Positions 1-45,793 of a stretch of DNA of 45,793 nt are shown here, piece by piece; positions within the stretch are counted from its first letter, which is position 1, and every line of letters begins with the position of its first letter. The notes under the pieces are model-generated. The model had not been told where the DNA came from. It worked only from the letters and a program-made list of their open reading frames with translations, and made no database searches. The position numbers and the translations under genes are program-made. This DNA is from Syntrophobacterales bacterium (GTDB lineage: Bacteria > Desulfobacterota > Syntrophia > Syntrophales > UBA2210), in assembly GCA_021163105.1 (NCBI GenBank), contig JAGGXJ010000017.1, forward strand, positions 1-45,793. Direction: 5' to 3'.

Positions 1-941
1 CTGGTAAATATAATCCAGTGATATTTTTCAATGTTCTTTATTGCCCGATCCAGATCTCCATAATCTTCCGGCGGCACAATCCTGATGGTCGGAAAGGGGA
101 TAACCCTGGCACCTTCATCACGCAGAAGCGCCACAAATTCATCTGATTGTTCCTCCGGTCTCGTGATAACAATGCCCTTCCCGAACAACGGCTTCTTTTC
201 AAGCCAGCTAAGCCGTTCTCTCATACTGACCACATCGCCCACGACAAATACGGCGGGAGGTGAAAAGTCCTTTTCCTCCACCAAGGCAACTATACCCCCG
301 AGCTTTCCCGTCAGGGTTTCCTGATCCGGGGTTGTTCCCCATCGGATCAGCGCCACGGGAGTATCCGGGTTTCTGCCATTTTTCATGAGATTGGAGGCAA
401 TCTGTGAGAGATTTCTTACACCCATAAGAAATACAATGGTTTCAATAGTGGATATCTTTTTCCAGTCAATGCGGCTTTCAGCCTTGTTGGGATCTTCATG
501 CCCCGTTACAAAGGCAAGGGTAGAGGTAAATTTTCTGTGTGTAAGGGGTATTCCGGCATAGGCGGGAACAGATATCGCCGATGTTATGCCCGGCACTATT
601 TCAAAGGGTACCCCCGCCTCTTGAAGAACTTCGGCCTCCTCGCCTCCCCTTCCGAATATGAAGGGATCTCCCCCCTTAAGCCTGACCACTGTATTTCCTT
701 TTAAGGCCTCTTCCACAAGTATGCGGTTCAGGTTTTCCTGGGATATATTGTGATGTCCCCCTATCTTTCCAACGTAAATAAGCCGCGCGTCTTTTCCGGC
801 GCGCCGCAATATCTCTTTTCCCACAAGATAGTCATGCACCACCACATCCGCCCTGCTCAGGCACTCTATCCCTTTAACTGTTATAAGACCGGGATCACCG
901 GGCCCCGCACCTATTATATATACCTTTCCGGGTTTTTTCAT
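1..941 (-). CDS. cobA-hemD: Uroporphyrinogen-III C-methyltransferase / uroporphyrinogen-III synthase fusion (partial, 3' end outside window)
   Basis: About 313 residues are visible before the window edge. The first ~245 residues are a SAM-dependent uroporphyrinogen-III methyltransferase: the N-terminus reads [19 protein letters not shown], followed by the DVVVHDYLV and [19 protein letters not shown] motifs of the SUMT family. This makes precorrin-2 for siroheme or cobalamin. From about residue 250 the protein continues as a HemD domain ([15 protein letters not shown]), which closes hydroxymethylbilane to uroporphyrinogen III; it is cut by the window start. CobA-HemD fusions are common in Clostridia and deltaproteobacteria. 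The start at 941 is preferred because GAGA lies just upstream; an in-frame ATG at 965 lacks a Shine-Dalgarno. hemC lies 138 bp upstream on the same strand, so the two probably share a transcript. The fusion is certain; the length of the HemD part is not visible. Confidence 0.93.
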
Positions 942-1060
942 ATTAGTCTCTTTATCCGTTTCCATATCACGCAGGGACAGGCACTATTTGTAACTGTTCG
1001 GGTTATTGGGTTCAATTATTAGTCGACTATTAGCTAAAAGGCTAACCGCCAACAGCTTCT

Positions 1061-1082
1061 TTAACCGTGAACCGCGAACCTA
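1061..1082. repeat. Short run of the 7-bp-period intergenic repeat
   Basis: Read on the minus strand this is AGGTTCG, CGGTTCA, CGGTTAA: three units of the degenerate heptamer also seen at 18896 and 41993. It straddles the end of hemC. Function unknown. Confidence 0.5.
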
Positions 1083-2030
1083 CGCAGTTACGTATATTTC
1101 ATCCAGAACAGCTCGCCCGCCTCTGGATAATATATTCTCCGCCAGGGTGTTTCCCATATCTTCCCAGTCACCACTGTTTCCCCTGATCTCGTCAGCAATC
1201 ATTAATATTCCATCAACACTCCCTACAAGACCCTTAATGGTCAGGCGATCTTCATGCTTCATGGCGATGCCTGCTATCGGCACCTGACACCCTCCTCCAA
1301 GACGTCTGAGAAACGCGCGCTCGGCGGAGATTTCCACCACGGTATCCCGGTGGTTAAGCGGAGAGATGAGATCCCCTGTTTTACTGTCATCCTCCCTCAG
1401 CTCTATCCCCAGAACCCCCTGCCCTGCCGATGGCATCATAACTTCAATCGGGATATACTGGGAAATCTCTCTGCCACGCCCCATTCTCTTCAGCCCGGCA
1501 GCCGCTATAATTATTCCATCAAGGTTTTCCGTTACAATCTTTTTTATTCTCGTGTCTATGTTGCCACGAACGGGAACAATCTCTATTTCCGGCATCAGGT
1601 TTTTGATCTGCATCCCCCTTCGCAGAGAACCGGTACCCAACCTTGCCCCTTTGGAGAATTCCTCCATTTTCGTGCCTTCTCTGGAAATCAGCACATCTCT
1701 CGGATCTTCTCTCTCCGGTATGGCTCCTATCATCAGACCATCCGGGAGATCCACCGGTACATCTTTCATGCTGTGAACCGCGATGTCTATATCTCTCCGC
1801 AGCAAGGCCTCCTCTATCTCCTTTACAAAGACTCCCTTGCCCCCGATCTCCGACAGGGAAACATTCTGCATTCTGTCTCCGCGCGTCTTTATTGGAATAA
1901 CCTCCACGGACATATCCGGATAGATACTCTTCAGACGATCCGAAATCCAGTTCGCCTGTACAAGCGCAAGGTCACTTCCACGTGTGCCTATTAGTATCTT
2001 CTTGATCTTACGCCTCCTTTTACCCGCCAC
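1080..2030 (-). CDS. hemC: Porphobilinogen deaminase (hydroxymethylbilane synthase)
   Basis: Condenses four porphobilinogens to hydroxymethylbilane, the substrate of the HemD domain encoded next door. Visible hallmarks: IGTRGSDLALVQA at the N-terminus, HSMKDVP with the catalytic Asp (Asp90 in this numbering), LGTGSLRR, and GGGCQVP with the Cys (Cys248) that holds the dipyrromethane cofactor. Length (316 aa) is normal for the family. The only standard start is GTG at 2030, which has no good Shine-Dalgarno. A perfect AAAAGGAGG sits inside the reading frame at 2013-2021, six bases before an ATC codon (2004-2006) that aligns with the Met of the usual family N-terminus MKKILIGTRGS. The true start may therefore be ATC at 2006, giving 308 aa. 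Function is certain; the start is not. Confidence 0.96.
   Translation of the reverse strand: MAGKRRRKIKKILIGTRGSDLALVQANWISDRLKSIYPDMSVEVIPIKTRGDRMQNVSLSEIGGKGVFVKEIEEALLRRDIDIAVHSMKDVPVDLPDGLMIGAIPEREDPRDVLISREGTKMEEFSKGARLGTGSLRRGMQIKNLMPEIEIVPVRGNIDTRIKKIVTENLDGIIIAAAGLKRMGRGREISQYIPIEVMMPSAGQGVLGIELREDDSKTGDLISPLNHRDTVVEISAERAFLRRLGGGCQVPIAGIAMKHEDRLTIKGLVGSVDGILMIADEIRGNSGDWEDMGNTLAENILSRGGRAVLDEIYVTA
2013..2021 (-). promoter_or_regulatory. Strong Shine-Dalgarno inside the hemC frame
   Basis: AAAAGGAGG on the minus strand, followed by CGTAAG and then ATC AAG AAG ATA. The spacing fits initiation at the ATC codon rather than at the GTG upstream of it. Confidence 0.6.
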
Positions 2031-2110
2031 CCGCTCAAGTCCGGGTACTGAATACGATATTCCGTTTAACGGAAAAATACGGACTTTCGAGGAAAGACTT
2101 CAATCAGGTA

Positions 2111-3109
2111 TCATAACACCTGACATATCCTGGAAAATTCGGTCAGATTCTCTTCTTCACCAAGAGCAACCAGCTTATCCCCTAATTCTATTACATAAGA
2201 GGCCACCGGATTGAATACCATCTTTCCGGATTCTTTCTCGACGGCTACTACGATTAAGCCGTGCTCTTTTCTCAGCCCTGACTCCTCCAGGTTTTTACCT
2301 ATGACTGGCGAATCTTTACAAACATCCAGTTCTTCCATCCGGAGCGCGAGGCTCTGCCTTCCCGTGGTAAGCTCTATAAAGTCCAGCATGGCAGGCCTCA
2401 GGATAGCCTGAGACATCCTCATCCCGCCCACCCTGTAAGGCGATATGACCCTGTCCGCTCCCGCGTTCAGCAATCTGCGTTCCGAGGTGTTGTCTTCAAA
2501 TCTGGAAAGTATGTATATCTCCGGATTCAGTTCCCTTGCCGCCAGAACAACATAGAGATTATCCGCATCCGTTGGAAGAGCGCAGACAACACCCCTGGCC
2601 ATCTTTATCCCCGCGTCCAGCAGGGTTTTATCCTCCGCCGCATTACCGTTTATGTAGGCAAAACCACTGTCTTCAATATCCTGTATTACATCCGATTTAT
2701 TGTCCACAACGACAAACCCGACATTTTCATGAGCCAGCTCCTCGCAGACAAGATTGCCTATCTTCCCGCAACCGCAAACAATATAATGATTTCTCATCTT
2801 TTTTATTCGTTTCTCCAATTTACCCCTCCCTAATATCTTCTTCAAACGCCCTTCCATGAAGCTTTCCATTATCATTGCAACGGTATAGGCCATAGCGCCC
2901 ACACCAAAGACGATAATGAAAACCGCGAACAACTTTCCCATCGGTGTTACCGGGTAAAAATCACCAAAACCCACTGTACCGAGGGTTACTATTGTCGCAT
3001 AAAAAGAATTCGATAGGGACCATCCTTCCAGGAAATGATATCCCACGGTTCCCGCAAGAGTTATCAAGAATAGAAAGGAAAAAGCGATTTTGACCTTGCG
3101 CGTTACCAA
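2111..3109 (-). CDS. Two-TM potassium channel with RCK (TrkA-N/TrkA-C) domain
   Basis: MthK/Kch-type K+ channel or ligand-gated K+ efflux protein of the inner membrane. Residues ~7-28 form the first membrane segment, the pore helix is followed by the selectivity filter TVGFGD (about residue 45-50), and a second segment runs ~59-83. The cytoplasmic part has a Rossmann RCK/TrkA-N domain beginning HYIVCGCGKIG (~108) and a TrkA-C domain from about residue 250. The start is TTG at 3109: the frame is open upstream only to the stop of the preceding gene and has no ATG or GTG there. The N-terminus fits the family from this codon. A GGGAGA lies about 11 bases upstream. Ligand and physiological role cannot be read from the sequence. 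Confidence 0.88.
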   Translation of the reverse strand: MVTRKVKIAFSFLFLITLAGTVGYHFLEGWSLSNSFYATIVTLGTVGFGDFYPVTPMGKLFAVFIIVFGVGAMAYTVAMIMESFMEGRLKKILGRGKLEKRIKKMRNHYIVCGCGKIGNLVCEELAHENVGFVVVDNKSDVIQDIEDSGFAYINGNAAEDKTLLDAGIKMARGVVCALPTDADNLYVVLAARELNPEIYILSRFEDNTSERRLLNAGADRVISPYRVGGMRMSQAILRPAMLDFIELTTGRQSLALRMEELDVCKDSPVIGKNLEESGLRKEHGLIVVAVEKESGKMVFNPVASYVIELGDKLVALGEEENLTEFSRICQVL

Positions 3110-3163
3110 CGTAAGATTTCTCCCATCTCCGTCTTTTTGGGAAAACCCATCTTTGGATGGAAA

Positions 3164-4090
3164 TTATTTGCTATTTACGGCTTTTATACCTGCAAGCTCA
3201 ACAAGAAATTCACTTGCCTTCCCGGCAGGCATTATAAACGCCAGCATAAAAGGAATATTTGCACCCGGTTCTATGTCTGCATTGGAAAATTCTCTTCCGT
3301 AAGGATTGGAGAGCTCTTTCACGATTTCTTTATCGGTCAACCCTTTCAGCTCGTCATCCGTAAGTATATTTCCGCAGTTAGATTCTTCTTCGGCAAGAAT
3401 GTCGCCTGATGAATCGAGTATCTTACCTTTGACTCTTATATCGGAAACCGCGCATTTATTGTTATTCACAGCAAATCCTTCAATCACCATAATGTCTCCG
3501 GCAACCCAGTTTTTCACAAATCGTTCCTTCACATTTATCAGGTCCACACCCAGTCCTGACAAACATTCATCGGAAATGTCCTTGTTCTTTGTTCCAATGA
3601 GCTTCTCCACCCCGGGCAAAATCCCTATGAATTTTTCTACCTGTGGCAAAATCCTGTTCAAAATTCCCTCTACTGCCCGAGGTGAAGTCCACAAATAAAT
3701 CCCCCCTGACAGGAGGATAACCAGTATGAGAAAGATCGCTGTTTTCTTGCCGGGTGATCGGGGCTTTTGTGCTTCCTTTTTTGAAGCTTTCGCATTGCCT
3801 ATGATCTCACCGATATCACCATCATCTTCTTCCTGCTCGTTCCGCACATCATTTTCCGCTTCAACCTCCATGAAAATCCTGTCTATATCTTCCGCGTTCT
3901 TTTCGTGCGCTTTCTCATGGATCCCCTCTTCCGGCCCCGCCGAACCTGTCGATAAAACGATCTCCGTCAGGGGATTTTCCTGAAAGAAAACCGCATCGCA
4001 GTGACTGCATCTGACCCATATCCCCTCGCCATCTATCTGCGATTTATCAAATCTGTATTTTGTTCCGCACTTTTTACATTGGATAATCAC
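3164..4090 (-). CDS. Zinc-ribbon (MJ0042-type) DUF3426 membrane protein
   Basis: The N-terminus is an MJ0042-type zinc finger: IQCKKCGTKYRF followed by VRCSHCDAVF, two CxxC pairs 20-25 residues apart. Next comes an acidic, low-complexity linker (~residues 55-115), one membrane segment (IFLILVILLSGGIYLW, ~125-140), and a C-terminal region typical of DUF3426 (ending around LAGIKAVNSK). The architecture implies a cytoplasmic zinc ribbon and an extracytoplasmic domain. Biochemical function is unknown; such proteins are frequent in proteobacteria and deltaproteobacteria. The start is GTG at 4090, preceded by GAGGAG, which overlaps the end of hpt (gap 5 bp), so the two are translationally linked. 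Confidence 0.82.
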   Translation of the reverse strand: MIIQCKKCGTKYRFDKSQIDGEGIWVRCSHCDAVFFQENPLTEIVLSTGSAGPEEGIHEKAHEKNAEDIDRIFMEVEAENDVRNEQEEDDGDIGEIIGNAKASKKEAQKPRSPGKKTAIFLILVILLSGGIYLWTSPRAVEGILNRILPQVEKFIGILPGVEKLIGTKNKDISDECLSGLGVDLINVKERFVKNWVAGDIMVIEGFAVNNNKCAVSDIRVKGKILDSSGDILAEEESNCGNILTDDELKGLTDKEIVKELSNPYGREFSNADIEPGANIPFMLAFIMPAGKASEFLVELAGIKAVNSK

Positions 4091-4095
4091 AACCG

Positions 4096-4620
4096 CTACT
4101 CCTCAATCACGTAAATGTCCGGCAGACACCGGAACTTTTCGTCAAAATCAAGCCCGTATCCTACAACAAATCCCTCGTCCAAATCAAATCCCACATAGTC
4201 CGCGTCGATTGCGATTTCTCTTCTGTGTTTCTTGTCCAACAAGGTACATATCCTTATGGAAGCCGGCGCTCTCTTCTTAAGCCTTTCCCTCAAAAATTCC
4301 ATTGTGATTCCGGTATCTACTATATCTTCCACGATAACCACTTCTTTTCCCTCTATATCTGTTTCTATCTCTTTTGTAACGGTTATCTTCCCTGGACTCA
4401 CCAGCCCGGACCCGTAACTCGCCAGCCTTACAAAATCGACACTGTGCTGTACCTTCAAGTACCGCGCGAGGTCCGCCAGAAAAATAAAGGCTCCCTTGAG
4501 GACAGCTATAAGCACAACTTCCTTTCCTTCAAGATCGCGCGAAATCGCATCGGCCAATTCTTTCACACGCCGATCGATAGTTTCTTTTGAATAGAGGATC
4601 TTTTTTTTCAACGTTTCCAC
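4096..4620 (-). CDS. hpt: Hypoxanthine phosphoribosyltransferase
   Basis: Purine salvage: transfers phosphoribose from PRPP to hypoxanthine/guanine. The PRPP-binding motif VVIVEDIVDTGIT is clear (about residues 94-106), preceded by the flexible-loop region and followed by YVGFDLDEGFVVGYGLDFDEKFR, the C-terminal base-binding part. Length 174 aa is typical. The start is GTG at 4620 behind AAAAAGAG. It is followed at 5 bp by the DUF3426 gene. Family identity is certain; the exact base preference (hypoxanthine versus guanine) is inferred. Confidence 0.94.
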   Translation of the reverse strand: METLKKKILYSKETIDRRVKELADAISRDLEGKEVVLIAVLKGAFIFLADLARYLKVQHSVDFVRLASYGSGLVSPGKITVTKEIETDIEGKEVVIVEDIVDTGITMEFLRERLKKRAPASIRICTLLDKKHRREIAIDADYVGFDLDEGFVVGYGLDFDEKFRCLPDIYVIEE

Positions 4621-4671
4621 CGTATGCTCTTTTTATATAATATCACGCCAATAAGACAACTCCCAAGTCTG

Positions 4672-5487
4672 TTACATGGCATCCGCCTTATAACAGGCTA
4701 TAAACTCTTCTATATTTTCCCGGATGATCTCTTCACCCTTTCTGAGTTCTTCGAGTGTTCTGAATTTTGAAGTGAGACTCAGAAATATCTTGTCGAACTT
4801 TGACCTCTCACATCCAAGGTCATCGTAGTCGATGTGACTTATCATATATTGTGAACCGTCGAAATAGTATTTTCCGAAGCGGTTCGTATCCGTTGATCGG
4901 AAAGGCCAGGAAATTTTCAATGAAAAAAAGTTGAGGGCGATATCCCTGAGCCTGCCTTCAAACCTGTCGGGACGGGGAGCCTCATATATGCCTTCACTTA
5001 TAAATCGAAAATACTCTTTTACCAAGTCTATATCGGTGATGCACAGGCCGTAAAGATACCAGTCATCAATAATCCTGATCATGGAAAGCTTCTCTTCACA
5101 GGATATAAAGTGGTAGCTGGGGCACAAGTGCCCATCACACAATTCCTTTCCATAAAATGAGACATCTCTCATATCCACCCCGTCGTTCCGAAGGGGGTGC
5201 AGGAGACAACCAACTCTTTTTTCCTCCTCGTCAAGAAACCCTATGTATTCACAACAGTATATTACCTCATAGAGTTTCCGGCTGGGCTCAAGCTTCTTTA
5301 TCCTGTCCGAGAAGGCCTTCAGGTCAGCCCTCTCTTTAACCGTCTCACAAAATATTCTTGTCCTGTTTCTCAGTCTCTCGACCAGTGATTCCCTCGTGCT
5401 GTCAGCATAATTATATAAACCGCAACAGGCTCCGCAGGATTTACCTGAATCCGGCTGACACAGATGAATAAATTTTTTTTCTTTCAT
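4672..5487 (-). CDS. YkgJ-like cysteine-cluster protein (putative metal-binding, function unknown)
   Basis: 271 aa, cytoplasmic, no signal peptide or membrane segment. The N-terminus holds CQPDSGKSCGACCGLYNY, matching the CxnCxxCC signature of the YkgJ/UPF0153 zinc- or iron-chelating family. Further cysteines follow at IYCCEYIGF, VGCLLHP and LCDGHLCPSYH, giving about nine Cys in the first ~150 residues, enough for a bound metal or Fe-S centre. The rest is rich in charged and aromatic residues and was not recognised. ATG at 5487 is chosen over the TTG directly before it. The gene starts a minus-strand run with hpt 51 bp downstream and is divergent from gltX. Confidence 0.7.
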   Translation of the reverse strand: MKEKKFIHLCQPDSGKSCGACCGLYNYADSTRESLVERLRNRTRIFCETVKERADLKAFSDRIKKLEPSRKLYEVIYCCEYIGFLDEEEKRVGCLLHPLRNDGVDMRDVSFYGKELCDGHLCPSYHFISCEEKLSMIRIIDDWYLYGLCITDIDLVKEYFRFISEGIYEAPRPDRFEGRLRDIALNFFSLKISWPFRSTDTNRFGKYYFDGSQYMISHIDYDDLGCERSKFDKIFLSLTSKFRTLEELRKGEEIIRENIEEFIACYKADAM

Positions 5488-5591
5488 CAACTACACGTTA
5501 TCTTTTCCCCGATTGATGTCTTTATATATAGTAGAGCTGCTTGAAAAAGCAAGGATGATATACCGATTATTACCCCTCGCGGGCAGTAGAT

Positions 5592-5633
5592 TTACAAGAA
5601 TCAGGCTTGTAATCTGGCAAAAAAAATTATACT
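5592..5633 (+). promoter_or_regulatory. Possible gltX promoter with inverted repeat
   Basis: A perfect 7-bp inverted repeat (TTACAAG, 7-nt loop, CTTGTAA; 5592-5612) is followed by TATACT at 5628-5633. TTGTAA at 5607 would be a poor -35 with only 15 bp spacing. It could instead be an operator or the tail of a transcript. Weak evidence. Confidence 0.25.
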
Positions 5634-5701
5634 AACATACCTGAGAAGATCTTTGACAGATATCATAAAATATCAAGATTTAAATAAACAGGAAAATTAA
5701 A

Positions 5702-7147
5702 ATGCATAAAAGCAGTAATCAGGTAAGAGTAAGATTTGCACCCAGTCCGACAGGATATCTTCATGTCGGGGGGTTGAGAACGGCGCTGTTCAATTATTTG
5801 TTCGCGCGCAAACATGGTGGAAAATTTGTCCTGAGAATAGAGGATACGGACCGAAAAAGAGCTATCTCCGGCGCTCTGGAGAAGCTCACCACCACATTGA
5901 AAAAAGTCGGACTCCAGTATGATGAGGGTCCTGATATCGGAGGGGATTACGGGCCTTACATACAATCTCAACGAACGGACATCTATAAAAAATACACCCG
6001 GAAGCTTCTGGATTCCGGAAATGCATACTATTGTTTCTGTTCCGAGGAACGACTGAATAATCTGAGAGAAGAACAGCGGAAAAGAAAGATGCCGCCGATG
6101 TATGACGGCAAATGCAGAGACCTGTCAAAGGATGAAGTCAAAAATAACCTGGCACAGGGGATGCCTTTCGTCATACGCCTGAGATATCCCAGAGAAGGAA
6201 AAATTGTTTTCGACGATGTTGTGCGCGACAGGGTCGCCATTGACAATTCCATGATTGACGACCAGGTTCTTATAAAATCCGATGGATTCCCCACCTACCA
6301 TCTCGCAAGTGTGGTGGATGATCATCTCATGAAGATCACTCACGTGATACGCGGAGAGGAATGGCTTTCCAGTGTTCCTAAGCATATCTTCCTCTACAAA
6401 TCCTTCGGATGGGAGATACCTGTATTCGTTCATCTTCCCCTGTTGTTGAATTCCGACAGGAGCAAGCTGAGCAAACGTCAGGGAGATGTCTCTGTTGAAA
6501 GTTATCTCCAAAAAGGATACCTCCCCGAGGTGATGCTGAATTTTATCGCGCTTCTCGGTTGGCATTCGGCGGACGACAGAGAGATATATTCCCTCGGGGA
6601 GCTGGAAGATGCGTTTTCACTGGACAGGATTAACAAGGCCGGGGCAGTATTCGATATAGAAAAACTGAACTGGATGGGGGGACAGTACATAAGGAATCTT
6701 GATGTGGAATACATCGCCAATCAGTCAAGGCATTTCTTTAAAGAAACCGGCATGGATATAAGTGATAATGACAAATATCTGAAAGTAATCAATACCGCGC
6801 GTGATTATGTCTATTGCCTTGCCGATATTGTGGAACACGCGAAGATGTTTTATGAAGAGATGGTTTTCTCGGAAGAGGACCGGAAACTGACCGAAGAGGA
6901 AAACTCTCAAAAGATCTATTTATACTGGCTTGAGGGGCTGAAGAAGAAAACTGTGTGGAAGCCCGAAGAAATATCCTCGCTGATAAAACAATCGATTAAT
7001 GATCTGGGCATAAAGGGGAAAAACTTCTACTTTCCCATCCGTCTCGCCCTTTTCGGGAACTGCCACGGTCCGGACATTCCGACTCTCATAGATATACTGG
7101 GAAGGGATGAATCCATAAAAAGGCTAAAAACCTGCCTGACCCGGTAA
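5702..7147 (+). CDS. gltX: Glutamyl-tRNA synthetase
   Basis: Charges tRNA-Glu. The class I signature is intact: FAPSPTGYLHVGGLRTALFN (HIGH variant HVGG), LRIEDTDR, a zinc-binding insert YCFCSEERL...YDGKCRDL with the Cys-x-Cys...Tyr...Cys arrangement, and KLSKRQGD (KMSKS variant, ~residue 250). The C-terminal ~170 residues are the anticodon-binding domain. 481 aa is a normal length. ATG at 5702 follows AGGAAAA. It is transcribed alone, divergent from the YkgJ-like gene and convergent with the small membrane protein gene. Whether the enzyme also charges tRNA-Gln cannot be decided here. Confidence 0.97.
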   Translation: MHKSSNQVRVRFAPSPTGYLHVGGLRTALFNYLFARKHGGKFVLRIEDTDRKRAISGALEKLTTTLKKVGLQYDEGPDIGGDYGPYIQSQRTDIYKKYTRKLLDSGNAYYCFCSEERLNNLREEQRKRKMPPMYDGKCRDLSKDEVKNNLAQGMPFVIRLRYPREGKIVFDDVVRDRVAIDNSMIDDQVLIKSDGFPTYHLASVVDDHLMKITHVIRGEEWLSSVPKHIFLYKSFGWEIPVFVHLPLLLNSDRSKLSKRQGDVSVESYLQKGYLPEVMLNFIALLGWHSADDREIYSLGELEDAFSLDRINKAGAVFDIEKLNWMGGQYIRNLDVEYIANQSRHFFKETGMDISDNDKYLKVINTARDYVYCLADIVEHAKMFYEEMVFSEEDRKLTEEENSQKIYLYWLEGLKKKTVWKPEEISSLIKQSINDLGIKGKNFYFPIRLALFGNCHGPDIPTLIDILGRDESIKRLKTCLTR

Positions 7148-7209
7148 TCTCTGCATTAATTCAGGCAAGGTAAAAATGAAGATGCGGATATCGTCGTCAT
7201 CCACACAAT

Positions 7210-7401
7210 TTATTTTCCCCCTCCGGATTTTTTCTCAGAGATACTGTTTTTCTTTTCTTCTTTGTTTTTATTTATAATCGAAAGGGTAACAACAATTATT
7301 ACAACTCCGATCATCACGCTTATCTTGTCCCCGGACCAGAGACCGTAGGCAAGATCCGCCATACCCAGACCCATGAAAAAGGTAAGAATAGATTGATTCA
7401 T
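7210..7401 (-). CDS. Small membrane protein of unknown function
   Basis: About 63 aa. Two hydrophobic stretches (TFFMGLGMADLAYGLW and ISVMIGVVIIVVTLSII) are followed by a lysine-rich tail ending EKKSGGGK, which predicts two membrane helices and a positive cytoplasmic C-terminus. No family recognised. ATG at 7401 is preceded by GGGGAG at 11-12 bases; an in-frame GTG at 7410 would put that Shine-Dalgarno too close. It lies downstream of, and may be co-transcribed with, the Nim-like gene. Confidence 0.5.
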   Translation of the reverse strand: MNQSILTFFMGLGMADLAYGLWSGDKISVMIGVVIIVVTLSIINKNKEEKKNSISEKKSGGGK

Positions 7402-7449
7402 ATTCGTCACATCTCCCCTGTATGCTTATCAATTAAGAATCTCATAAAT

Positions 7450-7923
7450 TTAATATCCTGAAACCTTTCCCTTCATATCCTCAATATCAACCCTTATCAT
7501 TGTAACCTTGGAAATATCGTCCTCGATAAAATCGAACACTCCTTTAGAATAATTCCCCATTATTATTCTCAATGCCTCACGTTTTGATTCTGAATCTTTT
7601 ATAAACGATACCTTCCCAAAGCCAACAACGCTCCTGTATCTGAAACTCCATTTACAGGGAATCTCTCCGGAGACAAGTTCCTGATCCACATCCATTTCGA
7701 AAGATACATTACGGTTGTTTCTAAAAATCTCCAGTTTTCTACCCTGCGAAGCGGAATGAAAGTACAGATTCCCACTCTCATACCCGAAACAGAGCGGGAC
7801 AATATAGGGACGGTCTCCTTCGCACATGGCTAATCTGCATACGTTTGCCATCTGCATGATTTCTTCAATATCTTTCACATTGTCTCTTTCCCCGTCTTTT
7901 CGTCTCATCACAGTTTCTCCCAT
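7450..7923 (-). CDS. Pyridoxamine 5'-phosphate oxidase-like flavoprotein (NimA/FMN-binding family)
   Basis: 157 aa split-beta-barrel flavoprotein. Features match the 5-nitroimidazole reductase-like (Nim) group: MRRKDGE near the N-terminus, VCRLAMCEGDRPYIVPLCFGYESGNLYFHSASQGRKLE, then YRSVVGFGKVSFI and a C-terminal MIRVDIEDMKGKVSGY. Such proteins bind FMN, F420 or heme; the real substrate is unknown. ATG at 7908 (residue 6, before RRKDGE) is an attractive alternative start because GGGAGA lies about 6 bases upstream and family members begin there. Nim-like annotation does not by itself mean nitroimidazole resistance. Confidence 0.82.
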   Translation of the reverse strand: MGETVMRRKDGERDNVKDIEEIMQMANVCRLAMCEGDRPYIVPLCFGYESGNLYFHSASQGRKLEIFRNNRNVSFEMDVDQELVSGEIPCKWSFRYRSVVGFGKVSFIKDSESKREALRIIMGNYSKGVFDFIEDDISKVTMIRVDIEDMKGKVSGY

Positions 7924-8190
7924 TAATAACCGGTATTATTTCCCCGACAGTAACTGCTCCCGCAGTAAATATCAATATGAACAAGCGCCCCCTAACCGCC
8001 CCGAGATTTTCGGCACCGGAAAGAGATCTCTGAGCTTTTTAAATATTGAAAGACATCCCGCAAGAACTTGTTCAGCAATGGTTGAATGTAAATAATTCGA
8101 TTTTTCTATAGTATTTTAGTATGATAGTCAAATCTGTTTTTTATGGAAAATTAATAAACTAACACACCAAACAAAAAAAAGAGTCGTAAA

Positions 8191-9540
8191 ATGGGTGAGT
8201 TATTCGGGACCGATGGAGTGCGGGGTGTAGCAAATGAATATCCGATGACATCGGAAATGACATTAAATATAGGGAGGGCTACAGCTCATCTCTTTAAGAG
8301 AGAAGGACATGCTCCCAGAATTATCATTGGAAAAGATACACGAATTTACGGTTATATGATTGAAAATGCCCTCGTGTCAGGTATCTGTTCCATGGGAGTT
8401 AATGCAATACTGGTGGGTCCCATGCCGACACCGGGAATTGCCTTTTTGACTTCAAATATGAGGGCTGATGCAGGTATTGTCATTTCCGCTTCTCATAACC
8501 CCTTTCAGGACAACGGTATTAAGATATTCTCGAATGACGGCTACAAGTTGCCTGATGAAAGAGAACTTGAGATTGAAAACCTGATCTTTTCAAACAATAT
8601 GCACAAACTTCATCCATCCCCCGATGAGTTGGGCAAAGCATCTCGTATTGATGACGCCAGAGGACGGTATATTGTCTTTTTGAAAAATACTTTTCCCCGG
8701 GAGTACACACTGGAAGGAACAAAAGTCGTGCTGGATTGCTCACACGGGGCTACCTATCGAGTGGCGCCTGAAACATTTTTCGAATTAGGCGCTGACGTGA
8801 CTTCAATCTTTGCCGAACCAAACGGGCATAACATTAATGATAAGTGCGGGTCTCAACATCCGGAAACACTTGCCCGGGAAGTTGTAAAACAAAAGGCCGC
8901 CGTCGGTTTCGCCTTTGACGGTGATGGCGACCGGCTTATCGCAGTTGACGAAAAAGGAGGAGTGCTGACAGGAGATCAGATTATGGCCATCTGCGCCAAG
9001 GTTATGAAGGAGAAAGGCGCTCTCACCAACAACTTGGTTGTTTGCACCGTCATGAGTAATATTGGTCTCAGTGTGGCCCTGAAAGAACTCGGGATTGATC
9101 AGGTGGTCGCAAATGTCGGAGATCGGTACGTCCTCGAAGAGATGCGGAGCAGAGGAGCTTCCATCGGTGGCGAAGATTCGGGGCATGTAATCTATCTGCA
9201 ACACCACACCACAGGGGATGGTATTATTACGGCACTTCAGGTAATGGCGGCAATGATGAAAGAGCAGAAACCCCTGTCTGAACTGGCCAAGGTCATGACG
9301 GTGTTCCCTCAAAAACTGATCAACATTGACGTTAAGTCAAAACCGGAAATATCCACGGTGCCGGAAATTGTCATGGCTATTAAGGCTGTAGAAAAAGAAC
9401 TGGGTGACGAAGGAAGAGTCCTTGTCAGATACTCAGGAACCCAGAGCATGTGTCGTGTCATGGCAGAAGGACCGACCAACGAAAAAGTGGAAAAGTACTG
9501 CAAACAGATTGCCGATGTCGTTAAGAAAAAACTGGGGTAA
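8191..9540 (+). CDS. glmM: Phosphoglucosamine mutase
   Basis: Interconverts glucosamine-6-phosphate and glucosamine-1-phosphate for UDP-GlcNAc, feeding peptidoglycan and lipid A. N-terminus GELFGTDGVRGVANEYPMT is diagnostic. The phosphoserine loop is ISASHNP (Ser101), the Mg site is FDGDGDRLIAVD (~residues 244-255), the sugar-binding loop is GGEDSGHVI, and the phosphate-binding loop is RYSGTQSMCRVM. 449 aa is typical. The Shine-Dalgarno before ATG 8191 is weak (AAGAG). It stands alone, with long gaps on both sides. A phosphomannomutase is a possible alternative from the superfamily, but the motifs favour GlmM. Confidence 0.94.
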   Translation: MGELFGTDGVRGVANEYPMTSEMTLNIGRATAHLFKREGHAPRIIIGKDTRIYGYMIENALVSGICSMGVNAILVGPMPTPGIAFLTSNMRADAGIVISASHNPFQDNGIKIFSNDGYKLPDERELEIENLIFSNNMHKLHPSPDELGKASRIDDARGRYIVFLKNTFPREYTLEGTKVVLDCSHGATYRVAPETFFELGADVTSIFAEPNGHNINDKCGSQHPETLAREVVKQKAAVGFAFDGDGDRLIAVDEKGGVLTGDQIMAICAKVMKEKGALTNNLVVCTVMSNIGLSVALKELGIDQVVANVGDRYVLEEMRSRGASIGGEDSGHVIYLQHHTTGDGIITALQVMAAMMKEQKPLSELAKVMTVFPQKLINIDVKSKPEISTVPEIVMAIKAVEKELGDEGRVLVRYSGTQSMCRVMAEGPTNEKVEKYCKQIADVVKKKLG

Positions 9541-9919
9541 TGGTAAAGAAAATGTAAATTAATACTTTAGTGGCCGGCCTCTCTGTCAGGAATGGCATTT
9601 ATCATGGTAAATAGCCGCCTTTGTTTGTTTCCGGCAAAAGATTAGTGGATTCATAGAAAATAATTGACATCATAGTGGTAGCATGATATCCGTGTCTGCC
9701 AGCGTACAGAATGTGAATTTCTGTTGGGTACTTATGGTGGTTTATAGCCGGCAGGAGAGTGACCGGTGTTGCTGTGTTCGAAAGTTGGCAAAAACCGCTA
9801 CAGCATTGCGATGAGAGGTTCTTGGAAATAATTGGTTCTCATATATTTTATACGGATATGTTAGCAGGGTTATTCTGTTACAGCATATAGTTTGTAAAAA
9901 AATATCAGGAGGTATAAGC
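9541..9919. other. 379-bp intergenic region upstream of the biotin carrier gene
   Basis: No ORF of convincing composition. A TTGACA at 9664-9669 has TATCCG 17 bp downstream (9687-9692), a weak sigma-70 candidate for the Na+-pump genes that would leave a leader of about 220 nt. The leader ends with a strong Shine-Dalgarno, AGGAGGT, at 9907-9913. No known riboswitch was recognised. Confidence 0.35.
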
Positions 9920-10129
9920 ATGGAAATATCAGCACCTTTACCAGGAAATGTTCTTGAGATTTTAGTGAAGGTTGGCGATGAAGTCAAAGAAAACGATGAG
10001 TTGCTAATCATTGAAGCAATGAAGATGGAAAATCCCATCTTTGCTTCAGCCGATGGGACAGTCAAAGAAATAAAAGTAAAAGAAAAAGACACTGTGGACG
10101 CTGAGCAGGTATTGATAGTGTTGGAATAA
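9920..10129 (+). CDS. Stand-alone biotin carrier protein (biotinyl domain)
   Basis: 69 aa consisting of a single biotinyl/lipoyl-attachment domain: ISAPLPGNVLEI at the N-terminus, EAMKMEN with the biotin-accepting Lys35, and a second half repeat ASADGTVKEIKVKEKDTV. The AMKM context marks it as biotinylated rather than lipoylated. It lacks the Pro/Ala-rich linker of acetyl-CoA carboxylase AccB. Together with the OadG-like and OadB-like genes downstream it is read as the carrier (delta/GcdC-like) of a Na+-translocating decarboxylase, moving the carboxyl group from a carboxyltransferase to the membrane beta subunit. The Shine-Dalgarno AGGAGGT is at ideal spacing. Confidence 0.9.
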   Translation: MEISAPLPGNVLEILVKVGDEVKENDELLIIEAMKMENPIFASADGTVKEIKVKEKDTVDAEQVLIVLE

Positions 10130-10382
10130 AAAAGTCTTACGGTTGTTTGTAACCCGGGTTGGACCTTTGAAGAAGCTTCAACTCGGGAGAACACTATTTG
10201 CATTGTCTGTTGATCTGTTTTCAGGATACTGAGGGCTGGCGGTTTTGCAGCTTCTGCATAACGAAACCGGATCGGATTTTCAAGGGTAATGTGTGCCTTG
10301 GGTTTGATTTTATTTACATTTCCATCGGGATTTAATCTTTACCGGGGATATGATACTTGATGTCAGGGGGTTTTAGGTTGAC

Positions 10383-10517
10383 ATGATTGATTGGATTTTA
10401 GCGATAAAAATCGCGGGTGGCGGTTTTGGCATGGTATTTCTGATACTGGTAATATTACAGGTGGTGGTAGAAGTGGTGAGGGTGACCACCGAAAAGATTA
10501 CCGGTGCCAAAAATTAA
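10383..10517 (+). CDS. Very short OadG-like gamma subunit of a Na+-pumping decarboxylase
   Basis: 44 aa. It starts MIDWILAIKIAGGGFGMVFL, continues with a hydrophobic stretch rich in Val/Leu/Ile, and ends VTTEKITGAKN. One membrane helix (~residues 4-33) with a Gly-rich entry (IAGGGFGMVFLILVIL) resembles the N-terminal helix of OadG/MmdD-type subunits, which anchor the complex. Normal family members are ~80 aa or more, so this is the helix with almost no tail. A TAG lies two codons upstream, so no longer form is possible. AGGGGG lies about 12 bases before the ATG. Position between the biotin carrier and the beta subunit supports the reading. Confidence 0.68.
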   Translation: MIDWILAIKIAGGGFGMVFLILVILQVVVEVVRVTTEKITGAKN

Positions 10518-10759
10518 CGGTTTATCTTTGTTTGACATTATCTAAATTCCATCCAGGAATTGGCAGTTTTCCGCATTTTATATGTCATCAGGGTTTAATT
10601 CCATAGCGTGTATATTCTGGTATGTTTTTGTGTAGTTTCTTGGTTTTCTTGAGCTTTTGAAAAGCGCCCTTTTCTGTATTGCGGATTAGCCGGTGGTCTT
10701 TTTTAAAAATTTCTTTTTGGATGGACAATATCTAAAAAGCTGTTATCGGAGGTATAATA
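10518..10759. other. T-rich spacer between gamma- and beta-like genes
   Basis: 242 bp with no ORF I can support. It ends in a good Shine-Dalgarno (GGAGGT at 10748-10753) for the beta subunit. The spacer upstream of the gamma-like gene (10130-10382) is similar. Such gaps are unusual inside a decarboxylase operon. Confidence 0.4.
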
Positions 10760-12103
10760 ATGTTCGGATTACTTGAGAGTGGCTTCGGCCTGTTCTACTG
10801 GGGCAATGCCCTTATGATCGTTATAGGCCTGGTATTTATTTATCTGGCAATTTCCAAGGATATGGAGCCCCTTTTGCTGATACCCATAGGGTTCGGCATG
10901 ATGTTGGTCAATCTGCCTCTTGGAGGCATAATGGACTATGAAATGGTGCTGAGAGCCCCACAGGCAGGCACTGTGATGGAAATGCAGATGGAGGAGGGAG
11001 CTTCTTTCAGCAAAGGCGGGGTAATATGCAAACTTGATTCGGGGGAAATAGTAACCCCTGTCTTCGGGAGGGTTGATACGCTGAAGATATCCAAGGGCCA
11101 ACATATTAACAAGGGGGATGTTGTAGGCAAGTTAATAACAATGGAACAAACCGATCAGTCGGTGCTGCCTACAAGACCTATAGGGTTGCTTTCCAGAATT
11201 TTCAAGTATGGAGTTATGTGGCAGATGCTGCCTCCTCTAATGTTTCTTTGTCTGGGAGCGCTTACGGATTTTGGGCCCATGCTTGCCAATCCCAAAACTC
11301 TGCTCCTTGGCGCTGCCGCACAATTTGGTGTTTATCTGGCATTCTTCATGGCCTTGTTGGCCGGGTTTACTTTTCCAGAGGCAGCGTCCATTGGGATAAT
11401 AGGTGGTGCTGAGGGGCCCACCACCATATATGTTACTTCTCTGCTTGCCCCGCATATTATAGGTGCCACCGCTGTCGCGTGCTACTCTTATATGGCTCTT
11501 GTACCCATTATTCTGCCTCCGGTGGTATACCTCCTTACCACGAAGAAGGAACGCCAGATATACATGAAACCGTCGCTTCGGAAGGTGTCAAAGCTGGAGA
11601 AGATTATATTTCCCCTGGTTACGACAATTATTGTCATATTGATAGTACCCTCTTCCGCTCCCCTTATTGGGTGTTTCATGGTTGGAAATCTCTTCAGGGA
11701 ATCCGGTGTTACTGAAAGACTCAACAAGACATCGCAGACAACTCTGGTTGACATCATAACCATATTCCTGACCCTTGCCATTGGGGCGTCAATGCCGGCC
11801 CAGAACTTTCTGCGGTCTTCGACCCTGCTGATACTGGTCCTTGGCGTCGTGGCTTTTGCCAGTGCCGCAGGAGCAGGCGTGCTTCTTGCGAAGTTCATGA
11901 ATCTTTTCCTGAAGGAAAAGATAAATCCCATGATAGGAGCAGCCGGTGTATCCGCTGTTCCTATGTCTGCAAGGGTTGTACAGGTTTTGGGTCAAAAGGA
12001 AAACAGGCAGAACTTTCTCCTGATGCATGCCATGGGACCTAATGTCGCCGGTGCCATAGGCGCGGCGATTGCGGGTGGCGTGTTCCTGGGTATATTGCAT
12101 TAG
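10760..12103 (+). CDS. Na+-translocating decarboxylase beta subunit with built-in barrel-sandwich domain
   Basis: 447 aa inner-membrane protein of the OadB/GcdB/MmdB family, which couples decarboxylation of carboxybiotin to Na+ export. Family blocks: ISKDMEPLLLIPIGFGMMLVNLP (first ~50 residues, here abbreviated in meaning to the KxxEPLLLxPIGFG block), GALTDFGPMLANPKTLLLGA, GIIGGAEGPTTIY, SYMALVPII, NPMIGAAGVSAVPMSARVVQ and FLLMHAMGPNVAGAIG. Two features are odd. Residues ~62-128, where the usual periplasmic/cytoplasmic loop lies, form a biotinyl-like double repeat (APQAGTVMEMQMEEGASF and TPVFGRVDTLKISKGQHINK) with no AMKM or other modifiable Lys at the turn. The normally conserved Asp of GGADGPT (Asp203 in Klebsiella OadB) is Glu218. 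The carboxyltransferase subunit is not in the window. Confidence 0.9.
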   Translation: MFGLLESGFGLFYWGNALMIVIGLVFIYLAISKDMEPLLLIPIGFGMMLVNLPLGGIMDYEMVLRAPQAGTVMEMQMEEGASFSKGGVICKLDSGEIVTPVFGRVDTLKISKGQHINKGDVVGKLITMEQTDQSVLPTRPIGLLSRIFKYGVMWQMLPPLMFLCLGALTDFGPMLANPKTLLLGAAAQFGVYLAFFMALLAGFTFPEAASIGIIGGAEGPTTIYVTSLLAPHIIGATAVACYSYMALVPIILPPVVYLLTTKKERQIYMKPSLRKVSKLEKIIFPLVTTIIVILIVPSSAPLIGCFMVGNLFRESGVTERLNKTSQTTLVDIITIFLTLAIGASMPAQNFLRSSTLLILVLGVVAFASAAGAGVLLAKFMNLFLKEKINPMIGAAGVSAVPMSARVVQVLGQKENRQNFLLMHAMGPNVAGAIGAAIAGGVFLGILH

Positions 12104-12143
12104 GATTGCAAAACAGCCATTTATGTATGTACACTAAGTAATA

Positions 12144-12176
12144 ATCATGGCCGCCAGTCTCTCTGGTGGCCATGAT
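12144..12176 (+). terminator. Terminator of the Na+-pump genes
   Basis: 14-bp stem (12144-12157 with 12163-12176, one G.T pair) around the loop TCTCT, followed by AGTTTTGTTT. Lies 40 bp after the beta subunit stop. Confidence 0.65.
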
Positions 12177-12189
12177 AGTTTTGTTTCAA

Positions 12190-12305
12190 GTTGTACAAAA
12201 CTTTCCCGCTATCGTAACACAGGCCGATTCAACAATACACTTCGAGTCATATTCGGACAGGGCCTTGGATATGCCATGCCTGATAGCGCCCGCCTGACCG
12301 GTGAC
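12190..12305 (-). pseudogene. rpsI: Decayed fragment of ribosomal protein S9 gene
   Basis: The minus-strand frame at 12246-12299 encodes GQAGAIRHGISKALSEYD, an 18-residue stretch that matches the S9 signature (E. coli S9: GQAGAIRHGITRALMEYD). Further downstream on the minus strand the homology moves to another frame (LNRPVLR, compare LRxxLRKAGF in S9) and then again (AGKFCT), with a stop between. Upstream no S9 sequence is recognisable. About 35 codons with at least two frame changes: a relic, not a gene. It sits between the Na+-pump terminator and the tetR promoter. Confidence 0.75.
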
Positions 12306-12370
12306 GTTTTTCCTGTCAAAAAACATGAAAAAACAGCTTGGCAAGAAAGTCCTTATCAGGCAAAAAAATA

Positions 12371-12399
12371 TTGACATTCAAACGTTCGTTTGATATACG
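12371..12399 (+). promoter_or_regulatory. tetR-RND promoter with operator palindrome in the spacer
   Basis: TTGACA (12371-12376), 17-bp spacer, TATACG (12394-12399). The spacer is almost entirely the palindrome TCAAACGTTCGTTTGA (12378-12393, 7-bp arms, 2-bp centre), the size and form of a TetR-family operator. Occupation would block RNA polymerase directly. The tetR start lies 27 bp downstream, so autorepression of the whole efflux operon is expected. Confidence 0.8.
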
Positions 12400-12426
12400 T
12401 TCCTTTCAGTGAAAGGAACGTGCACT

Positions 12427-13074
12427 ATGTCCCCGGACAGCGGGAATAAAACAACCCGGGATTGTCTGTTGGAAGTAGCTGAAAGGCTGTTCGCTCAAAA
12501 AGGCTACGACGCGGTAAGCGTGCGGGAAATTACGAATACCGCGAAATGCAACCTTGCCTCGGTAAACTACCATTTCGGCAATAAGAAAACCCTCTATCTG
12601 AACGTGTTCCGCGAACGATGGATGCTTAGGGCACAGTACATCCGTGCATGTTTTGAGGAAAACCTTGCCGGCTGTGGCGATACATCGCCCGCGTCTGTGA
12701 TCCAATCCCTGGCCGAAGCTCTCATCAAAGGTCCCCTTACGGACGAAGAGCGCCTGTTCCATTTTCAACTGATGATCCGGGAGATGACCAAACCGACAGA
12801 GGCATTTGAAATAGTAATGGAAGAGACCATGAAGCCCACTTTCGAAGGGTTGGAACAATTATTTCAACCTTATCTGCATGAGAGCATCGATGAAGATCGC
12901 ACGCTCCTCAACATTCTGAGCATCTTTTCGATGGTGCTATATTTCAATTTTGCCAGATTGCCGGTATCGAAAATTATCGGGCATGCCTATGACCAGCGGT
13001 TCAAAGACAGGCTGGTTCAACACATTGTCGATTTTTCCCTCTCCGGTCTGCCCGTAAAGGAGATTGCCAGGTGA
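12427..13074 (+). CDS. TetR-family transcriptional repressor of the RND operon
   Basis: 215 aa. N-terminal helix-turn-helix: RDCLLEVAERLFAQKGYDAVS, VREITNTAKCNLASVNYHFG, NKKTLYLNVF (about residues 15-60), the standard TetR DNA-binding domain. The C-terminal ligand-binding domain resembles the CecR/DUF1956 type (EERLFHFQLMIREMTKPTEAF). ATG at 12427 is chosen because AAAGGAA lies 9 bases upstream; a GTG at 12409 would include that Shine-Dalgarno in the coding region. Its stop overlaps the GTG start of the outer-membrane factor gene (GTGA), so it is the first gene of the efflux operon. The inducer is unknown. Confidence 0.92.
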   Translation: MSPDSGNKTTRDCLLEVAERLFAQKGYDAVSVREITNTAKCNLASVNYHFGNKKTLYLNVFRERWMLRAQYIRACFEENLAGCGDTSPASVIQSLAEALIKGPLTDEERLFHFQLMIREMTKPTEAFEIVMEETMKPTFEGLEQLFQPYLHESIDEDRTLLNILSIFSMVLYFNFARLPVSKIIGHAYDQRFKDRLVQHIVDFSLSGLPVKEIAR

Positions 13075-14465
13075 AGCGCAGGACAGTTCCCATGCTCTTA
13101 ATCATCTCTGCTTTTATGCTTATTACGGGATGCATGAAAGTGGGCCCCGATTTCAAAAGACCCGACATGGGTTCACAGATCAGGGAAACGTATCAGTATG
13201 CTCCATCTGATGTTGAAATGGGAAAGATTACTGACCGATGGTGGGCCGCTTTCAACGATCCTGAGCTGAATCAGCTTGCGGAAAATGTATTGTCGGGCAA
13301 TCTGGACATCCGGAAGGCTCTATCTGTAATCACCGAGTTGCAGTCATATTTTGTCCAATCCAGGGCGGATCGTCTCCCCACCCTCAGTCTTCAGGGTGAA
13401 GCGAAACGCCAGCGCATTCCCCCCGGAATCGAATCAGACGTATACACCCTTTCTCTGCCGGCATCATTTGAAATCGATCTCTGGGGCCGTCTTACCCGTG
13501 CCGAAGAAGCCGCACTTGCAAACCTCACAAAAACGGAGGAAAATGCCCGCACTATCGCCCAGACTATTGTATCGGAAGCGATAACATTATATTTTCAGAT
13601 CGAGTCCCTGGAACGAAGAATTCAGATAACAGAGCAGAATATAAAAAATTACCGCCGAAACCTTTCCTTTATAGAAAGACGGTATGAAGGGGGACTGACA
13701 TCCATACTTGATCTGAAGCAGGCAAGGCGCGTCCTTGCCCAGACAGAGGCCACCCTTCCCTCGCTGAGACAGGACATCGGCATTAGGCAGCAGAAACTGG
13801 CGATACTTTCAGGACAATATCCGGGAACACGACCGGCCCGGACACAACCGGAAGACTATTTCAAGCTTCCAGCCCCTGTGCCATCGGGACTGCCTTCCGA
13901 TCTCCTCTTACGCAGACCCGATATCAGGGCGGCTGAAGCAAACCTGCGGGCACTTAACGCGAAAATCGGCGTCGCCAAGGCAAATCGCTTTCCTAAAATA
14001 ACACTGACGGGAAGCTTCGGATATTCCAGCGGTGAGCTGGACCGGCTATTCATACCGGGGAACAACTTGTGGAATATAGCCTTCGGAGCGCTTCAGCCCA
14101 TTTTTGACGCGGGAAGGCTCAAGGCAGGACAGTGCGCCGCGGAGGCGCAGTTTCAGCAGGGAATGGTTGATTATGCCAAAACTGTTCTTACCGCTTTTTA
14201 CGAGGTGGAAAGCGCCCTTCTTACACGGAAGGAACAGATGGAGAGAAGAGGGAAAATGTTGGATTTTCTCGCTGAAGCGCGGGCTACACAGAAGGTGGCT
14301 GAAAATCGCTATGAACGGGGATTGACCGATTACCTCACGGTACTTGACGCCCAGCGCACCCGCTTTCAGGCTGAAGAAAGTCTGGTCCTGGTGGAACTGA
14401 CCATTCTTAGCAACCGCGTAACACTGCACCGCGCATTGGGCGGAGGATGGGGCGAGCCGAAATGA
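13071..14465 (+). CDS. RND efflux outer-membrane lipoprotein (NodT/OprM family)
   Basis: 464 aa TolC-like channel protein. Signal peptide with lipobox LITGC (Cys21), so the mature protein is lipid-anchored. Then VGPDFKRPD, the hallmark N-terminal motif of NodT-family factors, DRWWAAFNDPELNQL, two coiled-coil repeat regions (~150-250 and ~350-440), and LLLRRPDIRAAEANLRALNAKIG in the middle, a typical family block. It forms a trimeric exit duct with the adaptor and pump encoded next. The GTG start overlaps the tetR stop. Confidence 0.94.
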   Translation: MKRRTVPMLLIISAFMLITGCMKVGPDFKRPDMGSQIRETYQYAPSDVEMGKITDRWWAAFNDPELNQLAENVLSGNLDIRKALSVITELQSYFVQSRADRLPTLSLQGEAKRQRIPPGIESDVYTLSLPASFEIDLWGRLTRAEEAALANLTKTEENARTIAQTIVSEAITLYFQIESLERRIQITEQNIKNYRRNLSFIERRYEGGLTSILDLKQARRVLAQTEATLPSLRQDIGIRQQKLAILSGQYPGTRPARTQPEDYFKLPAPVPSGLPSDLLLRRPDIRAAEANLRALNAKIGVAKANRFPKITLTGSFGYSSGELDRLFIPGNNLWNIAFGALQPIFDAGRLKAGQCAAEAQFQQGMVDYAKTVLTAFYEVESALLTRKEQMERRGKMLDFLAEARATQKVAENRYERGLTDYLTVLDAQRTRFQAEESLVLVELTILSNRVTLHRALGGGWGEPK

Positions 14466-14531
14466 TAATCTGAGGATCTCTAAACTGTTAAATCGTGAAT
14501 TTAAGCAGTTACATCTAAACAAGGAAAACCG

Positions 14532-15707
14532 ATGAGCCGAAAAAGAAAAACTATTGTCCATATCACCATAAGCGTAGCACTTCTCATTGCGGGGGTAATT
14601 GTCATGGTCATGCTGACAGCCGGCAGGGTCGAGTTGCAGAAGATAAAACCCGACGTTCCGGCGCCAATGGTTCGTGTGATGAAGGTTACAACAGGGCCGA
14701 AACTCATAATTATCAGGGGAGAGGGAACAGTACACCCGCTGAAGGAAATTGATCTTGTCCCACAGGTTGGCGGCAAAATCGTTCACACCTCTCCCTCCCT
14801 GGTCAATGGCGGCAAGTTCAGCAAGGGTGATCCATTGCTTTCAATAAACCCGATTGATTATGAACTGGCTGTTACGCTGGCAAAGGCAAAGGTAAGAAAT
14901 TCGGAGAGTAACCTGAAAATTATTGAGGAAGAAGCGCTGGTGGCGAGGGAAGAATGGCGGGCTTACTACTCAGACATTTCCCATGTCGGAAAAGAGATTC
15001 CACCACTTGTGGCCAAGGAACCACAGCTGGCAGCGGCTCGCGCCAAGCTTGACGCTGATCGGGCTGATCTGAAAAAGACTCTCCTGAACCTTGAGAGAAC
15101 CGTTCTGAAAGCACCTTTTGACGGTCGCGTCGGCAAAAAATCTGTCGATATCGGTCAATACGTGACACCGGGACAGGCTCTGGCAAGATTATTCTCCACG
15201 GAGGCGGTAGAGATCGCTCTGCCCCTTGAAGACAAAGACCTCTTCTGGTTTGATGTCCCCGGATTTACACAGGGCGATGGAACCGGAGCATCTGCCACAG
15301 TTCATGCCGGAATCGCGGGACAGGAACTGACCTTTTCGGGAAGAGTGGTTCGGGCTAAAGGCAAACTGGATGAAAAAACTCGGATGATAACCGTCATTGT
15401 CCGGGTTGACAAACCATACGCGGCAAAACCCCCTCTCGCGATAGGACTTTTTGTAACGGTTGACATTGAGGGGCGAGTTCTGCCCGACGCCACCGTCATC
15501 CCACGGGCGGCCCTGCGTCAGGGAAATATCGTATGGACAGTGAATGATGAAGGCGTGTTGCATTTTCGGACAGTCAGAGTCGCTCGTTATCAGGGTGAAG
15601 AAATCGTTATTAAGTCCGGCCTCAAGGATGGCGAACTGGTTGTCTTCTCATCCCTCAAGGCTGCTGCAGACGGCATGATCGTCCGGGCAGCAATGGAAAA
15701 GGATTAA
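14532..15707 (+). CDS. RND efflux periplasmic adaptor (membrane fusion protein)
   Basis: 391 aa HlyD/AcrA-like adaptor. An N-terminal membrane anchor (ITISVALLIAGVIVMVML, ~residues 11-28) is followed by a barrel-sandwich/lipoyl half (GEGTVHPLKEIDLVPQVGGKI), an alpha-helical hairpin (~100-190), the second lipoyl half (VLKAPFDGRVGKKSVDIGQYV), and beta-barrel and membrane-proximal domains (GLFVTVDIEGRVLPDATVIP). It connects the inner-membrane pump to the outer-membrane factor. AAGGAAAA precedes the ATG. The pump gene follows after 2 bp, confirming co-translation. Confidence 0.94.
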   Translation: MSRKRKTIVHITISVALLIAGVIVMVMLTAGRVELQKIKPDVPAPMVRVMKVTTGPKLIIIRGEGTVHPLKEIDLVPQVGGKIVHTSPSLVNGGKFSKGDPLLSINPIDYELAVTLAKAKVRNSESNLKIIEEEALVAREEWRAYYSDISHVGKEIPPLVAKEPQLAAARAKLDADRADLKKTLLNLERTVLKAPFDGRVGKKSVDIGQYVTPGQALARLFSTEAVEIALPLEDKDLFWFDVPGFTQGDGTGASATVHAGIAGQELTFSGRVVRAKGKLDEKTRMITVIVRVDKPYAAKPPLAIGLFVTVDIEGRVLPDATVIPRAALRQGNIVWTVNDEGVLHFRTVRVARYQGEEIVIKSGLKDGELVVFSSLKAAADGMIVRAAMEKD

Positions 15708-15709
15708 CA

Positions 15710-18700
15710 ATGAAGAGCGCTATTTCCTGGTTTGCGGAAAATCACGTCGCGGCAAACCTGCTGATGATGTTTCTGGTTCTGGCCGGAATCTTCACACTCT
15801 ACACGATAAAGCTGGAGGTGTTTCCCGAAACCTCTATGGACAAGATTTCGATAACCACCAGTTATCCCGGGGCTTCCCCCGCCGAGGTGGAAGAAGCAAT
15901 CATCGGTCGGATAGAGGAGCAGCTGGCCGGCCTGTCCGGCATCAAGCGCATCGATTCCACATCTAAAGAGAATGTCGGCATCGTTACGGTGGAAATCATC
16001 AAAGGATGGGATACTAAAGCACTGCTGGATGATGTAAAGGCCGGGGTCGACCGTATCACTACATTCCCCGACGAAGCGGAAAAGCCCATTATACGGGAGG
16101 TTGTTCAGCGTGTACAGGTAATCAGCGTCGGAATTTATGGTGATGCCCCGGAATCAACAATCAAATATCTTGCCGAAAAAACAAAAGACGATATTACCAG
16201 TCTTCCAGGCGTCACTTCAGCCGAGGTCATGGGTGTCCGCAACGGGGAAATCCATATTGAAATCTCCGAGGAAACATTGCGCCGCTATGGTCTGACCCTG
16301 GGACAGGTGGCCGAGGCGGTCAGGCAGACAAGTCTCGATCTCCCGGCTGGAAGCGTGAAAGCGAAAGGCGGAGAGATACTTATTCGCACAAAGGGTCGCC
16401 TGTACTACGCCGATGAATTCATAGACGTCTCCGTCATTACGCGTACAGATGGCAGCAAAGTAACCCTCGGGCAAATTGCCTCTCTCAGCGACGGATTTGA
16501 AGATGTCGATCTTTTTGCGCGCTTCCAGGGTAAACCCGCGGCTATGATCCAGGTCTATCGCGTAGCCGACCAGAGTGCGCTTGAGGTTGCCAAAGAGGTA
16601 AAACAATATATCATCGACACCGGGCCTTCGCTGCCCAATGGTGTCGACATCGCCTTTTTTGCCGATATGTCGGAAATCCTCCTCAGCCGTCTCCATCTTC
16701 TCCTGCGGAACATGGCTATCGGTCTTATTCTGGTGATTCTGATCCTCGGGGCATTTCTCAATATCAGGCTCTCATTCTGGATAACACTCGGTATTCCCAT
16801 ATCCTTTCTGGCGGGACTGGCCACATTACCCTATCTGGATGTAACCATCAACATGATATCTCTCTTCGCGTTTATTATGGTGCTCGGCATCGTTGTTGAC
16901 GACGCAATTATCATCGGGGAAAACATATTCCGGAAACAGGAGGAGGGACTATCTCCCTTGAACGCGGCGAAACAGGGCGCCATTGAAGTGGGTCATCCGG
17001 TGATCTTTTCCGCTCTTACTACCATTGTAGCCTTCGCGCCGCTTCTGACAGGAAGCGGAATGATGGGTAAACTGCTGCGCAATATACCGCTTGTAATAAT
17101 TGTTGTTCTGCTCGGCTCACTGATTGAATCGCTCTTTATCCTGCCGTCCCATCTCTCAAGGACCAAATCTGCCGGGCCCAGACAGGACTCCGATCAGAAG
17201 GAAAAAAAACGGGCAGCACGATGGTTGCAGGCATTTATCAAGGGACCTTATCTGAAGGCGGTAACATTCTGTGTAAGGTGGCGATATGTCACCGTGGCAC
17301 TGGGCGTTGCCCTGCTACTTATAATTGTGGGAACAATCCGGGGCGGACTTATTGAGTTTATCTTTTTCCCGAAGGTGGAAAGCGATACACTGGAATGTTC
17401 TCTCACGATGCCGGCGGGAACACCCCTGGAGCGCACCGCCGAGGTGACTCGATATCTGGAGAAAACAGCCCGTGAAACATTAGCAGCCGCGGACAAAGAA
17501 CACCCTGGCTCACCCGCCCTCTTTCAGTACAGTTTCGCCCTGCTCGGAGCACAGGTGGGAAACCATGGGATGCTCAGTGATTCCGGAGGTCACCTCGCAT
17601 ACATCTGGATACAGGTGTTGAAAGGGGAAAAACGAAAGGTAAGCACTGCCAGGCTTGCAACGCTCTGGCGTAAAAACGCGGGCACAATTCCGGGCATTGA
17701 ATCAATGACCTTTAAAAGCGTCCTGCACAGCGCGGGAAAATCGATTGAAATTCACCTGTCATTAGACGACCATAAAAACCTGTTGGCTGCAACTGACGAA
17801 CTTGAGAAGGAGTTGAAGAGTTATCCCGGCGTTCATGATATCAGCGACAGTTTTCTGCCGGGCAAAAAAGAAATGCAACTCAAGCTGAAACCGGCGGCCC
17901 GGAGCCTGGGGATTCCCCTTAATGACATCGCCCGGCAGGTGCGGCACGCCTTTTTTGGCGCTGAGGCCCTCCGGATGCAGCGCGGTAAAGACGAAATCAA
18001 GGTTATGGTGCGTTATCCCGAACAGGAGAGAAAGTCACTGGGGTATGTGGAAAGAATGCGCATTCGAACCCCCGACGGTCTGGAGGTCCCCTTGAGTCTG
18101 CTGGCCAACGTAACAATGGAACAGGGCTATGTTTCCATTGAACACACCCGGAGACAGCGTGTTATCAAAATCTATGCAGATGTAAATGAAGCGGTAATCA
18201 ATGCCAATGAAGTGCGACAAACCCTCGAAAAAGGGTTTCTTCAGAACTTGAAACACCGTTATCCCGGCCTGAGATATTCCATGGAGGGAGAAGGCAGAGA
18301 ACAACTCGAATCTCTTGACGACATCAAGACAGGTTTTCTGCTTGCTCTCTTCTGCATCTACGCGCTTCTAGCCATTCCATTCAGGTCATTCACGCAACCG
18401 TTTGTCATTATGACGGCAATCCCGTTCGGCATCATCGGCGCCATTGCGGGACATCTCATCATGGGACTTGATGTTACATTCCTCAGTCTCTTCGGTATGG
18501 TGGGTCTGGCTGGTGTGGTTGTCAATGATTCACTTGTCCTTATCCATGCGACAAATCGCCTCCGTCAACAAGGCGCCGACGCGCACGATGCGATCGTGCA
18601 GGCAGGAACCCTGCGTTTCAGGGCAATCCTCCTCACATCCCTGACCACCTTCGCGGGATTGACACCCATGATCCTGGAAAAGAGCCTGCAAGCCAAATTC

Positions 18701-18829
18701 CTGATACCCATGGCGGTAAGCCTTGGCTACGGGGTGCTCTTCGCGACATTTATCACGCTGTTCCTTATCCCGAGTCTCTACCTCATTCTCGAAGATATTC
18801 TTCATCTTGTTGAAAGACTTAAACCTTGA
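15710..18829 (+). CDS. RND-family inner-membrane efflux transporter
   Basis: 1039 aa, normal length for the AcrB/HAE family with twelve membrane helices in two repeats. TM1 (AANLLMMFLVLAGIFTLYTI) is followed by a large periplasmic domain, then TM2-6 with LGIVVDDAIIIGENI in TM4 carrying the Asp-Asp proton-relay pair. A second periplasmic loop (~570-860) and TM7-12 follow (FLSLFGMVGLAGVVVNDSLVL). Sequence style (EVFPETSMDKISITTSYPGAS) resembles the deltaproteobacterial multidrug/hydrophobe branch rather than the heavy-metal branch. Substrate is unknown. Last gene of the tetR operon. Confidence 0.95.
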   Translation: MKSAISWFAENHVAANLLMMFLVLAGIFTLYTIKLEVFPETSMDKISITTSYPGASPAEVEEAIIGRIEEQLAGLSGIKRIDSTSKENVGIVTVEIIKGWDTKALLDDVKAGVDRITTFPDEAEKPIIREVVQRVQVISVGIYGDAPESTIKYLAEKTKDDITSLPGVTSAEVMGVRNGEIHIEISEETLRRYGLTLGQVAEAVRQTSLDLPAGSVKAKGGEILIRTKGRLYYADEFIDVSVITRTDGSKVTLGQIASLSDGFEDVDLFARFQGKPAAMIQVYRVADQSALEVAKEVKQYIIDTGPSLPNGVDIAFFADMSEILLSRLHLLLRNMAIGLILVILILGAFLNIRLSFWITLGIPISFLAGLATLPYLDVTINMISLFAFIMVLGIVVDDAIIIGENIFRKQEEGLSPLNAAKQGAIEVGHPVIFSALTTIVAFAPLLTGSGMMGKLLRNIPLVIIVVLLGSLIESLFILPSHLSRTKSAGPRQDSDQKEKKRAARWLQAFIKGPYLKAVTFCVRWRYVTVALGVALLLIIVGTIRGGLIEFIFFPKVESDTLECSLTMPAGTPLERTAEVTRYLEKTARETLAAADKEHPGSPALFQYSFALLGAQVGNHGMLSDSGGHLAYIWIQVLKGEKRKVSTARLATLWRKNAGTIPGIESMTFKSVLHSAGKSIEIHLSLDDHKNLLAATDELEKELKSYPGVHDISDSFLPGKKEMQLKLKPAARSLGIPLNDIARQVRHAFFGAEALRMQRGKDEIKVMVRYPEQERKSLGYVERMRIRTPDGLEVPLSLLANVTMEQGYVSIEHTRRQRVIKIYADVNEAVINANEVRQTLEKGFLQNLKHRYPGLRYSMEGEGREQLESLDDIKTGFLLALFCIYALLAIPFRSFTQPFVIMTAIPFGIIGAIAGHLIMGLDVTFLSLFGMVGLAGVVVNDSLVLIHATNRLRQQGADAHDAIVQAGTLRFRAILLTSLTTFAGLTPMILEKSLQAKFLIPMAVSLGYGVLFATFITLFLIPSLYLILEDILHLVERLKP

Positions 18830-18895
18830 GTTTTAGGACTGAGGTTTAGAGTTTCAAGAACCGTTGAACCGAAACCCGATAATCTGAGCAAGTAA

Positions 18896-18951
18896 CGGTT
18901 CACGGTTTACAGTTATCGGGTCACGGTTGAAAGACTGCGAACTGTGAACCG
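18896..18951. repeat. Five tandem 7-bp-period units plus inverted unit
   Basis: CGGTTCA, CGGTTTA, CAGTTAT, CGGGTCA, CGGTTGA are consecutive heptamers at 18896-18930. A partly inverted copy, GAACTGTGAACCG, follows at 18939-18951 and can pair with the array. It lies between the RND pump and carB. See also 1061 and 41993. Confidence 0.65.
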
Positions 18952-19000
18952 ACAAGCGTGGATAGTTGCCTGAGCAGACATGAAAAACAGAATTTACATC

Positions 19001-19029
19001 TTGACATAATAGGGCGACTTTTTTATACT
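19001..19029 (+). promoter_or_regulatory. carB promoter
   Basis: TTGACA (19001-19006), 17-bp spacer, TATACT (19024-19029): near-consensus sigma-70. Transcription would start near 19036, about 50 bases before ATG 19087, which excludes the upstream GTG at 18958 as the start of carB. Confidence 0.8.
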
Positions 19030-19086
19030 CCCGGCGCCTTAAGAGATTTTATCAAAGCACATTTTCAGGGGAAAGGACAAGGGCGT

Positions 19087-22000
19087 ATGCCGGCACGCAG
19101 GGACATAAAAAAAATAATGATTATAGGCTCAGGACCAATTATCATAGGTCAGGCCTGTGAGTTTGACTATTCGGGGACACAGGCATGCAAGGCCCTCAAG
19201 AAACTGGGCTATGAGATTATTCTTGTCAATTCCAATCCCGCTACCATAATGACTGATCCCGGAACAGCCGATGTTACCTATATCGAGCCCTTAAACTTCC
19301 GATACCTGGAGAAAATTATAGAAAAGGAACGTCCGGACGGCATTCTACCCAACCTCGGCGGTCAGACCGCTCTTAATCTGACACTGGAACTGTCTCGGGG
19401 GGGGATTCTCGACAAATACAACGTAAAGATTATCGGCGTAAACATTGACGCCATTGAACGCGGTGAGGACCGCATAGCGTTCAAGAAAACAATGGACAGG
19501 CTTGGTATAGACATGCCGAAAAGCGAACCAGCCTACAGCGTGACCGAGGCCGAAAAGATCGCTGAAGATCTTGGATATCCGGTGGTTATTCGACCGGCCT
19601 ACACCATGGGTGGAACGGGTGGCGGTCTGGTTTACAATAAGGAGGAGCTTCAAACTATCGCCGGCAGGGGTATCGCGGCTAGTCTTATCGGCCAGATACT
19701 TGTTGAGGAGTCTGTCCTGGGATGGGAAGAACTGGAACTTGAAGTTGTCCGGGACGCCAAAAATCAGATGATCACCGTCTGTTTCATAGAAAATGTTGAT
19801 GCCATGGGTGTGCATACCGGAGATTCATTCTGCACAGCGCCCATGATGACGATAACTCCAGAGTTGCAGTCACGCCTCCAGAAATACTCCTACGACATCG
19901 TGGAGGCAATTCAGGTAATCGGCGGCACGAATGTTCAATTCGCCCACAATCCTGAAACCGGTCGGGTGGTGGTAATAGAAATCAATCCCAGAACATCACG
20001 TTCTTCCGCTCTGGCATCAAAGGCAACCGGATTCCCCATCGCCCTGATCTCATCTATGCTGGCGGCCGGACTCACACTGGATGAAATACCCTACTGGAGA
20101 GACGGCACCCTGGATAAATATATCCCTTCAGGAGATTATGTCGTTGTCAAATTTGCCAGGTGGGCGTTTGAAAAATTCGAGGGGGCAGTGGACGAATTAG
20201 GGACGCAGATGCGCGCGGTTGGAGAGGTGATGAGCATCGGCAGGAACTACAAGGAGGCCCTGCAGAAGGCAATCAGATCTCTTGAGATAAATCGCTATGG
20301 CCTCGGATTTGCCGGGGATTTCCATAAAAGACCCCTTGATGAGTTGATGGGACTCCTGGCCAAACCGACAAGCGAACGACAGTTTATCATGTATGAAGCA
20401 CTGCGCAAGGGCGCAACCGTGGAAGATCTTCACAAAAAAACCCACATCAAGGCATGGTTCATCGAGCAAATGAAGGAACTTGTCGAGATGGAAGAGGATA
20501 TCCTCCGGTACAGGGGCAAAGAGCTCCCGGATGATCTGCTTGTCCGGGCGAAGAAAAACGGGTTCGCAGACCGCTATCTGTCGCAACTACTCACAATTAC
20601 GGAGAAGGAAATACGAGAGCGGCGTACATCACTGGGCATTGTACAGGGCTGGGAACCAGTGCCCGTCAGCGGAGTGGATGACGCGGCATATTATTTCTCG
20701 ACATACAACTCGCCGGGCAGGGTTGAAACAACGAACAAACAGAAGATTATCGTCCTCGGCGGAGGACCAAACCGCATCGGACAGGGAATAGAATTCGATT
20801 ACTGCTGCGTGCACGCGGCTTTCGCCCTCAAGAATGAAGGCTTCGAGGCCATAATGATTAACTGCAATCCGGAAACGGTATCTACGGACTATGACACATC
20901 CGACAAGCTTTACTTCGAACCCCTTACAGTGGAAGACGTTCTGAGTATTTATGAAAATGAGAAACCGGAAGGGGTCATCGTGCAATTCGGCGGACAGACC
21001 CCTCTTAATATCGCGAACGAGCTGGCCGAAGCAGGGGTGAAGATTATCGGCACCCCACCGGGAATGATAGATCTGGCGGAAGACAGGGATCAATTCCGGA
21101 AGATGATGGAAAAGCTGGAGATACCCGAACCGAAATCGGGGATGGCAAGCAATATACAGGAAGCCCTTAATATTGCGGGAAAAATAGATTACCCATTAAT
21201 GGTCAGGCCATCGTATGTCCTGGGGGGACGAGGCATGGAGGTGGTTCATGACGAGGAGATGCTGAAACGTTATCTCATGGCTGCCGTCGATGTTACCCCT
21301 GAGAGACCCGTCCTCATCGACAAGTTTCTGGAGAATGCCATCGAGGTGGAAGCCGACGCCATATCCGATGGAACAGATGTGTTTATCCCGTCGGTCATGG
21401 AGCATATCGAGCTTGCCGGCGTTCATTCGGGTGACTCCGCGTGCGCCATTCCACCTGTCAGCCTGTCAGCCGGCAACATAGACACCATCCGCGAATACAC
21501 GAAAAAGATCGCGAAGGAATTGAATGTGGTGGGACTGATGAACATCCAGTACGCCATAATGGATGATGTCGTTTACATACTTGAGGCAAATCCGCGTGCG
21601 TCCCGAACGGTCCCGCTGGTTTCAAAGGTCTGCAATATATCCATGGCGCATATCGCCACTCAACTGATGCTGGGGAAAAAGCTGGCTGATCTCCACCTTG
21701 GAACCGGAGCTATAAAACACTTTGGCGTAAAAGAAGCGGTTTTTCCATTCAACATGTTCCCGGAGGTTGACCCGCTCCTTGGTCCGGAGATGCGGTCAAC
21801 AGGAGAAGTTCTGGGAATGGCTGATTCCTTCGGGCTCGCATTTTTCAAGGCACAGGAAGCAACAGGCCAGGTGCTTCCCGAAGAAGGCACCGTATTGATT
21901 ACCGTGTACGATGATGATAAAGATACCATCCTTGAAGTGGCGAAAGAATTCGAGAGGCTTGGCTTTAAACTGAAGACCACAAAAGGAAGCCATCGTTTCC

Positions 22001-22287
22001 TGGCAAAGCATGGTATCAGCTCGGAGCTTATACTCAAGATGCATGAGGGACGGCCCAATATAGTCGACGGGATAAAAAATCGTGAGATTCAACTCGTGAT
22101 TAACACGCCGAGTGGCAAAATGAGCAAGCATGACGATTCATACATCCGAAAGACCGCCATTAAATACAAGGTTCCCCATATAACCACGGCCGCCGCAGCC
22201 CTCGCTGCCGTCAGGGGAATCTCTGCCATACGGAAAGACCATGGCCGCGTAAAATCCCTCCAGAGTTACCACGCGGATATAGGTTGA
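19087..22287 (+). CDS. carB: Carbamoyl-phosphate synthase large subunit
   Basis: 1066 aa. Makes carbamoyl phosphate for pyrimidine and arginine synthesis using ammonia from CarA. The start PARRDIKKIMIIGSGPIIIG is the canonical N-terminus. Two homologous ATP-grasp halves follow: the first with EFDYSGTQACKAL, RPAYTMGGTGGG and EINPRTSRSSALASKATG, the second beginning KIIVLGGGPNRIGQGIEFDY with RPSYVLGGRGMEVV and EANPRASRTVPLVSKV. The C-terminal ~130 residues form the MGS-like allosteric domain (VLITVYDDDKDTILEVAKEF to the end). carA is not in the window. A longer ORF from GTG 18958 is rejected because the promoter lies within it. Confidence 0.97.
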   Translation: MPARRDIKKIMIIGSGPIIIGQACEFDYSGTQACKALKKLGYEIILVNSNPATIMTDPGTADVTYIEPLNFRYLEKIIEKERPDGILPNLGGQTALNLTLELSRGGILDKYNVKIIGVNIDAIERGEDRIAFKKTMDRLGIDMPKSEPAYSVTEAEKIAEDLGYPVVIRPAYTMGGTGGGLVYNKEELQTIAGRGIAASLIGQILVEESVLGWEELELEVVRDAKNQMITVCFIENVDAMGVHTGDSFCTAPMMTITPELQSRLQKYSYDIVEAIQVIGGTNVQFAHNPETGRVVVIEINPRTSRSSALASKATGFPIALISSMLAAGLTLDEIPYWRDGTLDKYIPSGDYVVVKFARWAFEKFEGAVDELGTQMRAVGEVMSIGRNYKEALQKAIRSLEINRYGLGFAGDFHKRPLDELMGLLAKPTSERQFIMYEALRKGATVEDLHKKTHIKAWFIEQMKELVEMEEDILRYRGKELPDDLLVRAKKNGFADRYLSQLLTITEKEIRERRTSLGIVQGWEPVPVSGVDDAAYYFSTYNSPGRVETTNKQKIIVLGGGPNRIGQGIEFDYCCVHAAFALKNEGFEAIMINCNPETVSTDYDTSDKLYFEPLTVEDVLSIYENEKPEGVIVQFGGQTPLNIANELAEAGVKIIGTPPGMIDLAEDRDQFRKMMEKLEIPEPKSGMASNIQEALNIAGKIDYPLMVRPSYVLGGRGMEVVHDEEMLKRYLMAAVDVTPERPVLIDKFLENAIEVEADAISDGTDVFIPSVMEHIELAGVHSGDSACAIPPVSLSAGNIDTIREYTKKIAKELNVVGLMNIQYAIMDDVVYILEANPRASRTVPLVSKVCNISMAHIATQLMLGKKLADLHLGTGAIKHFGVKEAVFPFNMFPEVDPLLGPEMRSTGEVLGMADSFGLAFFKAQEATGQVLPEEGTVLITVYDDDKDTILEVAKEFERLGFKLKTTKGSHRFLAKHGISSELILKMHEGRPNIVDGIKNREIQLVINTPSGKMSKHDDSYIRKTAIKYKVPHITTAAAALAAVRGISAIRKDHGRVKSLQSYHADIG

Positions 22288-22336
22288 TCGGAATATAATT
22301 GTTAATTTTGAATGCTTGAAGGGGAAAGGCCCGGCC

Positions 22337-23710
22337 ATGAAATTCATAGAGGAAAATTGCGGTGTCTTCGGCATATACTCAAAAACAGAATGCGTGAATG
22401 ACATCTACCAGGGATTGGATTTTCTACAGCACAGGGGACAGGAATACTGTGGTATTTCAACTTTTGATGAGGGAATCAACCATATAACCCATCATGGCAG
22501 GGTCACCAACAGATTTACAGCCGAAGAGCTGCGGAGTCTGAAGGGAACCTGGGGCATAGGCCATGTAAGCCTGCGGGATCGCCAGCCCATGAAATGGCTG
22601 ACCAGGGCTGGAGAAATTTCGCTTGCCTTCAGCGGCAACGTGATCAATGCCGGCGAACTCATGGAAGACATGATGAAAAGGGGCAAGTCTTTCTACAAGG
22701 GTTACGACATAGAGGTAATCTCCAAGATCATCATAGAGGAGGGCAATATAATAAACGGCATATCAGCGCTTTCAGAAAAAGTCAAAGGGTCATACTCACT
22801 GGTGATTTTGACTGGAAAGGGCATTTATGCCTCCAGAGATATCTATGGATTCCGGCCTCTTATTCTCGGAGGAAATTCTGAAAGTTATGCTGTAAGTTCG
22901 GAATCAAGACCCATGCAGAATATGGATATGGAGATCCTCCGGGACGTTGCACCCGGAGAAATCGTCCTCATCAACGACAAGGGGTTTCAGACCGTGGAGC
23001 AACTCGATTCTCCGCGCAGGGCGCATTGTGCCTTTGAGTGGGCATACACCGCGAGCATTGATTCCATAGTGGACGGGGTTTACGTCCAGGAAGCGCGCAG
23101 CAATCTGGGAGAGAGCCTGGCACAGAGAGATATCGACGAAGGAAACGTGGTCGCTGATATTGTCGCGCCGGTTCCCATGTCGGGTGTCGGACACGCGCTC
23201 GGATACCATAAACGCTCGGGAATTAACTACCAGGATGTGTTTCTCTACAATCGGTACGCTGACCGCAGTTACACTCAAATCACCCAGGTTGCCCGTGAAA
23301 AGATGGCTAAACGCAAACTGTCTGTTCTTCCCTACGTCAAGGGCAAAAGTGTTATTCTCTGCGATGATTCCATAGTGAGGGGAACACAAATCCTCAACAA
23401 GGTGAAAGATCTCAAAAAAGCAGGGGCAAAAGAGGTCCATGTGCGAATTGCCTGCCCACCCCTCATGCATCCCTGCAAATTCGGAATCTCTACCCGTTCT
23501 GAAGGGGAATTGCTGGCGCGAAAATACCTTGATACAGGCGACATCACAACCATGGAGCAACTGACAGATCTGGAGGCATGGACTGCTCGCACAATAGGTG
23601 CGGACTCCGTTAAATTCAATACCATGGATGCCTTTGTGGAATCCCTGTTAATTCCCAGAGGAAATCTGTGTCTGCAGTGCTTCGACGGAGTTCCACCCTG
23701 CAAACTATAA
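22337..23710 (+). CDS. purF: Amidophosphoribosyltransferase (Fe-S type)
   Basis: 457 aa; first committed step of purine synthesis, PRPP plus glutamine to phosphoribosylamine. The start MKFIEENCGVFGIYSK gives a seven-residue propeptide before the N-terminal nucleophile Cys8. The glutaminase half contains LQHRGQEYCGIS and YSLVILT. The PRTase half has SVILCDDSIVRGTQ. The four cysteine contexts that bind the [4Fe-4S] cluster in the Bacillus subtilis enzyme are present: HCAFEWAY, HPCKFG and LCLQCFDG (two Cys). The enzyme is therefore likely oxygen-sensitive and processed by propeptide cleavage. TTG at 22316 is rejected as start; GGGGAAAGG precedes ATG 22337. Follows carB at 49 bp. Confidence 0.96.
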   Translation: MKFIEENCGVFGIYSKTECVNDIYQGLDFLQHRGQEYCGISTFDEGINHITHHGRVTNRFTAEELRSLKGTWGIGHVSLRDRQPMKWLTRAGEISLAFSGNVINAGELMEDMMKRGKSFYKGYDIEVISKIIIEEGNIINGISALSEKVKGSYSLVILTGKGIYASRDIYGFRPLILGGNSESYAVSSESRPMQNMDMEILRDVAPGEIVLINDKGFQTVEQLDSPRRAHCAFEWAYTASIDSIVDGVYVQEARSNLGESLAQRDIDEGNVVADIVAPVPMSGVGHALGYHKRSGINYQDVFLYNRYADRSYTQITQVAREKMAKRKLSVLPYVKGKSVILCDDSIVRGTQILNKVKDLKKAGAKEVHVRIACPPLMHPCKFGISTRSEGELLARKYLDTGDITTMEQLTDLEAWTARTIGADSVKFNTMDAFVESLLIPRGNLCLQCFDGVPPCKL

Positions 23711-23736
23711 GGTTTGGATATCAATGATTCTGTTGA

Positions 23737-24633
23737 TTAATCAAATGGAAGATACATTATGGAAAGGGGATCTGCGTACGTATCTGCCAGTCTTAATCCC
23801 CAGTGCAGGTGGGGCCCTGTAGATCTTCCCGTTGAACCCGTGTAACCAATAACTTCCCCCTTATCAACAAAGACGCCTTTCCGGACGATTGTCTTTGACA
23901 TATGGCAGTAGATGGAGAAAAGGCCGATACCATGGTTTATTATAACGGTATTCCCGGAGAAATAAAGATCCCCGGACAGAACAACTTTCCCTGAGTTCGA
24001 AGCCCTGATAGATGTTCCTTTCGGCGAACGTATATCTATTCCTCTGTGACGTGACATAAACCCGCGGTTAAATACCCTCCGCTCACCAAATGCCCCGCTT
24101 ATACTTCCACTCAACGGCATGATAAACCTGCCGTCACCCAGCCAACCAGGTGTCGATATGCTATATATATGGCCAAGAATTCCCTTCTCGTTTTTTATCC
24201 TTTCCATAGCCGCCGGAGCCAGACTGGTAAAACGCCCGGCAACTTTTATCTTTTTTGAAGGAAATGTTTTTCCGGATACAGCAAGTTTGAAGGGTATATC
24301 CTTTTTTACGCCACGGGAAGATTCAAGATGGATAACAGCGTTATATGTCTCAGGCTTCATATCAAGCCCGAGTGCTATCAAGACGAAATATTTCAGATTA
24401 TTTCTGTCCGAAATAAAAGTGTAATCTTTCCCGTCAAGAGACAATGTGGCAGAGACCGGCACAGGCGATTGCAGGTATATTTTTACAACCTCTCCCTGAC
24501 AGAGACTGCGATATTTCGAGCTTATCGTCACCTCTCCTTCATCTGTAGGACTGGTTACCAGAGCCGCGTTCAGGCATACAGGATACAAAAGTAACAACAA
24601 ACAGATAATAGGTAAACTTGCACTTGTTTTCAT
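23737..24633 (-). CDS. M23 (LytM-type) peptidoglycan endopeptidase, secreted
   Basis: 298 aa. A signal peptide covers residues ~1-23 (IICLLLLLYPVCLNA). The N-terminal domain (~30-130) is a beta-rich region that resembles those preceding M23 domains in proteobacterial proteins. The peptidase domain has all zinc and catalytic motifs: HRGIDIRS (His196, Asp200), YCHMSK (His244) and GPHLHWGL (His275, His277). It is expected to cut peptide cross-links in the periplasm or to act as a cell-wall remodelling factor. Convergent with purF (26 bp apart). It ends next to the hairpin-rich intergenic region. Confidence 0.93.
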   Translation of the reverse strand: MKTSASLPIICLLLLLYPVCLNAALVTSPTDEGEVTISSKYRSLCQGEVVKIYLQSPVPVSATLSLDGKDYTFISDRNNLKYFVLIALGLDMKPETYNAVIHLESSRGVKKDIPFKLAVSGKTFPSKKIKVAGRFTSLAPAAMERIKNEKGILGHIYSISTPGWLGDGRFIMPLSGSISGAFGERRVFNRGFMSRHRGIDIRSPKGTSIRASNSGKVVLSGDLYFSGNTVIINHGIGLFSIYCHMSKTIVRKGVFVDKGEVIGYTGSTGRSTGPHLHWGLRLADTYADPLSIMYLPFD

Positions 24634-24746
24634 TCGCAGGAGCTTACACCAGAAATGCGTAAATTTGAAGCTCCCCGTAATCCCGTATAAGCGGGATCTC
24701 CGCTTTTGCTACGACAAGTTGCGGAGAATCTCCGACTATTTAGTAA

Positions 24747-24795
24747 GTTAGAAATTATTTTCTGTGTTTTTCTGGCAGAAAATAATTTCGTTAAC
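24747..24795. repeat. Tandem hairpin repeat, copy 1
   Basis: Stem of 14 bp (24751-24764 with 24776-24789), extended by GTTA/TAAC (24747-24750 with 24792-24795) across a GT bulge; loop of 11 nt. Preceded by TTAGTAA, as is copy 2. Confidence 0.7.
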
Positions 24796-24805
24796 GCATT
24801 AGTAA

Positions 24806-24844
24806 GATAGAAGTTGTTTTCTCGTAGAAAACAACTTCGTTATC
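24806..24844. repeat. Tandem hairpin repeat, copy 2
   Basis: Stem of 13 bp (24810-24822 with 24826-24838), extended by GATA/TATC (24806-24809 with 24841-24844) across the same GT bulge; loop CGT. It differs from copy 1 at paired positions in both arms. Confidence 0.7.
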
Positions 24845-25171
24845 GCACTTATCCCCTTTAGTGGGACTTATCCCGTTTATCGGGGTTAAGGAAAATGTTT
24901 ATTCTTATTCGCTCGCTAACCCCGCCGCAAGCAGCGGGGAATGCGCTCGCTGTTCAGTTCAAAGAATGTGCGGGGTCTGCTTTTCCCATCCCAGGCTTAT
25001 GGAAAAACCGGCATCGTTCTTTACTCAAAAAACAGAGGAGCCTCCTTTACCCCGGTAACAAAAATATGGACATTTTCCAAAGCATCTATTAACATGTTTG
25101 AATCTTATGGTCAGTATCTATTCGTAGTTGAATTTAACAAAGAAAAACAACCGCATAGAGGGAAAATCGGG

Positions 25172-27655
25172 ATGAGTAAAAACAGATTTAAAAAAGTGCC
25201 TCCGGAAAAGTTAAGGGTAAAAATCGATCCGGATTTGCTGGGTTTTGAGAGTACGGCAGACTGTGAATATCACGGCAGAATCATAGGCCAGGACAGGGCA
25301 ATAAAAGCCCTTACCATGGGACTGGAAATAGACAGTCCCGGTTACAACATCTACGCGGCCGGCCTGTCCGGAACGGGAAAAGCATCAACCATAAAAAATC
25401 TTCTTGAACAACTCGACCTGAAAAAGAAGATTCCTGACGATATTTGTTATGTCAACAATTTTAGAGATCCTGATATGCCCGTGGTTATCATGCTCCCGGC
25501 TGGACTGGGTAAACAGTTCCGGGAGGACATGGATGATATGATCCTGTATCTGCAAAAGCAGATCCCACACCTCTTTGAAAGCGAGGATTTTAAAAAGAGA
25601 TCCGAGCATATTGTAAACAGCTACATGGATAAACAGAAAGAAATAGTAAAAACCTTCAGCGAGAAAATACAGAAAGAGAATTTCCAACTGGTTCAATTTC
25701 AGATAGGTCCTTACACAAAACAGGATGTCGTGCCTGTCTACGAGGGAAAACCGATTCAAATCGAACAACTGGAATCGCTCGTAGAACAGGATGAGTTTGA
25801 CAGGAAAAAATTCGAAAGGATAGGGGAAAAACTTAGCGAACTGAGGATTGAACTCGACTCAACCATGAAAGAAACAAGGAAGATTGAGAAGAAAATCAGG
25901 GAAGAGATAGATTCTCTCGAGTATAAGATGGGTCTTCCTGTGGTAAGTGAACATATATCGGATATCATTTTGAAATATGAAAAATACAGTGACAAAATTA
26001 AGGATTACCTGAAGAATATTCAGGAGAACATTCTGTCAAACCTGAAACTGTTTCAGGAAAAGGACGAAGAAAAACAGTCTGCGCCACTTCCTTTCCTGCC
26101 GAGTGGTACAACCGAGGAAAAGTTTACCGAGTACAAAATTAACGTTCTGGTTGATAACTCTCAGACAAAGGCAACTCCCGTCATAATCGAAAACACGCCC
26201 ACATACAGAAACTTGTTTGGTACCATAGAGAGAGAAGTTGATCGTTCCGGTTTCTGGAAAACCGATTTTACAAAGATAAAACCGGGCTCACTCTTGCGTG
26301 CCAACGGTGGATATATAGTTTTCAATGCCATTGAAGCCCTCACAGAATACGGCGTATGGAAATTTCTGAAGAGAACACTGGAAAACAGGCTGCTGACCAT
26401 GCAGCCTTACGACCCGTTAAACATAGCATCAACCGCGATAAAACCGGAGCCCATACCGATAGATGTCAAGGTTGTTATGCTGGGTGACAACTATATATAT
26501 CACCAGCTTTATAACCTGGAAGACAGTTTCAGCAAGATATTCAAGATAAAGGCACCCTTTGACACGGAGATGTCGAATAACAAAAAACACATATCGGACT
26601 ACGCATGCTTTATAAGGAAAATAGCGGAAGATGAGGGACTGTTACAATTTCACAAGAGCGCCGTGGCAGCAATGGTCGAATTCGGGATAAGACTAACAGG
26701 AAAACAGAAGAAGCTTTCCACCCGTTTCAGCGAGATAGCGGATCTTATCAGAGAGGCAAGCTACTGGGCCAGGAAGGACGGAAGCGCCGTTGTTATGGAA
26801 GCGCATGTTGATAAGGCCTGGGAAGAGAAGATTGAGAGGGTAAAACTTATTGAGGATAAGATACAGGAAATGATTGAAGAGGGCACTATCATGATCGACA
26901 CAGAGGGAGAGGTCACAGGTCAGGTAAACGGTCTGTCAGTTTACGACTTGGGTGACTATACCTTTGGAAAACCCTCAAGAATAACCGCCGAAACTTCAAT
27001 GGGGAGGGCGGGTGTAATCAACATTGAAAGAGAGGCAAAGCTCTCGGGAAAAACCCATGATAAGGGTGTTCTGATCCTGGAGGGTTTTTTCAGGGGAAGG
27101 TATACTCAGGACAAACCCCTGACTATGAGTGTTAGTATATGTTTTGAACAATCATATGGAGGAGTTGAAGGAGACAGCGCTTCATCATCGGAGGTATGTG
27201 CCATCCTGTCAAGCCTGTCGGGTCTGCCTGTCAGGCAGTGTCTTGCGATGACTGGCTCGGTTAATCAGAAAGGCGAAATACAGCCGGTGGGGGGTATTAA
27301 CCAGAAGGTTGAAGGGTTCTATGACGTATGCAGGGCAATGGAAAACGATTTGACAGGAGCCCAGGGTGTGATTATCCCGGCTTTGAACATTTCCGGTTTA
27401 ATGTTGAGAAAAGATGTGGTACAAGCCGTTTCGGAAGGTAAATTCCACATATATCCCGTCAGCACTATCGATGAATGCATAGCGATACTGACAGGTGTGG
27501 AGACGGGGGAAAGAGATAAAGAAGGAAACTATCCCCCAGAGACGGTAAACTTCCTTGTGAATGAAAAACTGGAATTCCTCGCGAAAGGGCTCAGGGATTT
27601 CGGAGAGGAAAAGTCTGAGACACAGGAACTGCCTGAAAATAATATAGAGAATTGA
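25172..27655 (+). CDS. Lon-like ATP-dependent protease (AAA_32/S16 type)
   Basis: 827 aa from ATG 25172. The N-terminal region has a Walker A loop GLSGTGKAST (Lys70). The middle part holds coiled coil (~160-290) and an AAA_32-type ATPase region. The C-terminal ~200 residues are a Lon S16 protease domain with the Ser-Lys dyad: Ser669 in EGDSASSSEVCAILSSLSG and Lys712 in GGINQKVEGF. The arrangement matches the LonB-like bacterial ATPase-proteases of ~800 aa rather than classical Lon, with no N-terminal LON substrate-binding domain. Frames extending upstream to 24941 run through the hairpin region and are rejected. The Shine-Dalgarno (GAGGG, ~12 bases upstream) is weak. Confidence 0.9.
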   Translation: MSKNRFKKVPPEKLRVKIDPDLLGFESTADCEYHGRIIGQDRAIKALTMGLEIDSPGYNIYAAGLSGTGKASTIKNLLEQLDLKKKIPDDICYVNNFRDPDMPVVIMLPAGLGKQFREDMDDMILYLQKQIPHLFESEDFKKRSEHIVNSYMDKQKEIVKTFSEKIQKENFQLVQFQIGPYTKQDVVPVYEGKPIQIEQLESLVEQDEFDRKKFERIGEKLSELRIELDSTMKETRKIEKKIREEIDSLEYKMGLPVVSEHISDIILKYEKYSDKIKDYLKNIQENILSNLKLFQEKDEEKQSAPLPFLPSGTTEEKFTEYKINVLVDNSQTKATPVIIENTPTYRNLFGTIEREVDRSGFWKTDFTKIKPGSLLRANGGYIVFNAIEALTEYGVWKFLKRTLENRLLTMQPYDPLNIASTAIKPEPIPIDVKVVMLGDNYIYHQLYNLEDSFSKIFKIKAPFDTEMSNNKKHISDYACFIRKIAEDEGLLQFHKSAVAAMVEFGIRLTGKQKKLSTRFSEIADLIREASYWARKDGSAVVMEAHVDKAWEEKIERVKLIEDKIQEMIEEGTIMIDTEGEVTGQVNGLSVYDLGDYTFGKPSRITAETSMGRAGVINIEREAKLSGKTHDKGVLILEGFFRGRYTQDKPLTMSVSICFEQSYGGVEGDSASSSEVCAILSSLSGLPVRQCLAMTGSVNQKGEIQPVGGINQKVEGFYDVCRAMENDLTGAQGVIIPALNISGLMLRKDVVQAVSEGKFHIYPVSTIDECIAILTGVETGERDKEGNYPPETVNFLVNEKLEFLAKGLRDFGEEKSETQELPENNIEN

Positions 27656-27667
27656 AAGGATATTGTT

Positions 27668-28063
27668 ATGAAAAGAGTTAACTGGCTTATAATCCTGATA
27701 GTTGGCACCTTTGCGCTGTCGGGCTGCGTTCCCCTTGTTGTAGGAGGTGCCGCGGTCACGGGAGGAACAGGGGCATATTTCTATATAAGTGGCGAATTAA
27801 AGACTGATTACCACTATTCATTTGACAAAACATGGGATGCCTGCGAGAAAACCGTGGCTTATATGAATGCGACTGATGTACTCCCTGTAAAAGAAATAAG
27901 CACCGGAACAATCAATGCCGTCATAGATGGCGAGAAGGTTCATTTTGTTGTCAAATATAAGGCAAAAGGTCTGACTACGGTATCCATCAGAGTCGGCATG
28001 CTCGGAGACAAAGCAGCGTCACAACGCCTGCATGACAAGGTGGTTGATTACCTGCTTAAATAA
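27668..28063 (+). CDS. DUF3568-family lipoprotein
   Basis: 131 aa. Signal peptide with lipobox LSGC (Cys20), then PLVVGGAAVTGGTGAYFYIS, a glycine-rich stretch, and a small alpha/beta domain (HYSFDKTWDACEKTVAYMN, HFVVKYKAKGLTTVSIRVG, ASQRLHDKVVDYLLK) as in DUF3568. Predicted to be anchored in the outer or inner membrane, facing the periplasm. Role unknown. AAAGGA precedes the ATG. It follows the Lon-like gene at 12 bp and may share its transcript. Confidence 0.85.
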   Translation: MKRVNWLIILIVGTFALSGCVPLVVGGAAVTGGTGAYFYISGELKTDYHYSFDKTWDACEKTVAYMNATDVLPVKEISTGTINAVIDGEKVHFVVKYKAKGLTTVSIRVGMLGDKAASQRLHDKVVDYLLK

Positions 28064-28064
28064 T

Positions 28065-28129
28065 GATCGGGAACAGGAGGGTATGGACAAGCAGAGTTTG
28101 TTCATACCCTCGAGATCTGATCCCCGATC
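28065..28129 (+). terminator. Nested hairpin between DUF3568 gene and arn operon
   Basis: Inner stem GAGGGTATG (28077-28085) with CATACCCTC (28103-28111), continuing inward across one mismatch by ACAA/TTGT. Outer stem GATCGGG (28065-28071) with CCCGATC (28123-28129). No T-tract follows, so termination is unproven; it could equally be a leader structure of the arn operon. Confidence 0.45.
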
Positions 28130-28156
28130 CCCATTCGAAAAATTGAATCCATACCT

Positions 28157-29197
28157 ATGTTAAAAAAATTGCTTCTCGGAATTGCCATAGGCGTTTTCTT
28201 TATATATCTCTCTTTCAAAGGCATCGATCTGAAAGGTATAACCGCCGGGTTAAAAAACGCGAACCTTTTCTTTGTCATTCCTTTTCTGTGCCTTATGGTC
28301 CTCATACAGATGCTCAAATCATACAGATGGGGCATCATCATGGAACCCCTCATGAAGATTGACCAATTCTCACTCTTTTCTGTAACCAACGTCGGGTTTC
28401 TGGCCGTGATAGCTATTCCCGCCAGAATCGGTGAACTCGCGCGGCCCTATCTCATCAGTACAAAGACAGGTATCAGCATGTCCTCGGCGGTGGGAACTGT
28501 CATGGTAGAGCGCGTCTTTGACGCCCTGACCGTGCTGACAGTATTCTTCATTGTTGTCCTGTTCACACCGCTCCCTCCATGGCTGATCAGGGGTAGTCTC
28601 ATTTTTCTCTTTCTGGTACTCGCCCTTCTTGGACTGATGGTTTTTCTTATTCTTAGAAAAGAGACTTCCCTGAAAATCCTTTCCCCTGTCGTAAAATTAT
28701 TCCCCGTAAAATGGCATTCCAGGTTGACGGGGCTTATAGACCGTTTTGTCGATGGGTTCAAAATCATTTCCCATCAAAGACACATGTACTATCTGGTATT
28801 TTTGTCAATATCGATATGGGTAATCGACGCGGTGGCCATGTATGTTCTTTTTTTCGCGTTTGATATCGATCTCCCTCTGTCGGCCGCCTTTGTCCTTATG
28901 GCTACAATTATTTTGGGTATTGCCATCCCAGCCGCTCCCGGATTCGTAGGAAACTGGCATTTCTTCTGCGTGCTGGGACTCGGCTTGTTCGGTATTGATA
29001 AAACCGGGGCACTTACCTATGCCATAGTCCTTCACTTTCTGAGTATCGGGATCATCGTCATACTGGGGCTCGCTTTTCTACCCTTCAACCGGTTTTCTCT
29101 GTCCGACATTAAAAGCAAATTTTCCATCAACAGCGGGGAATTTGTCGACCCGGAGAAAACACACTTTACAGAACAAAATGCAGGGTTGGAAAAATGA
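28157..29197 (+). CDS. LPG-synthase-TM / UPF0104 family membrane protein, putative lipid carrier flippase
   Basis: 346 aa with about eight to nine membrane helices. Family features: FKGIDLKGITAGL near the N-terminus, ARIGELARPYL (~residue 95), VERVFDALTVL, and PAAPGFVGNWHFFCVLGLGLFG, the family's Pro-Gly loop. It lacks the cytoplasmic MprF lysyl-transferase domain, so it is only the membrane domain. Such proteins (PF03706) accompany lipid and glycolipid pathways, often as suspected flippases. It is translationally coupled to arnT by an ATGA overlap, in an operon lacking arnE and arnF, so I infer that it may move undecaprenyl-phosphate-L-Ara4N to the periplasmic face. Not proven. Confidence 0.8.
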   Translation: MLKKLLLGIAIGVFFIYLSFKGIDLKGITAGLKNANLFFVIPFLCLMVLIQMLKSYRWGIIMEPLMKIDQFSLFSVTNVGFLAVIAIPARIGELARPYLISTKTGISMSSAVGTVMVERVFDALTVLTVFFIVVLFTPLPPWLIRGSLIFLFLVLALLGLMVFLILRKETSLKILSPVVKLFPVKWHSRLTGLIDRFVDGFKIISHQRHMYYLVFLSISIWVIDAVAMYVLFFAFDIDLPLSAAFVLMATIILGIAIPAAPGFVGNWHFFCVLGLGLFGIDKTGALTYAIVLHFLSIGIIVILGLAFLPFNRFSLSDIKSKFSINSGEFVDPEKTHFTEQNAGLEK

Positions 29198-30852
29198 AGG
29201 GAAAACTGTTGTTTCTTTTTATTGTCCCTCTGTTCTTATATGTTGTGCTGTTGCCCGCCATGCCTCTGATGGAACCGGATGAAGCGCGGTACAGCGACAT
29301 CCCCAGCCTGATGAACAGCACCGGAGACTATGTCACCCCTCATCTTAAGCATGTAAAATATCTTGAAAAACCACCTCTCTGCTACTGGGCAACGGCTCTG
29401 TCATTCAAGCTATTTGGTGAAAATGATTTTTCGTCGAGACTTTTTGTGGGGTTATGCGCCTGGGGATGTATTATTCTCGTATATTTTATGGGTGTATTCT
29501 TCGCCAATGAAAAGACCGGATTATATTCAGCAGGGGTCCTAACAACATTTCTGTTCCATTTTATCCTTGGAAGGTTAAACATATTAGACGTTCCTCTTGC
29601 CTTTTTCGTATGTCTCGCCATCTGGGCCGGATACCGGCATATAGAAGGAGGAGGGCGAAAGAAGGCCTGGATCTATCTCTTCTATCTTTCCGGCGCTCTG
29701 GCTTTTCTGACAAAGGGACTGATCGGCATTGTCTTTCCATTTGCGATACTGATATTCTGGATTCTTATCTCCTGGAGATGGCGTGATCTATTTATGCTCT
29801 TTTCGCCGGCGGGATTCCTGATTCTGCTCGCTATATCATGTCCATGGGTAATTCTCGCGCAACAGGCAAACAGCGATTTTCTGTGGTTCTTTTTTGTTCA
29901 GGAACATTTTCTGAGGTATACTACAACAATGCACGGAAAAGAAAACCCGCTTCTCTATTATGTACCCATAATTATAGCAGGCACACTGCCTTGGTGCGCA
30001 TTTCTGGTCGAGGCCATGACGGGAAAAACCGAAAATCCCGACAGGAAAATTTCCTTTCGGGGGAAATTTGACTGGCGTTTTCTCTTTACGTGGTTTGTCT
30101 TCATCTTCGCATTTTTTTCGCTCTCTTCATCTAAACTGATACCATATATGACCCCTTTATTTCTGCCCCTGGCGGTAATCTTCGGATACATTTTCAGCCT
30201 CTATGATGACCGGGAGAGAACACTGACAGGCAAGGGGAAACTCTTTCTCCTGCCTGTTGCTATTCAGTCCTGCATGTTTATAATTGTGCTGTATGTTCCA
30301 CTGTTTATTAAAAGGCACAACATTACTTTGAGCGAGTGGCTTCCGCTGATAGCCATCCCCTTTGTACTGCAGGTTCTGATCGTGTTTCTGCCGTATTTTG
30401 CAAAAAAAAGGTGGAACAGAGGCTGGTTTCTGACCATCTACTTAATCTCTGCACTGTTTCTGGCTTCGCTGCTCTTGCCACTTTCCCATTTTCTGACTCC
30501 CTATAAATCTGCATATCCGGTAACACAAACAATTAAATCCATGCTTCCCGCCGGTGAAGATCTGTTTCAATACGGAATATCTCTCTACGGGATCGATTTT
30601 TACAGCAAGATAAGAACTCCCGTTGTTGATGATTTCGGGGAATTGGGATATGGTATAAAAGAACTTTCTCCTGATGAAAGAGCCCGTTATTTCCTGACAT
30701 CCAAAGATTTTTTCAAATTATGCAGAGAAAAGGGTGATGTATACTGCGTAACAAAATACAGGAGAAGGGTTGAAAAGCTGAAAAAGAATATCCCGGATGT
30801 AGAGGTGCTGTGGAGCAACGGCGCTTTTTATCTCCTGCGCCTGCGATGTTGA
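29194..30852 (+). CDS. arnT: Lipid A L-Ara4N glycosyltransferase (ArnT/GT83 family)
   Basis: 552 aa, about 12 membrane helices. It transfers 4-amino-4-deoxy-L-arabinose from undecaprenyl phosphate to lipid A on the periplasmic face. The catalytic N-terminal motif MEPDEARYSDIPSLMNS (~residues 26-42) carries the DE pair conserved in ArnT/PMT-type enzymes; YVTPHLKHVKYLEKPPLCYW follows, as in ArnT. The C-terminal soluble domain covers the last ~100 residues. ArnT identity rests on this context and the surrounding arn genes; a related GT83 transferring another sugar is less likely. Starts by ATGA overlap with the upstream membrane protein. Confidence 0.9.
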   Translation: MKGKLLFLFIVPLFLYVVLLPAMPLMEPDEARYSDIPSLMNSTGDYVTPHLKHVKYLEKPPLCYWATALSFKLFGENDFSSRLFVGLCAWGCIILVYFMGVFFANEKTGLYSAGVLTTFLFHFILGRLNILDVPLAFFVCLAIWAGYRHIEGGGRKKAWIYLFYLSGALAFLTKGLIGIVFPFAILIFWILISWRWRDLFMLFSPAGFLILLAISCPWVILAQQANSDFLWFFFVQEHFLRYTTTMHGKENPLLYYVPIIIAGTLPWCAFLVEAMTGKTENPDRKISFRGKFDWRFLFTWFVFIFAFFSLSSSKLIPYMTPLFLPLAVIFGYIFSLYDDRERTLTGKGKLFLLPVAIQSCMFIIVLYVPLFIKRHNITLSEWLPLIAIPFVLQVLIVFLPYFAKKRWNRGWFLTIYLISALFLASLLLPLSHFLTPYKSAYPVTQTIKSMLPAGEDLFQYGISLYGIDFYSKIRTPVVDDFGELGYGIKELSPDERARYFLTSKDFFKLCREKGDVYCVTKYRRRVEKLKKNIPDVEVLWSNGAFYLLRLRC

Positions 30853-30863
30853 GGATTTGATTT

Positions 30864-32015
30864 ATGAAAATAAGAGAAGATTTTCTGCCCCTGAGCAAGC
30901 CGTCAATCGGGGAAGAAGAAATAAACGGCGTCGTCGCGTGTCTGAAATCCGGGTGGATTACTACGGGTCCCGTGTGCAAAAAATTCGAAGATAAGTTCTG
31001 CGAAATCACCGGAGCGCCCCATGCGATATCTCTCAGCTCAGGCACAGCCGGCATGCATCTTATGATGCTGTCCCTTGGATTAAAAGAGGGGGACGAAATC
31101 ATAACACCCTCAATGACCTTTGCCTCCACCATTAATATGATTACATTGTGCGGAGCAAAACCCGTTTTTGTCGATATTCATTATGATACTCTTAATATTA
31201 ATGAGGAACTGATTGAAAATGCCGTCACCGGGAAAACAAAGGCTATTATCCCCGTTCATTTTGCGGGCGCCCCCGCCGACATGGACGGAATAATGAATAT
31301 TGCTGAAAGACACAACCTTGTCGTGATTGAGGATGCGGCACATGCCCTGGGAACCCGCTATAAAGGTGTTCATGCCGGGGGATTCGGACGGAATGCTATC
31401 TTTTCCTTTCATCCCCTGAAAAATATCACGGCCGGTGAAGGCGGCATGATAACACTCAGCGACTCTCAGCTCGAACAGCGGCTGCGTCTTCTCAGATTTC
31501 ATGGTATCGAACGGGATGCGTGGAAAAGATATGGCAAGGGTGGCAACCCGGAGTATGATATAAATGAACCCGGATTCAAATATAATCTGACGGACATCCA
31601 GGCCGCCCTTGGATTGGCTCAGCTTGCCAGGCTGGAAGAGCTCAATAACCGCCGAAGGGAACTGGCTGATCTTTACAGGGAAAATCTGGCAGGTGTAAAG
31701 GGCATTGACATACCGGGGGTCCCTTCATACCGGCACGTTCACGCATGGCATCTTTTTGTTGTAAAAATAACGAGTATGAACAGAGAAACATTTATGAAAA
31801 ACCTGGCGGAATATAATATCGGCTATGGAATCCATTTCCCCGCCGGGCACCGCTTTGGCTATATAAAAGAAACGTACGGAATGATGAAAGAAAAACTGAA
31901 AGAAACAAGTCTGGCCGCAGACAGAATCGTATCCCTGCCTCTGTTTCCCGGTATGGAAAACGACGATGTTTCCTACGTCTGCGAAGCTATCAGGGAGATA
32001 TTAAGCCATGGATAA
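30864..32015 (+). CDS. arnB: UDP-4-amino-4-deoxy-L-arabinose aminotransferase
   Basis: 383 aa DegT/DnrJ/EryC1/StrS-type PLP aminotransferase. It converts UDP-L-Ara4O to UDP-L-Ara4N with glutamate. Visible: LPLSKPSIGEEEINGV and LKSGWITTGP at the N-terminus, IEDAAHALG (PLP-binding Asp157) and FSFHPLKNITAGEGGM with PLP-Lys186. The N-terminal SKPSIGEEE and overall pattern are ArnB-like, and the gene lies next to arnC. 11 bp separate it from arnT; it overlaps arnC by 8 bp. Confidence 0.93.
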   Translation: MKIREDFLPLSKPSIGEEEINGVVACLKSGWITTGPVCKKFEDKFCEITGAPHAISLSSGTAGMHLMMLSLGLKEGDEIITPSMTFASTINMITLCGAKPVFVDIHYDTLNINEELIENAVTGKTKAIIPVHFAGAPADMDGIMNIAERHNLVVIEDAAHALGTRYKGVHAGGFGRNAIFSFHPLKNITAGEGGMITLSDSQLEQRLRLLRFHGIERDAWKRYGKGGNPEYDINEPGFKYNLTDIQAALGLAQLARLEELNNRRRELADLYRENLAGVKGIDIPGVPSYRHVHAWHLFVVKITSMNRETFMKNLAEYNIGYGIHFPAGHRFGYIKETYGMMKEKLKETSLAADRIVSLPLFPGMENDDVSYVCEAIREILSHG

Positions 32016-32967
32016 CGAAACAATGATTTCAGTTGTAATCCCTGTGTACAACGAAGAGATGAACATCCATCCTCTTATGGAGCGTCTCAGACCTGTCATG
32101 AAAGGGATGAGAAGAAGATATGAGATCATCTTCGCGGATGACGGAAGTCGAGATAACAGCCTCTCCATACTTAAGGATCTTACAGTAGAACCTGAAGTGC
32201 TGGTTGTGGAACTTACAAAAAACTATGGGCAGCACGCGGCCATCTTTTCAGGGTTCTCAATCGCCAGGGGTGATATAATTATAACCTTGGATGCCGATCT
32301 GCAGAATCCACCTGAAGAGATCCCCCGGCTTGTCAAAGCAATGGAAGATGGGGGATACGACGTAGTCGGAACTATACGAAAAGAAAGAAAAGATTCCGTT
32401 TTCAGAACATTTCCATCCAGATTGATTAATATCGTTGCGAGAAAGATCACGGGGATTCACATGACCGATTGGGGGTGCATGCTGAGGGCATACAGGCGCA
32501 ACATTGTCGAACACATGTCGGAATGCCGCGAACAGGCCACTTTTATTCCGGCACTGGCGGTATATTTTGCCAAACATGTAACGGAGATTGAAGTAACCCA
32601 CGAAGAGCGACACTCGGGGAAATCAAACTACTCACTCAAAAAGCTTATAAACCTCCAGTTTGATCTCGTGTCTTCTTTTTCTGACTTTCCATTGAAACTG
32701 ATCATGTACAGCGGCCTGGGAATGGCTTTTCTGGGTATCTCTTTCGCCGCAATGCTCGTGATCGCCCGGCTTGTATATGGAGCTGCCTGGGCAGCTGAAG
32801 GTGTTTTTACCCTTTTCGCCGCCCTGTTCGCATTTGTGGGTTTCCAATTCTTTGCCCTTGGCGTTATGGGAGAATATATCGGACGGATATACAAAGAAGT
32901 CAGGAGAAGACCGGAGTACGTCATCGACAAAATCTATTCCTCCGACAGCAACGGAGATTCCCTATGA
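32008..32967 (+). CDS. arnC: Undecaprenyl-phosphate 4-deoxy-4-formamido-L-arabinose transferase
   Basis: 319 aa, GT2-family enzyme with an N-terminal GT-A domain: ISVVIPVYNEEMNIHPLM, FADDGSRDNS, DIIITLDADLQNPPEEI (DxD-type acid motif) and a QATFIPALAVYF region. Two membrane helices near the C-terminus (~230-260 and ~270-295). It attaches UDP-L-Ara4FN to undecaprenyl phosphate on the cytoplasmic side. Dolichol-phosphate-mannose-synthase-like relatives exist, but the arn context fixes the call. Overlaps the neighbours on both sides (8 bp and ATGA). Confidence 0.93.
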   Translation: MDNETMISVVIPVYNEEMNIHPLMERLRPVMKGMRRRYEIIFADDGSRDNSLSILKDLTVEPEVLVVELTKNYGQHAAIFSGFSIARGDIIITLDADLQNPPEEIPRLVKAMEDGGYDVVGTIRKERKDSVFRTFPSRLINIVARKITGIHMTDWGCMLRAYRRNIVEHMSECREQATFIPALAVYFAKHVTEIEVTHEERHSGKSNYSLKKLINLQFDLVSSFSDFPLKLIMYSGLGMAFLGISFAAMLVIARLVYGAAWAAEGVFTLFAALFAFVGFQFFALGVMGEYIGRIYKEVRRRPEYVIDKIYSSDSNGDSL

Positions 32968-33887
32968 AGGTGGTGGTGTTTGCCTATCATAACATGGGTA
33001 TTACCGGTCTTGAGGCCCTGAAAAAGGAGTACTTTGACATTCAGGCGATTGTTTCCCATCATGACAACCCGGAAGAGAACTGCTGGTTCGGCTCGGTTGT
33101 CGAATGGGCAAAAGAAAACGAGATACCCGTATACTGCCCCGCGGATGTCAATTCGCCCGAGTGGATTAAAAAGATACAGAATATGTCCCCTGATGTTATC
33201 TTCTCATTTTACTATCGCAATCTTCTAAGCGGCGACATATTGGACATTCCTTCATCAGGCGCGTATAACCTCCACGGTTCTCTTCTCCCGGCCTATCGAG
33301 GCAGATGTCCGGTAAACTGGGTTCTTGTGAATGGCGAGTCCTCAACTGGAGTTACTCTGCATCACATGGCAGAAACGCCGGACGCCGGGGATATCGTGGG
33401 ACAGAGAGAGATCCCGATAGAATTTGAGGACACGGCGTTTACACTCTACGGAAAGCTTTGCGAATGCGCGAAAGAACTTCTTTCAGAGCTTCTGCCCCTG
33501 GTAAAGAACGGCACGGCTCCACGCATTGCTCAGGACTTAAGTTCGGGGAATTACTATGGCGGCAGAGGACCGGAAGATGGAAAAATAGACTGGAGCTGGC
33601 CGGTTCGGAGGATATACAATCTCATACGGGCTGTGACCGATCCCTATCCGGGGGCTTTTACCACCCTTCCGGACGGGGAGAAACTCTTAATCTGGTGGGG
33701 AAAACCCGAACAGCGGGATGATTCCGGTGTCGGAAAAGGCGCTATAGAAGAAGATGGGAAAACCATATATATCAGGAGTGCGGATGGACGGCTGAAACTG
33801 GCAGATATCGAGATTGCGAATAACAGGCTGAAAGGACAGGAAGTTTTTGACTATTTCAAGAAAAAGAAAGGAATGATTCTGAAATGA
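32964..33887 (+). CDS. arnA: UDP-L-Ara4N formyltransferase (ArnA N-terminal domain as separate protein)
   Basis: 307 aa. Uses N10-formyl-tetrahydrofolate to formylate UDP-L-Ara4N. The catalytic triad of E. coli ArnA is at the same numbers here: Asn102 and His104 in YNLHGSLLPAYRGRCP, Asp140 in AETPDAGDIVG. The C-terminal ~100 residues are the OB-like domain of the formyltransferase family. In enterobacteria this domain is fused to the decarboxylase; here the polypeptide ends and the decarboxylase begins with its own ATG (ATGA overlap). Confidence 0.93.
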   Translation: MKVVVFAYHNMGITGLEALKKEYFDIQAIVSHHDNPEENCWFGSVVEWAKENEIPVYCPADVNSPEWIKKIQNMSPDVIFSFYYRNLLSGDILDIPSSGAYNLHGSLLPAYRGRCPVNWVLVNGESSTGVTLHHMAETPDAGDIVGQREIPIEFEDTAFTLYGKLCECAKELLSELLPLVKNGTAPRIAQDLSSGNYYGGRGPEDGKIDWSWPVRRIYNLIRAVTDPYPGAFTTLPDGEKLLIWWGKPEQRDDSGVGKGAIEEDGKTIYIRSADGRLKLADIEIANNRLKGQEVFDYFKKKKGMILK

Positions 33888-34912
33888 AAGTTTTAATATT
33901 TGGTGTAAATGGTTTTATCGGGCATCACCTGACAAACAGGATTCTAAGCACAACCGACTGGTCTGTATATGGGATGGACCTCGGGTCTGACAGGCTGGAT
34001 AAATCCCTCGATAATCCCAGGTTTCACTTCTTGGAAGGAGATATCTCTATCAACATGGAATGGATAGAATATCATATAAAAAAGTGTGATGTCGTTATGC
34101 CGCTGGTGGCCATCGCCACTCCGAAACAGTATGTTGAAGATCCCATAGGCGTCTTCAATCTGGATTTTGAGATGAATCTCAATATCGTAAAACAGTGTGT
34201 GAAATATCATAAGAGGATAGTGTTCCCTTCCACCTCCGAGGTATACGGCGCCTCTGCCGAACCGGATTTCAAAGAGGATGAAACATTTCTTGTCCTGGGC
34301 CCCATACAGAAAGAACGTTGGATCTATTCATGCTGCAAGCAACTTCTTGATCGTGTTATTTACGCCCACGGCACCAGGGGTGACTTTGATTTTACCCTCT
34401 TCAGGCCCTTCAACTGGATCGGGCCAAAGCTGGATTCTCTGGATGTCGCGAAGGAGGGAAGCTCCAGGGTCGTGACACAGTTTATAGCGGAACTTCTGAT
34501 GAAACATCCCATATCACTCGTTGATGGAGGGCAACAGAAAAGATGTTTTACCTATGTCGACGACGGGATTGACGCCCTTATGAAAATTCTGAAAAATAAA
34601 GACAACAATTGCATGAATGAAATTATCAATATCGGAAATCCGGATAACGAGTATTCAATCAAAGAGCTTGCCTCCATCCTGAAAAATCTCTTTATGGAAC
34701 ACCCCGACCATAAAAATGATAAAGAGTTTTCCGAGATTGTCAAGGTATCAGCCGGTGATTATTACGGCAAGGGGTATCAGGATATCTATTCAAGAAAACC
34801 TAACATTGAAAAGGCGCGCAGACTGTTGAACTGGGAACCCGCGACAGGGCTGGAAAAATCTCTCAAGCTGACACTCTATTCCTTCCTGGAGGAAAATGAA
34901 ACAGTCGGTTAA
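33884..34912 (+). CDS. arnA: UDP-glucuronate decarboxylase / UDP-4-keto-pentose forming (ArnA C-terminal domain as separate protein)
   Basis: 342 aa short-chain dehydrogenase of the extended SDR group. Rossmann motif FGVNGFIGHHL binds NAD. The active site has the ArnA-specific STSEVYG (Thr, Ser, Glu) and YSCCK (Tyr-x3-Lys). RKPNIEKARRLLNWEP, near the C-terminus, contains the Arg equivalent to Arg619 of E. coli ArnA, which is characteristic of UDP-glucuronate oxidative decarboxylation to UDP-L-Ara4O. It produces the substrate of ArnB. UDP-glucose dehydrogenase (ugd) is not in the window. Confidence 0.93.
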   Translation: MKVLIFGVNGFIGHHLTNRILSTTDWSVYGMDLGSDRLDKSLDNPRFHFLEGDISINMEWIEYHIKKCDVVMPLVAIATPKQYVEDPIGVFNLDFEMNLNIVKQCVKYHKRIVFPSTSEVYGASAEPDFKEDETFLVLGPIQKERWIYSCCKQLLDRVIYAHGTRGDFDFTLFRPFNWIGPKLDSLDVAKEGSSRVVTQFIAELLMKHPISLVDGGQQKRCFTYVDDGIDALMKILKNKDNNCMNEIINIGNPDNEYSIKELASILKNLFMEHPDHKNDKEFSEIVKVSAGDYYGKGYQDIYSRKPNIEKARRLLNWEPATGLEKSLKLTLYSFLEENETVG

Positions 34913-35780
34913 TCAAAACAGGGAAAATGCCCTGACACTGAAAATTGATGTGGACACTTACATTGGTATGAAGAGGGGAGTCCCCCGTCTGCTTTCCACC
35001 ATGTCCCGCTTCGGAGTTAAGGCAACTTTTTTTCTCAGCATGGGGCCGGACGCATCAGGCCGGGCCATTTTTCAACTAATTAAAAACCGGGTGTTTCTCA
35101 AGAAGATGATAAGAACTAATGCCGGGCGCCTGTATGGAATTCGGACAGCCCTTTATGGAACACTCCTTCCCTCTCCGATGGTAGCCCTTGCGTTCCCGGA
35201 ACTGGTGGACCGCATATTGTCGGAAGGACATGAGGTAGAATTTCATGCGTGGGATCACAGACGGTGGCAGGATGATCTGCTTACCCGCTCTACCGCGTGG
35301 ATCGAAGAGTGGTTTCAAAAAGGGATAGGCGCATACACAAAACTGGCCGGCAAGCAACCGTCCTCATTCGGAGCTCCCGGATGGCTGATAGATGACAGGG
35401 CTCTGGAGATAGCCGGCAGATACGGGTTTACATACCTCAGCTGCACACGCGCACAGGAACCTTTTATACATGAGACCTCCGGCCTGATGGAGATACCCTC
35501 AGACCTGCCCTGCCTTGAAGAGATGGGCGTTGATACTTTTGTTCCAACCATATTGAATATTCTCAAAGATGGCGGCACTCACGTACTCCCTGTACATGCC
35601 GAGGCGGAAGGGGGGATATGGAACGAACACTTTACGCAGTTACTGACAGAGATACTTGATACCGACTATAGCATCGTTCCTCTTTCGACAATAAAAAACA
35701 CCCTGCGACCGGAATTACTCCCAGTAAGAAGACATCGGCTGGAACTGTTGCCGGGGCGATCCGCCGTATGCGCCGTATAA
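34896..35780 (+). CDS. arnD: 4-deoxy-4-formamido-L-arabinose-phosphoundecaprenol deformylase
   Basis: 294 aa polysaccharide-deacetylase (NodB-like) fold. It removes the formyl group from undecaprenyl-phosphate-L-Ara4FN. Hallmarks: TLKIDVDTYIGMKRGVPRLL with the metal Asp pair, GVKATFFLSMGPD, and HEVEFHAWDHRRWQ with metal-binding histidines, then GAPGWLIDD and GGTHVLPVHAEAEGG, as in ArnD. Overlaps the preceding gene by 17 bp. Last gene of the operon; the convergent ntrX ends 16 bp away. Confidence 0.93.
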   Translation: MKQSVNQNRENALTLKIDVDTYIGMKRGVPRLLSTMSRFGVKATFFLSMGPDASGRAIFQLIKNRVFLKKMIRTNAGRLYGIRTALYGTLLPSPMVALAFPELVDRILSEGHEVEFHAWDHRRWQDDLLTRSTAWIEEWFQKGIGAYTKLAGKQPSSFGAPGWLIDDRALEIAGRYGFTYLSCTRAQEPFIHETSGLMEIPSDLPCLEEMGVDTFVPTILNILKDGGTHVLPVHAEAEGGIWNEHFTQLLTEILDTDYSIVPLSTIKNTLRPELLPVRRHRLELLPGRSAVCAV

Positions 35781-35796
35781 CCGCTCTGTTGAATCG

Positions 35797-37161
35797 TTAC
35801 AATTTTTCCTTCACTTCATTGAGTCCGTAGGCCTTGATTTTCTTGTGCAGGTTACTTCTTTCCAGGCCTATGGATTTCGCTGTTTTTTTCACGTTCCAGT
35901 CGTTTTCCACCAGTTTCTTTACAAGATAATCCCTTTCAAAGGTCTCTCTCGCCCCCTTGAAAGAATATACGTCCTCTGAAAAACCGGAATCCCGGGATTT
36001 ATGATTTTCCTTCGATAGTGGTGGTATATCATCAGCCGTGATTATATCCGATGGCGATGTGATTACCAGTCGTTCTATGATATTCTTTAATTCTCTTACA
36101 TTGCCGGGCCAGGTATGACTCATAAGCACTTCAAGCGCATCATCCGTAATATGCTTCTTTTTCTTTGATTCTTTCAGCGAGAATTCTCTGATGAAATACT
36201 CTGCCAGTAGAGGCACATCCTCTATTCTGTCCCTTAGCGGAGATATTTCCAACGGTATCACATTCAATCTGTAATACAGGTCCTGCCTGAATCTTCCTTC
36301 CTTCATTTCATATTCAAGATTCTTATTGGTCGCAGCCAATACACGGACATCGGTATCAATAATCCTTGTCCCGCCCACTCTTTCGATTTTTTTCTCCTGC
36401 AGGATCCTTAGAATTTTTGCCTGGGCCTTCAGACTCATATCAGCTACTTCGTCAAGAAAAATGGTCCCTTTATTCGCAAGATCGAATTTCCCCCTTTTTT
36501 TCTCCGTGGCCCCGGTAAACGCCCCCTTTTCATGCCCGAATAGCTCACTCTCTATCAACTCTTCAGGTATGGCCGCACAGTTCACCTCTATAAAGGGCTT
36601 ATCGGAACGGCTGCTCTGCCTGTGTATCGATCTGGCAACAAGCTCCTTCCCTGTCCCGTTTTCACCCATAATCAGGATCCACGCATTGGTTGGGGAGACA
36701 ATCTGTATCATCTCTTTCAATTCAATAATCGCCTTGCTGTTTCCATCAATTTCGTGCTTCTGCCCATTTTTTAACAATTTGTTCTCTTCTTCCAGACGTA
36801 CAATATCCAGCGCGTGATTCACAATAAGAACAATTTTATCAAGAGACAGTGGCTTTTCAATAAAATCAAAGGCTCCCAGTTTTGTCGTCGTTACCGCGGA
36901 CTCAACTGATCCATGCCCGGATATCATTATAACCTGCATTTGGGGGTATCTTGACTTGATTCGCTTCAGGGTTTCGATACCGTCAATGCCGGGCAGCCAT
37001 ATATCCAGAAGGACAAGGCTGGGGAGCTCCTCCTCGATGATTTCCAGACACTCTTCCCCGCTCTGCGCGGTCAGCGTTTCATATCCCTCATCTGAAAGTA
37101 TCCCCTTTAATGACAGGCAAATACTTTCTTCATCATCTACGACCAGTATTGTTTCATTCAT
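35797..37161 (-). CDS. ntrX: Sigma-54-dependent response regulator, NtrX-like
   Basis: 454 aa. Receiver domain with phosphoacceptor Asp53 (LVLLDIWLPGIDG), an AAA+ sigma-54 activator domain with Walker A GENGTGKE, the GAFTGA loop and GGTRIIDTDVRVLAATN, and a C-terminal Fis-type helix-turn-helix (VKKTAKSIGLERSNLHKKIK). The GAFTGA motif is intact, so interaction with RpoN is expected. Partner kinase NtrY is encoded 9 bp upstream. NtrX rather than NtrC is inferred from the NtrY-type partner. Confidence 0.93.
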   Translation of the reverse strand: MNETILVVDDEESICLSLKGILSDEGYETLTAQSGEECLEIIEEELPSLVLLDIWLPGIDGIETLKRIKSRYPQMQVIMISGHGSVESAVTTTKLGAFDFIEKPLSLDKIVLIVNHALDIVRLEEENKLLKNGQKHEIDGNSKAIIELKEMIQIVSPTNAWILIMGENGTGKELVARSIHRQSSRSDKPFIEVNCAAIPEELIESELFGHEKGAFTGATEKKRGKFDLANKGTIFLDEVADMSLKAQAKILRILQEKKIERVGGTRIIDTDVRVLAATNKNLEYEMKEGRFRQDLYYRLNVIPLEISPLRDRIEDVPLLAEYFIREFSLKESKKKKHITDDALEVLMSHTWPGNVRELKNIIERLVITSPSDIITADDIPPLSKENHKSRDSGFSEDVYSFKGARETFERDYLVKKLVENDWNVKKTAKSIGLERSNLHKKIKAYGLNEVKEKL

Positions 37162-37170
37162 GATCCCATC

Positions 37171-39366
37171 CTATGCTATGGGCAGTTCGATAGACACTAT
37201 CGTTCCCCCTTCTATATTGTCTTTCATGTTCACAGAACCATTATGGTCAGATATTATGGAACTGACTATTACAAGGCCGAGGCCTGTCCCTGTCTTTTTG
37301 GTGGAAAAATAGGGTTCAAACAGTTTTAATTTATCCTCCGGCGTGATGCCAGGTCCGTTATCGCTGATATCCACCCTGACGCTGTTATGATTCTTATCAT
37401 AATGGGTGCTAATTTCAACCCTCCCGTCATGATCCACCGCCGAGACAGCGGCAACCGCGTTATCCAGAATATTAATCATCACCCTTTTTATCTGTTCCAC
37501 ATCGATATTCAGCACAGGTATGCCGGCATCTTTTCGAAAATCAAATACTATGTCTTTGTGGGCATCCTGGAAAAAGATTACGGAATCTTCAATAACCGCG
37601 TTGAGATCATTCGGGGAGGGATTCGTCACAGGCAACCTGGCGAAATGCGAGAATTCATCGACCAGATTTTTTAGGATTTCCACTTGATCTATTATAGTCT
37701 TTGTACATTCATGAAATACAGAAGATGTTTCTCCCTCAATCTTATCGCCATATTTCCGCTGCAACCTCTCGGCGCTCAGTTTAACGGGCGTCAGAGGGTT
37801 TTTTATTTCATGTGCTATTCTTTTTGCAGCTTCCCTCCACGCAGCGATACGCTCAGTCTTCTGAAGCTGGGTAATATCTTCGAATACGGCCACTATACCC
37901 ATATAATTGTCATTATCATCTCTGAGGATTGTCGCCGACACCAGGATTGCCATTATTTTATCCACGAGTATCAATTGGAGCTGTCTCTCTACAAAACCAC
38001 TATCGTTTGTATTCAACTCATCAAGAAGCTCCAGTACCATTTTCATGTGCTCCGGGTTTAAGACATCTTCATATCTCCTGTTGAGAACCTCTTCCCCGTT
38101 TACACCCAGCATCTTTTCCGCCGCGTTGTTGATCGTACTGATCGTATCATGTCTGTCTATGGAAATCACACCGGCTGAAACATTGCGAAGTACAGTTTCC
38201 ATGTATTTCCTGCGTTGCTCAAGGTCTATATTTACCTGTTTCAATTCCAGGCTGCTTGCCTTGAGGTCCTCTGTCATCTGGTTAAAGGAATCAGCCAACA
38301 CCCCTATCTCATCCTCTACCAGAATATCTATATGGTAATCGAGATTACCGTGAGCTACTTCATTGGTCGCCTCCGCAAGATCCTGTATGGGAACGGTTAT
38401 CCCCTTCGCCAGGAAGAGACCAAACCACATGGAGGAAAAGATGATCAGAAGGGTTACGATGAATAGGGTAACAATATAACTTATTTTTATAGGATTTTTC
38501 AGCAACTTAAGCTGTTCGTACTCTTCAGACATCTTGGAAATGATGGACATCTTTTTAATTAATCCCTTATCTATAAAGCAACTGACAGCTATGACCCCTA
38601 TAACCTCTTTAGGGCTGAAGTTGGAATAGACAGGGGCTATGCCGATTACCATGTCCCCCCCGCCCGCCGGCTGAACAATTGAAAGATTCTTACCCATAAA
38701 AACATCTTCCAGAACATTGGGAGAAAATTTGGGGGGCAATATATCCGGATTGACGGGATCCTGTAGAAACAAACTGCTGTCTCTGTTATCAAAACGCACA
38801 TCCAGGGAACCAAGATTAAAATATTTCTGTCTCTGTGCCAGAAACGCCTTCAGATAATCTGTCCGATCTTTTTCATATAACTTGTTGTCTGTTATTTCCG
38901 ATCCTATCTGTCGCGCATAGTACTTTGTATTATCGGCACACTGCTGGTAGTAATTCTGAGCAACTTCAAGGGATAAATTGAGCGCGTTGCCCATCTTCAG
39001 ATCAAACCAGTTGTCTATATTGTATGAGAGAAATTTAACAGAAACCAGAAAAAGCGTGACGGTCGGTATAAGCGACAGAATCATAAAGGCGACGACAAGC
39101 TTCGTCCTGAGTTTCGACCCCAGGATTCCCCGTCTTCGTTCGAATATAAGTTTGGCTAAATTTCTTATGATAAGAAAGATGAGAAGGATGATAAGAACCA
39201 GATTTATATTGATCAGGCCGAAAATCAATACTTCATTGGATATCGGCAGAAGGATTTCTATACTGGAAAGATGGCTTTCTATATAGGTGAGAGCAATGAT
39301 TACAACTATGACAACAAATATCGCGATACGTTCCCTGCGACGCTTCTTTAATTCATCGGCATTCAT
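37171..39366 (-). CDS. ntrY: NtrY-like membrane sensor histidine kinase
   Basis: 731 aa. Membrane segments at ~13-29, 46-67 and 88-110, a periplasmic sensor region (~115-290), a fourth segment (~293-320), HAMP (~321-372), PAS (~390-500), HisKA with phosphoacceptor His519 in AHEIKNPLTPVKLSAERL, and HATPase ending DNGPGITPEDKLKLFEPYFS with KKTGTGLGLVI. The three N-terminal helices before the sensor are typical of NtrY. Upstream gene is the DUF4390 protein, a frequent neighbour of ntrYX. Signal is unknown; roles in nitrogen or envelope/redox control are both reported for the family. Confidence 0.93.
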   Translation of the reverse strand: MNADELKKRRRERIAIFVVIVVIIALTYIESHLSSIEILLPISNEVLIFGLININLVLIILLIFLIIRNLAKLIFERRRGILGSKLRTKLVVAFMILSLIPTVTLFLVSVKFLSYNIDNWFDLKMGNALNLSLEVAQNYYQQCADNTKYYARQIGSEITDNKLYEKDRTDYLKAFLAQRQKYFNLGSLDVRFDNRDSSLFLQDPVNPDILPPKFSPNVLEDVFMGKNLSIVQPAGGGDMVIGIAPVYSNFSPKEVIGVIAVSCFIDKGLIKKMSIISKMSEEYEQLKLLKNPIKISYIVTLFIVTLLIIFSSMWFGLFLAKGITVPIQDLAEATNEVAHGNLDYHIDILVEDEIGVLADSFNQMTEDLKASSLELKQVNIDLEQRRKYMETVLRNVSAGVISIDRHDTISTINNAAEKMLGVNGEEVLNRRYEDVLNPEHMKMVLELLDELNTNDSGFVERQLQLILVDKIMAILVSATILRDDNDNYMGIVAVFEDITQLQKTERIAAWREAAKRIAHEIKNPLTPVKLSAERLQRKYGDKIEGETSSVFHECTKTIIDQVEILKNLVDEFSHFARLPVTNPSPNDLNAVIEDSVIFFQDAHKDIVFDFRKDAGIPVLNIDVEQIKRVMINILDNAVAAVSAVDHDGRVEISTHYDKNHNSVRVDISDNGPGITPEDKLKLFEPYFSTKKTGTGLGLVIVSSIISDHNGSVNMKDNIEGGTIVSIELPIA

Positions 39367-39408
39367 ATATGTACCACTCTGTCAGATATCATCTCGCCGA
39401 GTCGGGAT

Positions 39409-39449
39409 TTACAGTTTTCATTATGTCAAAGACTTATGAAAACTGAGTC
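39409..39449. repeat. 41-bp direct repeat with internal palindrome, copy 1
   Basis: Contains CAGTTTTCAT and, 14 nt later, ATGAAAACTG, a perfect 10-bp inverted repeat. Differs from copy 2 at only two positions. Confidence 0.75.
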
Positions 39450-39495
39450 ACGCACCACGTATACCGATTCGCTCCGCTCCCGGTATTAATTCGAC

Positions 39496-39536
39496 TTACA
39501 GTTTTCATTACGTCAAAAACTTATGAAAACTGAGTC
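39496..39536. repeat. 41-bp direct repeat with internal palindrome, copy 2
   Basis: Same element as at 39409, 46 bp further on. The spacer contains its own short stem (TACCG/CGGTA). It ends 3 bp before the stop of the DUF4390 gene. Confidence 0.75.
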
Positions 39537-39539
39537 TCA

Positions 39540-40094
39540 TTAATAAACAAACTCCTGCCTGAACCAGTCCGTTTCGAAATCCCACAGGGAAACAAAGAAA
39601 AAGACATATTCCAGATGTAGCGGGAGGCGAACCTCTTCAAGCTTTGCCTTCACTCTCAGATAGTATCTATCGCCTTTCGTCATCTGCCTTAAAGGTGTAA
39701 AAGCAATACCGTTCAGCTCCGACATTGCAATCTTTGCTTTTGAAAATTCCTTAAACTGTTCCGGCTTTCTATCGTTTTCGGTAAAGACGACATAAAAAAT
39801 CTTCTTTATATTATCGTATTTAATTGTGTGCTTTACTTCAAGAAAAGATTCCTTTTTATCAAACCAGTGATGGCGTTCCCTCTGCAACTCCAGGACAAAT
39901 GTAAAGGTGGTCGGGATCCCGGCGAGTATCGCCTCTTCCATGTCTCTTTTAAAACAATTTTCCACCTTGAGATAAACGAGTAGATTTTCAGATGTGTTGG
40001 TTATAATAAGGTCCGTTACTTTTGCTTCTGCCGCGAAAGCTTCTGCCGGCAGAAACAAGAGGCATAACACTATAAAAATTTTGCAGATTCGCAC
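39540..40094 (-). CDS. DUF4390 periplasmic protein
   Basis: 184 aa with a signal peptide (IFIVLCLLFLPAEAFA, ~residues 6-21) and a mature beta-rich domain: KVTDLIITNTSENLLVYLKVENCF, GIPTTFTFVLELQRERHHWFDKK, and a C-terminal FFVSLWDFETDWFRQEF. These match DUF4390, which sits upstream of ntrY in many proteobacteria. It probably lies in the periplasm, perhaps near the NtrY sensor domain; function unknown. Read in the same direction as ntrYX, with the two 41-bp repeats in the gap. Confidence 0.85.
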   Translation of the reverse strand: MRICKIFIVLCLLFLPAEAFAAEAKVTDLIITNTSENLLVYLKVENCFKRDMEEAILAGIPTTFTFVLELQRERHHWFDKKESFLEVKHTIKYDNIKKIFYVVFTENDRKPEQFKEFSKAKIAMSELNGIAFTPLRQMTKGDRYYLRVKAKLEEVRLPLHLEYVFFFVSLWDFETDWFRQEFVY

Positions 40095-40318
40095 GTAATC
40101 AATCTCCAGTTTGTCAATCCTGGCAACCCTGTGAAGTTAAAATCGCGGAAAGGAAGCATGTTAAGAAAAGGTGACTCAAAAAGCAAGATTTATTTGAAGG
40201 GAGAACCGGCAGGGACTTGACTGCTTACTTGTCCAGGCTTCCGGCTGCAAGCGATGAGGACTGTGCACACCGTTCCCCTCAAAAACGAAGTCGGTATCGA
40301 TTTTTAGATGGGTACAAA

Positions 40319-41260
40319 TTAATTTTCGGCAAGAGAAGCAATATCATCCGCCGGGTCATAAGGATGGGCATCGATTATCTCGTCGAACAACTCTCTTTCA
40401 CCGTTAAAATAATGGGCCATCTCCCAGCATTCTCCATGATCCAGAAGTTTTCTCAAAAGGAGATTGTTTAATTTGTGACCGGATTTGTACGCCACAAAAT
40501 GACCTATAATGGGCATCCCGAGAAGGGATAAATCTCCAATAGCATCTAAGATCTTATGCTTTACAAACTCATCAGGAAATCTGAGCCCTTCCTTGTTGAT
40601 AACCTTTTCATCATCCAGCACTATCGCGTTATTTAGAGAACCTCCAAGAGCGAGTCCTCTTGCCTGGAGATATTCTACCTCCTGAAGAAATCCGAACGTC
40701 CTGGCCGCACAAATGTTTTTTTCATATGTGTCATGAGAGAAAAGCATGTCATGCGACTGCTTCCCTATCAAAGGATGACTGAAATCTATGTCGTAGGTGA
40801 TCCTGAATTCAGGGGAAGGAATGAGGGCCGCTCTGCCTTCATTATCAGAAACAGATACAGGCTTTTTTATCACTACGAATCTTTTTGATTTGCCCTGAGA
40901 TTTTATGCCGGCGTTTTTCAGAAAATCGACAAATGGTAGAGAGCTGCCATCCATGATTGGAATTTCAAAGGAGTCTGTTTCTACAATCGCATTATCTACT
41001 CCCATTCCAAAAAACGCGGATAACAGATGTTCGACCGTTGAAATTCTGGCCCCATTCATTCCAAGGGTCGTCGCCAGCGTAGTGTCGGATACATTTGTGG
41101 GCTCTGCCTTGATTCCGTCACTCCCCGGCAAATCTCTTCTGTAAAACACAATACCTTCATCAACCTCTGCCGGCTTGATAGTCATGTTTATCTTTCTGCC
41201 GGAGTGTAAACCTACACTTTGACAGTTTATTGTATTTTCGATAGTCTTTTGTACATACAT
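40319..41260 (-). CDS. lpxC: UDP-3-O-acyl-N-acetylglucosamine deacetylase
   Basis: 313 aa; the committed, zinc-dependent step of lipid A synthesis. Zinc ligands His78 (VEHLLSAFFGMG), His235 and Asp239 (VKHKILDAIGDL), and the catalytic His262 in YKSGHKLNN are all present. N-terminus YVQKTIENTINCQSVGLHSG fits LpxC. ATG at 41260 is chosen: GAGGTGG is ~6 bases upstream, and the ten residues added by starting at 41290 are not family-like. It shows the organism makes lipopolysaccharide, the target of the arn pathway in this window. Confidence 0.96.
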   Translation of the reverse strand: MYVQKTIENTINCQSVGLHSGRKINMTIKPAEVDEGIVFYRRDLPGSDGIKAEPTNVSDTTLATTLGMNGARISTVEHLLSAFFGMGVDNAIVETDSFEIPIMDGSSLPFVDFLKNAGIKSQGKSKRFVVIKKPVSVSDNEGRAALIPSPEFRITYDIDFSHPLIGKQSHDMLFSHDTYEKNICAARTFGFLQEVEYLQARGLALGGSLNNAIVLDDEKVINKEGLRFPDEFVKHKILDAIGDLSLLGMPIIGHFVAYKSGHKLNNLLLRKLLDHGECWEMAHYFNGERELFDEIIDAHPYDPADDIASLAEN

Positions 41261-41435
41261 TAACTCCACCTCACGGGCAGAAGAGAGCAATAACCATACC
41301 AGATACAGCTCAAGAAAATCAGTTATGCAATCCAGTCACAACCTGCTTAAAATACAAGAATTATAACTTTAGAATTTTTGCTGCCGAAATGGCAGACAGA
41401 ACAGACCCTCAATAAGTGTGTCAAAAAAGCCACAC

Positions 41436-41981
41436 TTACGCTTTATCCTTTGGTTTTTTATAGAATCTCTCCTTCTCGCTGTAGATACATCCACAATATT
41501 GTTGTCTGTACATATTCAAATCTCTGGATATCCTAATTCCCTCTTTCCAACCCTTCCGGAAATCGTGGTAGTAAAATTCTGTGCCATGTTTTTTCCCAAG
41601 ACTCTCTCCCAGATCCTTAAGCAGATGGTGATCTTGAAATTTGCTGTAGAGAAGCGTTGATGTAAATCCGTCAAACTTACCCTTCTTTGCAATATGCGCG
41701 GTATATTCCATGCGCAAGTGATAACAGTACTCACATCTTTTTTCTTCTCTGAAGACTACACCTCTGAGAAATTCTTCCATGGGATAATCGTCGAATTTGA
41801 TAAGCCTCATGCCGATATCCTCAGAATATTTTATTACTGTATCCATCCTCTTTTTGTATTCCGCATAGGGATGAATATTAGGGTTATAAAAAATGCCTGT
41901 AACCTCATGCCCATCTTTTTTTAATATATCAATGGGATAAATAGCGCACGGAGCACAGCATATATGAAGCAATATTTTCAT
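41436..41981 (-). CDS. queH: Epoxyqueuosine reductase QueH
   Basis: 181 aa, formerly DUF208. The last step of queuosine synthesis, in a form unrelated to QueG. Conserved cysteine clusters: LHICCAPCAIYP at the N-terminus, RCEYCYHLRMEYTA in the middle and RQQYCGCIYSEKERF near the end, which bind an Fe-S cluster and a second metal. Also HDFRKGWKEGIRIS, typical of the family. Length is normal. It lies between lpxC and ruvB on the same strand; functional link to them not evident. Confidence 0.93.
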   Translation of the reverse strand: MKILLHICCAPCAIYPIDILKKDGHEVTGIFYNPNIHPYAEYKKRMDTVIKYSEDIGMRLIKFDDYPMEEFLRGVVFREEKRCEYCYHLRMEYTAHIAKKGKFDGFTSTLLYSKFQDHHLLKDLGESLGKKHGTEFYYHDFRKGWKEGIRISRDLNMYRQQYCGCIYSEKERFYKKPKDKA

Positions 41982-41992
41982 AAGTCAGTTAC

Positions 41993-42041
41993 CGGTTATC
42001 AGTTGTCGGTTTACAGTTTACAGTTTACGGTTCAAGGTTTA
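41993..42041. repeat. Seven tandem heptamers
   Basis: CGGTTAT, CAGTTGT, CGGTTTA, CAGTTTA, CAGTTTA, CGGTTCA, AGGTTTA in perfect 7-bp phase, between queH and ruvB. The longest array of this family in the window. Confidence 0.75.
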
Positions 42042-42087
42042 CAGTGCGTTAAGTTTGAACAGTGACCCATGGAACCTTGACCATGAG

Positions 42088-43107
42088 CTACAACAATTCT
42101 TTCTGGTTTTTGTCGGCCCATGGCCTCCCAAAATGTTCGTACGCAAGCTTTGTCGCTACTCTCCCCCTCGTTGTGCGATGGAGAAACCCTTCCTGTATAA
42201 GGAAGGGTTCATAGACGTCTTCAATAGTATTCCTTTCTTCGCCTATTGCGGATGAAAGGCTGTCAATGCCAACAGGCCCACCATCGAATTTGTCAATCAA
42301 AGTGAGCAGGATCTTTCTATCCATGAAATCAAATCCCCTGTAATCCACCTCCAGCAGCTCCAAGGCGTCTATTGCAACGGCTTCTGTGATTACACCGTCA
42401 GCTCTTACCTGGGTAAAGTCACGAACCCTCTTGAGAAGCCTGTTTGCTATGCGTGGCGTTCCTCTGGAACGACGGGCTATCTCCGGCGCACCAGCATCAT
42501 CAATTGTTATCGACAGGATATCTGCAGATCTCCTGATAATTATCGCAAGTTCTTCAGGTGTATAAAATTCAAGCCGGAAACTCATACCGAACCTGTCTCG
42601 AAGAGGAGAAGTAAGAAGACCCGCCCTGGTGGTGGCTCCTACCAGGGTAAACCGCGGAATATCCAGTTTCATCGAACGAGCGGACGGCCCCTGACCAATA
42701 AGTATATCAATATAACAATCCTCCATTGCCGGGTAGAGGATTTCCTCCACTACGTGAGGGAGCCTGTGAATCTCATCTATGAAAAGTATATCATCTTCTT
42801 TTAAATTCGTAAGGATAGCGGCCAGATCTCCGGGACGATCTATGACAGGGCCGGATGTCACCTTTATGTCAACGCACATTTCTCTCGCCATGATATAAGC
42901 CAGAGTTGTCTTTCCAAGACCAGGGGGACCATACAGCAACACATGATCGAGTGCTTCGCTTCTACCCTTCGCCGCTTCCATGAAGATGGAAAGATTTTCC
43001 TTTATTTTTTCCTGTCCTACATACTCGACAAGAGTTTTCGGACGCAGAGAGTATTCGAACCCACCTTCATCACTCAACTGCTCAGGATCTATTATTGGCG
43101 CTTTCAT
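42088..43107 (-). CDS. ruvB: Holliday junction branch-migration helicase RuvB
   Basis: 339 aa from ATG 43107 (GAGTGG ~8 bases upstream; GTG at 43119 would add four residues). AAA+ motor: [19 protein letters not shown], Walker [13 protein letters not shown], Walker [12 protein letters not shown], sensor [18 protein letters not shown] with the Arg finger, and a C-terminal winged-helix domain ([38 protein letters not shown]). Works with RuvA to move Holliday junctions. The ruvC-ruvA-ruvB order is classical. Confidence 0.97.
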
Positions 43108-43171
43108 AACGCTAACCACTCATGTTATCAGATTCACTGTTCACGGTTTGTTTGGTTTGAGGACCTGCAAC

Positions 43172-43768
43172 CTACCTTCCTGACAATATCTTTAACGATT
43201 CCGTCAGGAGAATCTCCAGGGTCAATTTTCTCCCGGCCTCTTTAACCACTTTATCGATAGCATCTTTTGCGATATTGTTTTTGTAACCCAGGTTAATCAA
43301 CGCGGACAGGGCCTCTTCCCTTACCAGCCTGTCAGGGGTGCCCGCGGAGGTTTCGCTGGAGACTAATTTTGTGATTTTGTCTTTCAGTTCAAAGATCATC
43401 CTCTCGGCCGTTTTTTTGCCCACCCCGGGTATCCCTACAAGTCTGCCAAGGTCTCCATCGGATATCGCCCCGGACAGGTCTTCCGGTGAAATACCGGATA
43501 ATATATTTATAGCCAGCCTCGGGCCAATCCCGGAGACCGCTATCAATAACTTGAATATGTCCTTCTCCCTGTAATCCAGAAAACCGAAAAGCCTTACAGC
43601 ATCCTGTGCTATATGGGTATGGATGACAAGGTGTACCTGACTGCCTGTATCGGGAAGTTTATAAAAGGTACCCAGCGGCACAGTAACACTACATCCTATA
43701 CCGTGAACATCAACTATAATGTGATCGATAGATTTATGGGACAACACGCCCTTCAGACTGGCAATCAT
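43172..43768 (-). CDS. ruvA: Holliday junction DNA-binding protein RuvA
   Basis: 198 aa. N-terminal OB-fold (MIASLKGVLSHKSIDHIIVD, DVHGIGCSVTVP), two helix-hairpin-helix motifs (LLIAVSGIGPRLAINILSG and LVGIPGVGKKTAERMIFELK), and a short C-terminal domain III (ALSALINLGYKNNIAKDAID) that contacts RuvB. It binds the four-way junction as a tetramer. The start codon is adjacent to the end of ruvC (contiguous, 0 bp apart), so the two are translated together. Confidence 0.97.
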   Translation of the reverse strand: MIASLKGVLSHKSIDHIIVDVHGIGCSVTVPLGTFYKLPDTGSQVHLVIHTHIAQDAVRLFGFLDYREKDIFKLLIAVSGIGPRLAINILSGISPEDLSGAISDGDLGRLVGIPGVGKKTAERMIFELKDKITKLVSSETSAGTPDRLVREEALSALINLGYKNNIAKDAIDKVVKEAGRKLTLEILLTESLKILSGR

Positions 43769-44248
43769 TTAGACAGGTACCTCTTTTAAAAAATTTGAAT
43801 GACAAATGGCTATCGCAAGGGCATCAGATGCATCCAGAGGAAGAGTTTCCTTAAGAGAAAGTATGACCCTCACCATATGCTGAACCTGAATCTTCTCCGC
43901 TCGCCCATAACCTACTATTGCCTTCTTTACTTCAAGAGGTGTGTACTCGTAAAGTGGAATACTGCTGTGAGATGCCGCCAGTATCACCACGCCCCTGGCC
44001 TGTCCGAGTTTTATAAGGCTCTTGACATTTTTCCCGTAGAATATGTCCTCAAGCGCTATGACATCGGGTGCATATTCCACAATGATTTCCATTAGTCGAT
44101 TATAAATCTTCTTCAGACATGCCGACAGGGGTTCTCCTCTTCTCATACGGATTTCACCATATGCTACATTAAGGATACCCTTTTGTCCTTTTTCAACGAC
44201 TCCATAACCCGTTATTCTGGTGCCTGGATCTATACCTAAAATTTTCAA
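43769..44248 (-). CDS. ruvC: Holliday junction endonuclease RuvC
   Basis: 159 aa. Cuts Holliday junctions symmetrically. The four acidic catalytic residues are present: Asp7 (LGIDPGTRITGYGVV), Glu67 (VIALEDIFYGKN), Asp139 and Asp142 (PLDASDALAIAICH). The start is TTG at 44248, giving the canonical N-terminus, with no clear Shine-Dalgarno. The TTG lies within one arm of an inverted repeat (44242-44250 with 44268-44276), so translation may be low or structure-controlled. yebC is 168 bp upstream. Confidence 0.95.
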   Translation of the reverse strand: MKILGIDPGTRITGYGVVEKGQKGILNVAYGEIRMRRGEPLSACLKKIYNRLMEIIVEYAPDVIALEDIFYGKNVKSLIKLGQARGVVILAASHSSIPLYEYTPLEVKKAIVGYGRAEKIQVQHMVRVILSLKETLPLDASDALAIAICHSNFLKEVPV

Positions 44249-44276
44249 TTGCTCAGCTCGCTTCGCTAATTGAAAA
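44242..44276. repeat. Inverted repeat covering the ruvC start
   Basis: TTTTCAATT (44242-44250) with AATTGAAAA (44268-44276), a perfect 9-bp stem with a 17-nt loop. On the minus-strand transcript the TTG start codon of ruvC lies inside the stem. Confidence 0.6.
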
Positions 44277-44297
44277 GGCTTTAAGGATTCGAGGAAT

Positions 44298-44376
44298 CAA
44301 GGGTTCGAGTGAAAAAAGATCTTATTTTTTCCTATCATTTGCCTCTTTGTTTTAATTATGTTCACTTGAACCCTTG
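44298..44376. repeat. Long inverted repeat in the yebC-ruvC gap
   Basis: Arms 44298-44313 and 44361-44376, 16 bp with one mismatch (G opposite T), spacer 47 bp. The left arm is preceded by 8-bp-period degenerate units (AAGGATTC, GAGGAATC, AAGGGTTC). A separate small stem TCCCGA/TCGGGA lies at ~44384-44399. Confidence 0.6.
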
Positions 44377-44416
44377 GACACTGTCCCGACGAGTCGGGAT
44401 CAATCCTTGTTCCTTT

Positions 44417-45166
44417 TCAGCTCAATCTCTCCATCACATCATCCGGTATATCAAAATTCGCATATACATTTTGAACATCATCATTGTCTTCCATCTTTTC
44501 CATCAGCCTAAGCATCTGGTTCGCCTTGTCTTCTTCAAGCTTAATAGTGTTTTGCGGAATCATACCAATCTCCGCCAGGAGGTATTTGATTCCCGCCGCA
44601 TCAATGGCGGATTGTATATCTTCAAAGGTGCCGGGTTCGGTAATTACCTCGTATTCGCTTTCATGATCCACCACATCTTCGGCCCCGGCCTCCAACGCCA
44701 ATTCCATCAGGCGGTCTTCGTCAGCATCATTTTTACTGAAGATAATACTCCCCTTCTTTTCAAACATCCAGGCCACACATCCATTCTCCCCAAGGTTTCC
44801 ACCATGTTTTGAAAAGATGTGCCTGATTTCGGCAACCGTCCTGTTTTTGTTGTCGGTCATCACTTCAACCAGAACTGCGACACCACCCGGGCCATAGCCT
44901 TCATAGACAACCTCTTCATATGCGACCGCGCCCTCCAGTCCTCCGATACCTTTTTTTATAGCCTTTTCAATATTGTCTTTAGGCATATTTTCTGCCTTAG
45001 CGGCAGCAACGGCCTGTCTGAGCCTGAAATTCCCTTCCATATCACCACCACCAATACGGGCCGCAAGGGTTATTTCCTTTATGAGCTTGGTAAATATTTT
45101 GCCCCTTTTGGCGTCGGCAGCTCCCTTTTTATGCTTGATCGTACTCCATTTTGAATGACCTGACAT
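44417..45166 (-). CDS. yebC: YebC/PmpR family regulator (TACO1-like)
   Basis: 249 aa. N-terminus [20 protein letters not shown] is diagnostic, followed by [22 protein letters not shown] and [16 protein letters not shown], then [36 protein letters not shown] split over the central domain. Family members act as transcription factors or as translation helpers at polyproline stretches. ATG at 45166 (GGAG ~9 bases upstream) is preferred to the start at 45181. It is the first gene of the yebC-ruvCAB group, downstream of the rRNA terminator. Confidence 0.95.
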
Positions 45167-45273
45167 ATAATCTGACTCCAAATAAAGATTTATTGTAACT
45201 ATTCAGACGGATAGGCTACAGGCTAAGGGCATTCAAGTTACAAAAAAACACCCTTTCGCCTAAGCAGCTTCAG

Positions 45274-45295
45274 CCTGACTACATGAGTAGTCAGG
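45274..45295. repeat. Small palindrome in the yebC leader
   Basis: CCTGACTAC, loop ATGA, GTAGTCAGG: a perfect 9-bp stem. It lies in the 256-bp gap between the rRNA terminator and yebC, which holds no gene. Confidence 0.5.
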
Positions 45296-45378
45296 ATTTA
45301 ATAATATTTCATGGAAATCGGAAAGTAACAGTCAAACTACCTTTTGGAACATAACACAGTAAAATGTCCCCTGTAAAA

Positions 45379-45412
45379 CAAAAAAAGCCCCTTCAATAAT
45401 ATTGAAGGGGCT
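45379..45412 (-). terminator. Rho-independent terminator of the rRNA operon
   Basis: Stem AGCCCCTTCAAT / ATTGAAGGGGCT (12 bp, 3-nt loop; 45386-45412), followed on the minus strand by TTTTTTTGTTTT. It lies 10 bp after the 5S gene. Confidence 0.92.
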
Positions 45413-45422
45413 AATAATTTAA

Positions 45423-45538
<116 letters not shown>

Positions 45539-45603
45539 ACCTGTAAAAATTCGTAACAACCACATATATCTGATGTCCAAGCTGAATGTTATAAACAAAA
45601 ATA

Positions 45604-45793
<190 letters not shown>

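Follow-up and report, generated by a model that had tools for sequence, protein, structure and literature searches.

The window analysed here is the whole stretch of 45,793 nucleotides, numbered along the forward strand. Between the genes for an M23 peptidase (23737-24633, minus strand) and a LonB-like protease (25172-27655, plus strand) lies an intergenic copy of a longer repeat, E, with a hairpin-forming element inside it. The features below are named according to what we consider the best reading of the locus:

24665-24962, plus strand: host repeat E (TTGAAGCTCCCC...CAGTTCAA), a distinct repeat with many copies of its own, interrupted here by element 1
24740-24798, plus strand: element 1, 5′ part, with TTAG-TAAG-TTAG, the large GT-bulge hairpin and GTTAAC-GCA
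24747-24795, plus strand: large hairpin of element 1 (copy 1 of the earlier note)
24799-24866, plus strand: element 2, 68 nt, within element 1, reading TTAGTAAG-GATAG hairpin with a 3-nt loop-GTTATCGCA-CTTATCCCCTTTAGTGGGA
24806-24844, plus strand: large hairpin of element 2 (copy 2 of the earlier note)
24867-24885, plus strand: element 1, 3′ part, with CTTA and the small hairpin TCCCG-TTTAT-CGGGG
24886-24890, plus strand: native target flank TTAAG, YTARG-like, directly 3′ of element 1

An earlier note on this DNA had described two tandem hairpins at 24747-24795 and 24806-24844, with compensatory changes between them. Direct reading of the sequence confirmed both positions, the paired change of the stem from AAATTATTT/AAATAATTT to AAGTTGTTT/AAACAACTT, the outer change from GTTA/TAAC to GATA/TATC and the retention of the GT bulge in both hairpins. 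The folding z-score of the hairpins was -6.6 relative to dinucleotide shuffles, and 0 of 200 shuffles were equally stable. Both hairpins are thus real, but they are best read as nested rather than simply tandem, because a second, small hairpin, overlooked in the note (TCCCG-TTTAT-CGGGG, 24871-24885, with the related TCCCCTTTAGTGGGA at 24852-24866), is part of the same unit as the large one. TTAGTAAG starts at 24740 and again at 24799, and excision of 24799-24866 from 24740-24885 restores a canonical element 1, which indicates that element 2 was inserted into element 1 at GCA^CTTA. The best reading is that element 2 is nested inside element 1, itself within repeat E; a conceivable alternative is that element 2 has received a truncated first unit on its 5′ side. 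Single-hairpin copies occur in the genome of the window, and the single-hairpin copy C100 appears to be a chimera of both hairpin types at TTAGTAAG. Genome G005 holds a near-identical locus (98%). Tandem arrays (GGGGCTAGTAAG) were also seen, as would result if further copies entered at the 5′ side of a YTAG flank.

Repeat E itself, ≈160-300 bp long (TTGAAGCTCCCCGCAATCCCG...GCGGGGAATGCGCTCGCTGTTCAATTCAA), was found at 24665-24962 of the window and at L188-L192, L017 and L207. It has many copies in the genus of the window and in G007, frequently at contig ends.

Structure of the repeat unit

Alignment of 60 distinct copies defined a unit of ≈78 nt (range about 68-111) with the consensus TTAG-TAAG-wTAG-[≈15-bp stem, loop of 3 to ≈12 nt]-C-GT-TAwC-GCA-CTTA-TCC[YG TTTAT CR]GGG. 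In the large hairpin, both the GT bulge and a GCA bulge sit on the 3′ arm. CTTA is paired with the TAAG close to the 5′ end of the unit, which is closed at its 3′ side by the small hairpin. The element lacks terminal inverted repeats, with subterminal hairpins at both ends instead, and contains no gene. Pairing was retained in 95.8% of the cells of this alignment and 14 of 26 pairs had changed on both sides, a result matched by 0 of 500 shuffles. The covariation was repeated in a second set of 60 whole-genome copies, picked by covariance model rather than by the exact frame and partly overlapping the first set. In this second set, the single-stranded parts were conserved like the pairs: the GT bulge was kept in 58 and 57 of 60 copies, and the TTAG in 56-60 of 60. 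Selection for structure, as the earlier note had argued from the two copies, is therefore supported.

The note had left open whether the structure acts as RNA or as a DNA cruciform. In a cruciform, both strands are used equally, so that G-T and A-C oppositions would be equally frequent. On the written strand, we counted 100 G·T pairs and 23 A·C mismatches, and a weaker excess (32 versus 16) was seen in the second, partly overlapping set; all of these counts come from related copies, and hence from non-independent events. The excess favours folding of one strand, as DNA or RNA, over a cruciform. That part of the earlier proposal is thus disfavoured by the one-stranded tolerance of wobble pairs, and the mobile nature of the element, described below, had not been proposed. 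GC skew gave no clear replication-strand bias (58 versus 44).

Some copies depart from the consensus. The long-loop variants L304, L306, L325, L329, L334 and L335 (107-111 nt) carry in their loop an additional hairpin of the CCCC-GCAA-GGGG type, several with a GNRA-like tip. At the rpsR site (G003:C182), copy L229 lacks the large hairpin and keeps both ends (TTAGTAAGTTAGAAA...TTATCCCGTTTATCGGGG).

Distribution and insertion sites

The family is not confined to the two copies of the window. A search of its own genome with the frame recovered 10 copies, compared with 0 for a reversed control pattern, and the same search of a public genome collection found >114 loci in other named genomes. Nearly all of these loci lie in Desulfobacterota MAGs, assigned to Geobacter, Desulfuromonadales, Syntrophaceae, Smithella and one Desulfobulbaceae bacterium; a lone gammaproteobacterial match looks like chance. 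The covariance model gave 16 hits in the genome of the window. Of 155 genomes from the class, 53 had hits, in a patchy pattern, and among Geobacter-like MAGs a single genome contained as many as 106 copies. Most copies (85 of 99) lie outside predicted ORFs, and nested and tandem copies occur. Copies within a genome are more similar to each other than to those in other genomes (p = 0.0015), and in one genome a 78-nt copy recurs unchanged at a second locus, which shows that the family multiplies inside genomes.

Plasmids and phages gave no BLAST match to the element, and no full-frame match was found among viral contigs. A looser pattern recovered a 56-nt short version on a viral contig (L338:1738-1793, minus strand), between two genes of an apparent tailed-phage structural cluster. 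Phages may carry the element between hosts.

To identify empty sites, the joined flanks of copies were sought in relatives and then aligned. The rpsR site is filled in G000, G001 and G002 and empty in G004, G005, G006 and G012. Similarly, G005 lacks the insertion at C9, G004 and G006 lack it at C100, and filled L133 aligns with empty L140 at 95% identity; further filled/empty pairs are L130 with L160 and L127 with L122. Comparisons at C11 and at L052/G012 were concordant, but less clean. Repeat E is likewise present both filled and empty, in the same and in related genomes, with agreement to within one T, and its empty copies read CTGTTAAGG at the position of the target flank. All clean comparisons agree on the extent of the insertion, TTAGTAAG ... 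GGG(G).

Where the native flank is TTAA (C9, L133) or TTGG (G001, L130), the empty site corresponds to the right flank and not to the TTAG on the left. The TTAG is thus the element's own, and there is no target-site duplication; models with a duplication of 2-4 bp are ruled out by these sites. A weak consensus, YTARG, is common to the right flanks, and the left flanks share none; the element inserts precisely on the 5′ side of this short native sequence. At about 22 loci, the TAG of the element serves as the stop codon of the upstream gene. The exact filled and empty sites identify a mobile element rather than a fixed RNA gene, and we regard it as near-certain that the hairpin family is a nonautonomous mobile element.

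Mechanism of movement and related systems

Our main reading, to which we assign a probability of roughly 0.55, is that the window holds two nested copies of a ≈78-nt nonautonomous element that moves as a folded single strand by means of an HUH-type enzyme supplied in trans. The element inserts exactly 5′ of the short YTARG-like sequence, without duplication, and the enzyme is likely to be an HUH single-strand enzyme resembling the transposases of IS200/IS605 or REP sequences. CTTA, beside the small hairpin, would have two alternative pairing partners, the TAAG of the element and the TARG of the native flank, and would in this way guide the choice of target. In the DNA fold, CTTA pairs with the native TAAG adjoining the small hairpin, and this pairing, noticed post hoc, suggests that CTTA may act like a guide sequence 5′ of the hairpin foot.

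The combination of exact insertion, the lack of a duplication, hairpins at the ends and a short target is characteristic of HUH single-strand transposition (PMC7290912, PMC6006769) and leads us to favour an HUH-type route with moderate confidence. Against it stand the unlikeness of the two hairpins of the element and the lack of a clear replication-strand bias. Furthermore, the geometry of IS200/IS605, in which the target tetranucleotide lies 5′ and is repeated at the 3′ end of the element, fits only the opposite strand (target CTAR, element ending CTAA), in conflict with the G-T bias, which points to the written strand.

None of the 49 Y1 transposase loci that we checked bears the ends of the element, and no copy lies near any of them. 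Nor was a Y1 gene detected in the copy-rich genomes G007 (64 copies) and G027 (19 copies); these MAGs are 97% and 92% complete, respectively, so a Y1 gene may have been lost or left unassembled. The number of Y1 genes does not track copy number, since G163 has nine Y1 genes and one copy. TnpB was present in one of 18 genomes, at a locus without the ends of the element, and TnpB and IS91-type Y2 transposases were mostly absent, with no copies at their loci. Among genes near copies, where recurrence was assessed among unannotated ORFs, no recurrent transposase stood out. RAYT/Y1 proteins were consequently dropped as a resident driver, being unlinked to the copies, as were TnpB and the IS91-type Y2 transposases. 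On a further reading, which we consider rather unlikely, the gene-free ≈78-nt elements choose their site by CTTA-TAAG/TARG pairing and are moved by an enzyme outside the Y1, Y2 and TnpB groups, as would fit the apparent lack of these enzymes in copy-rich genomes.

We considered several other explanations. The element could be a REP/RAYT-type repeat, that is, a palindrome dispersed by TnpA-REP, a domesticated Y1 transposase, with loss of the gene for this enzyme in some lineages. It resembles REPs and REPINs (PMC6006769, PMC3116915) in being an intergenic, bulged palindrome with a conserved bulge, high copy number, tandem and nested clusters and one-strand folding, and RAYT-like Y1 proteins are present in many host genomes. 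However, the hairpin foot has no GTAG/GGAG tag and is preceded by GTAA/TAAG/TTAG instead, a second, small hairpin with CTTA is added, and the exact unit has clear empty sites. Together with the distance of all copies from the 49 Y1 loci, the Y1-less genomes G007 and G027 and the disparity in G163, these differences make a REP/RAYT origin a doubtful one. A DDE transposase acting on an ordinary MITE with TA/TTA target duplication would account for the TTA found at both junctions in many copies, but there are no terminal inverted repeats, and the TTGG and TTAA sites keep the left TTAG although their empty counterparts agree with the right flank alone; this reading is already disfavoured and is very improbable indeed.

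Integron attC sites are large imperfect hairpins with conserved extra-helical bases and a variable stem and loop. The element has all of these features, with the extra-helical bases on one arm and its shape conserved while the stem varies, and it could accordingly be an attC-like folded single-strand site that a tyrosine recombinase integrates at degenerate secondary sites, with N^TTAG as the one point of exchange. Exact insertion fits this scheme, as does the exchange region shared by the TTAG of the element and the native YTAG. On the other hand, the foot GTTA...TAAC is the reverse of the attC layout RYYYAAC...GTTRRRY, and there are no cassette genes, so that an attC-like site seems improbable. 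We hold a similarly low opinion of an element selected at the RNA level, either as a cis-acting RNA or as a reverse-transcribed, retrotransposed RNA. The one-strand excess of G-T (or G-U) pairs and the GNRA-like loops of the long variants would suit a folded transcript, but the element lies in either orientation relative to its neighbouring genes (both the same in 37 cases, both opposite in 24), the downstream genes are many and varied, and presence is patchy between orthologous sites.

The favoured route, single-strand transposition in trans, has a close parallel in PATEs (palindrome-associated transposable elements), miniature elements derived from IS200/IS605 (PMC7290912). These share with the element the absence of a gene, of terminal inverted repeats and of a target duplication, as well as hairpins at both ends, insertion beside a fixed short sequence and a probable mobilization in trans. 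In contrast to PATEs, the element is ≈78 nt long and has two unlike hairpins, with a stem of variable sequence and constant shape. Among the 49 Y1 loci and the one TnpB in 18 genomes, none had the ends expected of a parent tnpA or tnpB, and the geometry on the target side suits one strand where the wobble pairs favour the other.

The genome papers on G. bemidjiensis and G. metallireducens describe many multicopy intergenic palindromic sequences (PMC2996986, PMC2700814), and the element shares these three properties with the Geobacteraceae families. The main text of these papers contains no matching sequence and proposes no insertion mechanism; the element family may be among the multicopy Geobacter repeats, possibly catalogued in the supplements. 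The literature, searched by sequence and for Geobacter repeats at the level of main texts, yielded no description of the element. What began as a two-hairpin curiosity is thus an element family that has moved recently and is widespread among metal-reducing and syntrophic bacteria, many of them Geobacter- or Syntrophus-like. Because its ends are exact and natural before-and-after sites exist, the enzyme should be findable, and the genes shared by copy-rich genomes are candidates; if it is not a Y1 transposase, it would represent a new way to move DNA hairpins. The element also rewrites gene ends by supplying a stop codon, and places hairpins in operons, for example one after rpsR.

Within the window, no Rfam family other than rRNA scored above the gathering cut-off, and the remark of the earlier note that this was not a known element holds for Rfam as well as for the searchable literature. 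The rRNA genes lie at the end of the window (45423-45793, minus strand), which comprises a 5S rRNA gene and the 3′ end of a 23S rRNA gene.
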